From the NCBI GenBank assembly GCA_902789175.1, contig CADANF010000019.1, positions 1 to 41,941 of the forward strand: a stretch of 41,941 nt of DNA, in the 5' to 3' direction. Made by a program: the position numbers and the translations under genes. Origin of the DNA: an uncultured Lachnospiraceae bacterium. GTDB taxonomy: Bacteria; Bacillota; Clostridia; Lachnospirales; Lachnospiraceae. The notes beneath the pieces are model-generated. The model searched no databases, was not told where the DNA came from, and saw only the letters and a program-made list of their open reading frames with translations. Shown piece by piece: positions 1-41,941 of this stretch; position 1 is the stretch's first letter, and every line of letters begins with the position of its first letter.

Positions 1-4
1 TTTA

Positions 5-87
5 TTCACTTAATAAGTGAAATGCAATATTCAGTTAAAATATAGTAACTATGTGGCTTTCAGCCACTTTCACGGCTCTGCCGTGAA
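5..87. repeat. Array of three short perfect palindromes upstream of the first gene
   Basis: Three hairpin-forming palindromes follow each other: 5-21 (TTCACTTA-A-TAAGTGAA), 53-67 (GTGGCT-TTC-AGCCAC) and 69-87 (TTCACGGC-TCT-GCCGTGAA). The last two are one base apart and more GC-rich than the surroundings. None is followed by a T-run, so they do not look like ordinary terminators. The pair at 53-87 has the look of a small dispersed palindromic (REP/BOX-like) element, but no second copy was seen in this window. They lie directly in front of a gene whose start codon is missing. Confidence 0.6.
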
Positions 88-104
88 TAATTTAGGATAA
101 ATAT

Positions 105-1337
105 TTAGTTTTTAGGAAAAGAATTATTGCATCAGGAATCGGAATTCTGCTTGCTGCTTCACTTGCAGCCTGTGGTTCTACTGGTGGATCTGATAACGTA
201 TCTACTGAAACATCAACTTCAGTTACAACAGAAGCAGTTACTGAAAAGAAAGAGGAAGTAAAGGCAACTGATACTACTAACAGTGCTGATACAAATGAAT
301 TAACATCTAATATCACTCTTAGCGATGAAAAAGATATAACTATAACAGAAGAGGGAACTTATTATATTACAGGCAGTGTAAAGAATTGTACTATAAGAAT
401 TGAGGCTGATAAGGAAAATGCAAAGGTAAATATCGTATTGGATGGAGTTAGTATTGAAAATACCAATAAACCTTGTATATATGTTGTGTCAGCTGCTAAA
501 ACTACCATCACAACAAAAACTGCTTCTAGTCTTAAAGTTACTGGAACTATAGAAGATGATGGAGATACAACACCTGATGCAGTTATTTACGCAAAAGATG
601 ATATTAAATTTGATGGAGAGGCGTGCCTTACATTAGATTCTTCTGAGACAGAGTCACTTAATACTATAACTGGAAAAGATGATATTAAATTTGAAGGTGG
701 AGAATATAAGATCACATCAAGTAAAAATGCTGTAAGAGCAAATAATTCAATAGAAGTAGAAGATGGATCGTTTACGATCGATGCAAAAGATGACGGACTT
801 CATGCTGAATATAATGATGATGATTCTGTTGGAAATATAGAGATCACAGGTGGCACATTTAATATCAAGGCTGGAGATGATGGATTACACGCCACAACAA
901 CCGTAGTTATCAGCGGTGGAGATATAACTATAGATGCGGCTGAAGGAATAGAAGCGACACAGGTTGAGATAAATGATGGAAATATAACAATTAATGCCAG
1001 TGATGATGGAATCAATGCAGCTCATAAGAGTAATGCCATAAGCCCGCTTATCACATTCAATGGCGGAAATACCACTATTACAATGGGAGCCGGAGATACA
1101 GATGCAGTAGATGCCAATGGTGATATCGTTGTTAATGATGGAGTGATAACTATTACCGCACCAACTTCTTCTTTCGATCATGATGGAAGCGGAACTATTA
1201 ATGGTGGAACAGTAACTATTAATGGAGAAGTTGTAACTGAAATGCCGGAAAATCAGATGGGCGGTGGAAGACAGATGGGCGGTCAAGGTCAGATGGGTGA
1301 CCCGGGTCAGATGGGAGGTCCTGGACAGAGACCTTAA
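105..1337 (+). CDS. Carbohydrate-binding lipoprotein, Cthe_2159-like (start codon unresolved)
   Basis: The frame encodes a lipoprotein signal (FRKRIIASGIGILLAASLAAC) with lipobox L-A-A-C, then a Ser/Thr/Glu-rich linker and a right-handed beta-helix-like body of repeated I-x-I/G-G-x-F and D-D-G-L/I-H/N-A motifs. It ends in a Gly/Met/Gln-rich tail of QMGG repeats. This pattern fits the Cthe_2159 carbohydrate-binding family (former DUF4353), surface proteins that bind cellulose or pectin. The frame is open from 96, but it has no ATG, GTG or TTG before the signal peptide. The first ATG, at 438, lies well inside the domain and would remove the signal. TTA at 105-107 is one base from a TTG start and sits 7 bases after AGGA (94-97). 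ATT at 123 or 126 is another option. The gene may be inactivated, may use a rare start, or the sequence may hold an error. Confidence 0.7.
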   Translation, partial: LVFRKRIIASGIGILLAASLAACGSTGGSDNVSTETSTSVTTEAVTEKKEEVKATDTTNSADTNELTSNITLSDEKDITITEEGTYYITGSVKNCTIRIEADKENAKVNIVLDGVSIENTNKPCIYVVSAAKTTITTKTASSLKVTGTIEDDGDTTPDAVIYAKDDIKFDGEACLTLDSSETESLNTITGKDDIKFEGGEYKITSSKNAVRANNSIEVEDGSFTIDAKDDGLHAEYNDDDSVGNIEITGGTFNIKAGDDGLHATTTVVISGGDITIDAAEGIEATQVEINDGNITINASDDGINAAHKSNAISPLITFNGGNTTITMGAGDTDAVDANGDIVVNDGVITITAPTSSFDHDGSGTINGGTVTINGEVVTEMPENQMGGGRQMGGQGQMGDPGQMGGPGQRP

Positions 1338-1362
1338 TGAAACCTGGATCCTAACAAAACCG

Positions 1363-1391
1363 GAACTTTAATAAGCTGAACTTTAATAAGC
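1363..1391 (+). repeat. Tandem 14-bp direct repeat
   Basis: GAACTTTAATAAGC occurs at 1363-1376 and again at 1378-1391, a period of 15. It lies between the lipoprotein stop and the promoter of the next operon. No function can be read from it. Confidence 0.5.
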
Positions 1392-1401
1392 ATTCGCGGG
1401 G

Positions 1402-1430
1402 TTTACTAAATTGTCCATTTATTCTATAAT
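1402..1430 (+). promoter_or_regulatory. Sigma-A-type promoter of the glycosyltransferase operon
   Basis: TTTACT (1402-1407) and a consensus TATAAT (1425-1430) are separated by 17 bases. The predicted start near 1437 leaves a leader of about 60 bases before the GT2 gene. The leader contains an imperfect stem (GCTTTTAAGT with ACTTAAAGC). Confidence 0.55.
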
Positions 1431-1500
1431 CGGAAATAGTGCTTTTAAGTTTTTAAAAGACTTAAAGCTTTAAATTATGAAATAATGGACAGGGCGGTTT

Positions 1501-2460
1501 ATGAAGCAATTGACCAAGGTATTGTCTTTAGTAGTGCCATGCTTTAATGAAGAGGAAAACATCTCTTTATTCTATGAAGCGGTTTTGGATGTATTTGAAT
1601 CCATGAGAGAAGATTTAGAGATCATCTTTGTTAATGATGGCTCTACAGATAATACTTATGATGAGATAAAGAAGTTAATAAAGAAAAACAATGGCATGGA
1701 TATTAAAGTCGTTGATTTTTCAAGAAATTTTGGTAAAGAGGCAGCAATCCTTGCAGGACTTAGAGAAGCAACTGGAGAATATACAGCACTTATCGATGCA
1801 GATCTTCAGCAGCATCCTAAATATGTGCTTGAAATGATGGAATTTCTTAAGCAGAACAAAGATTATGATGAAGTTGCCTGCTACCAGAAGAAACGTAAAG
1901 AAAGTTTTATTATGAAAGTCTTAAAGGCTGGATTCTATTCAGGTATCAAGAAGATGACAGAGATTGAGATACCTGCCGCAGCCAGCGATTTCAGGTGCTT
2001 TAGATCAACTGTAAAGGATGCAGTGATATCACTTCAGGAGAAAAGCAGATTCTCCAAGGGGTTATTTGCATGGGTAGGATATAATACATATCTTATGCCT
2101 TATACAGTTGAAGAAAGAAAAAAAGGAAAATCCAAATGGAATATAAGCAAGTTATTTAAATATGCCTTTGGCGGGATCACAGATTATTCAACGTCACCGC
2201 TGCTGTGGCCATTTAAAAGCGGAATGATAATAAGTTCTATCAGCTTTATAACATTTATAGTTTTACTGATACTTAGGCTGGCAGAAAAACAAGTGGCAGA
2301 CCTGTGGATAATTTTGGTATTTATGCTTTTGCTTTTTGGAATACTTCTTATAAATCTTGGAGTTTTAGGCATTTATACAGCTAAAAATACAGTTGAGATA
2401 AAGAACAGACCTGTATATGTGATCAGAGAAAAAATAAGTAAAGATAATAAAGAAAATTAA
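1501..2460 (+). CDS. Family 2 glycosyltransferase, DPM1/GtrB-like
   Basis: A 319-aa GT-A fold glycosyltransferase. The N-terminus reads LSLVVPCFNEEENI, followed by VNDGSTDNT (nucleotide-sugar binding) and DADLQQHP (metal-binding Asp). This is the pattern of polyisoprenyl-phosphate hexose transferases (GtrB, YkoT, dolichol-phosphate-mannose synthase type), which charge undecaprenyl phosphate with a sugar on the cytoplasmic face. Two membrane segments lie near the C-terminus (about 240-262 and 270-295), usual for GtrB. The GtrA-like gene starts 12 bases downstream, which supports a lipid-linked sugar pathway. GGGCGG just before ATG 1501 is a modest ribosome site. The sugar and final acceptor cannot be told from sequence. 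Confidence 0.88.
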   Translation: MKQLTKVLSLVVPCFNEEENISLFYEAVLDVFESMREDLEIIFVNDGSTDNTYDEIKKLIKKNNGMDIKVVDFSRNFGKEAAILAGLREATGEYTALIDADLQQHPKYVLEMMEFLKQNKDYDEVACYQKKRKESFIMKVLKAGFYSGIKKMTEIEIPAAASDFRCFRSTVKDAVISLQEKSRFSKGLFAWVGYNTYLMPYTVEERKKGKSKWNISKLFKYAFGGITDYSTSPLLWPFKSGMIISSISFITFIVLLILRLAEKQVADLWIILVFMLLLFGILLINLGVLGIYTAKNTVEIKNRPVYVIREKISKDNKEN

Positions 2461-2472
2461 GTGGTAGTGTAA

Positions 2473-2910
2473 ATGATAGATAAGATTAAGAGTCTTGCAG
2501 TTAAATATAGGGAACTTATAACCTATATAATTGCCGGGGCTATGACAACTGTTATCAGTCTGGGATCTTTCTTTTTATTAACATTATTTTTTCTTAATCC
2601 AAAGAAAAATATAGAATTAAGCATTGCAAATGTTATCTCCTGGATACTTGCAGTTACATTTGCATATTTTATTAATAGATACGTTGTTTTTAGAAGTAAA
2701 GAGGAGAATATTCCAAAGGAAATGGCAAAATTTTATATCGCAAGACTAGGAAGTCTTTTGCTGGATATAATCTTTATGCTATTTTTCGTTAATGTGGTAG
2801 GTATGGATCATAAGGTGGCAAAGTTATTGGTTCAGATCCTTATCCTTATCACTAATTATTTATTAAGTAAATTCTTGATATTTAAGAAGAATAAAAACAA
2901 AGATCAGTAA
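2473..2910 (+). CDS. GtrA-family membrane protein
   Basis: A 145-aa protein with four predicted membrane helices (roughly 17-37, 50-70, 86-106 and 113-133). It carries the GtrA hallmark of a mid-protein segment reading WILAVTFAYFINRYVVF with basic residues after it. GtrA proteins are thought to flip polyprenyl-linked sugars across the membrane for surface polysaccharide or teichoic acid glycosylation. It follows the GT2 gene after a 12-base gap, the classical GtrA/GtrB pairing. The length is normal for the family. Confidence 0.85.
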   Translation: MIDKIKSLAVKYRELITYIIAGAMTTVISLGSFFLLTLFFLNPKKNIELSIANVISWILAVTFAYFINRYVVFRSKEENIPKEMAKFYIARLGSLLLDIIFMLFFVNVVGMDHKVAKLLVQILILITNYLLSKFLIFKKNKNKDQ

Positions 2911-2929
2911 TAAGGAAGATTATGACATA

Positions 2930-4207
2930 ATGAAACGTGATAAAAATCTGAAATGGGCTAAGCTGGATAATACAGCGAACCTCTTCCCTGTGATCGCAAG
3001 AGAGGGAATGAGTAATGTATATAGGATTTCAGTAATTTTAAAAGAAGAGATAAAGGGAGAACTATTGCAGGAAGCATTGGAGACAGTTCTGCCTTATTTT
3101 GATGTGTTTAAATCAACCATGAAGAAAGGAATCTTCTGGTATTATTTTGAAGAAAATAAAGCTAAGGCACCGGTGGTAAAAGAAGAATATACATATCCGT
3201 GTATGTATATCAATCCTTATAGTAACCATAACTATCTTTTCAGAGTTTCATTCTATAAGAATAGGATAAATCTTGAGGTGTTTCATGCACTTACAGATGG
3301 AAATGGTGCCATTAATTTCCTTAAAGAGATAACATATCAATATATAAGAAATGCTCATCCTGAGCTTTCAAGTCAGGTGAGAAATGCACTTGCCCCGGAG
3401 ACTTCCCTTGATACTCAGGATAGTTATGTTAGAAATTATAAGCGTAAGGAAAAGAAGACTTATAAGACTAAGAAGGCAGTGATAATAAAAGGGGAGAAAC
3501 TGCCTATAAATCAGTTTGCCATTATACATGGAGTTATGCCTATAAAGGATATCAAGGCAGCAGCAAAGAAATATAATGTGACTATCAATACTTATATTGT
3601 TGCGGCTTATACCTGGGCTATATATAACGGTTATCTTAATGGTGCAGAGTCAAAAAAACCGATATCTATATGCGTTCCGGTTAACTTAAGGCCTTATTTT
3701 AACTCGGATACAAATAAGAATTTCTTTGTTGTGGTCACATCAGAATTCTATCCTGATAAGGACCATTACACCTTTGAAGAAGTAGTGGTGCATGTTAAGG
3801 AAAGTTTAGAAAAGCAGATAAATAAAGAAAATCTTGAAAAATTATTCTCATATAATGTATCTAATGAGAAGAATCTTGTACTTAGAGCGATCCCTCTTTT
3901 TATTAAGAAGATTGCCATGAGATTTGTTTACAATGCGTCAGCTAAAGCAAATACATCGACAGTTACTAACCTTGGTATCATAAAGACTTCTGATCCTTAT
4001 TCACAGTATATTGAAAGATTCCAGGCAATCCTTTCAATGTCAAAGGGACAGAATATGAAGATAACTGTTTTTTCATATGGTGATATGCTTACCCTTACTT
4101 TCAGTGCATGTATTCAGGAATCAGAAATACAGAAATGGTTCTTTAGAACTCTTTCAAGTGATGGAGTAAATGTTTCTATCGAAACGAATGGAGTATATTA
4201 TGAGTAG
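2930..4207 (+). CDS. Acyltransferase with HxxxDG motif (condensation / alcohol acetyltransferase-like)
   Basis: A 425-aa soluble protein with the catalytic motif HALTDG (His119, Asp123) of the CoA-dependent acyltransferase superfamily, which includes condensation domains, alcohol acetyltransferases and wax ester synthases. A second conserved-looking stretch, PISICVPVNLRPYF, lies near residues 243-256, as in two-lobed members. No carrier-protein domain is present, so a free-standing O-acyltransferase is more likely than a peptide synthetase part. It sits between GtrA and a DUF6320 gene, and its last codons overlap the DUF6320 start by 8 bases. The acceptor may be a lipid or glycan made by the operon, but that is inference. 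Confidence 0.7.
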   Translation: MKRDKNLKWAKLDNTANLFPVIAREGMSNVYRISVILKEEIKGELLQEALETVLPYFDVFKSTMKKGIFWYYFEENKAKAPVVKEEYTYPCMYINPYSNHNYLFRVSFYKNRINLEVFHALTDGNGAINFLKEITYQYIRNAHPELSSQVRNALAPETSLDTQDSYVRNYKRKEKKTYKTKKAVIIKGEKLPINQFAIIHGVMPIKDIKAAAKKYNVTINTYIVAAYTWAIYNGYLNGAESKKPISICVPVNLRPYFNSDTNKNFFVVVTSEFYPDKDHYTFEEVVVHVKESLEKQINKENLEKLFSYNVSNEKNLVLRAIPLFIKKIAMRFVYNASAKANTSTVTNLGIIKTSDPYSQYIERFQAILSMSKGQNMKITVFSYGDMLTLTFSACIQESEIQKWFFRTLSSDGVNVSIETNGVYYE

Positions 4208-4880
4208 AAGATGTGTGAGATGTAATATTGAAATAAAAGATGATGCCATCGAGTGTCCTTTATGTCATGGAGTTCTTGAAAATGCTCATGAGAAGGAATC
4301 AAGATCCCTTACATATCCTGATGTCAGTGAATCATTAAAGAAGATGCAGTTACTTATAAGGATAATAATATTCCTTTCTATCATTGCTGAAACTACAGTG
4401 ATAATCATTAACTATGTAACTTTTAATGGAGTATACTGGTCACTTCTTGTAGGGCTGGAACTTACATATGGATGCTTTGTCATAACCTATTCATTTCAAA
4501 AAAGGAAAAGCATTCAGCGCCTTTTACAGGGACAGATGTTTGCAACGGGAATAGTTCTGGTGCTTACTGATCTTCTGGTAGGATGGCAGGGCTGGTCGGT
4601 GTCTTATGCCCTTCCGATAACATTTGTTGCTGCAGATGTAATGGCTATAGTGTTCATGATTATTGCTATTGATGGATGGCAGAATTATATAATGACGGAA
4701 ATTGTCACCTTTATTCTTAGTATAATAGATGCTATAGTTGGTTTGAACAAACATATGAGATTTGGCAGCACCCTGCTGCAGCTTATTGCTGTGCTATTCA
4801 CGGGTATTGTGTTGTTAGGAACCATTCTTTTTGGTGGCCGCATGATTTCAAATGAAATAAAGAGAAGATTCCGGGTTTAG
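4200..4880 (+). CDS. DUF6320-type membrane protein with N-terminal zinc ribbon
   Basis: A 226-aa protein that starts with a small zinc ribbon (CVRCN about residues 5-9 and CPLCH about 21-25), then about six hydrophobic segments in the remainder. The start at 4200 is preferred over an in-frame ATG at 4170. It has GGAG 6 bases upstream and overlaps the previous stop (ATGAGTAG), indicating translational coupling, and it places the zinc ribbon at the very N-terminus. Neighbouring O-acyltransferase and DUF6320 genes are a recurring pair in Firmicutes. No biochemical function is known to me. Confidence 0.72.
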   Translation: MSRRCVRCNIEIKDDAIECPLCHGVLENAHEKESRSLTYPDVSESLKKMQLLIRIIIFLSIIAETTVIIINYVTFNGVYWSLLVGLELTYGCFVITYSFQKRKSIQRLLQGQMFATGIVLVLTDLLVGWQGWSVSYALPITFVAADVMAIVFMIIAIDGWQNYIMTEIVTFILSIIDAIVGLNKHMRFGSTLLQLIAVLFTGIVLLGTILFGGRMISNEIKRRFRV

Positions 4881-4897
4881 GATATAAGGAGACAGAC

Positions 4898-6649
4898 ATG
4901 AATTACGCAGGAATATCACATTACGCAGATCAAAGAGACTGCTTTTTTCTTGAAAATGGAAAACTTAGGATTAGATTATCAACAGGTAAGGGGGATATCA
5001 GTGCTATATATCTTCATACCAGAGATAAATATATACCGGTAGAAAAATATGACACAAGAAATTGTTGTGAAATGAAGAGATATGCCAGTGATTTCGGTCA
5101 CGATTATTATATGGCGGACATAGATATAATGGAGAGACCGGGAACTGAAAATTCAGGTAATCCTGAGACTCTTTGTCTTAGATATTTCTTTGAACTTATA
5201 GATTCAGCAGGTGCCCGTATATGGTTTGGTGATTCAAGATTTTTCTCATGCGAGCCTTGGGGAGTTGAATCAATGTTTGACTGTCCGCTTCTTTCCAGAA
5301 GAGAAGATATTTTTTTTATTCCTTCCTGGGCAAAGAATGCAGTTGTTTATCAGATTTTTCCTACAAGATTTGCAACAACAGAAGATATACCTGATGAAGT
5401 ATGGTATCAGGAACCTATTGACTGGAAGGCAGATCTTAAGGGTAATCTTAAAGGTATAATCAATCATCTTGATCATATAAAAGGGATGGGTGTCGATGTT
5501 ATATATATGACACCTATCTTTAAGTCTGATTCATCTCATAAATATGACACCATTGATTATTATACAGTAGATCCATCTCTTGGAACTGCAGAGGATCTTC
5601 ATCAGCTGATAGATAAGGCTCATGAGTTGAATATGAGAGTTATGCTGGATGGTGTATTTAACCATACAGCTACAGATTTCTTTGCCTTTAAGGATGTGAT
5701 CGAAAAAGGAAGAGAATCTAAATACTGGGATTGGTATTATATGGATTCTATGCCTATTGATTATGGAACAGCTGATAGAAAACCTTCTTATCAGAGCTTT
5801 GCTTACCATGGAGGCATGCCAAAGCTTAACATCAGTAATCCAGAAGTTGCTGATTATGTGCTTGAAGTAGCTAAGTATTATATTAAAGATTTTGGCATCG
5901 ACGGTTGGAGACTGGATGTAGGAGATGAGATAGGTCATGATTTCTGGAGAAGATTCAGAAAAGAGATAAAGGCCATTAATCCTGAGGCTCTTATCGTAGG
6001 TGAAGTATGGCATTATGCTCCTGATTTCCTTCAGGGAGATCAGTGGGATTCAGTTATGAATTATGCATTCTTTAAGAGTGTTTCTTCAATGATATGTGAT
6101 AATTCTTTAAGACCATCTGAGTTTATGGCAGAGCAGGGATTCTTATTAGGACAGTATCATAGTGCCGTTATCCCGGTACTTTGGAATTTGATAGACAGTC
6201 ATGATACAAGTCGTTTCTTATATAGAGCAGGAGGAGATAAGAGAAAGCTTCGCCTGGCAGCGGCTATGGAAATGCTTCTTCCTGGAACACCATTCCTTTA
6301 TTATGGAGATGAGGTGGGACTTACAGGAGCTGAGGATCCGGATAACAGACGTGGAATGATCTGGGATGAGAATAGACAGGATAAGGAACTTTATGCCTGG
6401 TATCAGAGACTTACATATTTTAGACATATGATACATGCGATAACAGAAGGGTCTTATTCTTATACTGAAAGTGATAATATGAAGAATCTTCTTTCATATC
6501 ATCTTACTTCTGGTGAGATCCTTATTTTCCATACACAGGACAAAGAGGCTTCGGTTATGGAATATGCTGGATTTAAGGATTTATTATCTGATTCAGAATT
6601 TGGCGGTACACTAAGTGGTTATCAGTGTGTATTACTTATAAAAAATTAA
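4898..6649 (+). CDS. GH13 alpha-glycosidase (neopullulanase / cyclomaltodextrinase type)
   Basis: A 583-aa cytoplasmic enzyme with no signal peptide. Residues about 1-130 resemble the CBM34-like N-domain of neopullulanases. The (beta/alpha)8 barrel follows with all four GH13 motifs: DGVFNH (region I), GWRLDVGDE with nucleophile Asp340 (II), GEVW with acid/base Glu369 (III) and SHDTSR with Asp436 (IV). Length and layout match GH13_20 enzymes that hydrolyse cyclodextrins, pullulan or short maltodextrins inside the cell. It starts 17 bases after the DUF6320 stop with AAGGAG upstream. A hairpin with a T-run follows the stop. Placement in a glycan/acyl operon is unusual for a maltodextrin enzyme. 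Confidence 0.88.
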   Translation: MNYAGISHYADQRDCFFLENGKLRIRLSTGKGDISAIYLHTRDKYIPVEKYDTRNCCEMKRYASDFGHDYYMADIDIMERPGTENSGNPETLCLRYFFELIDSAGARIWFGDSRFFSCEPWGVESMFDCPLLSRREDIFFIPSWAKNAVVYQIFPTRFATTEDIPDEVWYQEPIDWKADLKGNLKGIINHLDHIKGMGVDVIYMTPIFKSDSSHKYDTIDYYTVDPSLGTAEDLHQLIDKAHELNMRVMLDGVFNHTATDFFAFKDVIEKGRESKYWDWYYMDSMPIDYGTADRKPSYQSFAYHGGMPKLNISNPEVADYVLEVAKYYIKDFGIDGWRLDVGDEIGHDFWRRFRKEIKAINPEALIVGEVWHYAPDFLQGDQWDSVMNYAFFKSVSSMICDNSLRPSEFMAEQGFLLGQYHSAVIPVLWNLIDSHDTSRFLYRAGGDKRKLRLAAAMEMLLPGTPFLYYGDEVGLTGAEDPDNRRGMIWDENRQDKELYAWYQRLTYFRHMIHAITEGSYSYTESDNMKNLLSYHLTSGEILIFHTQDKEASVMEYAGFKDLLSDSEFGGTLSGYQCVLLIKN

Positions 6650-6664
6650 TTAAAAATATTTAGT

Positions 6665-6704
6665 AAAAAAGGGGTGAGATTTGTTTTCACTCTTTTTTTT
6701 TGGA
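6665..6704 (+). terminator. Intrinsic terminator after the GH13 gene
   Basis: An A-rich arm ending in GGGGTGA (6665-6677) can pair, with G-U wobbles, with TCACTC followed by a run of T. It closes the 1.4-6.65 kb operon and lies before the ribosome site of the next gene, which argues against starting that gene inside it at 6674. Confidence 0.6.
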
Positions 6705-6751
6705 CACAGAATAAACAAAAAAATGATGCACTATATAAGGGGAGGTTTGAT

Positions 6752-9355
6752 ATGGGTGAGATTAATGAAGATGAGCTTAAAAAATTAGCATATGAGATTG
6801 ATGAATTAGGTGGAAATCCTTTAAGCAAATTAGAGAGTATATTAAAACTCCTTCCATCCAATATTTATATTAAGGATAAAGAGGGAAGATATCTGTTTGC
6901 AACCCAGTATTGGCATCATCTGGATATGGGAGAAGATAATGGACATTGGTCTATTGCAGGAAAGACGGATCTTGAAGTAAGAAAAGATAAAGAAAATGCG
7001 CTTATTGCCATGGAAAGTGACAAAAGAGTAATTGAAAGCGATAAGGGCACAAGCTATGTGTTAAATATCAATCTGGACAATAAGCAGGAATATTTTAAGG
7101 TAATAAAAGAGCCTATCCATGACGACGAAGGAAATGTAGTTGGAATAGTTGGGCTTATTTATGATGTGACTGAAGAGGAGACTATAAGGATCAGCCTTGA
7201 GAAAGAGTCTTTATTTGATTCTCTTACAGGTTTAAGAAATAGAAGAGCTTATGATCTTTATATCGAAGAAGTAGAAAAAGGAGAAAATCTTCCTGTCAGC
7301 TTTATAGTTGTTGATTGTAATGATCTTAAGGAAACAAATGATACCTTCGGTCATCTTGTTGGGGATGAATTAATCAGAATGACATCGGTAGTTCTTAGGG
7401 ATGTACTTCCTGAAAGATTTCAATTATTTAGGACCGGAGGAGATGAGTTTGTTTCCATCCTTCCAGGAATAGATATTAATCAGGCGAATAAATATGCTGA
7501 AGAAATAATCGAACTTGAGCATTCTTTCAGGATTAGAAATAATACTTTAAGTCTGGCTATTGGAACAGCCTGTTGGGATAACAGGGATATAGATATCAGA
7601 GATATTATAAAAGATGCTGATATGGCAATGTATTCTAATAAGGAAATATTAAAAAGAAATGACGGAAGAATAAAAAAAGAAGATAGACTTATAAATCCCG
7701 AATTTAATCCATTTTTAGAGGCTTTAAATAAGAGTGTTGATACAGTAAGTGCTGTCAGTGAAGGGTTAAAAAGTATTGGAGGCTTTATAAGACTTGGAAA
7801 ACTTACAGTAACCCTTTATCAGCCAATAAGCAAATATACGCCTATGGGTGAAATGATGGAAAAAACTATCTATCTCACAGAAAAAGAAGTGTCACAGGAA
7901 AGTGATTATGTGAGAGAAATCCATATTGAAGAAGGTGGGATGGTTGTATTTAAGGGTTATGTCATTAAGGGAGAAGATTCATTTACCTATAATGAAAGAG
8001 CTGACCTTAATGCAATAATAGATATCATCATGCTTCATGGAGCCAGAAACAGACTTATTTCCAAGCTTAAGATGATAAGTCTTACCAACTATCTTACAGG
8101 TCTTCCAAATTCAGGTGGGTTTATAAATGAGATAGTTAATAAATTAAATAATGGGGACATAATAAGATTTGATTCTTATTTTATCAATTTACGTGGGTTT
8201 GGAATAATAAATCGTAAATATGGCAGAGTTGAAGGAGATAATTGTGTTAAGAGATATGCAGATAAGATAAGTAAGGAACTTGTAAAGGGTGAAGTGCTTT
8301 CACACTTTGGCGGCGATAATTTTGCTGCCCTTATTTATAAAGACAGGAGAAAAGAGTTCCTTAATTTCATATCTTCTCTTCAGATCAGCGCATATCGTGG
8401 TCCTTTTGAGGATAAGGTAAGAGTATATTCAACGGCAGGCTTATATCCTATTAATGAATTTGAACAGCCGGAGGAGATCATGACAGCTTGTTCTGCGGCT
8501 TTATCCATAGCAAGAGCTCAGAGAAAAGATGTGGTAGTCATTAATCCTGAAATGCATAAGCAGATCATTTTAAATAAGATGCTGATGCAGGAATTTTCTG
8601 ATGCCCTTAAAAATAATGCCATAGAAGTATATTATCAGCCTAAGGTGGATATTAGAACAAATGAGATAATAGGTGCCGAGGCTCTTGCCAGATGGAACAG
8701 AGATAATGATATTCTTCTTCCTGCAAAGTTTATCTCAATATTGGAGAAAAATGGACATTCACTAGAACTTGATCTTTATATGCTAAAAAAGGTATGTGCA
8801 GATATAAAAGGCTGGCAGGACTTAGGAAATGATACTGTTCCTGTTTCAGTAAATTTTTCCAGAAGAGACATTTGTGATGAGGAAAGAACACCGAAGGATA
8901 CAGCTAATATGATCTTATCTGTAATAGAGTGTGCAGGAATAGATCCTGGTAAGATAATGATCGAAGTAACTGAGACTGTTGATGAAACTGAGCAAAAACA
9001 GTTATTTGAATTTATGACAGAGCTTTGCCTTGGTGGCATAAATACGAGTATAGACGATTTTGGAACAGGTTATAGTTCTTTATCTATCTTAAGAGATTTT
9101 CCAATATCTGAGATTAAGATTGATAGAAGCTTTATAAATTATGAGAGATTGGGAAAAAATGACGAGATTATAATCCAGAGTATTATCACAATGGCAAGGA
9201 AACTGGGAATCGATGTTATAACCGAAGGTGTTGAAACAGAGAATCAGATTGAATTCTTAAGAAATCTTGGATGTTACAAAGTACAGGGGTTCTTATATGA
9301 TGAACCTCTGACAAAATATGAGTGGGAAAGAAGATTAACCCGCGGTGGATACTAA
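6752..9355 (+). CDS. PAS-GGDEF-GGDEF-EAL cyclic-di-GMP signalling protein
   Basis: An 867-aa protein. The start at 6752 is chosen because AGGGGAGG lies 6 bases upstream; an in-frame ATG at 6674 falls inside the preceding terminator. Order: a PAS-like domain (about 35-145), a first GGDEF with intact GGDEF at 229-233 (diguanylate cyclase signature, no RxxD inhibitory site before it), a second degenerate GGDEF reading GGDNF at 520-524, and an EAL domain with EAL at 643-645, IEVTET, DDFGTGYSSL, KIDRSF and TEGVET all present. The EAL domain is probably an active cyclic-di-GMP phosphodiesterase. No membrane segments are evident, so it is likely a cytoplasmic bifunctional regulator. It is transcribed alone and followed by a strong terminator. 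Confidence 0.9.
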   Translation: MGEINEDELKKLAYEIDELGGNPLSKLESILKLLPSNIYIKDKEGRYLFATQYWHHLDMGEDNGHWSIAGKTDLEVRKDKENALIAMESDKRVIESDKGTSYVLNINLDNKQEYFKVIKEPIHDDEGNVVGIVGLIYDVTEEETIRISLEKESLFDSLTGLRNRRAYDLYIEEVEKGENLPVSFIVVDCNDLKETNDTFGHLVGDELIRMTSVVLRDVLPERFQLFRTGGDEFVSILPGIDINQANKYAEEIIELEHSFRIRNNTLSLAIGTACWDNRDIDIRDIIKDADMAMYSNKEILKRNDGRIKKEDRLINPEFNPFLEALNKSVDTVSAVSEGLKSIGGFIRLGKLTVTLYQPISKYTPMGEMMEKTIYLTEKEVSQESDYVREIHIEEGGMVVFKGYVIKGEDSFTYNERADLNAIIDIIMLHGARNRLISKLKMISLTNYLTGLPNSGGFINEIVNKLNNGDIIRFDSYFINLRGFGIINRKYGRVEGDNCVKRYADKISKELVKGEVLSHFGGDNFAALIYKDRRKEFLNFISSLQISAYRGPFEDKVRVYSTAGLYPINEFEQPEEIMTACSAALSIARAQRKDVVVINPEMHKQIILNKMLMQEFSDALKNNAIEVYYQPKVDIRTNEIIGAEALARWNRDNDILLPAKFISILEKNGHSLELDLYMLKKVCADIKGWQDLGNDTVPVSVNFSRRDICDEERTPKDTANMILSVIECAGIDPGKIMIEVTETVDETEQKQLFEFMTELCLGGINTSIDDFGTGYSSLSILRDFPISEIKIDRSFINYERLGKNDEIIIQSIITMARKLGIDVITEGVETENQIEFLRNLGCYKVQGFLYDEPLTKYEWERRLTRGGY

Positions 9356-9498
9356 AAAAGAAATAGATTAAATGGCCAATAGCCCAAAAAAGGCAAGGTC
9401 CGAGCGCACTAAGAATGTGCTTTCGGGCCTTGCCTTTTTTGATGTTATGGCCATGGAACTGTATTGTTTTTAAGCCTTTCCTTTTTTTGTTATGGCCA
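9354..9498 (+). repeat. Left copy of ~145-bp inverted repeat bracketing the bacteriocin cassette
   Basis: Read on the + strand this segment is near-identical to the reverse complement of 13046-13190. Shared landmarks in order are an A-run, TTAAATGGCCA, TAGCCC, a hairpin arm, the loop region GCGCACTAAGAATGTGC, the second arm, GATGTTATGGCCATGGAAC, TATTGTTTTTA and GTTATGGCCA. Within the left copy, GTTATGGCCATGGAAC occurs twice (9444-9459 and 9489-9504, the second running just past the shared end). There is no transposase in either copy. The pair could be the ends of a mobile cassette or the product of a local inverted duplication. Confidence 0.85.
9385..9440. terminator. Bidirectional terminator inside the left inverted repeat
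   Basis: A-run, GGCAAGG (9392-9398), CCGA (9400-9403), GCAC loop GTGC, TCGG (9423-9426), CCTTGCC (9428-9434), then T6. It is a long stem flanked by A6 and T6, so it can act in both directions. It terminates the PAS-GGDEF-EAL gene and insulates the bacteriocin locus. Confidence 0.8.
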
Positions 9499-9541
9499 TG
9501 GAACATTAAAAATTATATTTTTACAAAATAATAATATTCTG

Positions 9542-9608
9542 TTGACAAAATATAAAATGGTGCGCTTTTAAATTTTGTGATTGACTTTTGGTAAATGGAA
9601 ACTATAAT
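9542..9608 (+). promoter_or_regulatory. Distal promoter region (P1) of the bacteriocin locus
   Basis: TTGACT (9581-9586) and TATAAT (9603-9608) are separated by 16 bases, close to consensus. A further TTGACA lies at 9542-9547, with a weaker -10 candidate (TTTAAA or similar) downstream. Transcription from about 9615 would give a leader of roughly 280 bases before the bacteriocin gene. Confidence 0.55.
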
Positions 9609-9678
9609 ATTTTTTAGAGGATGTTTTTTACATGGATGATTGGTGCAGTAAATGAACACAGACGGGGGAGGTTTTTAT

Positions 9679-9714
9679 ATGTTGAGGGTAAGAATTCCAA
9701 ACTTTTCCAGTTAA
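9679..9714 (+). CDS. Possible 11-aa leader peptide upstream of the bacteriocin gene
   Basis: An ATG at 9679 opens an 11-codon frame (MLRVRIPNFSS, stop 9712-9714) behind a very strong ribosome site, GGGGGAGG at 9664-9671, 7 bases away. A smaller frame (MDDWCSK, 9632-9655) lies just before it behind AGAGG. Such a good ribosome site on so short a frame could mark a leader or signal peptide, or be chance. There is no secretion signal. Confidence 0.3.
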   Translation: MLRVRIPNFSS

Positions 9715-9741
9715 TTGTTTAATTATTTAATATGGTATAAG

Positions 9742-9847
9742 GCAATAATTTTATTGCATTATATAAAAAAGGACTCTGGATTAAATCGCGAATAACCAGA
9801 GTCCAAAACCCTAGCACTTTAAGAAAAAGTACTAGATAAAGTATACT
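9742..9847 (+). promoter_or_regulatory. Structured leader, operator-like dyad and proximal promoter (P2) of the bacteriocin gene
   Basis: This part of the 538-base gap (9356-9893) holds three hairpins: GCAATAA-TT-TTATTGC (9742-9757), GGACTCTGG (9771-9779) with CCAGAGTCC (9796-9804), and CTAGCACTT (9811-9819) with AAGTACTAG (9827-9835, one mismatch). The last overlaps a candidate -35, TTAAGA (9819-9824), set 17 bases before TATACT (9842-9847). The dyad could therefore be a repressor site over P2, while the two upstream stems fold in the P1 transcript. Neither has a clear T-run. Confidence 0.45.
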
Positions 9848-9893
9848 GCTTTTTCTTATAAGTGTAAATAATAACAAAGGAGATATTAGATTT

Positions 9894-10211
9894 ATGAGAA
9901 AATTCAAGAAAATGATTTCGGCAGTGGTTCTTTCTGCTATGTTATCATTATCAATCGCTGGGGCAGTAAGTGCCAAGGTTATTGATTCAGATCATGGACA
10001 TTTTGATGGAGGAATAAGAGGGGATTATGTCTATTCATCTTACTATGATACAGATTATAATTGGTATTCAGCAACAGCTATAGGACAGAAACGTAATAAA
10101 ATAAAATACAAAATAGGTCAGCGTGAATTTGGAAGAACAGCCTTTGTGACATCTTTAAAAAAAGGAAGTGGAAATGAAGCCTGGTATGATTTTGGAGGGG
10201 GAAAACATTAA
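9894..10211 (+). CDS. Lactococcin 972 family bacteriocin precursor
   Basis: A 105-aa precursor with a Sec signal peptide (MRKFKK, hydrophobic core, A-V-S-A cleavage after residue 27), leaving a 78-residue mature peptide without cysteines. The mature part follows the lactococcin 972 pattern: an early GG with aromatic and basic residues, Y-S-S-Y-Y, Y-S-A-T-A, a basic middle, and W-Y-D-F near the end. Lactococcin 972 is a Sec-secreted, unmodified peptide that binds lipid II and blocks septum formation. The two downstream genes are the usual partners of this family. The tail after the terminal aromatic block is GGGKH, an extension compared with the lactococcal peptide as I recall it. AAGGAG precedes the ATG by 11 bases. 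Confidence 0.82.
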   Translation: MRKFKKMISAVVLSAMLSLSIAGAVSAKVIDSDHGHFDGGIRGDYVYSSYYDTDYNWYSATAIGQKRNKIKYKIGQREFGRTAFVTSLKKGSGNEAWYDFGGGKH

Positions 10212-10224
10212 GTAATAGATTTGT

Positions 10225-10258
10225 AGGGCTATCTTTATGTAATAGATAGCCCTTTTTC
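10225..10258 (+). terminator. Terminator between the bacteriocin gene and its transport/immunity genes
   Basis: GGGCTATC (10226-10233), loop, GATAGCCC (10245-10252), then TTTTT. It lies 14 bases after the bacteriocin stop and before the DUF1430 gene. Partial read-through would keep the peptide message well above the immunity/transport message. Confidence 0.8.
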
Positions 10259-10280
10259 TTAAAATAATAAGGTAGCATGT

Positions 10281-12389
10281 ATGAAAAAAAAGACTATAGT
10301 ATTCGGACTTTTGATATTAAATATATTAATTATGACATCTATTCTGATGGCTTCTTTTTCTGTTCAGTCAGAGGAGAGTCTTACCAAAGGAAAGATTAAA
10401 TTAACATTTCTAAAACCAAATTCTAAATCAAATAAAGAGGCTTTAAAACAGATATATGAAACAGCTAATAGGTATAATATAGATTTGCTTCTTGAATATT
10501 ATAATGAAAAGGGCGAATTGGATTATTATTATATTTATAAAACTCCTGAATCATGGCAAATGGATCTACAAGGGGGAAAACTTGAAGAGGGAATAATATA
10601 TTCTACAAAACCGCAGCGAGATGAAAAAAAAATATATGGTATTTTTTATGAGACTTATACGGAAAGATTAGTTCCCTTTGAAAAAATATCAGAGATAAAG
10701 GACATAAATCTCTCTACAGTATCAATTTGGATTCCGTCAAAGTATAAGACTATATATAGTCAGTTATTAACTAAAATGGCATATGAAGAGTCAAATCGAC
10801 AAGGTGGAGTGGTATACGATGAGAGTATTAATTTAAAGATATTGTTAGTTGTAATGACATTGTTTTTCCTTTTATCAGTGGTCATTTATTCTTTTTCAAG
10901 AAATTCAGAATATTCAATCTGTAAGACGCAAGGATATTCTCCTTTTGATATATTAAGAATGGAATATAAGGAAATAATAATTCCATCTATAATGGTCATA
11001 GGAATAGAAAGTTTATGCATAACTGTTTTTTTATCATCAATATATAATCTAGGCACAGCAGGAGTATTCTTTCTAAAAAATGGAAGTTATTATATTCTTC
11101 TATATGGAATTTTTTTTGTGATCTTTTCTTTGGCAGTTATATATGTTTACAGTATTGTTGGAATTCTTGATATAAAGGGAAAGAATTTAAACAGATTTTT
11201 GATCGGTATAAGTGCAGTTTTAAAATTGCTGGCTTTAGTAATCATATGTATTAATTTATCTCAGATAACAATTCAGGTGAAAGAATTATTTAAGGATATA
11301 GAGATGTATTCTAATTCAAAGAAAATGTTTGATGGGATAGCAGATCTGCAGTTTTCAGATGGATCAAGAGATACTGAAAGTAATGAAAAATATATTGCGG
11401 AGAAATACTTGGATTTTCTTGAAAATACAGATGAAGTATTTGTTATGGAACTGCCTAATTTAGATTATTTAGATTTTCAACCCTCGGATGAAGAAATGAG
11501 GGAGAGGCTTGGACCAGAACTATATAGAGACTATCTGGAAGAGAAAAAAAATCATGCTGAATTTGGTAGAGTAAGTATAGGTTATTTAAATATTAATGAT
11601 ATTTACCTCCTTGATGGAAGAAGATTAACTCCGGATATGATTGATGTGAAAAAAAATAATTATCTTGTCCCTGAGGGATATGATTTTACTGTGGCAGAAA
11701 AACAGTTTAAGAAGTATTTAAATATAGACGCTAATTTTATATATTATGACAGCAATTGTGAATTTTATGCATATAATCCGACCATATCAAGAAAAAGTGA
11801 TGGGAAAGAACAAAGATTATTCTTGGAAATAATAAATCCAGATTGGTATAGACAAAGGATGATTACAGATCCGGAAGCGGAAGAAGAAGGTTCTGTAACA
11901 GAAATGATGGGATGGACTTATTTTACATATGATAAAGATAGTGAATTATCTGCTTATGAACAGATTTATGACAGCGTTAATAAGTATGATCTGACACCAA
12001 ATATGTTTGAGGCCTCAGCGGTTTCTCAGATTTTTTATGAAGGATTATATGGAAATATAAAATACAGCATTGGTCTGATCACAAACTCGATCATATATAT
12101 CATCTCTTATCTGATATTGCTTTTTTATGCAATAAGTCTTTTGATCAATAACCATACGAGAGAGATTATCATAAAGATTAGAGAAGGATATTCATTTATT
12201 AATATGTTCTGGTTACATATTTTTTTGCTTGCATATCAGGTACCTGTTCTAATCCTTGCAAGTATTAGATGGAACATTAATATATGGATTGCGTTATCTG
12301 CTATTGTTGTGGATATTCTGCTATTTATACTGATGTCGAATCGCATCGTTAAAAAGAAGAATTTAGCAAAGCTGGAAGCAATTAAATAG
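10281..12389 (+). CDS. Bacteriocin-associated integral membrane protein (DUF1430 / TIGR01654 type)
   Basis: A 702-aa membrane protein with one N-terminal helix (about 5-27), an external segment, a block of four helices (about 186-206, 230-252, 264-290 and 301-325), a large external domain (about 340-590) and three C-terminal helices (about 593-620, 640-660 and 665-690). This split layout, like the FtsX/MacB permeases, and the placement between a lactococcin-972-like peptide and its ATPase match the bacteriocin-associated membrane protein family. Its role is taken to be immunity and/or export together with the ATPase. The start follows AAGGTAG. Sequence is very AT-rich, more so than the metal operon downstream. 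Confidence 0.8.
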   Translation: MKKKTIVFGLLILNILIMTSILMASFSVQSEESLTKGKIKLTFLKPNSKSNKEALKQIYETANRYNIDLLLEYYNEKGELDYYYIYKTPESWQMDLQGGKLEEGIIYSTKPQRDEKKIYGIFYETYTERLVPFEKISEIKDINLSTVSIWIPSKYKTIYSQLLTKMAYEESNRQGGVVYDESINLKILLVVMTLFFLLSVVIYSFSRNSEYSICKTQGYSPFDILRMEYKEIIIPSIMVIGIESLCITVFLSSIYNLGTAGVFFLKNGSYYILLYGIFFVIFSLAVIYVYSIVGILDIKGKNLNRFLIGISAVLKLLALVIICINLSQITIQVKELFKDIEMYSNSKKMFDGIADLQFSDGSRDTESNEKYIAEKYLDFLENTDEVFVMELPNLDYLDFQPSDEEMRERLGPELYRDYLEEKKNHAEFGRVSIGYLNINDIYLLDGRRLTPDMIDVKKNNYLVPEGYDFTVAEKQFKKYLNIDANFIYYDSNCEFYAYNPTISRKSDGKEQRLFLEIINPDWYRQRMITDPEAEEEGSVTEMMGWTYFTYDKDSELSAYEQIYDSVNKYDLTPNMFEASAVSQIFYEGLYGNIKYSIGLITNSIIYIISYLILLFYAISLLINNHTREIIIKIREGYSFINMFWLHIFLLAYQVPVLILASIRWNINIWIALSAIVVDILLFILMSNRIVKKKNLAKLEAIK

Positions 12390-12415
12390 TAGAAGAGGGG
12401 AAAAATATACTAATT

Positions 12416-13042
12416 ATGAGCGTTATTAATTTAGAAAATATTTCAAAGTCCTATGGACATCATATGGTTTTTAAGGATTATAATCTTTCCGTAGAAGAAG
12501 GAGAATTTGTAGCGATCTGTGGAGAAAGTGGAAAAGGAAAGACCACATTGCTAAATATCATGGGAATGATAGAAAAAGCTGATAAAGGAGATCTTTATCT
12601 GTTTGATAAGAAAAATCCTGATATCAGAAAGCCAAGTGGAAGAAAGTTGCTAAGAACTGAAATGACTTACGTTTTTCAGAACTATGGCCTAGTAGAGGAT
12701 AAGACAGTTCAGTACAACTTAAATATTGCATCACATTTCACGGATGTTACCGAAAAGGATATTGAAGAGGTTTTAACGAAAGTTGGACTGGATAAAAATA
12801 TATTAAAAAGTAAAGTATATACTCTTAGTGGTGGAGAACAGCAGAGAGTTGCTATAGCAAGAGTATTCCTTAAGAAATGTAAATTACTGCTGGCAGACGA
12901 ACCAACAGGAAGCCTTGATGCAGGAAATAAGGAAATAGTTATGAAACTATTTGAAAAGTTAAACAAAGAAGGAACAACTATAGTAATGGTAACTCACGAT
13001 GAAGAAATCCTCAAATACGCCACCAGAATAGTGGAGTTATAA
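12416..13042 (+). CDS. ABC transporter ATPase, lactococcin 972 group
   Basis: A 208-aa stand-alone nucleotide-binding subunit with Walker A GESGKGKTT, Q-loop VFQNYGLV, signature LSGGEQQR, Walker B LLLADEPTGSLD and switch His in VTHDEE. The MacB/LolD-like short form fits the ATPase that accompanies DUF1430 proteins (TIGR03608 type). It follows that gene by 26 bases. AGAGGGG lies about 14 bases before the ATG, a long spacing, but no better start is visible. The stop (13040-13042) is only 3 bases from the right inverted repeat. Confidence 0.9.
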   Translation: MSVINLENISKSYGHHMVFKDYNLSVEEGEFVAICGESGKGKTTLLNIMGMIEKADKGDLYLFDKKNPDIRKPSGRKLLRTEMTYVFQNYGLVEDKTVQYNLNIASHFTDVTEKDIEEVLTKVGLDKNILKSKVYTLSGGEQQRVAIARVFLKKCKLLLADEPTGSLDAGNKEIVMKLFEKLNKEGTTIVMVTHDEEILKYATRIVEL

Positions 13043-13045
13043 AAT

Positions 13046-13190
13046 TGGCCATAACAAAAAAGAAAAGTTATAAAAACAATATGGTTCCATGGCCATAACA
13101 TCAAAAAAGGAAAGGCACGAAAGCACATTCTTAGTGCGCTCGTACCTTTCCTTTTTTGGGCTACTGGCCATTTAAACTATTTTCATTTTT
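13046..13190 (-). repeat. Right copy of ~145-bp inverted repeat
   Basis: This is the reverse-complement partner of 9354-9498. The outer end (13164-13190) is coding sequence for the last residues of the MATE transporter, and its TAG stop (13161-13163) is within the repeat. The left copy has matching but non-coding sequence. This suggests the left copy was made from the MATE 3' flank, or that both are ends of one element that inserted at the MATE stop. It holds one full GTTATGGCCATGGAAC (13084-13099, minus strand). Confidence 0.85.
13103..13157. terminator. Bidirectional terminator inside the right inverted repeat
   Basis: A6, GGAAAGG (13109-13115), ACGA, GCAC loop GTGC, TCGT, CCTTTCC (13145-13151), T6. 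It separates the convergent ABC ATPase and MATE genes. Compared with the left copy, two base pairs differ and both remain paired (C:G there, A:T here). Confidence 0.8.
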
Positions 13191-14522
13191 TTTGCTTAGG
13201 CCATCCCAAGGCCCTGTTGTATAAAAATAAACTGACATTCCAGCAGCTATAGTCCATCCTATTGGCCAGGCACACCATATTCCAGTGGATTTTAGCGCTG
13301 TATGGGAAAGAATTATGGCAAGTATCACTCTGAGTATAAGATCTGTAAAGGTTGAACACATAAATTTTCCCATCATGTCTGAACCGCGGAGAAAACCGTC
13401 GGCTACAAGCTTTGCTGATATAATGAGATAAAATGGAGCAACTATTCTAAGGAAGATTACTCCTGAATGCTGAGCTTCGAAAGAAGGATTATCCATAAAG
13501 AATATAAGGAGATATTTTCCTAAGGTTGTATATATTATGATCAGTGGTATGGAAAGGATCCATATCATTTTAAGGCCGGCTTTAAAACCTTCAGGGATTC
13601 GTTTATATTTACGGGCACCGATATTTTGAGCAGCATAGTTTGAGATACCATTTCCAAGGGTTGTAAAGGAAGTGATAACCAAATTGTTAAGCTTGATTGC
13701 AGCGCTGTAACCTGCCATGATTCCTGGACCAAAGCCATTTATAAGGCGCTGGATTATGATATTTCCGATAGAGATAAAACTTTGCTGTAAAATACTTGGG
13801 ATTGCTACTTTGCTTATCTTAAGCAGTAGTGTAAATGAGAAAAGCTGGAACTTTCCTTCGTTTGGGATAGCTTTAAGTCTGATAAATATTACAATAAGAG
13901 CAAGAAAACAGCTGATTCCCTGGCAGATAAATGTTGCCCAGGCAACTCCTGCAACGCCCATATTAAAACCTGCAACAAACCAGATATCCATTAAGATGTT
14001 TGATACAGAAGATGCTGCAAGAAAATAAAATGGAGTCCTGGAATCTCCCATAGCTGAGAAGATTCCTGTTGCTATATTGTAGAAAAGAACAAATGGAAAT
14101 CCCCATATATAGATATCCAGATATATTTTTGAATCATTAAAAACTATTGAAGGAGTCTTTATCAATCTAAGAAGATCCGTAGCAAAAGCAGTTCCAAAGA
14201 TCATTAATATCATACATATCACACCACTCATTATCATGGCAGTTGATATAGCAGATTTCATATTATTATGATCTTTAGCACCATAAAAAACGGAAGTGAT
14301 CACGGAACATCCTATATTACACCCAAATGCAAATGCAATAAAGATAAGGGTTATCTCATAACTGTTTCCAACTGCTGCAAGAGCATTTTCGCCGATAAAT
14401 CTTCCGGCAATAAGGCTGTCGGCTATATTATATAGCTGTTGAAAGATAATGCTTCCAAATAATGGCAGGCAGAATGCCCAGAGAACTTTATCGGGTTTTC
14501 CAACAGTAAGATCTTTATTCAT
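13161..14522 (-). CDS. MATE family efflux transporter
   Basis: A 453-aa polytopic membrane protein with about 12 predicted helices in two similar halves. The N-terminus (PDKVLWAFCLPLFGSIIFQQLYNIADSLIAGRFIGENALAAVG) is typical of the DinF/NorM-like MATE branch of Clostridia. These are Na+ or H+ coupled exporters of drugs or metabolites. GGAAG lies about 8 bases before the ATG on the minus strand. The last nine codons and the stop lie in the right inverted repeat. Its convergent position next to the bacteriocin locus is not evidence of a role in bacteriocin export. Confidence 0.92.
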   Translation of the reverse strand: MNKDLTVGKPDKVLWAFCLPLFGSIIFQQLYNIADSLIAGRFIGENALAAVGNSYEITLIFIAFAFGCNIGCSVITSVFYGAKDHNNMKSAISTAMIMSGVICMILMIFGTAFATDLLRLIKTPSIVFNDSKIYLDIYIWGFPFVLFYNIATGIFSAMGDSRTPFYFLAASSVSNILMDIWFVAGFNMGVAGVAWATFICQGISCFLALIVIFIRLKAIPNEGKFQLFSFTLLLKISKVAIPSILQQSFISIGNIIIQRLINGFGPGIMAGYSAAIKLNNLVITSFTTLGNGISNYAAQNIGARKYKRIPEGFKAGLKMIWILSIPLIIIYTTLGKYLLIFFMDNPSFEAQHSGVIFLRIVAPFYLIISAKLVADGFLRGSDMMGKFMCSTFTDLILRVILAIILSHTALKSTGIWCAWPIGWTIAAGMSVYFYTTGPWDGLSKKNENSLNGQ

Positions 14523-14735
14523 ATCATCAACTTCCTTTCATTCTTACATAGGATTAACACACAATTTCTTATTATATTCCTATCAAAGATGATTGTAAAA
14601 AGGAAAAAATACAGATATTATAGATATCTGGTATAACGTCACTTAAATTATTATATAAAAAAACATATGAAATGCAGAGAAAATATGGATAAAAATAAAG
14701 AGTAAAATTAGGAACATATAAGGAGAGAAAAAATA

Positions 14736-15269
14736 ATGGGACATTTATATTTTGTAAGACATGGACAGACAATATGGAATGTAGAAAATAAGATCTGTGG
14801 AGCTACAGATATTGAGCTTACAGAATTTGGGCATGAGCAGGCTGTAAAGACTGGTGAGCTTATAAAGAATGAAGGAATCAAGGCAGATTGTATAATATAT
14901 TCACCTCTTATCCGTGCCAGGGACACAGCACTTCATATAGCAGAGATTACCGGTATACCAGCAAGAGAAGAGGTAAGACTTAAGGAACAGAATTTTGGTA
15001 AATATGAATCTACTCCAAGGAACGGAGCGGATTTTATGAAAGCAAAAGCTTCTTTTGCGGATCATTATGAAGGAGGAGAGTCCATGCTGCAGCTGGCTCA
15101 GAGAATATACAACCTTCTTGATGAGATAAAGAAGCAGGATAAGACTTATATACTGGTTGCTCATAATGGAATAGCCAGAATGGTCAATTCATATTTTAAT
15201 GATATGACCAATGAAGAATTTGCAAAATTTGGTGTAAAAAATTGTTCAGTGGTTGAATATGCTTGGTAA
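14736..15269 (+). CDS. Histidine phosphatase family protein (phosphoglycerate mutase-like)
   Basis: A 177-aa protein with the catalytic RHG motif (FVRHGQT, about residues 7-13), the conserved SPLIRARDTA block and a late VAHNGIAR motif carrying the second catalytic His. These are the features of branch-1 histidine phosphatases (GpmB/CobC/PhoE-like). The length is somewhat short but complete. Substrate cannot be assigned. AAGGAG precedes the ATG. It stands alone, divergent from the MATE gene across a 213-base gap holding only AT-rich sequence and weak -10 candidates. Confidence 0.85.
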   Translation: MGHLYFVRHGQTIWNVENKICGATDIELTEFGHEQAVKTGELIKNEGIKADCIIYSPLIRARDTALHIAEITGIPAREEVRLKEQNFGKYESTPRNGADFMKAKASFADHYEGGESMLQLAQRIYNLLDEIKKQDKTYILVAHNGIARMVNSYFNDMTNEEFAKFGVKNCSVVEYAW

Positions 15270-15362
15270 TACCAAAATAAAAAATGCTATGACAAAAATG
15301 TGAAAGTATCTAAATTCAACTTTAAAACATACAAAAAAAGTCGATAACAGCTATGAATATTC

Positions 15363-15388
15363 TTGGTTTTTGGCTTTTATGCTAGAAT
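15363..15388 (+). promoter_or_regulatory. Extended -10 promoter of the oxidoreductase-hypAB operon
   Basis: TGCTAGAAT (extended -10, TAGAAT at 15383-15388) with a poorly spaced TTGGTT at 15363-15368. The roughly 80-base leader carries AT-rich inverted sequence (GGTATGACC; AATGCT with AGCAT) but no recognised riboswitch. Confidence 0.4.
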
Positions 15389-15472
15389 AGTATTGTGGTG
15401 GTATGACCATTACAATGCTATTTTTTTAATAAGCATATTATTAAACAAATATCTTTAAAGGGAGAATGATAT

Positions 15473-18259
15473 ATGAGCCAAAAAGGAGATCCACACTATC
15501 CTCTTAGACCAGAATGCGCAAATGTTGACGAACCAATGAGAAAGCCGGTAGTTAAATTAGGAAAGATGATAACTGACCGTGTTCCTATCAAACTTGGTTT
15601 TCAGAAGATCACAAAAGATGATCCTGAGTATTGGGCAGTTGCAAGACTTTGCACAGATGAGGAAGCTGAACTTGCACTTAAGTTTGGTGGAATAAGAAAG
15701 CCAAAGACATTTAAAGAATTAAAGAAATTATCAGGACTTGAAGATGAAAAGCTTCAGAAAATGCTTGATCACATGTCATGGACTGGACTTATTGAGTGGA
15801 ATTATGAGAATCCAGAACATGAGAAGCAGTATGTACTTCCTATGTTTGTTCCAGGATCAGCTGAGTTCTCTAACATGAATAAGGATCTTATTGAAGAGCA
15901 TCCAGAAATGGGAATGTTCTTTGAACATATGACAAGACTTCCTCTTGAGAAGGTAACAAAGATCGTACCTCCAGGAGGAGCTGGCATCGGAATGCATGTT
16001 ATTCCTGTTGAAAAAGCTATTGATATGAATAATGAAGCCATCGGTATTGAGAAGATCTCTCACTGGCTTGATAAATATGAAGGAAAGTACGCTAAGTCAC
16101 CTTGTTCATGCCGTCGCAGCCGAAAAACTTATGATGAAGGCTGTGGTGATGTGGAAGATGGATGGTGTATTGCTGTTGGTGATATGGCTGACTATGTTGT
16201 AGAAACAAATAAGGGTGGCGTTTATATCACAAAAGAAGAAGCTTTAGAAATCTTTAAAAAAGCTGAAGATAACGGTTTTGTACATCAGATCACAAATATT
16301 GATGGTGAAAATAAGATTTTCGCTATCTGTAACTGTAATGTAAATGTATGTTATGCACTTCGTACATCACTTCTTTTTAATACGCCAAACCTTTCACGTT
16401 CTGCTTATGTGGCAAAGATTGACAAGAGTAAATGTGTAGCTTGTGGACGTTGCGTAGAGTTCTGTCCTGCAGGTGCAGTTAAACTCGGACAGAAGCTTTG
16501 CAAGAAGGACGGTTCAGAAGTTAAGTATCCTAAGCATCAGCTTCCATCAGAAAAGAAGTGGACTAAGGATGACTGGGATTGGGATTATCGTGATAATAAC
16601 CGCATTGAGTCACATGCTTCAGGTACAGCTCCATGTAAGACAGCCTGCCCTGCTCATATTGCAGTTCAGGGTTACCTCAAGTTAGCGGCTCAGGGAAAAT
16701 ATAAAGAAGCACTCGAACTTATCAAGAAGAATAATCCACTTCCTGCAATCTGTGGTCATATTTGTAACAGACGTTGTGAAGATGCTTGTACAAGAGGAAC
16801 TATCGATCAGGCTGTTGCAATTGATGAAGTTAAAAAGTTTATTGCAATGCAGGATTTAAATAAAGAGACACGTTTTATACCTAAGAAGGTCATTCCACGT
16901 GTTGATGGTGACTTTAGTGAAGATAAGGTTGCTATCATTGGTGCAGGTCCTGCAGGTCTTTCATGTGCTTTCTATCTTGCAGAAAAAGGATATAAGCCTA
17001 CTGTATTTGAAAAGAATGAAAAGGCCGGTGGTATGCTTGTTTATGGTATTCCATCATATAAGCTTGAGAAAGACGTTATCGAAGCTGAAATTGATGTTAT
17101 TCGTGAAATGGGAGTTGAGATCCGTACCGGTATTGAAGTAGGTAAGGATATAACTCTTGATGAATTAAGAAAACAGGGATATAAGGCTTTCTATATCGCT
17201 ATCGGATGTCAGGGAGGCCGTATGGTGGGCGTACCTGGTGAAGATGCAGCAGGTGTTACAACAGCTGTTGATTTCCTTAAAGTTGTAAATGCTACTGAAA
17301 AGTACGACATCAAGGGTGATGTGGTAGTAGTCGGCGGAGGAAATGTTGCTATCGACTGTTCAAGAGATGCAGTAAGAGTTGGAGCTTCAAAAGTTACTCA
17401 GCTTTGTCTTGAAGGAAGAGATATAATGCCTGCTTCAGATGAAGAAGTTGAGGAAGCTGAATCAGATGGAGTTAAGATCAAGTGTGGATGGGGACCAAAA
17501 GAAATCCTTAAGGATGAAAATGGTGCAGTTAAGGGTATAGTATTTAAGAAGTGCCTTTCTGTAAAAGATGAAACGGGACGTTTCAACCCATCATATGATG
17601 AAAATGATACTATCACAATTGAATGTAAGCATGTAGTTCTTGCCGTTGGTCAGAGCATCCAGTGGGGCAACTTACTTGAAGGATCAAAGGTAGAATTAGG
17701 AAGAGGTAATGGTGCTGTAGCTGACCCTGTAACATATCAGACAGCTGAGCCTGATATCTTTGTTGGTGGTGATGTCTATACAGGACCTAAGTTTGCGATT
17801 GATGCTATAGCAGCTGGTAAAGAAGGTGCTATATCAATCCACCGTTTTGTACAGCCTCATACATCACTTACAATCGGTAGAAATAAGAACAGCTATGTTG
17901 AATTAAATAAAGATGACATCCTTGTTGAATCTTATGATAATTCAAAGCGTCAGGTTCCGGGCAAGAAGGATCCTAACGCGCCAAAGAGTTTTAGAGATAA
18001 TAAGGATGTATTTACTGAAGAACAGGTTAAGAAAGAAACAGCAAGATGTCTTGGATGTGGAGCAAGTGTAGTGGATGATAATCACTGCATAGGCTGTGGC
18101 ATTTGTACAACCAAGTGTGAATTTGGTGCTATCACTCTTGAACGTGTTAATCCAGAATGTTCTGTAATGCGTAAGAGTGAAGACAAGTTAAAATACATCC
18201 TTCCATATGCAGCTAAGCAGGCAATTAATATTAAGTTTAAGAAAAAGAAAAAAGATTGA
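15473..18259 (+). CDS. Multidomain Fe-S / FAD-dependent oxidoreductase (GltD-like)
   Basis: A 928-aa redox protein. Residues about 1-200 are winged-helix-like. A cysteine cluster follows (CSC at 211-213 with further Cys through about 300), then a 4Fe-4S ferredoxin (C321, C324, C327, C331), a glutamate-synthase small-subunit-type Fe-S domain (about 385-460, CGHICNRRCEDAC), an FAD-binding GAGPAG at 490, an NAD(P)-binding GGGNVA at 621, and a C-terminal 4Fe-4S ferredoxin starting at C872. It probably moves electrons between NAD(P)H and an Fe-S partner. It is first in an operon with nickel-insertion genes, 3 bases before hypA, so its partner may be a nickel enzyme. GGGAG is upstream of the ATG. 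Confidence 0.85.
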   Translation: MSQKGDPHYPLRPECANVDEPMRKPVVKLGKMITDRVPIKLGFQKITKDDPEYWAVARLCTDEEAELALKFGGIRKPKTFKELKKLSGLEDEKLQKMLDHMSWTGLIEWNYENPEHEKQYVLPMFVPGSAEFSNMNKDLIEEHPEMGMFFEHMTRLPLEKVTKIVPPGGAGIGMHVIPVEKAIDMNNEAIGIEKISHWLDKYEGKYAKSPCSCRRSRKTYDEGCGDVEDGWCIAVGDMADYVVETNKGGVYITKEEALEIFKKAEDNGFVHQITNIDGENKIFAICNCNVNVCYALRTSLLFNTPNLSRSAYVAKIDKSKCVACGRCVEFCPAGAVKLGQKLCKKDGSEVKYPKHQLPSEKKWTKDDWDWDYRDNNRIESHASGTAPCKTACPAHIAVQGYLKLAAQGKYKEALELIKKNNPLPAICGHICNRRCEDACTRGTIDQAVAIDEVKKFIAMQDLNKETRFIPKKVIPRVDGDFSEDKVAIIGAGPAGLSCAFYLAEKGYKPTVFEKNEKAGGMLVYGIPSYKLEKDVIEAEIDVIREMGVEIRTGIEVGKDITLDELRKQGYKAFYIAIGCQGGRMVGVPGEDAAGVTTAVDFLKVVNATEKYDIKGDVVVVGGGNVAIDCSRDAVRVGASKVTQLCLEGRDIMPASDEEVEEAESDGVKIKCGWGPKEILKDENGAVKGIVFKKCLSVKDETGRFNPSYDENDTITIECKHVVLAVGQSIQWGNLLEGSKVELGRGNGAVADPVTYQTAEPDIFVGGDVYTGPKFAIDAIAAGKEGAISIHRFVQPHTSLTIGRNKNSYVELNKDDILVESYDNSKRQVPGKKDPNAPKSFRDNKDVFTEEQVKKETARCLGCGASVVDDNHCIGCGICTTKCEFGAITLERVNPECSVMRKSEDKLKYILPYAAKQAINIKFKKKKKD

Positions 18260-18262
18260 TCT

Positions 18263-18616
18263 ATGCATGAACTTGGAGTAGTTTTTAAAATCATTGACGA
18301 CTTGAAAGAAGTAGCAGTTGAAAATGATATTGATAAAATCAGCAAAGTAACAATCAGTCTAGGAGAGGTTTCTACTGTTATTCCAGATTATCTTCATGAT
18401 TGCTGGAAATGGGCTAGAAAACGTACACCTCTCCTGGAAGAGACTGAACTTGTTATTGAAAAAATACCAGCCATTACATACTGTGATGACTGCAAACAAA
18501 CCTATGAAACCGTGAAGTATGCCAAAGTGTGTCCTCATTGTAAAAGTGAGAACACATGGCTGATTCAGGGAAATGAATTCCTTATAAAGGAGATTGAAGT
18601 ACCTGATCCAGATTGA
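18263..18616 (+). CDS. hypA: Nickel insertion protein HypA
   Basis: A 117-aa protein starting MHELG, where His2 and Glu3 are the HypA nickel ligands. The zinc finger is formed by CDDC and CPHC in the C-terminal half. Length and layout match HypA/HybF, which delivers Ni(II) with HypB to hydrogenase or, in some species, urease. It starts 3 bases after the oxidoreductase stop. No hypC, hypD, hypE, hypF or [NiFe] hydrogenase subunit lies in the window, so the client enzyme is unknown. Confidence 0.88.
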   Translation: MHELGVVFKIIDDLKEVAVENDIDKISKVTISLGEVSTVIPDYLHDCWKWARKRTPLLEETELVIEKIPAITYCDDCKQTYETVKYAKVCPHCKSENTWLIQGNEFLIKEIEVPDPD

Positions 18617-18631
18617 ATCGAGGATTAAAAT

Positions 18632-19354
18632 ATGAAATTCGAGAAACTTACCGTACCGTCACAGAAAGATTTGTTTATAAGAAAGATCCAGGATATGATC
18701 CTATCCGGGGAATTAAAGATTGGAGAGAAGATTCCACCTGAAAGAGAACTGGCTGAAAAGATGGGCGTTAGCCGTACCATTGTAAATACCGGTATTGCAG
18801 TACTGGAAAATCAGGGATTTCTTTCTATCATTCCAAGGCAGGGAGTATTTGTAAATGATTATAAGCGAAATGCTGGTGCAGATACTCTTAATGCTATTAT
18901 GAGGATCAAGGGTGATGTGATCAGTGATTCTGATATTAAATCCGTGCTTGAGATCAGATGGGCATTAGAAAAACTTGCAATAAGAAATTCCATTAATATC
19001 ATTACTGAGGAAGAGATAAGAGAATTACGAGATATCGTAGAAGAATTAGGACAGTCGGAATCTCCGCAGGAAGCAGCTGAGAAAGCATTTGAATTTTATA
19101 TAAAAATGGCAGAGATCGGTGAAAACCAGTTTTTAGAAATTATCATTGCAAATTTCCGTTTACCTTGTATTGCAATGTGGGTGCGTTTCTGCAGGATTTA
19201 TGGAATACATATTTTGTTTGAGCATACTCTTACTTCATGGGAACTCCTAAAAAAAGGAGACTATAAAGAAGCTCTTGAATGGGTTGAGAAACTGACAAAA
19301 GAAGCAATAGATGGTAAATACACACTCTACGAAAAGGATTTAAAGAGTATATGA
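18632..19354 (+). CDS. GntR/FadR-family transcriptional regulator
   Basis: A 240-aa protein with an N-terminal GntR winged helix (about 10-75: ELKIGEKIPPERELAEKMGVSRTIV, then a turn ending RQGVFV) and an all-helical C-terminal domain of the FCD/FadR type (about 95-230), which usually binds a carboxylic acid ligand. It lies between hypA (15 bases upstream) and the first hypB, which it overlaps by 4 bases (ATGA). It probably controls this operon. No palindromic operator of the usual FadR type was confidently seen upstream of 15473. Confidence 0.85.
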   Translation: MKFEKLTVPSQKDLFIRKIQDMILSGELKIGEKIPPERELAEKMGVSRTIVNTGIAVLENQGFLSIIPRQGVFVNDYKRNAGADTLNAIMRIKGDVISDSDIKSVLEIRWALEKLAIRNSINIITEEEIRELRDIVEELGQSESPQEAAEKAFEFYIKMAEIGENQFLEIIIANFRLPCIAMWVRFCRIYGIHILFEHTLTSWELLKKGDYKEALEWVEKLTKEAIDGKYTLYEKDLKSI

Positions 19355-20034
19355 ATAAGATCGAATTTGATATTCTTGAGGTAAAATCGAATATTTTAAA
19401 TGACAATGATAGATCATCTGATAATGTCAGAGAAATATTAAAGAACAATAATGTCTTCATGGTTAACCTTATGGCTTCTCCAGGGGCTGGTAAGACAACA
19501 ACTCTTGTAAAGACCATAGAGGCATTAAAGGACAGGTATAGAATAGGTGTTATGGAAGCTGATGTCGACAGTGATGTTGATGCCATAACGGTTCAGAATG
19601 CAGGAGCTAAGGTTATCCAACTTCATACAGGTGGATCCTGTCATATGGATGCAGATATGACAAAGGAAGGAATAGAAAAGTTAGATATCAGTGATATTGA
19701 TGTACTTTTCCTTGAAAATATAGGAAATCTTGTATGTCCTGCAGAATTTGATACTGGAGCAACAAAAAAAGTATGTATACTTAGTGTTCCGGAAGGTGAT
19801 GATAAACCTCTTAAATATCCACTTATGTTCCAGGTGAGTGATCTTTTACTAATCGGAAAGATGGATGTTATGCCGGTATTTAATTTTGATGTGGAAGCTT
19901 GTAAAAAGTATGTAGCAGACTTAAATCCAGATATGGAAGTGCTTCCTGTTTCAGCTCGTACTGGCGAAGGTTTTGATAAATGGATAGAGTGGCTTGTAAA
20001 AGAAATCCAGAAATCCCGAGAGAAGGAGGCATAG
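19351..20034 (+). CDS. hypB: HypB-type nickel GTPase (first paralogue)
   Basis: A 227-aa SIMIBI GTPase with P-loop SPGAGKTT (about 43-50), an EADVDSDVDA switch block, and the HypB metal site: Cys-His in GGSCHMDA and the third Cys in NLVCPAEFD. The N-terminal CxxCGC nickel motif and the His-rich stretch found in some HypB proteins are absent, which is common. It delivers nickel in concert with HypA. It overlaps the regulator gene by 4 bases and is followed after 1 base by a second hypB. Confidence 0.88.
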   Translation: MNKIEFDILEVKSNILNDNDRSSDNVREILKNNNVFMVNLMASPGAGKTTTLVKTIEALKDRYRIGVMEADVDSDVDAITVQNAGAKVIQLHTGGSCHMDADMTKEGIEKLDISDIDVLFLENIGNLVCPAEFDTGATKKVCILSVPEGDDKPLKYPLMFQVSDLLLIGKMDVMPVFNFDVEACKKYVADLNPDMEVLPVSARTGEGFDKWIEWLVKEIQKSREKEA

Positions 20035-20035
20035 G

Positions 20036-20695
20036 ATGAGAGTAATAGAATTAAACCGTTCCATCACAGATTCAAATGATCGTGATGCAGAAATGCTTAG
20101 AGAAAGCATGAAACAAAAAAAGATTCTTATGTTCAATCTTATGTCATCTCCAGGATCGGGAAAAACAACACTTTTATCCCGTATTATTAAAGACATAGGC
20201 AGTGACTTTAATATTGGTGTAATGGAGGCAGACATTGCATCAGACGTGGATGCAGTAAGAATTGAGAATTTAGGTGCCAGAGCTATACAGGCTCATACAG
20301 ACGGTATGTGTCATATGGATGCCGGCATGACAAAAAGAGCTATGGAAGCTATGGGTGATGAAAACTTAAATCTTATATTCCTTGAAAATGTTGGAAATCT
20401 CATATGTCCTGCGGAATTTGATACTGGATCAGGAAAGAACATCATGATCCTTAGTGTTCCAGAGGGTGATGATAAGCCACTTAAATATCCACTTATGTTT
20501 GAAAAGAGTGATGCTCTTATCGTAACAAAGATGGATACAAGAGAGTATTTTGATTTTGATACAGATAAATGTATCGAAAGAGTTAAAAGATTAAATCCTG
20601 ATATAGAGATTTTCTTCGTTTCTGCATTAAAGGGAGACGGAATGAAAGAATTTTATGAATGGATCAAAAAATCCTATGAGGACTGGTGTCAGTAG
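20036..20695 (+). CDS. HypB-type nickel GTPase (second paralogue)
   Basis: A 219-aa paralogue of the preceding protein with P-loop SPGSGKTT (about 38-45), Cys-His in GMCHMDA, Cys in NLICPAEFD, and the same LSVPEGDDKPLKYPLMF block. All catalytic and metal residues are kept, so it is unlikely to be a decaying copy. AAGGAGG lies across the preceding stop, 5-6 bases before the ATG, giving a strong coupled start. Two intact HypB genes side by side could act as a heterodimer or serve different clients. Confidence 0.87.
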   Translation: MRVIELNRSITDSNDRDAEMLRESMKQKKILMFNLMSSPGSGKTTLLSRIIKDIGSDFNIGVMEADIASDVDAVRIENLGARAIQAHTDGMCHMDAGMTKRAMEAMGDENLNLIFLENVGNLICPAEFDTGSGKNIMILSVPEGDDKPLKYPLMFEKSDALIVTKMDTREYFDFDTDKCIERVKRLNPDIEIFFVSALKGDGMKEFYEWIKKSYEDWCQ

Positions 20696-20805
20696 AAAGT
20701 AAGGTTAGTAAGGAAAAAGATAGCAAGGTAGTTGTGATAAGTGGTGCTCATTATCTGCATCTTACTAATCTGCAGGGCCTTGTGAGAGAAATCAAAGGAT
20801 TCTAA
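20686..20805 (+). CDS. Possible 39-aa ORF between hypB2 and the fur-like gene
   Basis: A GTG at 20686, inside the end of hypB2, opens a 39-codon frame to a TAA at 20803-20805. It contains a strand-like hydrophobic stretch (VVVISGAHYLHLTNLQGLV) that looks protein-like rather than random. There is no clear ribosome site. It might be a small coupled protein or the tail of a lost gene. I do not recognise it. Confidence 0.25.
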   Translation: MSVESKVSKEKDSKVVVISGAHYLHLTNLQGLVREIKGF

Positions 20806-20806
20806 A

Positions 20807-21223
20807 ATGAAAAATGAGTATAAGACAAGGTCAAGAAATGCAATTTTTGATTATTTAAAAGAAAACAGGGATAGAAGCTTTACAGCGAGAGATATAATGG
20901 ATACATTTTCTTCTCAGGGAGAAGAGGTGGATAAATCCACAATTTACCGCAATTTGGAGAGACTTTGTAAAGAAGGACGTCTTATCAGTTATAAGGATAA
21001 AGATATTAATGGAACCTGTTATCAGTATTCAGATGATAATAAGGCCTGCAACTGTCATATTCATGCTAAGTGTTCTGATTGCGGAAAAATCTACCATCTT
21101 GATAATGAATTATTTAAGGATGTTGAAAAAAATCTTAAGGATAAATATGGTATAGATATTGATTATGGAAAGACCATCATAGTTGGAAAATGCAGTGATT
21201 GCAGCAAAAGCAAGAATTTGTGA
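20807..21223 (+). CDS. Fur-family metal-responsive regulator (Zur-like)
   Basis: A 138-aa protein with an N-terminal winged helix (residues about 1-75, EVDKSTIYRNLERL) and a metal-binding C-terminal half: the CNCHIHAKCSDCGK block and a second CSDC at the end, forming the structural zinc site. This is a complete Fur/Zur/PerR-type protein. A Zur role is favoured because the next gene and another in the window are COG0523-type GTPases, a group often controlled by Zur, but sequence alone does not fix the metal. AAAGGA is 7 bases before the ATG. It may be the last gene of the oxidoreductase-hyp operon. Confidence 0.85.
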   Translation: MKNEYKTRSRNAIFDYLKENRDRSFTARDIMDTFSSQGEEVDKSTIYRNLERLCKEGRLISYKDKDINGTCYQYSDDNKACNCHIHAKCSDCGKIYHLDNELFKDVEKNLKDKYGIDIDYGKTIIVGKCSDCSKSKNL

Positions 21224-21263
21224 ATAAAATGCTGTGATAAAATCCTGTGATAATTTTTAAAAA

Positions 21264-21293
21264 TTGACAAGTGCCTGAAAAGTGAAATATAAT
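21264..21293 (+). promoter_or_regulatory. Sigma-A promoter of the CobW-like gene
   Basis: TTGACA (21264-21269) and TATAAT (21288-21293), both consensus, separated by 18 bases. The predicted start, about 21300, falls within the palindrome at 21295-21315. Confidence 0.75.
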
Positions 21294-21294
21294 A

Positions 21295-21315
21295 ATTTGC
21301 GACAGTGTCGCAAAT
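21295..21315. promoter_or_regulatory. Perfect 21-bp operator palindrome (10-1-10)
   Basis: Half-site ATTTGCGACA, a central G, and its exact inverse. The core is TGCGACA-G-TGTCGCA, the 7-1-7 geometry of Fur-family operators. It covers the predicted transcription start directly after the -10 box, where a bound repressor would block initiation. A related dyad lies at 30939-30953 before the other GTPase gene, and a Fur-family gene lies just upstream. Confidence 0.7.
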
Positions 21316-21336
21316 ATGAAATGGGCAGGTGTTCAT

Positions 21337-22245
21337 ATGGAAACAGCAATTTTTGTATTTTCAGGTTTTTTAGGCAGTGGAAAAACATTATCAATCCAGG
21401 AAACTATCCTGAAAACATTTTCATATACAGGAAAAACTTCAGTTATCATTTGTACTGAAGAGGGAGAATACTGCTATAAAAAGGATGCTTTAAAGGATGT
21501 AGGGATAGAAGTAATAGAAATTGAAGATAAAGAAGATTTTAATGAAGCATTCTTAGAAAGGATTAAGAAAGTATATGATCCTTTAAATGTTTATATAGAA
21601 TATAATGGAATGTGGGATATAGAGGATCTTCTTAAGATGAAAAAGCCAAAGGGATGGTATATAGAGACTATCTTTGGTTTAGTTGATTCTACTACATATC
21701 CTATGTATTTAAAGAATATGAGGCAGTTGATAATGACTCCTTTAAGAAATGCAGATGTGATCATTTTTAACCGATGTGATAATCTTGATAAAGGAGAAAC
21801 AAGAAGGCGGTTAAAACTCTTAAATGGCAGTGCTGAAGTATTTTTTATAAAGAAGGATGGAAGTGTTGATAATAATATAGATGACCTTATCTTAAACACT
21901 GAAAATGGAATAATAAACATAACCGATGATATTTTTGGCAGCTGGTTTATAGACTGTCTTGAAAATTCAGATAAGTATTATGGTAAAACCGTGAGATTTA
22001 AAGGGATGGTGTCAGACCAGCTGCGTCTTTCTCCGGGACAATTTTTTCTTGGAAGAAAAATAGAAATATGTTGTGAAGCTGATGCACAGTTTGTTGGTTT
22101 TATTTCGGAAATTGATGACATATCAAAAGTTCCTTCGCCCAATGAATGGGTAGATGTGGAAGCAGAGATAACAAGAGGGAAAGTAAAAGGCAACAAAGTA
22201 ATGATCATACTTAAAGTTAAAAGCATAGAAAAAAGAAGCGATTAG
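21337..22245 (+). CDS. CobW/COG0523-like GTPase with C-terminal TIGR03943/YcgQ-like domain
   Basis: A 302-aa protein. The P-loop SGFLGSGKT is at residues 9-17, and the N-terminal two-thirds follow the COG0523 G-domain, but the metal-binding CxCC motif of typical members is missing. Residues about 200-300 (GSWFIDCLENSDKYYGKTV, F-x-GRKIEICCEAD, VGF, EWVDVEAEI) resemble the TIGR03943/DUF1980 (YcgQ) small beta-domain, usually a separate protein next to permease YcgR in zinc-related loci. The start at 21337 is chosen over 21316 because GGCAGG lies about 7 bases upstream and 21316 touches the operator. Zinc or related metal handling is inferred. Confidence 0.75.
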   Translation: METAIFVFSGFLGSGKTLSIQETILKTFSYTGKTSVIICTEEGEYCYKKDALKDVGIEVIEIEDKEDFNEAFLERIKKVYDPLNVYIEYNGMWDIEDLLKMKKPKGWYIETIFGLVDSTTYPMYLKNMRQLIMTPLRNADVIIFNRCDNLDKGETRRRLKLLNGSAEVFFIKKDGSVDNNIDDLILNTENGIINITDDIFGSWFIDCLENSDKYYGKTVRFKGMVSDQLRLSPGQFFLGRKIEICCEADAQFVGFISEIDDISKVPSPNEWVDVEAEITRGKVKGNKVMIILKVKSIEKRSD

Positions 22246-22258
22246 CGCTTCTTTTTTT
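22231..22258 (+). terminator. Intrinsic terminator of the CobW-like gene
   Basis: AGAAGCG, loop, CGCTTCT followed by T-run (ends near 22258). The TAG stop codon is in the loop region. Confidence 0.85.
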
Positions 22259-22352
22259 CGTGAATGACATTTTATCTATAGTATACGACGGAATACTATT
22301 ACTAATTGTTATTTTTTGATGAATCCTTGTTTAATAATTATAGCAGGCTATT

Positions 22353-22379
22353 TTGAATAAAGGAATTATATGGTATACT
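22353..22379 (+). promoter_or_regulatory. Extended -10 promoter of the GGDEF gene
   Basis: TTGAAT (22353-22358), 15-base spacer, and TGGTATACT (extended -10, TATACT at 22374-22379). Confidence 0.5.
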
Positions 22380-22414
22380 ATGATCAGTTGATGGGTTAGT
22401 TGATTGGGGGCGTT

Positions 22415-23494
22415 ATGTTTATAGCTCAGTATATATTAGAAAATTATGTAATGTTATTTGAACTTGGAGGCTTACTTATGGTTGTAAGTCTCAGTGTGCA
22501 TATTACTGAAAAGATGAAAAAAGCGACAAGGTTAATTGTTGCAATGATTTTTTTTGAATCGATTTCTTTTCATTTGGAAAGGTTGGCACAAGCGCTGCCA
22601 ACATATAATTTTTGGCGGCCTTTTTTAACTTCCTGGATTTATACAATCTATCCATTAATTCTGATATGTCTTATGACTATTACGGTAATGAGAAATATAA
22701 GAAGAAAAAAGTTGATTATTTTAATTATTCCAGAAATTGTAAGCATACCGTTATATTTTACATCTCAGTGGACTCATTTGGTTTGTTATTATTCTGATGA
22801 TAACAGATATATAGCGGGGCCTCTGTATAGATGGCCATATTTTATATTTGTTTTTTATTCTTTCGTATTCGTATTCTATAATATCCAATACTTTAAAGGC
22901 TTTTCTGCAAAGGAAAGATTTTTGCCTATGTATATAATACTTTTTCCTTTATGTGGAGTTATATATTATATGATATTTAGAGAAGGAAGAGATTATAGTG
23001 GGCTTTTTTCTTCGGCTTTGCTGGTTTATTATATCTTTATATATATTCATATGGCTAAGATAGACCCGCTGACAGGGTTATTAAACAGGCAGAGTTATTA
23101 TAAAGATATAAAAGTTAAGGAAAAAGAAATAACAGCGATAGTTTCTATCGATATGAATAATCTCAAATATCTTAATGATAACTTTGGTCATAAAGCAGGG
23201 GATATGGCGCTTAAGGTCATATCAGCTATTTTTAAAGAAATTGTATTTTACAAGGGTTCTGTATATCGAATCGGAGGAGATGAATTTGTGATTCTTTATT
23301 TTCGTGTAGATGAGGAGACTGTAAAGAAGGACATATCAAAAATGCGAGAGAAAATAGAAAGTGCAAAATATAGATGTGCTTTTGGATATACTATGATAGA
23401 AAAGAATATGAATATAGATGAAGCAGCAGCTATTGCAGATAAAATGATGTATATAAATAAAGCTGAAATGAAAGCAAATAAGATACCACAATAA
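22415..23494 (+). CDS. Membrane diguanylate cyclase (GGDEF)
   Basis: A 359-aa protein with six or more membrane segments in residues 1-210 and a C-terminal GGDEF domain with intact GGDEF at 287-291 and DMNNLKYLNDNFGHKAGD. There is no RxxD inhibitory site before the motif. The membrane part is presumably sensory; I do not recognise its family. It starts at ATG 22415 with GGGGGC close upstream; the in-frame TTG at 22400 has no ribosome site. Confidence 0.87.
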   Translation: MFIAQYILENYVMLFELGGLLMVVSLSVHITEKMKKATRLIVAMIFFESISFHLERLAQALPTYNFWRPFLTSWIYTIYPLILICLMTITVMRNIRRKKLIILIIPEIVSIPLYFTSQWTHLVCYYSDDNRYIAGPLYRWPYFIFVFYSFVFVFYNIQYFKGFSAKERFLPMYIILFPLCGVIYYMIFREGRDYSGLFSSALLVYYIFIYIHMAKIDPLTGLLNRQSYYKDIKVKEKEITAIVSIDMNNLKYLNDNFGHKAGDMALKVISAIFKEIVFYKGSVYRIGGDEFVILYFRVDEETVKKDISKMREKIESAKYRCAFGYTMIEKNMNIDEAAAIADKMMYINKAEMKANKIPQ

Positions 23495-23585
23495 ATATCT
23501 TCACAGTGAATGCGTATCTTGAAGGTGTTAGAAGAAACTGTTACAATGTGAATTTGGATTGATCATTTACATTGTGGAGGTTTAT

Positions 23586-24767
23586 ATGTTATCGCATTTA
23601 TCAAATTATTCGCTTCCAATCTTTACAGCGGTGGCGTTATTTCCCGTTATCGTAGGAGTTTTTACTATCCCTTTTCTTATATGGAATTATAGAAAATATA
23701 ATGGCTTATCAATTATGAGAGTGACTGTGATATTCTCATTTATTTTTTATATGATGTGTGCATTTTTCCTTACACTTCTTCCGTTACCTGCAATTGAAGA
23801 AGTATTAAAGAGAGATCCGGTTCCATTTAATCATCATTTATTTAATAATATTATCACGGCTTTGAAAGATGCGGGTTTTTTATCCTCTGATTCAGCAACC
23901 TGGTTTAATGCTTCAAAATGGAAAAAACTTCTTACATCTGCAATGCTTTTTCAGATCATTGCTAATATAATCATGCAGATGCCTTTGGGCTTTTATCTTA
24001 GATATTATTTCAGAGTATCATGGAAGAAGGCTTTAGGGATTGGATTTCTTGTAAGCATGTTCTTTGAGATGACCCAGCTTTCAGGCGTATGGGGTATATA
24101 TCCCTATGCATTCAGATGTCCTGATGTGGATGATTTAATGAATAATACATTAGGTTGTATGATAGGCTTTTGGATGGCACCATTACTTATACATTTTTTG
24201 CCATCAGTTGAGAAAATGGATGAAGTTGCAAAAAAGAGAGGGCAGAAGATGGATTTCTTACGAGCTTTTTCTGCATTTGCTGTAGATTGGGTCGTTTGTG
24301 TTTCCATAAATCTTATAATAAATTATGCATATGCAAACTGGTTTAAGTCATTCCTTTATTTTGAGTTTTTCCAGATAGAGTTTACAAAGCTTATACTTTA
24401 TTATTTATATTTTATAATCCTTCCAAGAGTATGGAAGAAACAGACTATTGGCAATGCACTTGTTAAAGTTAAAATCGTAAGCGACATTGAGGGATTAAAG
24501 AAGGTTCCTAGAAAAGACCTTTTAAGCAGGCTGGCAATGCAGTACTTTATTGAGCCAACAGCTATTTTTTCTTTGATAATACTTATCGTAAGCACGGCAA
24601 ACTCATATACGGATCCTGATTGTACTAATTTTCATAGAACAATTTTTACTGTAGTAAGTCTTATTGTTTTTCCGATAGTATTTATTGTTCTTATCAATAT
24701 AATCGCAAAGAAGGATGGACTTCCTCATAATTCGGTTTCTAAGACACATTTGGAAATAGATAGATAA
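23586..24767 (+). CDS. VanZ-RDD fusion membrane protein
   Basis: A 393-aa membrane protein. The N-terminal half is VanZ-like (membrane helices, MPLGFYLRYYFRVSWKKALGIGFLVSMFFEMTQL and DVDDLMNNTLGCMIGF). The C-terminal half is an RDD domain (FLRAFSAFAVDWVVC with the conserved Arg and Asp, and a later IGNALVKVKIV). VanZ proteins are linked to low-level teicoplanin resistance; RDD proteins are small membrane modules of uncertain role. The start at 23586 has GGAGG 5 bases upstream and is preferred over 23559. Confidence 0.85.
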   Translation: MLSHLSNYSLPIFTAVALFPVIVGVFTIPFLIWNYRKYNGLSIMRVTVIFSFIFYMMCAFFLTLLPLPAIEEVLKRDPVPFNHHLFNNIITALKDAGFLSSDSATWFNASKWKKLLTSAMLFQIIANIIMQMPLGFYLRYYFRVSWKKALGIGFLVSMFFEMTQLSGVWGIYPYAFRCPDVDDLMNNTLGCMIGFWMAPLLIHFLPSVEKMDEVAKKRGQKMDFLRAFSAFAVDWVVCVSINLIINYAYANWFKSFLYFEFFQIEFTKLILYYLYFIILPRVWKKQTIGNALVKVKIVSDIEGLKKVPRKDLLSRLAMQYFIEPTAIFSLIILIVSTANSYTDPDCTNFHRTIFTVVSLIVFPIVFIVLINIIAKKDGLPHNSVSKTHLEIDR

Positions 24768-24793
24768 ATTATGCCCCTATTTTGGGGCATAAT
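24768..24793. terminator. Hairpin after the VanZ-RDD gene
   Basis: ATTATGCCCC, loop TATTTT, GGGGCATAAT, a perfect 10-bp stem directly after the stop. The downstream sequence is AT-rich but lacks a clean T-run, so terminator strength is uncertain. Confidence 0.55.
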
Positions 24794-24837
24794 TCATAAA
24801 AAATTCTAATATTATATCTTTATTGAAATAGGAAAAA

Positions 24838-24846
24838 TGTTATAAT
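24838..24846 (+). promoter_or_regulatory. Extended -10 promoter of the histidine kinase gene
   Basis: TGTTATAAT, a consensus extended -10 (TATAAT 24841-24846), without a strong -35. Confidence 0.5.
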
Positions 24847-24919
24847 GAAAATGGTGCATAATGAAAGTGCACATAAAGTTTTTTATTTATCCAGATTACT
24901 CAGATTACAGGTGGCTTAA

Positions 24920-26464
24920 ATGGACTTTTCAATGAGGGATTTACAAGCATTAGACATAGTAAACAGATTACAGGGATTTCAGATGAATCTCCTTTTTATG
25001 TTAAAAGGTGTAGCTATTGTTACAACGATATTTACACTTTTATCAAGGTCTCTTTCTCAAAAAAGAAGAAGACTTCTTGTTGCTATGGGTCTTAGTTCAT
25101 TCCTTTATATCATATTTGAAATCTACTCTTATAGATTTCGTGGAGATGCCTCCCGTCTTGGCTTTTACGTTGTAAGAATCAGTAATTTTATGGTTTTTTT
25201 AATGCCATATATCATAGTTTTTATTTTCACCAATTATCTTTCGGATATGCTGCTTAATGAAGGCGGATTAAAGAAAGTCCCTAGGATCAAGGATATAATC
25301 TTATTATTTACGATTTTAGGAGCTTCTCTCGTAGTGCTTTCACAGTTTACCGATTTATATTATACAGTTGATTTTGAGAATCTTTATTCTCGTACCGATG
25401 CTACTTTTTGGATAAGTTATATATGTCCTGCGGTAATCTTTCCTGCGCATTTTTATACCATTATAAAGTATGGAAAGAATCTTAAAAAATGTGTCCGGAT
25501 ATCACTTCTCACATTTGTTGTATTACCGCTTTTTGCAACGGCTGCTCAGTTCTTTTTATATGGACTTTCACTTACCAGTCTTTCACTTATCCTACCAATG
25601 ATATATATGTTTATCATTGAACTTATGGATATGGATAGGACTGTGAGTGAGATAAAAGAACAAAAAATTGAAGAATTAAATGAAAGACAGTCTGATTATC
25701 AGAAACTGCTTGAGCATAAAGCAAGAGAGCTTGAGAGGGTAAAGGGGGCGGTTAATGAAGCTAATTTCAGAAAAGCAAGCTTTATTACCAATATGTCAAA
25801 TGATATAAAGACACCTCTTAATAATATCATTGAATATACCGATATTGCATTAAAGAATGAAAATGAATTAGAACTGCTGGATGATTATCTTCACAAGATA
25901 AAAAAAGCCAGTATGGATCTTAGCACTTTTATGGATGATATCCTTGATGTAACCTTAGTTGAAAGTGATAATTTTAAGCTTAGTGAAGAGGCATTTTCAA
26001 TTAAAGAAGCAGAAGAGGGAATAATGGATATTTTCTTATCAGATGCTATAAGAAAGAATGTGAGTTTTGAGATTGAAAATGTTAATCTTTCAAGAGATGA
26101 AGTGGTTCATTGTAAAAGTGCTCTTGCTATGATTACAGTTAATCTTATTTCAAATGCCATTAAATTTACTAATTCGGGAGGACATGTAATATTTACTATT
26201 GAAGAAACAAGTGATGATTACAAGCTGATAGTAGAGGATAATGGCATAGGCATATCAAAGGAGTTCTTAGAAACAATCTACGAACCATTTGAAAGAGAAA
26301 AGAATGCGGTAGGACGAAGACTGCCAGGGACAGGCCTTGGAATGACTATCGTAAAGAAACTGGTGGATAAGATGGGGGGTAAAATTGATATTAAGAGTAA
26401 AAAGAGAGTAGGTACTACAGTTACTGTATCAATCCCGCTGGTTTATAGCAGTCACCCGAATTAA
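24920..26464 (+). CDS. Membrane histidine kinase-like protein lacking the phospho-acceptor His
   Basis: A 514-aa protein with about seven membrane helices (residues 20-235), a coiled-coil linker (about 238-285), a dimerisation segment and a HATPase domain. The H-box reads ITNMSNDIKTPLNN: where kinases have S-H-E/D, this has Ser-Asn-Asp, with Asn294 encoded by AAT at 25799-25801. The N-box (NLISNAIKFTNSGG), G1 (DNGIGIS), F-box (YEPFERE) and G2 (GTGLGMTIV) are all intact, so ATP should bind. It may be a pseudokinase or partner of another kinase. No response regulator is adjacent. A PCR or sequencing error is the dull alternative. Confidence 0.85.
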   Translation: MDFSMRDLQALDIVNRLQGFQMNLLFMLKGVAIVTTIFTLLSRSLSQKRRRLLVAMGLSSFLYIIFEIYSYRFRGDASRLGFYVVRISNFMVFLMPYIIVFIFTNYLSDMLLNEGGLKKVPRIKDIILLFTILGASLVVLSQFTDLYYTVDFENLYSRTDATFWISYICPAVIFPAHFYTIIKYGKNLKKCVRISLLTFVVLPLFATAAQFFLYGLSLTSLSLILPMIYMFIIELMDMDRTVSEIKEQKIEELNERQSDYQKLLEHKARELERVKGAVNEANFRKASFITNMSNDIKTPLNNIIEYTDIALKNENELELLDDYLHKIKKASMDLSTFMDDILDVTLVESDNFKLSEEAFSIKEAEEGIMDIFLSDAIRKNVSFEIENVNLSRDEVVHCKSALAMITVNLISNAIKFTNSGGHVIFTIEETSDDYKLIVEDNGIGISKEFLETIYEPFEREKNAVGRRLPGTGLGMTIVKKLVDKMGGKIDIKSKKRVGTTVTVSIPLVYSSHPN

Positions 26465-26484
26465 TAAATTCACTAAGAAACATA

Positions 26485-26527
26485 AAACCTCAATACCTTA
26501 AGATTATAAGGTGTTGAGGTTTTTTTA
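26485..26527 (+). terminator. Intrinsic terminator after the kinase gene
   Basis: AACCTCAA-t-ACCTTA stem with TAAGGT-g-TTGAGGTT and a following T-run; about 14 bp with one mismatch. Confidence 0.85.
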
Positions 26528-26588
26528 TGTGATGGCAGGGAGTAAAAGTTCTAACGTTATTTTTTAATCTGATTTTAATTTTTACTTG

Positions 26589-26652
26589 TTGACAAACAAT
26601 ATTATATGAGATATAGTATGTTGTGAAAACAATATTATATGACGTATAATAT
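26589..26652 (+). promoter_or_regulatory. Promoter and repeated operator of the PadR operon
   Basis: TTGACA (26589-26594) and TATAGT (26612-26617) are separated by 17 bases. A 16-bp direct repeat, AAACAATATTATATGA, lies at 26594-26609 (in the spacer) and 26627-26642, exactly 33 bp apart. An 8-5-8 inverted repeat, ATATTATA/TATAATAT (26632-26652), overlaps the second copy. The arrangement suits autorepression by the PadR protein encoded directly downstream. Confidence 0.6.
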
Positions 26653-26664
26653 AGGAGGTAAAAA

Positions 26665-26988
26665 ATGACATACCAACTAACAGCGCCATTACTTGATGCC
26701 TGTGTATTAGGAATAGTTGCAGAGGAAGACTCTTATGGATATACACTGACTCAGAAGATGCAGGAACTTGTAGACATTTCAGAATCAACTCTATATCCGG
26801 TATTAAGGAGACTTCAAAAGGAAAATTATCTTACTACATATGATAAGCCATTTCAGGGAAGAAACAGAAGATACTATAAAGTTACTCCTGATGGATTAAA
26901 GCAACTCGAATATTACAGATCAGAATGGATTAATTACAAAGAAAAGATTGATATTTTACTTAAAGGCGAAGGGAGAATGGAATTATGA
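26665..26988 (+). CDS. PadR-family transcriptional regulator
   Basis: A 107-aa winged-helix protein. The N-terminal motif LDACVLGIVAEEDSYGYTLTQKM and the ISESTLYPVLRRLQKENYL recognition helix are typical of the short (subfamily 2) PadR regulators that sit before HAAS and DUF4097 genes in Firmicutes. AGGAGG precedes the ATG. Its stop overlaps the next start by 4 bases. It probably represses its own operon. Confidence 0.92.
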   Translation: MTYQLTAPLLDACVLGIVAEEDSYGYTLTQKMQELVDISESTLYPVLRRLQKENYLTTYDKPFQGRNRRYYKVTPDGLKQLEYYRSEWINYKEKIDILLKGEGRMEL

Positions 26989-27611
26989 ATAAGACAGAGT
27001 TTATGAATGTATTATCCGATAAACTTCATGGACTACCAAAAGATGATTACGAGGATGCGATAAATTATTATACAGAATTCTTTATGGATGGTGATATCGA
27101 TGATGAAACAGATGTCATTCCTATTGTCGGAGCTCCGGAAAATGTAGCCAGAAAGATCCTTGATGATGCCCTTGTATCACAGATAAAAAGTGAAAAAGCA
27201 GAAAGCTTAAGGAATGCTGCTGATAGTGATAATAGTCAGCGCAAAAATAACATGTCAAGGACAATACTGCTGATCATATTATCGATATTTGCATCACCGA
27301 TTGCATTACCGCTTGCTATCGCAGCTGTCGCAGTAGTTTTTTCATTAGCTGTTGCATGCTTTGCAGTTCTTTTTTCAATAGTTGTAGCAGTTCTGGCTGT
27401 TATAGTTTCAGGTGCTGCTCTTATACCTGGAGTATTCTGGGCCGGTAATTTTGCTCAGGGACTTGTAATACTTGGTATGGCATTAATTGCTATATCAGTT
27501 GGAGTGGTATTATTTAATGGAGCATTAAAATTATGTCGCAGTATATTTAGAGAAATTGGTAATTTCTGTCACAAGAAGTTTAAGAAAAGTGAATTAAGGG
27601 AAGCTGAATAG
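26985..27611 (+). CDS. HAAS-domain (DUF1700) membrane protein
   Basis: A 208-aa protein with an N-terminal helical HAAS domain (residues about 1-60; EFMNVLSDKLHGLPKDDYEDAINYYTEFF, then IGAPENVARKIL) and three to four hydrophobic segments (about 88-185). HAAS/DUF1700 proteins are encoded with PadR regulators and are thought to work in membrane sensing. Start overlaps the padR stop (ATGA), supporting coupling. Confidence 0.85.
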   Translation: MNKTEFMNVLSDKLHGLPKDDYEDAINYYTEFFMDGDIDDETDVIPIVGAPENVARKILDDALVSQIKSEKAESLRNAADSDNSQRKNNMSRTILLIILSIFASPIALPLAIAAVAVVFSLAVACFAVLFSIVVAVLAVIVSGAALIPGVFWAGNFAQGLVILGMALIAISVGVVLFNGALKLCRSIFREIGNFCHKKFKKSELREAE

Positions 27612-27625
27612 AAAGGGGAATCATT

Positions 27626-28474
27626 ATGAAAAAAGGAATTTGGATTGCTTCATTATCATGCTTTTTAGTTGGCGCAGCATGCATTACAATTGGGCTTATA
27701 AAGGGAGGAAGACTTGGATTCAGAGTGGATCTTAAAAATCATAAGATCATTACAGTCGATAGTAAAGATGTAATTAAATATGATCAGCAGGTTAGTGAAT
27801 TTGAAAATATCCAACTTGATCTTTCAGTTATGGATGTAACGATAGAAGAAGGTGATGATTATAGAGTGGCATACATGATCGAGGAAGACCTTAAGCCTGA
27901 GATAGAAGTTAAAGATGGGACTCTTTATGTTAGTGGTAAAAAATCAGATACGTTTGATATAAATTTATCAGTGGGATTTGAAAATATGGGAGATGATCTT
28001 AACACAATGAAGATCACGGTTCCAAAGGGAACAAAGATAAACAAAGGTGAATTCCATACTTCCACAGGAGATATTAATATTACAGGTTTAGATTTAAATG
28101 AACTTAGTATTTACGGTTCTACCAGTGATATCAGTCTTAAAAATGTAAAGATGGAAGAGCTCTTTATTGATGTCTCAACTGGAGCGGTTGAACTTGATAA
28201 TATAAAAGCAGAGGGAATGAGTATTAAAACATCCACTGGAGATGTCAGAATGGATAATCTTGATATTGGTTCAGGAAATGTGCGTACAAGTACAGGTGAA
28301 ATAAATGGCAGCTTTGTAAGAAAATTAGGGGATTATAATCTTGATGTTACCAGCAGTATAGGAGATATCTGTGTAAATGATACTGAAACAGAAAAGCATT
28401 ACAGTTCAAAAGGAAGCAGTGATTTTTCCTTTAAAACATCAACAGGTGATATTACATTAAAATTTGCTGATTAA
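27626..28474 (+). CDS. DUF4097-family beta-strand repeat protein
   Basis: A 282-aa protein with one N-terminal membrane anchor (about 5-25) and an extracytoplasmic repeat domain made of STGD/TSTG-type turns between short strands. This is the DUF4097 (putative adhesin) pattern. It completes the common PadR-HAAS-DUF4097 module; the function of such modules is not established. AAGGGG is upstream of the ATG, and a strong terminator follows. Confidence 0.87.
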   Translation: MKKGIWIASLSCFLVGAACITIGLIKGGRLGFRVDLKNHKIITVDSKDVIKYDQQVSEFENIQLDLSVMDVTIEEGDDYRVAYMIEEDLKPEIEVKDGTLYVSGKKSDTFDINLSVGFENMGDDLNTMKITVPKGTKINKGEFHTSTGDINITGLDLNELSIYGSTSDISLKNVKMEELFIDVSTGAVELDNIKAEGMSIKTSTGDVRMDNLDIGSGNVRTSTGEINGSFVRKLGDYNLDVTSSIGDICVNDTETEKHYSSKGSSDFSFKTSTGDITLKFAD

Positions 28475-28490
28475 TAGGATACATCGAAAG

Positions 28491-28524
28491 AAAGATATGA
28501 TATGTCGTATATCATATCTTTTTT
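28491..28524 (+). terminator. Intrinsic terminator of the PadR operon
   Basis: AAAGATATGATAT, five-base loop, ATATCATATCTTT and T-run. Confidence 0.85.
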
Positions 28525-28623
28525 AAATTTTGTTCACACATTCTGGGCGATTTTAATGTAGAGTAAAATGCAGGGTGAGTGTGCCACAATATAGGGAATA
28601 TTTTTTAAACAACAGGAGGGAAC

Positions 28624-30327
28624 ATGGCCGAGACTTATTATCAGGTTTTATTTATCGTGTCGTTTATTCTTTCGGCAGTGTATGTTTTTATATGGAATAA
28701 ACATTTTGATGTAGATATAACAGCAATTTTTATCATAGTGCCAGTATCTAATCTGGGTTATCTCCTTTATTATCAAGTAATTCCGGATATTAAAATGCTG
28801 GAAATGATGGTGAAAATGGTTTACATCGCAGCGTGTTATCTGACATTTTTTATCACTATGTGCATACTTACTATATGTGACATCAAGATAAAAAATAAAA
28901 TAAGAAATATCTGTTATGTAATAAGTTCAATATTATACATTTCCGTGTTAAGTGTTGGACATTCAGATGTTTTTTATAAGAGCATGACTGTTGTTGAACG
29001 TAATAGCCATTTTTCTATCTATAAAGAATACGGTTATATGCACAGTGTTTTATATTTTGTGCTGGTAATATATATCATCATTGGTATAGCTGCATTACTT
29101 GCCGGGGTAAAGAAGAGTCAGGTATCGAATAAGATCATAATCCTTCTCTTTATTCCTGAAGTGGCTTCCATTGCCGGATATTTTGTTAATAGATATGTGG
29201 CGGATGATGTGGAGATAATGCCGCTTATTTCAGTGCTTTCTCAGATAATGCTGCTTATCATTGTTTATAAGATGAGTATGCTGAGTATCGGTGATACTGC
29301 GGTAGAAGCTATGATCAATAATGGTGACACCGGCCTCATTTCTGTTGATAGAAATAAGAATTATCTTAATAGTAATGAAACTGCGAGATCCTTATTTCCA
29401 GTACTTAAAAAAGTAAAAGTAGATACTCCGATTTCAAAGATCGATAATTTAGGAGATATGATCGATGGATGGATAGAGAATCTTCTGACAGAAAAAAAAG
29501 ATAAAAATGTAGTTAAATTTGAAAATGATCCTTCAACCGATGCAGATGATGAATACTATATAGCCAGTGTAAAACCAATTACCAATGGTATAAAAACTCT
29601 GGGTTATCAGATTTATATATCTGATGATACTGAAGGTCAGAAATATCTTCAACTGGTCAAGAATTATAATAAACAGCTTGAGGATGAAGTAATAGAAAAG
29701 ACAAAGCATATCGTAGACATGCATGATAAGCTTATTCTGGGAATGGCTACTATGGTTGAAGGCAGAGATAATTCAACAGGAGGTCATATCAGAAGGACCA
29801 GCAGTGTGGTGAAACTTCTGGTTCAGGAGATGGATGATCTTCCAAGAGATTTTAAGAATAAGTTGATCAAAGCAGCACCAATGCATGATATTGGGAAAAT
29901 AACAATAGATGATGCGATCTTACGAAAACCAGGCAGGATCACTGATGAAGAATTTGAGAAGATGAAAGCTCATACCAGTGAAGGGGCCCGTATAATTCAT
30001 GAGATCCTTAAAGATACAGATGATGTCGAATTTAAAGTCATAGCTGAAAATGTGGCTCATTTTCATCATGAAAAATGGGATGGATCAGGATATCCAAAGG
30101 GACTTAAGGAAGACAGTATTCCTCTGGAAGCCCGTATTATGGCAATAGCGGATGTTTATGATGCATTGGTAAGTAAGAGAGCATATAAAGAGAGTTATTC
30201 TTATGAAAAGGTTAATGAAATAATCCTTGAGGGAATGGGAAAACAATTTGATCCAGAATTAAAGGCCGTATATATAAAGGCCAGAAAAGGAATTGAAGAT
30301 TACTATAAAGGATTAGAAAGGTCATAA
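28624..30327 (+). CDS. Membrane HD-GYP cyclic-di-GMP phosphodiesterase
   Basis: A 567-aa protein. Residues 1-225 form seven or so helices of the 7TM sensor type. A PAS-like segment (about 235-345) and a coiled coil follow. The HD-GYP domain has GGHIRR, HD at 421-422 (MHDIGK), HTSEG, HHEKWDGSGYP with GYP at 489-491, and DVYDAL. All motifs are complete, so it should hydrolyse cyclic-di-GMP. AGGAGG is 5-6 bases before the ATG. A TetR gene begins 2 bases after its stop, so the two are co-transcribed. Confidence 0.92.
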   Translation: MAETYYQVLFIVSFILSAVYVFIWNKHFDVDITAIFIIVPVSNLGYLLYYQVIPDIKMLEMMVKMVYIAACYLTFFITMCILTICDIKIKNKIRNICYVISSILYISVLSVGHSDVFYKSMTVVERNSHFSIYKEYGYMHSVLYFVLVIYIIIGIAALLAGVKKSQVSNKIIILLFIPEVASIAGYFVNRYVADDVEIMPLISVLSQIMLLIIVYKMSMLSIGDTAVEAMINNGDTGLISVDRNKNYLNSNETARSLFPVLKKVKVDTPISKIDNLGDMIDGWIENLLTEKKDKNVVKFENDPSTDADDEYYIASVKPITNGIKTLGYQIYISDDTEGQKYLQLVKNYNKQLEDEVIEKTKHIVDMHDKLILGMATMVEGRDNSTGGHIRRTSSVVKLLVQEMDDLPRDFKNKLIKAAPMHDIGKITIDDAILRKPGRITDEEFEKMKAHTSEGARIIHEILKDTDDVEFKVIAENVAHFHHEKWDGSGYPKGLKEDSIPLEARIMAIADVYDALVSKRAYKESYSYEKVNEIILEGMGKQFDPELKAVYIKARKGIEDYYKGLERS

Positions 30328-30329
30328 AA

Positions 30330-30923
30330 ATGGCAAGTGATACAAAAAAACGAATTCTTGATGCAGCGTTAAAAGTGTTTGCCGAAAAAGGGTATGAAGC
30401 AACAAATGTTAGGGAAATAGCTGAAGAGTTAGGATACACAAAGTCAGCATTATATAAGCATTATAAAAGTAAAGAAGAAATCTGGGATGCATTGATCGAT
30501 AAACTGGATATACATTATGAGAAACATTTTGGGTCATTGGATAATCTTCCTCCAATCCCTGCATCAGGGGAGGAGCTGGTCCAGCTTGTAAATAAGATGA
30601 CTTCATTTACAATTAATGATGAACATATAAGGATGATAAGAAAAACTGTTATGATGGAACAGTTCAGAGGAGAAAAAGTAAGGGATCTGGCGACGAAGCA
30701 TTTTCTTAGTGGTACGAGAATACTGTTTATGAATATATTTGATCAGATGTTAGAACAGGGAACCCTTAAAAAATACGATACTGCTATTCTTGCGTTTGAA
30801 CTGACAGCCCCCATAACTCAGCTGGTTCATCTTTGTGACCGTGATCCGGAGAAAATTCCACAGGTTATGAGGATGATCGAGGTATATACAAGACATTTTG
30901 TAAAAGTTTATTGTATTGATTAA
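30330..30923 (+). CDS. TetR/AcrR-family transcriptional regulator
   Basis: A 197-aa protein with an N-terminal TetR DNA-binding domain (KRILDAALKVFAEKGYEATNVREIAEELGYTKSALYKHYKSKEEI) and an all-helical ligand/dimer domain. It follows the HD-GYP gene after 2 bases. The ligand is unknown. Its 3' end is next to a dyad (30939-30953) before a COG0523 gene, but that dyad resembles the one at 21295-21315 and so need not be a TetR site. Confidence 0.9.
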   Translation: MASDTKKRILDAALKVFAEKGYEATNVREIAEELGYTKSALYKHYKSKEEIWDALIDKLDIHYEKHFGSLDNLPPIPASGEELVQLVNKMTSFTINDEHIRMIRKTVMMEQFRGEKVRDLATKHFLSGTRILFMNIFDQMLEQGTLKKYDTAILAFELTAPITQLVHLCDRDPEKIPQVMRMIEVYTRHFVKVYCID

Positions 30924-30928
30924 AAAAA

Positions 30929-30953
30929 TATACTAAAATGCAACTGTGTTGCA
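30929..30953 (+). promoter_or_regulatory. Promoter -10 and 7-1-7 dyad before the COG0523 gene
   Basis: TATACT (30929-30934) is followed by TGCAACT-G-TGTTGCA (30939-30953), a 7-1-7 dyad with one mismatched pair. It matches TGCGACA-G-TGTCGCA at the other GTPase gene in most positions and in placement right after the -10 box. The -35 is weak, consistent with tight control or with a mis-assigned promoter. Confidence 0.55.
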
Positions 30954-30956
30954 AAT

Positions 30957-30993
30957 AGGAGGTAACACCCTGGTGATACCTCCTTGTTTTTTT
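30957..30993 (+). terminator. Strong hairpin with T-run between dyad and COG0523 gene
   Basis: AGGAGGTA (30957-30964) pairs with TACCTCCT (30977-30984), extended after an A-A mismatch by CAC/GTG inside, and followed by TG and seven T. It probably ends the HD-GYP-TetR transcript. Because it lies downstream of the candidate promoter, it could also attenuate the GTPase message. Confidence 0.75.
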
Positions 30994-31008
30994 ATGAAGG
31001 AGATGCTT

Positions 31009-32133
31009 ATGTCAAAAAGAGAAGTACCAGTAGTTATTATTACAGGTTATTTAGGATCAGGAAAAACTACACTTATGCAGAATATCCTGAAGCAGGAAAA
31101 AAGAAAGATTGCACTGATCGTAAATGATATGGGAAGTGTCAATATTGATGCCTCAATCCTTAATAAAACAGGAAATCAGGTATTGCAGGTAGAAATGGTT
31201 GAAATGCAGAATGGCTGCATTTGCTGTACTTTAAGAGATAAGTTTATCGATGAAATAGAGAGACTTTCACAGGATAGGTCTATCGAGGCGATATTTGTTG
31301 AAGCATCAGGTATCAGTGAACCTTCTTCAATAGCAGGTGCATTTGAAAATTACTGTGAAATGACAGAAGATACAAGGGTTTATCTTAAGGCAGTGGTATC
31401 AGTTGCGGATGTGGACAGGATATATCGTGAATTTTTGCATGATCTTTCAAATGAAGATGACACAGAAGATGGAGATATCATAAATCTTATAATGGATCAG
31501 ATTGAATTCTGTAATCTTATGATCTTAAATAAGATCGATCTTCTTAGTGAGGAGCAGTTAGAGGAAGTAAAGAGCGGACTTAGAAATATCCAACAGGAAG
31601 CAAGAATGATAAGCTGTACTAACGGAAATGTAGAGTTAGATGATCTCCTTTCTGGGGAGGATTTTTGTTTTGAAGAGGTTGAGGCCTTTTCTTCAGTTCA
31701 GAAAGCATTAAATAACTGCGATAATGATGATGAAAAAGCCTGTGTTGATGAATATGGCATTTCCTCTTTCGTGTATGAAGATAGAAGACCTTTCAATAGA
31801 GATGCATTTAATTCATTTTTGGATAAATATCCAGAGGTACTTATCAGGACTAAAGGATATATATGGTTTGCAGATGACTGGAATCATATACAGTTATTTG
31901 AACAGGCTGGAAGAAATGCTTCTGTTACCGAGCTTTCAGAGTGGGTATCTGCCTGGAAGGAAGATGAATTAAATAAACTAGTAGAAGAATATCCTGATAT
32001 TAAAGATGACTGGGATGATACTTTTGGAGACAGATGTAACCAGCTGGTATTCATTGGAAAAGGATATGAAAAGTCAGATATTGTAAATCTTTTAGAAGAT
32101 TGTATTGAGGAAGAGTATATAAAAGAAGTATAA
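31009..32133 (+). CDS. COG0523/CobW-family metal-chaperone GTPase
   Basis: A 374-aa G3E GTPase with P-loop GYLGSGKTT, the metal-binding CxCC motif (CICC at residues 70-73), EASGISEP, NKIDL, and a CobW C-terminal domain (from about residue 250, ending in a WNHIQLF/NQLVFIGKGY block). Members deliver or spare zinc, cobalt or other metals to client proteins. There are several acidic stretches but no His-rich region. The start at 31009 has AAGGAG 6 bases upstream; a GTG at 30946 would read through the terminator hairpin and is rejected. Confidence 0.88.
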   Translation: MSKREVPVVIITGYLGSGKTTLMQNILKQEKRKIALIVNDMGSVNIDASILNKTGNQVLQVEMVEMQNGCICCTLRDKFIDEIERLSQDRSIEAIFVEASGISEPSSIAGAFENYCEMTEDTRVYLKAVVSVADVDRIYREFLHDLSNEDDTEDGDIINLIMDQIEFCNLMILNKIDLLSEEQLEEVKSGLRNIQQEARMISCTNGNVELDDLLSGEDFCFEEVEAFSSVQKALNNCDNDDEKACVDEYGISSFVYEDRRPFNRDAFNSFLDKYPEVLIRTKGYIWFADDWNHIQLFEQAGRNASVTELSEWVSAWKEDELNKLVEEYPDIKDDWDDTFGDRCNQLVFIGKGYEKSDIVNLLEDCIEEEYIKEV

Positions 32134-32170
32134 TCAATCTTAGGTTAAAGTTTTTTAAGGGGATTGATCA

Positions 32171-33304
32171 ATGAAGATATCAGGATATATCAGAACAGTG
32201 CTTATTTTAATATGTTTTATAGCAGGATTTCTGGTAGTCTGTTTATTTCCGGATCTATGTGATCTTTATACTGACCATATATACGTAAAAATATGTAACA
32301 GGGTATCAAAGATTACAGGAAATATCAGGATAAATCTGGGAGAGTGTATCATGTACCTTCTCTCTTTATCCCTGGTATTATTACTCATCTTTCTGATTCT
32401 CCTTATTTTTTTAAGAAAAAAGAAGGGTTATAAGAAGTTTACTATTGGATATGTAAAGACTATATCTATACTACTTCTTCTTATGATCGTAGTTTATATG
32501 TTTACCTGGGCTGTGCCATTTTCAGGGAAAGTACTTGGGGGAAAAGTTTATTCTGCCAGAGTTACATATACCAATGACGAAGTTGAGACTGTCCTTAAAT
32601 ATCTGGTGAAAAACATAAATCAAGCGGCAGATGAGATAGATATTAAATATGTTATGAAGGGCAATAAATATACTGTTGAGTTTAAGAGCGATGAAGAGAT
32701 GAATGTTCTTGTAATAGAGGCTTTAAGATCAATGGAGGAAGATTATCCCAGACTGTCAGGATATTATCCTGTGATAAAGATTGCCTATTGTTCCGATGTA
32801 TTAGATATTATGAACATTGGAGGTTATAATTATCCTTATACCATGGAGCCTACATGTAATAAATACGTGGATCCTCTTTATCAGCCGCTTCTTAACTGTC
32901 ATGAATATGTCCATCATAAGGGGTATTATAAGGAAAATGAAGCCAATTTTATAAGCGAGATTGCTCTTTCAAAGAGTAAAGACCCATATTTAAGGCTCAT
33001 AGCATATCTTGATATGTATTATTATGTATCATCTTCTTATTATGAAAAAAATCATAAGATGCCAGATGATCTTCCAAAATTTACTGAAAGAGTAAAGATA
33101 ATACAAAAGGCATCATATGAGATAAGAGATAAGAAATATAATGAGGATTCTCATTTCTTTTCATCAAATGAAAATATCAGTAATATCATAAAAAAAACCG
33201 GAGATAAGGGATGGGAGATCCAGGGAGATATATTAAAAGAAAACTCCTATGATGGGGTAACCCTGCTTCTGTTTCAGTTTTTTGATACTTGTCAATTATT
33301 TTAA
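32171..33304 (+). CDS. DUF3810-family membrane protein with HExxH motif
   Basis: A 377-aa protein with three N-terminal helices (about 8-28, 57-80 and 96-116) and an extracytoplasmic domain. It contains HEYVH (His244, Glu245, His248) followed by KGYYKENEANFIS, which supplies a downstream Glu as in zinc metallopeptidases. This arrangement is the hallmark of DUF3810 proteins, whose substrate is unknown. AAGGGG precedes the ATG. The promoter for the next gene begins inside its last codons. Confidence 0.82.
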   Translation: MKISGYIRTVLILICFIAGFLVVCLFPDLCDLYTDHIYVKICNRVSKITGNIRINLGECIMYLLSLSLVLLLIFLILLIFLRKKKGYKKFTIGYVKTISILLLLMIVVYMFTWAVPFSGKVLGGKVYSARVTYTNDEVETVLKYLVKNINQAADEIDIKYVMKGNKYTVEFKSDEEMNVLVIEALRSMEEDYPRLSGYYPVIKIAYCSDVLDIMNIGGYNYPYTMEPTCNKYVDPLYQPLLNCHEYVHHKGYYKENEANFISEIALSKSKDPYLRLIAYLDMYYYVSSSYYEKNHKMPDDLPKFTERVKIIQKASYEIRDKKYNEDSHFFSSNENISNIIKKTGDKGWEIQGDILKENSYDGVTLLLFQFFDTCQLF

Positions 33305-33317
33305 TTTGGTGTAAGAT
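33289..33317 (+). promoter_or_regulatory. Promoter of the first tandem lipoprotein
   Basis: TTGTCA (33289-33294), 17-base spacer, TAAGAT (33312-33317). The -35 lies in the final codons of the DUF3810 gene. Confidence 0.5.
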
Positions 33318-33357
33318 GCATTATGCTAAAAAATAACAGAAAGGTATAGGTTACATA

Positions 33358-34080
33358 ATGAAGAAAAAATTTTTAGTGCTTACAATGGCTGCAATGCTTG
33401 CTTTATCATCAGTAGCATGCGGTAATAAGAAAAAAGAGAAGAAGTCAGAGAATACAGTTACTACATCATCAGAGACAGAAGCATCAGAGACAGAAGCTTC
33501 AACAAGTGCTCCAGTGGTAGTTAAAGATGCTTCAGAAACAGATGCAAATAAGGAAGATATCATTAAATTATTTACAGAAGGTCCTAAGTTAACAGTAACT
33601 GATAAGGAAGCTAAGGACGGGTTTGCTAAAGTTGTTGATGCAAAGTATGAGAATCTTACATTCCAGGTTCCTGATTACTTCCAGTATAGTGAAGAAATCT
33701 CAAGTGATCCAAACTACTATTACTATGCAGAGCAGAGTGAAACAACTGTAGTTGACTTAACAGTAACAATTCAGAATGGTTATGGTGTTACAAAGGAAGC
33801 TGCACAGGCACAGAAGGCATCTTTTGTCGAGGCTTTACAGGCGTCAGGTGATATAAAAGTAACAAATGCATTTGAGACAGAAGTTGCTGGCTATTATACA
33901 CTTGGAGTAGATGTAAACTACGAAATGACTGACTTAGAAGGTACAGGACGTTTATACTTTATCTTTGATACAGATGTAGAAAAGATCATTGGTATTGGTC
34001 TTGTTCAGACAAATACTTCTCAGTATGATTATACATCAGATTTCGAAAAGATTATTGCATCAATCAAGGTTGCAAAATAA
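33358..34080 (+). CDS. Tandem paralogous lipoprotein A (unknown function)
   Basis: A 240-aa lipoprotein: MKKKF start, hydrophobic core, lipobox S-V-A-C at about 17-21, then a Lys/Glu/Ser/Thr-rich linker and a globular domain (about 75-240). The domain has conserved-looking AKYENLTFQVPDYF, AEQSETT, and a C-terminal DFEKIIASIKV. It shares that layout with the next gene, so the two are duplicates. I do not recognise the family; PsbP/DUF1795-like folds have similar patterns, but this is only a guess. Confidence 0.75.
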   Translation: MKKKFLVLTMAAMLALSSVACGNKKKEKKSENTVTTSSETEASETEASTSAPVVVKDASETDANKEDIIKLFTEGPKLTVTDKEAKDGFAKVVDAKYENLTFQVPDYFQYSEEISSDPNYYYYAEQSETTVVDLTVTIQNGYGVTKEAAQAQKASFVEALQASGDIKVTNAFETEVAGYYTLGVDVNYEMTDLEGTGRLYFIFDTDVEKIIGIGLVQTNTSQYDYTSDFEKIIASIKVAK

Positions 34081-34122
34081 TTATTTCGACAGATTAGATA
34101 TTATTATAAAAATATTATCATT

Positions 34123-34151
34123 AACCGGAGATATATTCTCCGGTTTTTTTT
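34123..34151 (+). terminator. Intrinsic terminator after lipoprotein A
   Basis: AACCGGAGA, loop, TCTCCGGTT and a run of T. Confidence 0.9.
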
Positions 34152-34152
34152 G

Positions 34153-34181
34153 TTGACATTTGTTTTTTTTTATTGTAAAAT
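34153..34181 (+). promoter_or_regulatory. Promoter of lipoprotein B
   Basis: TTGACA (34153-34158), 17-base T-rich spacer, TAAAAT (34176-34181), directly behind the previous terminator. Confidence 0.65.
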
Positions 34182-34221
34182 CCAAAACGCTGTATTTTAA
34201 GGAGAAAGGATCTAGTTACAG

Positions 34222-34935
34222 ATGAGAAAGAAATTTTTAGTTTTAACAATGGCTGCAGTTCTTGCCTTTTCGGCAGTTGCATGTGGCGATAAGAAAGAAG
34301 ATAAGACAGAAGAGGTTACAACAGTAGCAACAACTGAAGAAGTAACAACAGAAACAGAAGCTGATACAGAGGCTGAAGTTGCATCATCTAATGAAGCAAA
34401 AGAGGAACATGCAGATGTATTCACAAATGCACCAGTTGACCCTGTAAATGATAAGCAGGCAAAGGATGCATATAATGCTACATATGAAGTAAAGTATGAA
34501 AATCTTTCATTCCAGCTTCCGGATTATATTGCTAGTCAGGAACCTACTAAATACGGAACATATGATTATTATATAGCTGAGCAGTCAGAAACAGGCTATG
34601 CTATGTTTGCATTTGATGTTGAGAGTCTTTATTTTAATCCTTCTGAGTTAACAGTAGCTGAAAAGACAATGTTAATTGATTCAATGGAAGCATCAGGTGC
34701 TATGAAAGTTAAGAACGCAAGTATGACTACTATTGCGGGTTATGAAGCTTTAGAGCTTGATATTGATAGTTCTTCTGAAGATGAGAATACATCTCAGTAT
34801 GGTCGTTTTTATATGATTTTTGATACTGATGCAAATAAGATGATCGTTATAGCTGTTCTTGAATCAAACAATTCAGAGTATGAATACATGGCTGACTTTG
34901 AAAAGATAATTGCTTCAGCTAAAGTTGTTAAGTAA
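34222..34935 (+). CDS. Tandem paralogous lipoprotein B (unknown function)
   Basis: A 237-aa paralogue of the preceding gene: MRKKFLVLTMAA start, lipobox S/A-V-A-C, acidic Thr/Glu linker, then a domain with VKYENLSFQLPDYI, AEQSETGYA and a C-terminal DFEKIIASAKV. The signal region is almost the same as in copy A; the linker and mid-domain differ most. It has its own promoter and terminator, so the copies can be expressed independently. Confidence 0.75.
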   Translation: MRKKFLVLTMAAVLAFSAVACGDKKEDKTEEVTTVATTEEVTTETEADTEAEVASSNEAKEEHADVFTNAPVDPVNDKQAKDAYNATYEVKYENLSFQLPDYIASQEPTKYGTYDYYIAEQSETGYAMFAFDVESLYFNPSELTVAEKTMLIDSMEASGAMKVKNASMTTIAGYEALELDIDSSSEDENTSQYGRFYMIFDTDANKMIVIAVLESNNSEYEYMADFEKIIASAKVVK

Positions 34936-34962
34936 TCTAAAAGTTAATAGTTTATACTATTG

Positions 34963-34998
34963 TAAGAGCCGGATATAAGTTCGGCTCTTCTTTTTTTG
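34963..34998 (+). terminator. Intrinsic terminator after lipoprotein B
   Basis: AAGAGCCG (34964-34971), loop, CGGCTCTT (34982-34989), C and seven T. Confidence 0.9.
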
Positions 34999-35078
34999 AA
35001 CGTCCATCATTATGCAAGGAACTTGCGAGATTTCATATACACCACATTTTGTTGAAATAATAAGACAAAAATTTGAGA

Positions 35079-35107
35079 TTGCATTAAATTTTAAAGAAGA
35101 ATATAAT
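35079..35107 (+). promoter_or_regulatory. Promoter of the PH-like membrane protein gene
   Basis: TTGCAT (35079-35084), 17-base spacer, consensus TATAAT (35102-35107). It lies downstream of an in-frame ATG at 35012 and so supports the later start at 35138. Confidence 0.55.
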
Positions 35108-35137
35108 AAAGTCAGTATTTATGTTGGGGGACATGAT

Positions 35138-35680
35138 ATGTGGGAGACAATTCACGTAACTTATGCAAGTCCGGAGGGGGTTCCGGAATATACATGGATG
35201 AAGAGAATATTGCTCTTCATTTTTTTCACATCAGCAGCCTGGATAGTGCTTTGTTTTTTTGCTTATGTATCACCACTTTTTAAGCCGTATTCATCAGGGG
35301 GCTCATTCTTTAACGATTTCTATTTAGTTCCAAGGACTTCAAGAATTACTTTGTTTTTAGTATTACTCGTCACAGCACTTTATCTTGGATGTTATTTCTT
35401 AAGAAGCGATTTCAATGTGAGAAAAGTTATAATCAGTTCCAAGGGAGTATATTTTAAAAATATACCATATAGATACCATAAGATCATTCCATTAAAAGAG
35501 ATTGTTTATGTTGCATGGGATGAGATGGTAGTAGAAGAACTGGATGGTAAACTGTTTGTAAGGGAAAAGAGCGGTATAGGCGAATCTATAGGAATTATTC
35601 AGATACTTCCGGCTAGACATTACAAAAATGAATTTGAATTATTTAAAGATGATCTGAAATCAAGAAATATCATTTCATAA
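35138..35680 (+). CDS. Membrane protein with two helices and PH-like C-terminal domain
   Basis: A 180-aa protein with two membrane helices (about 24-46 and 70-90) and a C-terminal domain (about 95-180) of beta-rich pattern (KVIISSKGVYFKNIPYRYHKIIPLKEI) like bacterial PH domains. The start at 35138 has GGGGGAC 5 bases upstream and follows a consensus promoter; the earlier ATG at 35012 would add 42 residues of low-quality sequence across that promoter. Function unknown. Confidence 0.6.
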   Translation: MWETIHVTYASPEGVPEYTWMKRILLFIFFTSAAWIVLCFFAYVSPLFKPYSSGGSFFNDFYLVPRTSRITLFLVLLVTALYLGCYFLRSDFNVRKVIISSKGVYFKNIPYRYHKIIPLKEIVYVAWDEMVVEELDGKLFVREKSGIGESIGIIQILPARHYKNEFELFKDDLKSRNIIS

Positions 35681-35710
35681 TTAAGACTATGGTTTGAGAA
35701 AAGTTTCTTG

Positions 35711-35739
35711 TTGAACTGTTATAGGTTATAAGTTACAAT
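35711..35739 (+). promoter_or_regulatory. Promoter of the third GGDEF gene
   Basis: TTGAAC (35711-35716), 17-base spacer, TACAAT (35734-35739). Predicted start near 35746. Confidence 0.6.
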
Positions 35740-35791
35740 ATATTCGGTATATTTTGTGGATTATCATACAAAATATTGGAGGAAAACCTTT

Positions 35792-36913
35792 TTGATATTA
35801 TTTTCAGATATAATCGGATTAGTTATTGTATTTTATACATGGTTCAGACTTTATGATAACCATCATATGGATAAAAGAAGCAAGCTTATATATGCTATCA
35901 GCGGTTTATGGCTTGCTACTTTGCTTGTTCTTGATCAGGTCTGGCAGTCAATATTTGAAAAAAGCAATTTTACAGAATTTGATAATTCAGCTCTTAATGT
36001 GATCACCTGCGTGATATATCTGATGATACCTCTTGCAATGGCTGGAATGCTTAATATGCCCACATTAAAAACTGTTCTTGTGGAAAAGATATTTGGTTAT
36101 ATATTTGTTTTGATTTTTATTGCATTTCCATTGGTCAATATCTGGAAGCCAATACTTTTTTACCATATTAATGGTAACATTTCCTATACTAAAACCCATG
36201 ATGTTTATGTGGCACTTGAGCTGCTTATATTTATAATTTTTGTAAGACAGTATTATTCAAGAAACTTCCCATTTGACTTCAGTGATAATGCTATGCTTGC
36301 TTTTGCCCAGATACTCGTTATCATAGGCGTAGTTGCAAATATCGGCTATAAAGAATTACTGGTTACATGGAACTGTATTTCTCTTTGCTATTTATTACTG
36401 CTTCTTGCTATTGAGCAGATGTTTGCCAAACTGGATTCTGTAACTAAACTTCATAATAGAGATGCTTATGTTAAATATATTTTCAGACTTAAAAGAAAAG
36501 CTGATGTTACGGTAGTTATGTTTGATCTTAACAGATTAAAGCATTTTAATGATACCTATGGACATAGTGCAGGAGATGCATATCTTATGGCCTTTGCCCA
36601 GACTACAAGTAACAGGCTTAAAAAATTTGGCGAGCTTTTCAGAGTCGGTGGAGATGAATTCTGTTTTGTAAGTACTACAGCTAAAGCAGGTGATCTTGAC
36701 TTGAGCCTTAGCAAATTAAGAAAAGAAAATAAGTGTGATATAGAGTATGGCGACTATCCTGTAGATTTTGCTTACGGAATAGCAGAGAGGGAATCGGGCG
36801 AAAATGTATTTGCAACTATTGAAAGAGCAGATGAAAATATGTATTGTGATAAGGATGAACAAAGAAAAAAAAGACCAGATGAAATAGATTCTGACAGAAG
36901 CTATGTCAGATAA
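35792..36913 (+). CDS. Membrane diguanylate cyclase (GGDEF), TTG start
   Basis: A 373-aa protein with six or seven membrane helices (to about residue 205) and a GGDEF domain with GGDEF at 286-290 and FDLNRLKHFNDTYGHSAGD. No RxxD site precedes it. The TTG at 35792 is preferred because GGAGG lies 9 bases upstream. A GTG at 35756 in the same frame has no ribosome site and is only about 10 bases from the predicted transcription start. The small lipoprotein gene follows after 12 bases. Confidence 0.85.
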   Translation: MILFSDIIGLVIVFYTWFRLYDNHHMDKRSKLIYAISGLWLATLLVLDQVWQSIFEKSNFTEFDNSALNVITCVIYLMIPLAMAGMLNMPTLKTVLVEKIFGYIFVLIFIAFPLVNIWKPILFYHINGNISYTKTHDVYVALELLIFIIFVRQYYSRNFPFDFSDNAMLAFAQILVIIGVVANIGYKELLVTWNCISLCYLLLLLAIEQMFAKLDSVTKLHNRDAYVKYIFRLKRKADVTVVMFDLNRLKHFNDTYGHSAGDAYLMAFAQTTSNRLKKFGELFRVGGDEFCFVSTTAKAGDLDLSLSKLRKENKCDIEYGDYPVDFAYGIAERESGENVFATIERADENMYCDKDEQRKKRPDEIDSDRSYVR

Positions 36914-36925
36914 AAGGTTAAGAAG

Positions 36926-37291
36926 ATGAATAAAAGAATTATAAGTTTATTATTTATATTACTGGCATTAGTTTGTTTTACAGGATGTGTATTTACAGAA
37001 GAGGATACAACAGAAAAAGAACAGGTATCTCTTCAGTTTAGAAAGCATTCATATCTTACCCAGCATTTTGAAAAACATGGAGAAGAGATGGGATGCGGTT
37101 CAGAAGAAGAATATCTTTTAAAAGCAAATGAAGTTGTAAATAATCCCAAAGCACTTACAAAAACAGAAGCAGAAGATGGGGATATGATATATTATCTTGA
37201 AGATACAAATGAGATAGTTTTCGTATCAACCGATGGATATATCCGCACCTACTTTAGATGTAAAAATAAATCATATTTCGACCGACAATAG
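36926..37291 (+). CDS. Small lipoprotein of unknown function
   Basis: A 121-aa protein with a lipoprotein signal (MNKRIISLLFILLALVCFTGC, lipobox F-T-G-C, Cys21) and a short polar domain. The mature part includes HSYLTQHFEKHGEEMGC and ends DGYIRTYFRCKNKSYFDRQ. I do not recognise it. It lies 12 bases after the GGDEF gene and is probably co-transcribed, which may tie it to that protein's sensing, by position only. Confidence 0.75.
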   Translation: MNKRIISLLFILLALVCFTGCVFTEEDTTEKEQVSLQFRKHSYLTQHFEKHGEEMGCGSEEEYLLKANEVVNNPKALTKTEAEDGDMIYYLEDTNEIVFVSTDGYIRTYFRCKNKSYFDRQ

Positions 37292-37316
37292 AGAATTATT
37301 ATAAAGTATTATCAAA

Positions 37317-37475
37317 CGGTTGCTAAAAACTAACCAACCGAAATAAGCAGCAAAAAATAAAGGACATGAAAGAATCGCGTCATAAGGCATGTTTTAGCCC
37401 GCTGGCACGATTACTTGAATGTCCTGTTTTTTTGCCGTCCGTTGGTTTTCGTCCGTTGGTCTTTTTTAGCAACGA
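37317..37475. repeat. ~157-bp imperfect long hairpin between convergent genes
   Basis: The outer arms GTTGCTAAAAA (37319-37329) and TTTTTAGCAAC (37463-37473) are a perfect 11-bp inverted pair. The inner arms AGGACAT (37361-37367) and ATGTCCT (37419-37425) pair too, as does AATCG with CGATT further in. The 3' side contains GTCCGTTGGT twice (37437-37446 and 37451-37460). It probably works as a bidirectional terminator and has MITE-like size and symmetry. The TAA stop of the minus-strand gene lies in the 3' arm. Confidence 0.65.
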
Positions 37476-38407
37476 TAATTTATTTTTTCGATTATTTCTG
37501 GCAGTATGGTATCAATCTTATCATTATCTATCTGGCAGGTACCTGCATTTGTATGGCCGCCGCCACCATATTCTAGACAAAGATTTCCTATGTCACAATG
37601 GCTGGATTTGTTAATTATGGATTTACCGATCATTACTGCAGTATTCTGCTTTTTAAATCCCCAGGCAACATGTACTGAAACGAGAGCTTCAGGATACATA
37701 GCATAGATCATAAAGCGGTTTCCGGCATAGATAACATCACCAGCAGCTTTTTGATCTACAACTACAACATGTCCTTCCATGTGTGAGATCTGCTTTAACT
37801 GTTCTTTGAAAAGATCAGACTGCTCCATATAAAGATCTACACGTTCTTTTACATCCGGAAGTGCTAAAACATCATCTATAGGATGGTTTACGCAATAATC
37901 TATAAGTTCCATCATAAGCTGGTAATTTGAAATTCTGAAATTATGGAAACGACCAAGACCTGTACGGGCATCCATGATGAAATTCATAAGTACCCAGCCT
38001 GTTGGATTAAGGATCTCTTCTTCAGTAAAGTCGGCATGATCTCCCTTATCAACAGCTTCCATTATTTCTGTAGTGATCCTCTTAAGATCATAACCGGCTT
38101 CAAGATAGTATTCATATACAACTCTTGCTGCAGATTTTGCTTCGCCGTTACAATACCAGTTATCAATATTTTCTAAATCGCCGTTTCGGAATTCTTCAGA
38201 TTCATGATGATCAAAACATAAGAAAACTCTAGGATCATATGGAAGATTGGTTGTAATATCATTATTACTGAGCTCAACCTTTCCATCCTGAACATCCTTT
38301 GGATGAACGAATAATATATCGTCAATAAGATCGCATTCGCGTAAAATCATGGCACATACAAGACCATCAAAGTCACTTCGTGTTACAAGCCTTTTCTTTT
38401 CACTCAT
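37466..38407 (-). CDS. DHH-family phosphoesterase-like protein
   Basis: A 313-aa protein with DHH-superfamily motifs: RSDFDG near the N-terminus (first Asp pair), FDHHES (DHH motif), and GGGGHTNAG near the C-terminus (DHHA1 substrate-binding motif). The family covers exopolyphosphatases, oligoribonucleases (Nrn) and cyclic-di-AMP phosphodiesterases; the exact substrate is unclear. The start at 38407 has GGAGGGG 7 bases upstream; an earlier in-frame ATG at 38467 would add 20 residues without support. Its 3' end runs into the long hairpin. Confidence 0.78.
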   Translation of the reverse strand: MSEKKRLVTRSDFDGLVCAMILRECDLIDDILFVHPKDVQDGKVELSNNDITTNLPYDPRVFLCFDHHESEEFRNGDLENIDNWYCNGEAKSAARVVYEYYLEAGYDLKRITTEIMEAVDKGDHADFTEEEILNPTGWVLMNFIMDARTGLGRFHNFRISNYQLMMELIDYCVNHPIDDVLALPDVKERVDLYMEQSDLFKEQLKQISHMEGHVVVVDQKAAGDVIYAGNRFMIYAMYPEALVSVHVAWGFKKQNTAVMIGKSIINKSSHCDIGNLCLEYGGGGHTNAGTCQIDNDKIDTILPEIIEKINYRC

Positions 38408-38552
38408 TATAAAACCCCTCCATGTAACTAAAGTTAAATTATTCCCTAAAATCAACCCATTTCCCACATACTCAGAATAACATTTTAAGGGGGATTATTC
38501 AATGAAAAATGGTGTATATACTTTGAAAAATAAGCTTTTTGTATATAGATAT

Positions 38553-38560
38553 GTTATAAT
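38553..38560 (+). promoter_or_regulatory. Extended -10 promoter before the GH43 gene
   Basis: TGTTATAAT, with TATAAT at 38555-38560, an extended -10. No good -35 is present. The leader carries AGGCCTT and GGGGCCTTAA, which can form a stem around a GGGAGGGG sequence. Confidence 0.5.
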
Positions 38561-38651
38561 TCATATATGGGTTTTGTCATTAGGCCTTAGAAGGGAGGGG
38601 CCTTAATGAAAGTAAAAAAAATAAAAATTAATAATAAAAAAGGATGAAAAA

Positions 38652-40253
38652 ATGACACACACACAGAATTTAATATGGAATTCATTCCTTCCGGAAGGAG
38701 TTTATATGCCGGATGGAGAACCTCACGTTTTTAATGACAGGATTTATCTTTTTGGTTCACATGATAAAGAAGGGGGAGAGACTTATTGCATGCTCCCCTA
38801 TGAATTTTATTCTGCACCAGTGGATGATCTTACAAAATGGACATCTAATGGAATAAGTTACAGAGCAGATCAGGATCCTTTATATAATGAAAAGAGATGT
38901 TATATGTATGCTCCTGATGTAGTTCAGGGAAATGACAAGAGATTTTATCTTTATTATCAATTGGCGGGATATAGAGGAGTTGGAGGTTACTTTGGCCCCA
39001 TATCTGTAGCTGTATCAGATAGACCGGATGGGCCTTATGAATATCTCGGTTTTGTTAGAAATGCTGACGGAACACCCCATAATGAGATAGTAACTTTTGA
39101 TCCCGCAGTAATAAATGATAATGGAACTATAAGACTTTATTATGGAACTCTTTATCCATATGATGAATGGAAAGAGATGAAAGAAAAAGATGGAAAGATC
39201 TTTGTTGATAAAGCTCAGGCAGAAACTATAAAAGCGGATGACTTTGACGTAACGCTTGTTGATAAGTTAGAAATGGAAATGTTTGGACGCACCAAAGAAC
39301 AATTAGAAGCAGCCAGGACAAAATATGGTTCTGTTATGGGACCTGTAACGGTTACTCTTGCAGAGGATATGCTTACGGTAACTTCTGATATCAAAAGGAT
39401 AACACCTTATAAGACTTATGGTACTGAGTGGCAGGAACATCCATTTTATGAAGGAAGTTCCATTAGAAAAATAGGGGATACATATTATTTTATATATTCG
39501 TCTCTTTTAAATCATGAACTTTGTTATGCCACAAGCCTTTATCCGGATAGGAATTTTAAATTCAGAGGAACTATCATTTCCACTGGAGATATAGGACTTA
39601 ATGGAAGAAAGGCAAAAGACAGGCTTAATGCAACGGGTACAACTCATGGAAGTATAGAAAAGATCAAAGATAAGTGGTATGTATTCTATCATAGAGTTAC
39701 TCATGGTACGGATTATTCAAGACAGGCCCTGGCTGAGGAAATAAAGATCGAAGAAGATGGAGCCATAAAACAGGTGGAGATCACAAGTCAGGGACTTAAC
39801 GGTAAGCCGCTTCCGGCAAAGGGAGAATATCCTGCTGGTGCAGCATGTATAATTACTAATGGAAATATGCCTCATGGAAGTAACAGCGAGATTAAAGAGC
39901 TGATCCCTATGCTTATAAATGAAGATGAAGACAGATTTATAACAAATATCTCTGATGGAACCTGGGTAGGATATAGATATTTTGATATAAAAGATGATAC
40001 GGATCTTTCTGTTGAAATAAGAGTAGATAAGAGAGAACTTTATAGCGAGAGTAAGACAGAGGACAAGATAGAGAGTAAGATAGAGATTTATGATGCCATT
40101 GGTGGAGAAGTATTAGGAAGCAAGATGGTTTCTGATATTAATGATTGGCATTGGATGAATATAAAGACAGGATTAAAGATTGGAAAAAGAGCTATATTTA
40201 TAAAATATTCTGGAGATGGCTTCATTTCAATCCGAAAGATCAGATTCAGTTAA
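38652..40253 (+). CDS. GH43-family glycoside hydrolase (xylosidase/arabinofuranosidase type)
   Basis: A 533-aa enzyme with no signal peptide, so cytoplasmic. The five-bladed propeller has the GH43 catalytic set: an early Asp in MPDGEPHVF (base), Asp in FDPAV (pKa modulator) and Glu267 in EGSSIRKI-GDTYYFIYS (acid). The C-terminal third (about 430-533: WVGYRYFDIKDDTDLSVEIRVDK) resembles a CBM6-like beta-sandwich. It would split short arabino- or xylo-oligosaccharides taken up by the cell, in keeping with a plant-fibre degrader. AAAGGA precedes the ATG. Confidence 0.85.
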   Translation: MTHTQNLIWNSFLPEGVYMPDGEPHVFNDRIYLFGSHDKEGGETYCMLPYEFYSAPVDDLTKWTSNGISYRADQDPLYNEKRCYMYAPDVVQGNDKRFYLYYQLAGYRGVGGYFGPISVAVSDRPDGPYEYLGFVRNADGTPHNEIVTFDPAVINDNGTIRLYYGTLYPYDEWKEMKEKDGKIFVDKAQAETIKADDFDVTLVDKLEMEMFGRTKEQLEAARTKYGSVMGPVTVTLAEDMLTVTSDIKRITPYKTYGTEWQEHPFYEGSSIRKIGDTYYFIYSSLLNHELCYATSLYPDRNFKFRGTIISTGDIGLNGRKAKDRLNATGTTHGSIEKIKDKWYVFYHRVTHGTDYSRQALAEEIKIEEDGAIKQVEITSQGLNGKPLPAKGEYPAGAACIITNGNMPHGSNSEIKELIPMLINEDEDRFITNISDGTWVGYRYFDIKDDTDLSVEIRVDKRELYSESKTEDKIESKIEIYDAIGGEVLGSKMVSDINDWHWMNIKTGLKIGKRAIFIKYSGDGFISIRKIRFS

Positions 40254-40338
40254 TCAGATGATTGTTTAGTTTTGATTGTAATTATCAGACAATTGGTTTA
40301 CAATAGGTTAGTATAATATTTTTTTTTGGAGGTTTAGT

Positions 40339-40557
40339 ATGGACATCAAAAAACAGATTGATGCTATTGTGGGCAAGGTTAAAGCGGATCCTGATTTCGC
40401 AAATAAGTTTAAAGAAAATCCTGAGAAAGCAGTTGAATCTGTATCAGGAATCGACATTCCAGATGGAATGGTTGATAAAGTGGTTGAAGGCGTAAAGGCA
40501 GCAATCAAAGGTGGAAAGGTTACAGATGCGATCGATAGCATCAAGAAGCTTTTCTAA
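40339..40557 (+). CDS. 72-aa small helical protein, leader-peptide-like
   Basis: A 72-aa protein behind GGAGG (about 9 bases from ATG) and a TATAAT at 40312-40317. The segment DPDFANKFKENPEKAVESVSGIDIPDG recalls nitrile-hydratase-like leader (NHLP) sequences, where DP-x-F, NP and a G-x-x-I/L-P turn recur. The remainder is amphipathic (VVEGVKAAIKGGKVTDAIDSIKKLF) and has no Cys-, Ser- or Thr-rich core. No peptide-modifying enzyme or exporter is adjacent, so a RiPP role is not supported. It is followed by a strong terminator. Confidence 0.65.
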   Translation: MDIKKQIDAIVGKVKADPDFANKFKENPEKAVESVSGIDIPDGMVDKVVEGVKAAIKGGKVTDAIDSIKKLF

Positions 40558-40591
40558 TTTTATATCAATCATATAGAAAGTCAGTAGTTTT

Positions 40592-40624
40592 AAGTCTACA
40601 TTCCAGGATGTAGACTTTTTTTAT
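40592..40624 (+). terminator. Intrinsic terminator between the small gene and thiC
   Basis: AAGTCTACAT, loop TCCAGG, ATGTAGACTT and a run of T. It ends 18 bases before the thiC start codon, leaving no room for another promoter or a riboswitch. Confidence 0.9.
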
Positions 40625-40641
40625 GAAAGGTTTAGGAAAAA

Positions 40642-41941
40642 ATGAGTTATACAACACAGATGGATGCGGCAAGACAGGGGATTATCACTCCAGAGATAAG
40701 AAAGGTGGCAGAAAAGGAATACAGGACGCCTGAAGAGATCAGAGATCTGGTGGCCAGGGGACAGGTTGCGATCCCTGCAAATAAAAACCATAAATGTATA
40801 GAGCCTGAAGGGGTAGGCAGCATGCTCCGTACCAAGATAAATGTTAATCTTGGGGTTTCAAGAGATTGTAAGGATTATGAAATAGAGATGAAGAAGGTCA
40901 TGGCAGCAGTAGAAATGGGTGCTGAAGCGATTATGGATCTTTCAAGTCATGGCAATACTCAGCCATTTAGAAGAATGCTTACAAGTGAATGTCCTGCGAT
41001 GATCGGAACAGTTCCTGTTTATGATAGTGTAATACATTATCAAAGAGATTTAGCCACACTTACTGCAAAGGATTTTATTGATGTGGTAAGACTTCATGCC
41101 ATGGATGGTGTGGATTTTGTTACCCTTCATTGTGGAATAACAAGAAAGACTATTGACCAGATAAAGAATCATAAGAGAAAGATGAATATTGTATCCCGTG
41201 GTGGTTCTCTTGTTTTTGCATGGATGACAATGACAGGAGAAGAAAATCCCTTCTATGAATATTATGACGAGATACTTGATATATGCAGGGAATATGATGT
41301 GACAATCTCTCTGGGGGATGCTTGTCGTCCGGGTTGTCTTGCAGATGCCAGTGACGTATGTCAGATAGAAGAACTTGTACGTCTGGGAGAACTTACCAAG
41401 AGAGCATGGGAAAAGGATGTTCAGGTTATGGTTGAAGGACCGGGACATATGCCTATGGATGAGATAGCAGCAAATATGAAAATGCAGAGCAAGATATGTA
41501 TGGGAGCTCCATTTTATGTATTAGGACCTCTAGTTACAGATATTGCTCCAGGTTATGATCATATCACAGCAGCTATTGGTGGTGCCATCGCAGCAGAAAA
41601 TGGAGCAGCTTTCCTTTGTTATGTTACTCCTGCAGAACATCTTGCACTTCCAAATGTAGATGATGTAAAGCAAGGGATCATAGCATCAAAAATTGCGGCT
41701 CATGCGGCAGATATTGCTAAGCATGTTCCTCATGCAATGGATAAGGATAATGAAATGGCTCGAGCAAGGCAGTGTTTTGATTGGGATGCTCAATGGGATG
41801 TGGCCATTGATCCCGAAACAGCAAAAGCCATCAGGAAAGACAGATCACCGGAATATGATGATACCTGTTCTATGTGTGGAAAATTCTGTGCCGTAAGAAG
41901 TATGAATAAGGCATTGGCAGGAGAATATATTGATATTCTTG
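40642..41941 (+). CDS. thiC: Phosphomethylpyrimidine synthase ThiC (runs off the window)
   Basis: The frame opens at ATG 40642 behind AGGAAAA and is still open after 433 codons at the window edge. It matches ThiC throughout: [52 protein letters not shown], and a C-terminal cysteine cluster CSMCGKFC for the radical-SAM 4Fe-4S cluster. The cluster spacing, C-x2-C-x3-C, is one residue shorter than the CSMCGPKFC of E. coli; shorter anaerobe-type ThiC proteins have a similar block as I recall. ThiC makes HMP-P, the pyrimidine part of thiamine, from AIR. No TPP riboswitch precedes it. Confidence 0.93.

Follow-up and report, generated by a model that had tools for sequence, protein, structure and literature searches.

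A lactococcin-972-type bacteriocin cassette between terminator-like repeats in an uncultured Lachnospiraceae bacterium, and the loss of its peptide gene among relatives

We analysed a stretch of 41,941 nucleotides (contig CADANF010000019.1, here called the window) from an uncultured Lachnospiraceae bacterium, whose genome is G000 in our set. Three genes lie in the same direction between two repeat copies, at the positions initially annotated from the letters alone, and the locus reads as follows.

6674..9355, +: PAS-GGDEF-EAL protein (EAL), left flanking gene, outside the closely matching stretch described below
9354..9498, -: left repeat copy (left inverted arm), from alignment and folding
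9507..9738, +: upstream segment common to both G047 cassettes and G018:C28
9581..9608, +: predicted sigma-70-type promoter, TTGACT-16-TATAAT, the same in three peptide-less relatives
9771..9865, +: peptide gene leader, containing a pair of hairpins, with a similar layout, by alignment, upstream of the broken cassette G000:C36
9894..10211, +: lactococcin-972-like secreted peptide, 105 aa, from profile comparison with the signal read by eye
10281..12389, +: permease, 702 aa, remote relative of TIGR01654 (bacteriocin-associated 7TM) with a weak FtsX match
12416..13042, +: ABC ATPase, 208 aa, TIGR03608 (L_ocin_972_ABC)
13046..13190, +: right repeat copy, between the convergent ATPase and MATE genes
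13161..14522, -: MATE transporter, right flanking gene, outside the closely matching stretch

No further open reading frame of at least 50 aa was found on the plus strand between the arms and, as initially annotated, neither the list of reading frames nor profile searches placed a transposase there. The order peptide-permease-ATPase is that of the lactococcin 972 operon of plasmid pBL1 (NC_004955), whose products are likewise a small peptide, an integral membrane protein and an ABC ATPase. Unlike pBL1, the window cassette sits on a chromosomal contig, flanked by dispersed hairpin repeats; its peptide and permease are too distant for the curated models, and related species retain the permease-ATPase pair without the peptide.

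The assignment of the 105-aa product to the lactococcin 972 family held in profile-profile comparison but not against curated models, since neither PF09683 nor TIGR01653 matched it at E up to 1 (Pfam, NCBIfam). In hhalign, its profile matched that of the family with 95.2% probability (E 2.6e-8), in a comparison of 5 against 7 sequences that included the signal regions and had the G048 and G044 peptides in the profile. The peptide is 31% identical over 94 aa to an annotated Macrococcus member (BLASTP E 5e-8), a single pair picked by eye. Its mature part reached 8.3 bits in a small HMM of lactococcins, a score equalled by 3 of 2000 shuffles. None of the G048, G044 and L104 peptides beat its own shuffles in that HMM, and for this reason they were left uncounted as individual family members. 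A secretion signal is predicted on the window peptide, as read by eye; a member of this bacteriocin system would be secreted, bind lipid II and kill. PF09683 found nothing in the 61 genomes of the genus, and 14 control genomes were equally silent. Searched against solved structures, the window peptide gave no meaningful match, and one belonging to a different genus of the family matched lactococcin 972 (2lgn, a beta-sandwich) at only E 0.5; an AlphaFold model built with 3 sequences had a pLDDT of 37.9, every residue falling below 50.

The two remaining products were compared with the models of their presumed families. The ATPase passed TIGR03608 narrowly, at 255.4 bits against a cut-off of 254.85. 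The permease aligned over its full length with TIGR01654, though remotely, at 20 bits of the 189 required; a G047 paralogue 44-45% identical to it reached 73 bits (E 1.6e-20), also below the cut-off. The label 'DUF1430-type' was not borne out for the 702-aa protein itself, which had no DUF1430 match in the Pfam search; two remote relatives did, one of them below the cut-off. The profile link of the peptide, the score of the ATPase and the pBL1-like gene order support the identification of the locus, from its sequence, as a lactococcin-972-type bacteriocin cassette.

The arms are indeed inverted copies of one another at the annotated coordinates, but at 89% over 134 ungapped nt, or 90% over 145 bp, 'near-identical' was slightly strong. 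Individually, too, each forms a long imperfect hairpin, with z values of -8.1 to -10.6 relative to shuffled sequences on both strands, and the right arm contains the MATE stop codon (13161). A degenerate core pattern, allowing up to 3 mismatches, found only the two arms in the window and nothing in 100 shuffles. Of the 61 genomes of the genus, 4 carry the hairpin family, with 22 copies between them at several unrelated places and the partial copies in G018:C28 excluded. All 20 testable copies lie 3' of a gene. Where reading frames occur on both sides (20 copies), 8 gaps are convergent, 12 co-directional and none divergent, compared with 7, 76 and 13 among 96 repeat-free gaps; the Fisher p of 0.0006 for the convergent excess is overstated, as the 8 represent 4 distinct sites. 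Five stem pairs show two-sided compensatory changes, a number reached by none of 500 shuffles (two of the 22 copies, which contain runs of N, were left out), whereas a second covariation measure, counting further pair types, did no better than shuffles (360/500). With an A-tract before and a T-tract after a stable stem, at the 3' ends of genes, the repeat has the features of a bidirectional intrinsic terminator, which is what it most likely is, even though a pattern scan for terminators did not list the copies. Rfam, searched over 9300-13300, returned nothing at gathering score, the best being sub-threshold miRNA models on the hairpins.

By our own reading of the neighbourhoods, 6 copies lie at a bacteriocin cassette and 6 at an Rhs-like or toxin-antitoxin unit, that is 12 of 22; an exclusive tie to toxin loci was rejected, since nothing related to toxins or immunity adjoins the other 10. 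Apparent Rhs tip-immunity units in the window genome, of a type known to be swapped, are followed by the same repeat. REP/RAYT elements and other dispersed intergenic palindromes are also short, multi-copy intergenic hairpins of narrow taxonomic range, and the window repeat resembles them in each of these respects; it differs from REP/RAYT in the A- and T-tracts on both sides, which fit a bidirectional terminator. Y1 transposase-like genes do occur elsewhere in all 4 repeat-bearing genomes, but within 1.5 kb on each side of the 5 Y1 loci examined we found repeat matches of only 9-15 bases. With no copy near these loci, a REP element of a RAYT was rejected.

We then considered how the cassette varies among relatives. 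In G039 the flanking genes are present with neither cassette nor repeats, and the EAL and MATE stops are 17 bp apart. In G018, at the same site, the two flanking copies are direct and not inverted, so that the inverted box, which in the initial annotation suggested a mobile unit, is not conserved. The window genome carries a broken cassette without the repeat at a second site, and one genome has two cassettes in tandem, perhaps three. That the inverted repeats bound an element, transposon-like or moved by a helper, with the cassette as its cargo would agree with arms that end near the flanking genes, with the joint absence of arms and cassette from G039 and with the Y1 genes mentioned above. 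We nevertheless consider it unlikely: there is no transposase inside, single copies stand at several sites without such cargo, the orientation of the repeats at one and the same site varies between species, the Y1 loci have just those short matches nearby, the second-site cassette lacks the repeat, and viral contigs contained no exact match to the degenerate core pattern. The unconserved arm orientation and the lack of a transposase between the arms also led us to reject a composite or miniature transposable element. Phase variation by inversion of the segment between the arms is hardly credible; two 145-bp arms with 90% identity, in inverted orientation, could recombine, but no invertase lies between them, the G018 copies are direct, and in each of the three genomes the permease and ATPase point the same way with respect to EAL.

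Evidence for exchange comes from the divergence of the cassette and its flanks. Between two related genomes, other than that of the window, cassette genes are 89-100% identical and flanking genes 78-91%. For the metagenome-assembled G018 and G047, dS is 0.10 in the permease and 0.024 in the next gene, against 0.93 in EAL and 0.83 in MATE (median 0.51, 42 pairs); for G000 and G047 it is 0.17 in the permease, against 0.87 and 0.81 in the flanks (median 0.60, 68 pairs), the cassette there being a mosaic of 81-100%. Both ends of the closely matching stretch fall inside repeat copies. In G047 the stretch is spread over two contigs, between whose ATPase ends 12 of 360 bases differ, so that it may not be continuous there. 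Identity falls to 70% in one 150-bp segment of the stretch, at the repeat that follows the ATPase. Other runs of low-dS genes occur away from the cassette site. It is rather unlikely, in our view, that no exchange took place and that the cassette was inherited vertically and kept similar by constraint, or that divergent alleles replaced the flanks. Flank replacement does happen here, as seen in the G000-G018 EAL dS of 0.66 beside 0.04-0.14 in surrounding genes, but the divergence at synonymous sites is low, also in the next gene, and dS values like those of the flanks (0.83-0.93) are seen in several further genes of this genome pair, the cassette being far below the median. The suggestion that the cassette is gained, moved or inverted as a unit is thus supported in part. 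From the empty site and the dS contrast, cassette DNA is judged to have been gained, lost and exchanged, with match ends in the repeats; movement or inversion by a boxed inverted pair is not supported, given a dispersed repeat that is direct in G018 and missing at the second site.

The peptide gene is whole only in the window's cassette (1 of 6), while the permease reading frame is intact in five, including four of the five that have no whole peptide. In three of those four the ATPase is intact too; in the other it is cut by the contig end. The predicted promoter matches at 11 of 12 positions and is the best of 21 sites, shuffles yielding equally many; its hexamers and spacing recur in 4 of 6 cassettes, including the three peptide-less ones at the window's site. 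The leader folds with a z of -3.8 (9610-9893). The upstream element 9560-9760 was rejected as part of a wider regulon, since it turned up at the window's locus in three genomes and otherwise as a single 22-base match in a fourth. Permease dN/dS is 0.175 between the two peptide-less lineages and 0.175-0.198 overall, the neighbouring and control genes compared being lower (0.005-0.159), and ATPase dN/dS is 0.07 between G000 and G018; by these ratios the pair is evidently under purifying selection. In a wider survey with the second permease, 2 of 397 genomes of the family carried it, one being the window genome.

These observations favour a role of the pair in self-protection, because the permease survives in four cassettes that lack a whole peptide, and in three of these it still has the same promoter in front. 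It is doubtful that the pair instead serves to export or sense the peptide or some other molecule. The name of TIGR03608, 'putative bacteriocin export ABC transporter', points that way, and according to a 2024 paper no lactococcin 972 locus has had the function of its permease and ATPase verified (PMC11796350); however, the peptide has its own predicted secretion signal, and the permease persists at low dN/dS where the peptide does not. G047 has two different toxin C-termini that each begin at W57 (window peptide numbering), after the same upstream segment. A bacteriocin cassette store, in which C-terminal toxin modules without secretion signal, flanked by repeats and each paired with a permease-ATPase of its own, would be switched on by recombination fusing them to a promoter-signal module, seems very improbable.

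Our preferred explanation, to which we assign a probability of about 0.65, is a toxin-immunity cassette at a locus that recombines between terminator-like repeats. The cassette would encode a Sec-secreted antibacterial peptide and, after it, a permease-ATPase pair shielding the producing cell, and the repeats would stop transcription 3' of the genes. Being alike, they would also provide homology at the cassette edges for recombination between copies, by which cassettes may pass from one species to another, accumulate in tandem and disappear. The peptide gene would erode readily, and the permease, usually with promoter and ATPase, would be retained, because immunity would pay even without the toxin.

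A lactococcin-972-type peptide in Lachnospiraceae is no longer a surprise, as mediterrocin, a member of this family, has been published from Mediterraneibacter gnavus of the same bacterial family (PMC12345188). Its cluster is reported to encode a DUF1430 protein and, as in the window, an ABC protein, and the peptide to be 18% identical to the core of lactococcin 972; the mediterrocin cluster differs in having a regulator and mobile elements. In the pneumococcal streptococcin B locus scbABC, a natural lineage without the peptide gene reportedly retains scbBC, as the window's relatives keep the partner genes; the competence regulatory region is lost there as well and peptide-less strains are inhibited (PMC11796350), whereas three relatives at the window's site retain the upstream promoter. 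That the peptide was lost repeatedly while the permease, and mostly the promoter and ATPase, stayed in place amounts to a natural experiment that predicts immunity, and exchange bounded by repeats, if true, would give bacteriocin units a simple, transposase-free route between gut species.

The two repeat arms and the three genes of the cassette were confirmed where the initial annotation had placed them, between an EAL gene and a MATE transporter gene:

6674-9355, PAS-GGDEF-EAL gene (EAL)
9354-9498, minus orientation, left repeat arm
9894-10211, gene for the 105-aa peptide
10281-12389, gene for the 702-aa permease
12416-13042, gene for the 208-aa ATPase
13046-13190, plus orientation, right repeat arm
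13161-14522, MATE transporter gene

The locus had been annotated as lactococcin-972-type. In profile searches this held for the ATPase, which passed TIGR03608 by half a bit (255.4 bits, cut-off 254.85), and only in part for the permease, which matched TIGR01654 over its full length with a score far under the cut-off; the window peptide matched nothing in Pfam or NCBIfam. The peptide is linked to lactococcin 972 by the gene order of the cassette, which is that of pBL1, by a profile-profile match (95.2%, E 2.6e-8) between five genus peptides or remnants and seven family members, signal regions included, and by a pairwise match of 31% over 94 aa to an annotated Macrococcus member (one pair, picked by eye). 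The link is weak on the mature parts alone, for which a small HMM gave 8.3 bits, a score also reached in 3 of 2000 shuffles; of the five genus peptides, two scored no higher than their own shuffles. Five of 99 genomes had relatives of the permease, every one from the window's genus, and TIGR01654 matches across the order in 9 of 392 genomes (E 1e-10), with one of the four upstream peptides scanned from these loci passing TIGR01653. Lachnospiraceae had been thought an unusual host, a view that we abandon because a published report describes mediterrocin, lactococcin-972-family peptides from this family (PMC12345188). Repeat-bounded lactococcin 972 cassettes appeared in no title listed in literature searches on lactococcin 972 with Lachnospiraceae, rumen or Rhs/repeat, or on toxin-cassette repeats, nor among the best 20 of 43 titles on lactococcin 972 immunity and ABC transporters.

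The arms had further been proposed to box a unit that could be gained, moved or inverted. A relative without the interior does exist: in G039, a genome of the same genus with an EAL identity (61%) suggestive of an outgroup, the flanking genes are kept with their stop codons 17 bp apart, repeat and cassette are both absent, and the gap, read by eye, is an ordinary hairpin terminator. Cassettes occupy the EAL-MATE site in the window genome (G000) and in the related genomes G018 and G047, the last with two in tandem. The box itself found no support, since the flanking copies, in window orientation, are minus and plus in the window, both plus in G018, and minus, plus and plus in G047; the inverted pair is thus incidental. 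ATPase ends on G047 contigs C38 and C61 differ at 12 of 360 bases, perhaps reflecting a third cassette. In G047 stretch L044, the ATPases of the two cassettes (3222-3848 and 1-484) are ~96% identical (161 aa compared) and their permeases 45%; as a side reading, this may reflect gene conversion or recent fusion. A second site, after a radical-SAM gene, holds in G018 a permease-ATPase pair with a repeat on the downstream side only, and in G000 (C36) a broken permease-ATPase cassette without repeat; G039 has no cassette there, and the G047 contig stops at this point.

Between G018 and G047, 150-bp windows over the permease, the ATPase and a gene of 253-257 aa show 89-100% identity, apart from one of 70% at the repeat that follows the ATPase; EAL and MATE show 78-91%, and on either side the match stops within a repeat copy. 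Synonymous divergence agrees, with the cassette close and the flanks distant: dS is 0.10 for the permease and 0.024 for the next gene, against 0.93 for EAL, 0.83 for MATE and a median of 0.51 over 42 gene pairs; the ATPase was excluded because it had paired with the other copy in G047. Exchange between these lineages would explain the pattern. The G047 side of the match is split, left part on C61 and right part on C38, so its continuity is putative; for this reason confidence in the overall reading, a lactococcin-972-type cassette in a locus that changes by recombination between repeat copies, was lowered from 0.68 to 0.65. Other low-dS runs are present elsewhere, so this site is not alone in showing exchange. 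The right repeat of the window aligns to two G018 copies, after the ATPase and before MATE, with 13046-13100 common to both alignments; this fits the remnant expected if the 253-aa gene had been lost by recombination between two direct copies.

Around the same site, the window EAL (6674-9355) differs from that of G018 (L043) by a dS of 0.66, with surrounding genes at 0.04-0.14, which may represent a separate allele replacement. A second MATE gene stands beside the first in G018 (L043, 619-2022) and G047 (L124, 3164-4543) and is missing in the window (14523-14735); in G018 it is the neighbouring phosphatase gene that is missing.

Each arm by itself is a long hairpin, and a degenerate core pattern of the repeat family, at up to 3 mismatches, matches only the two arms within the window and nothing in 100 shuffles of it. 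The window genome carries six strong copies of the repeat: besides the two arms there are four more, spread over contigs C1, C6 and C61. Repeats occur in 4 of 61 genomes of the genus, with 22 copies in all (G000 6, G018 9, G047 6, G039 1). The copies on C1, C6 and C61 each lie 3' of a small ORF following what we take, from a core motif, to be an Rhs tip; these putative tips matched no Pfam family, and on C6 models placed RHS repeats only at the contig's other end. One G018 copy lies one ORF from a Tox-ART-HYD1 tip and itself adjoins an RHS-repeat protein. In L039 (G000:C61, 3381-5754), L040 and L041, every Rhs-like tip with its small ORF has a repeat copy behind it, and C1, C6 and C61 end in Rhs-like tips, which suggests that assembly broke at an array of such units. 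Stretch L080 of G047 (535-1173) has a toxin-antitoxin pair, RelB-like and ParE-like, with an Rhs-like tip on one side and a copy of the repeat on the other. G018, G047 and G000 share an open frame of 268 aa that matches Y1 transposase (L111, L112, L114), with two further matches containing stops in G000 and one fragment in G018.

The simplest reading of the repeat is a bidirectional terminator. Among 20 copies with ORFs on either side, 8 are convergent, 12 co-directional and none divergent, against 7, 76 and 13 of 96 repeat-free gaps from the same and other extracted stretches; the p value of 0.0006 for the convergent excess is too small, since the 8 convergent copies represent 4 sites, with orthologues counted in several genomes. 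In the 20 copies free of masked bases, two-sided changes occur at five stem pairs; neither this count nor the covariation score was reached in any of 500 shuffles, but in the number of further pair types 360 of the 500 did as well. This covariation supports a structure, short of proof, as related copies may beat shuffles without one. A pattern scan for terminators did not report the repeats, perhaps owing to the interruption of the stem close to its loop.

The window cassette is the only one of six (G000, G018, G047) with a complete peptide gene. G047 has two different peptide C-termini, both cut at residue 57 and preceded by the same upstream segment; G018 has no remnant at either site, and G000:C36 keeps the peptide signal only, with permease and ATPase broken. 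Five of the six have an intact permease ORF and four an intact ATPase, with one ATPase cut by a contig end and one broken. Permease dN/dS between the two peptide-less lineages is 0.175, above that of the neighbouring genes and controls compared, and some of this divergence may be older than the peptide losses. The three peptide-less cassettes at the EAL-MATE site keep the promoter hexamers and their spacing, which the second site lacks. The leader of the peptide gene contains two hairpins (9771-9865), a possible attenuator, with a similar layout ahead of the broken G000:C36 cassette. A retained pair need not always be active: in a pneumococcal study, a lineage without scbA kept scbBC yet was inhibited, and scbBC was not self-activated in the tested conditions (PMC11796350). 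With this caution, retention of the permease-ATPase pair after loss of the peptide favours a role of the pair in immunity.
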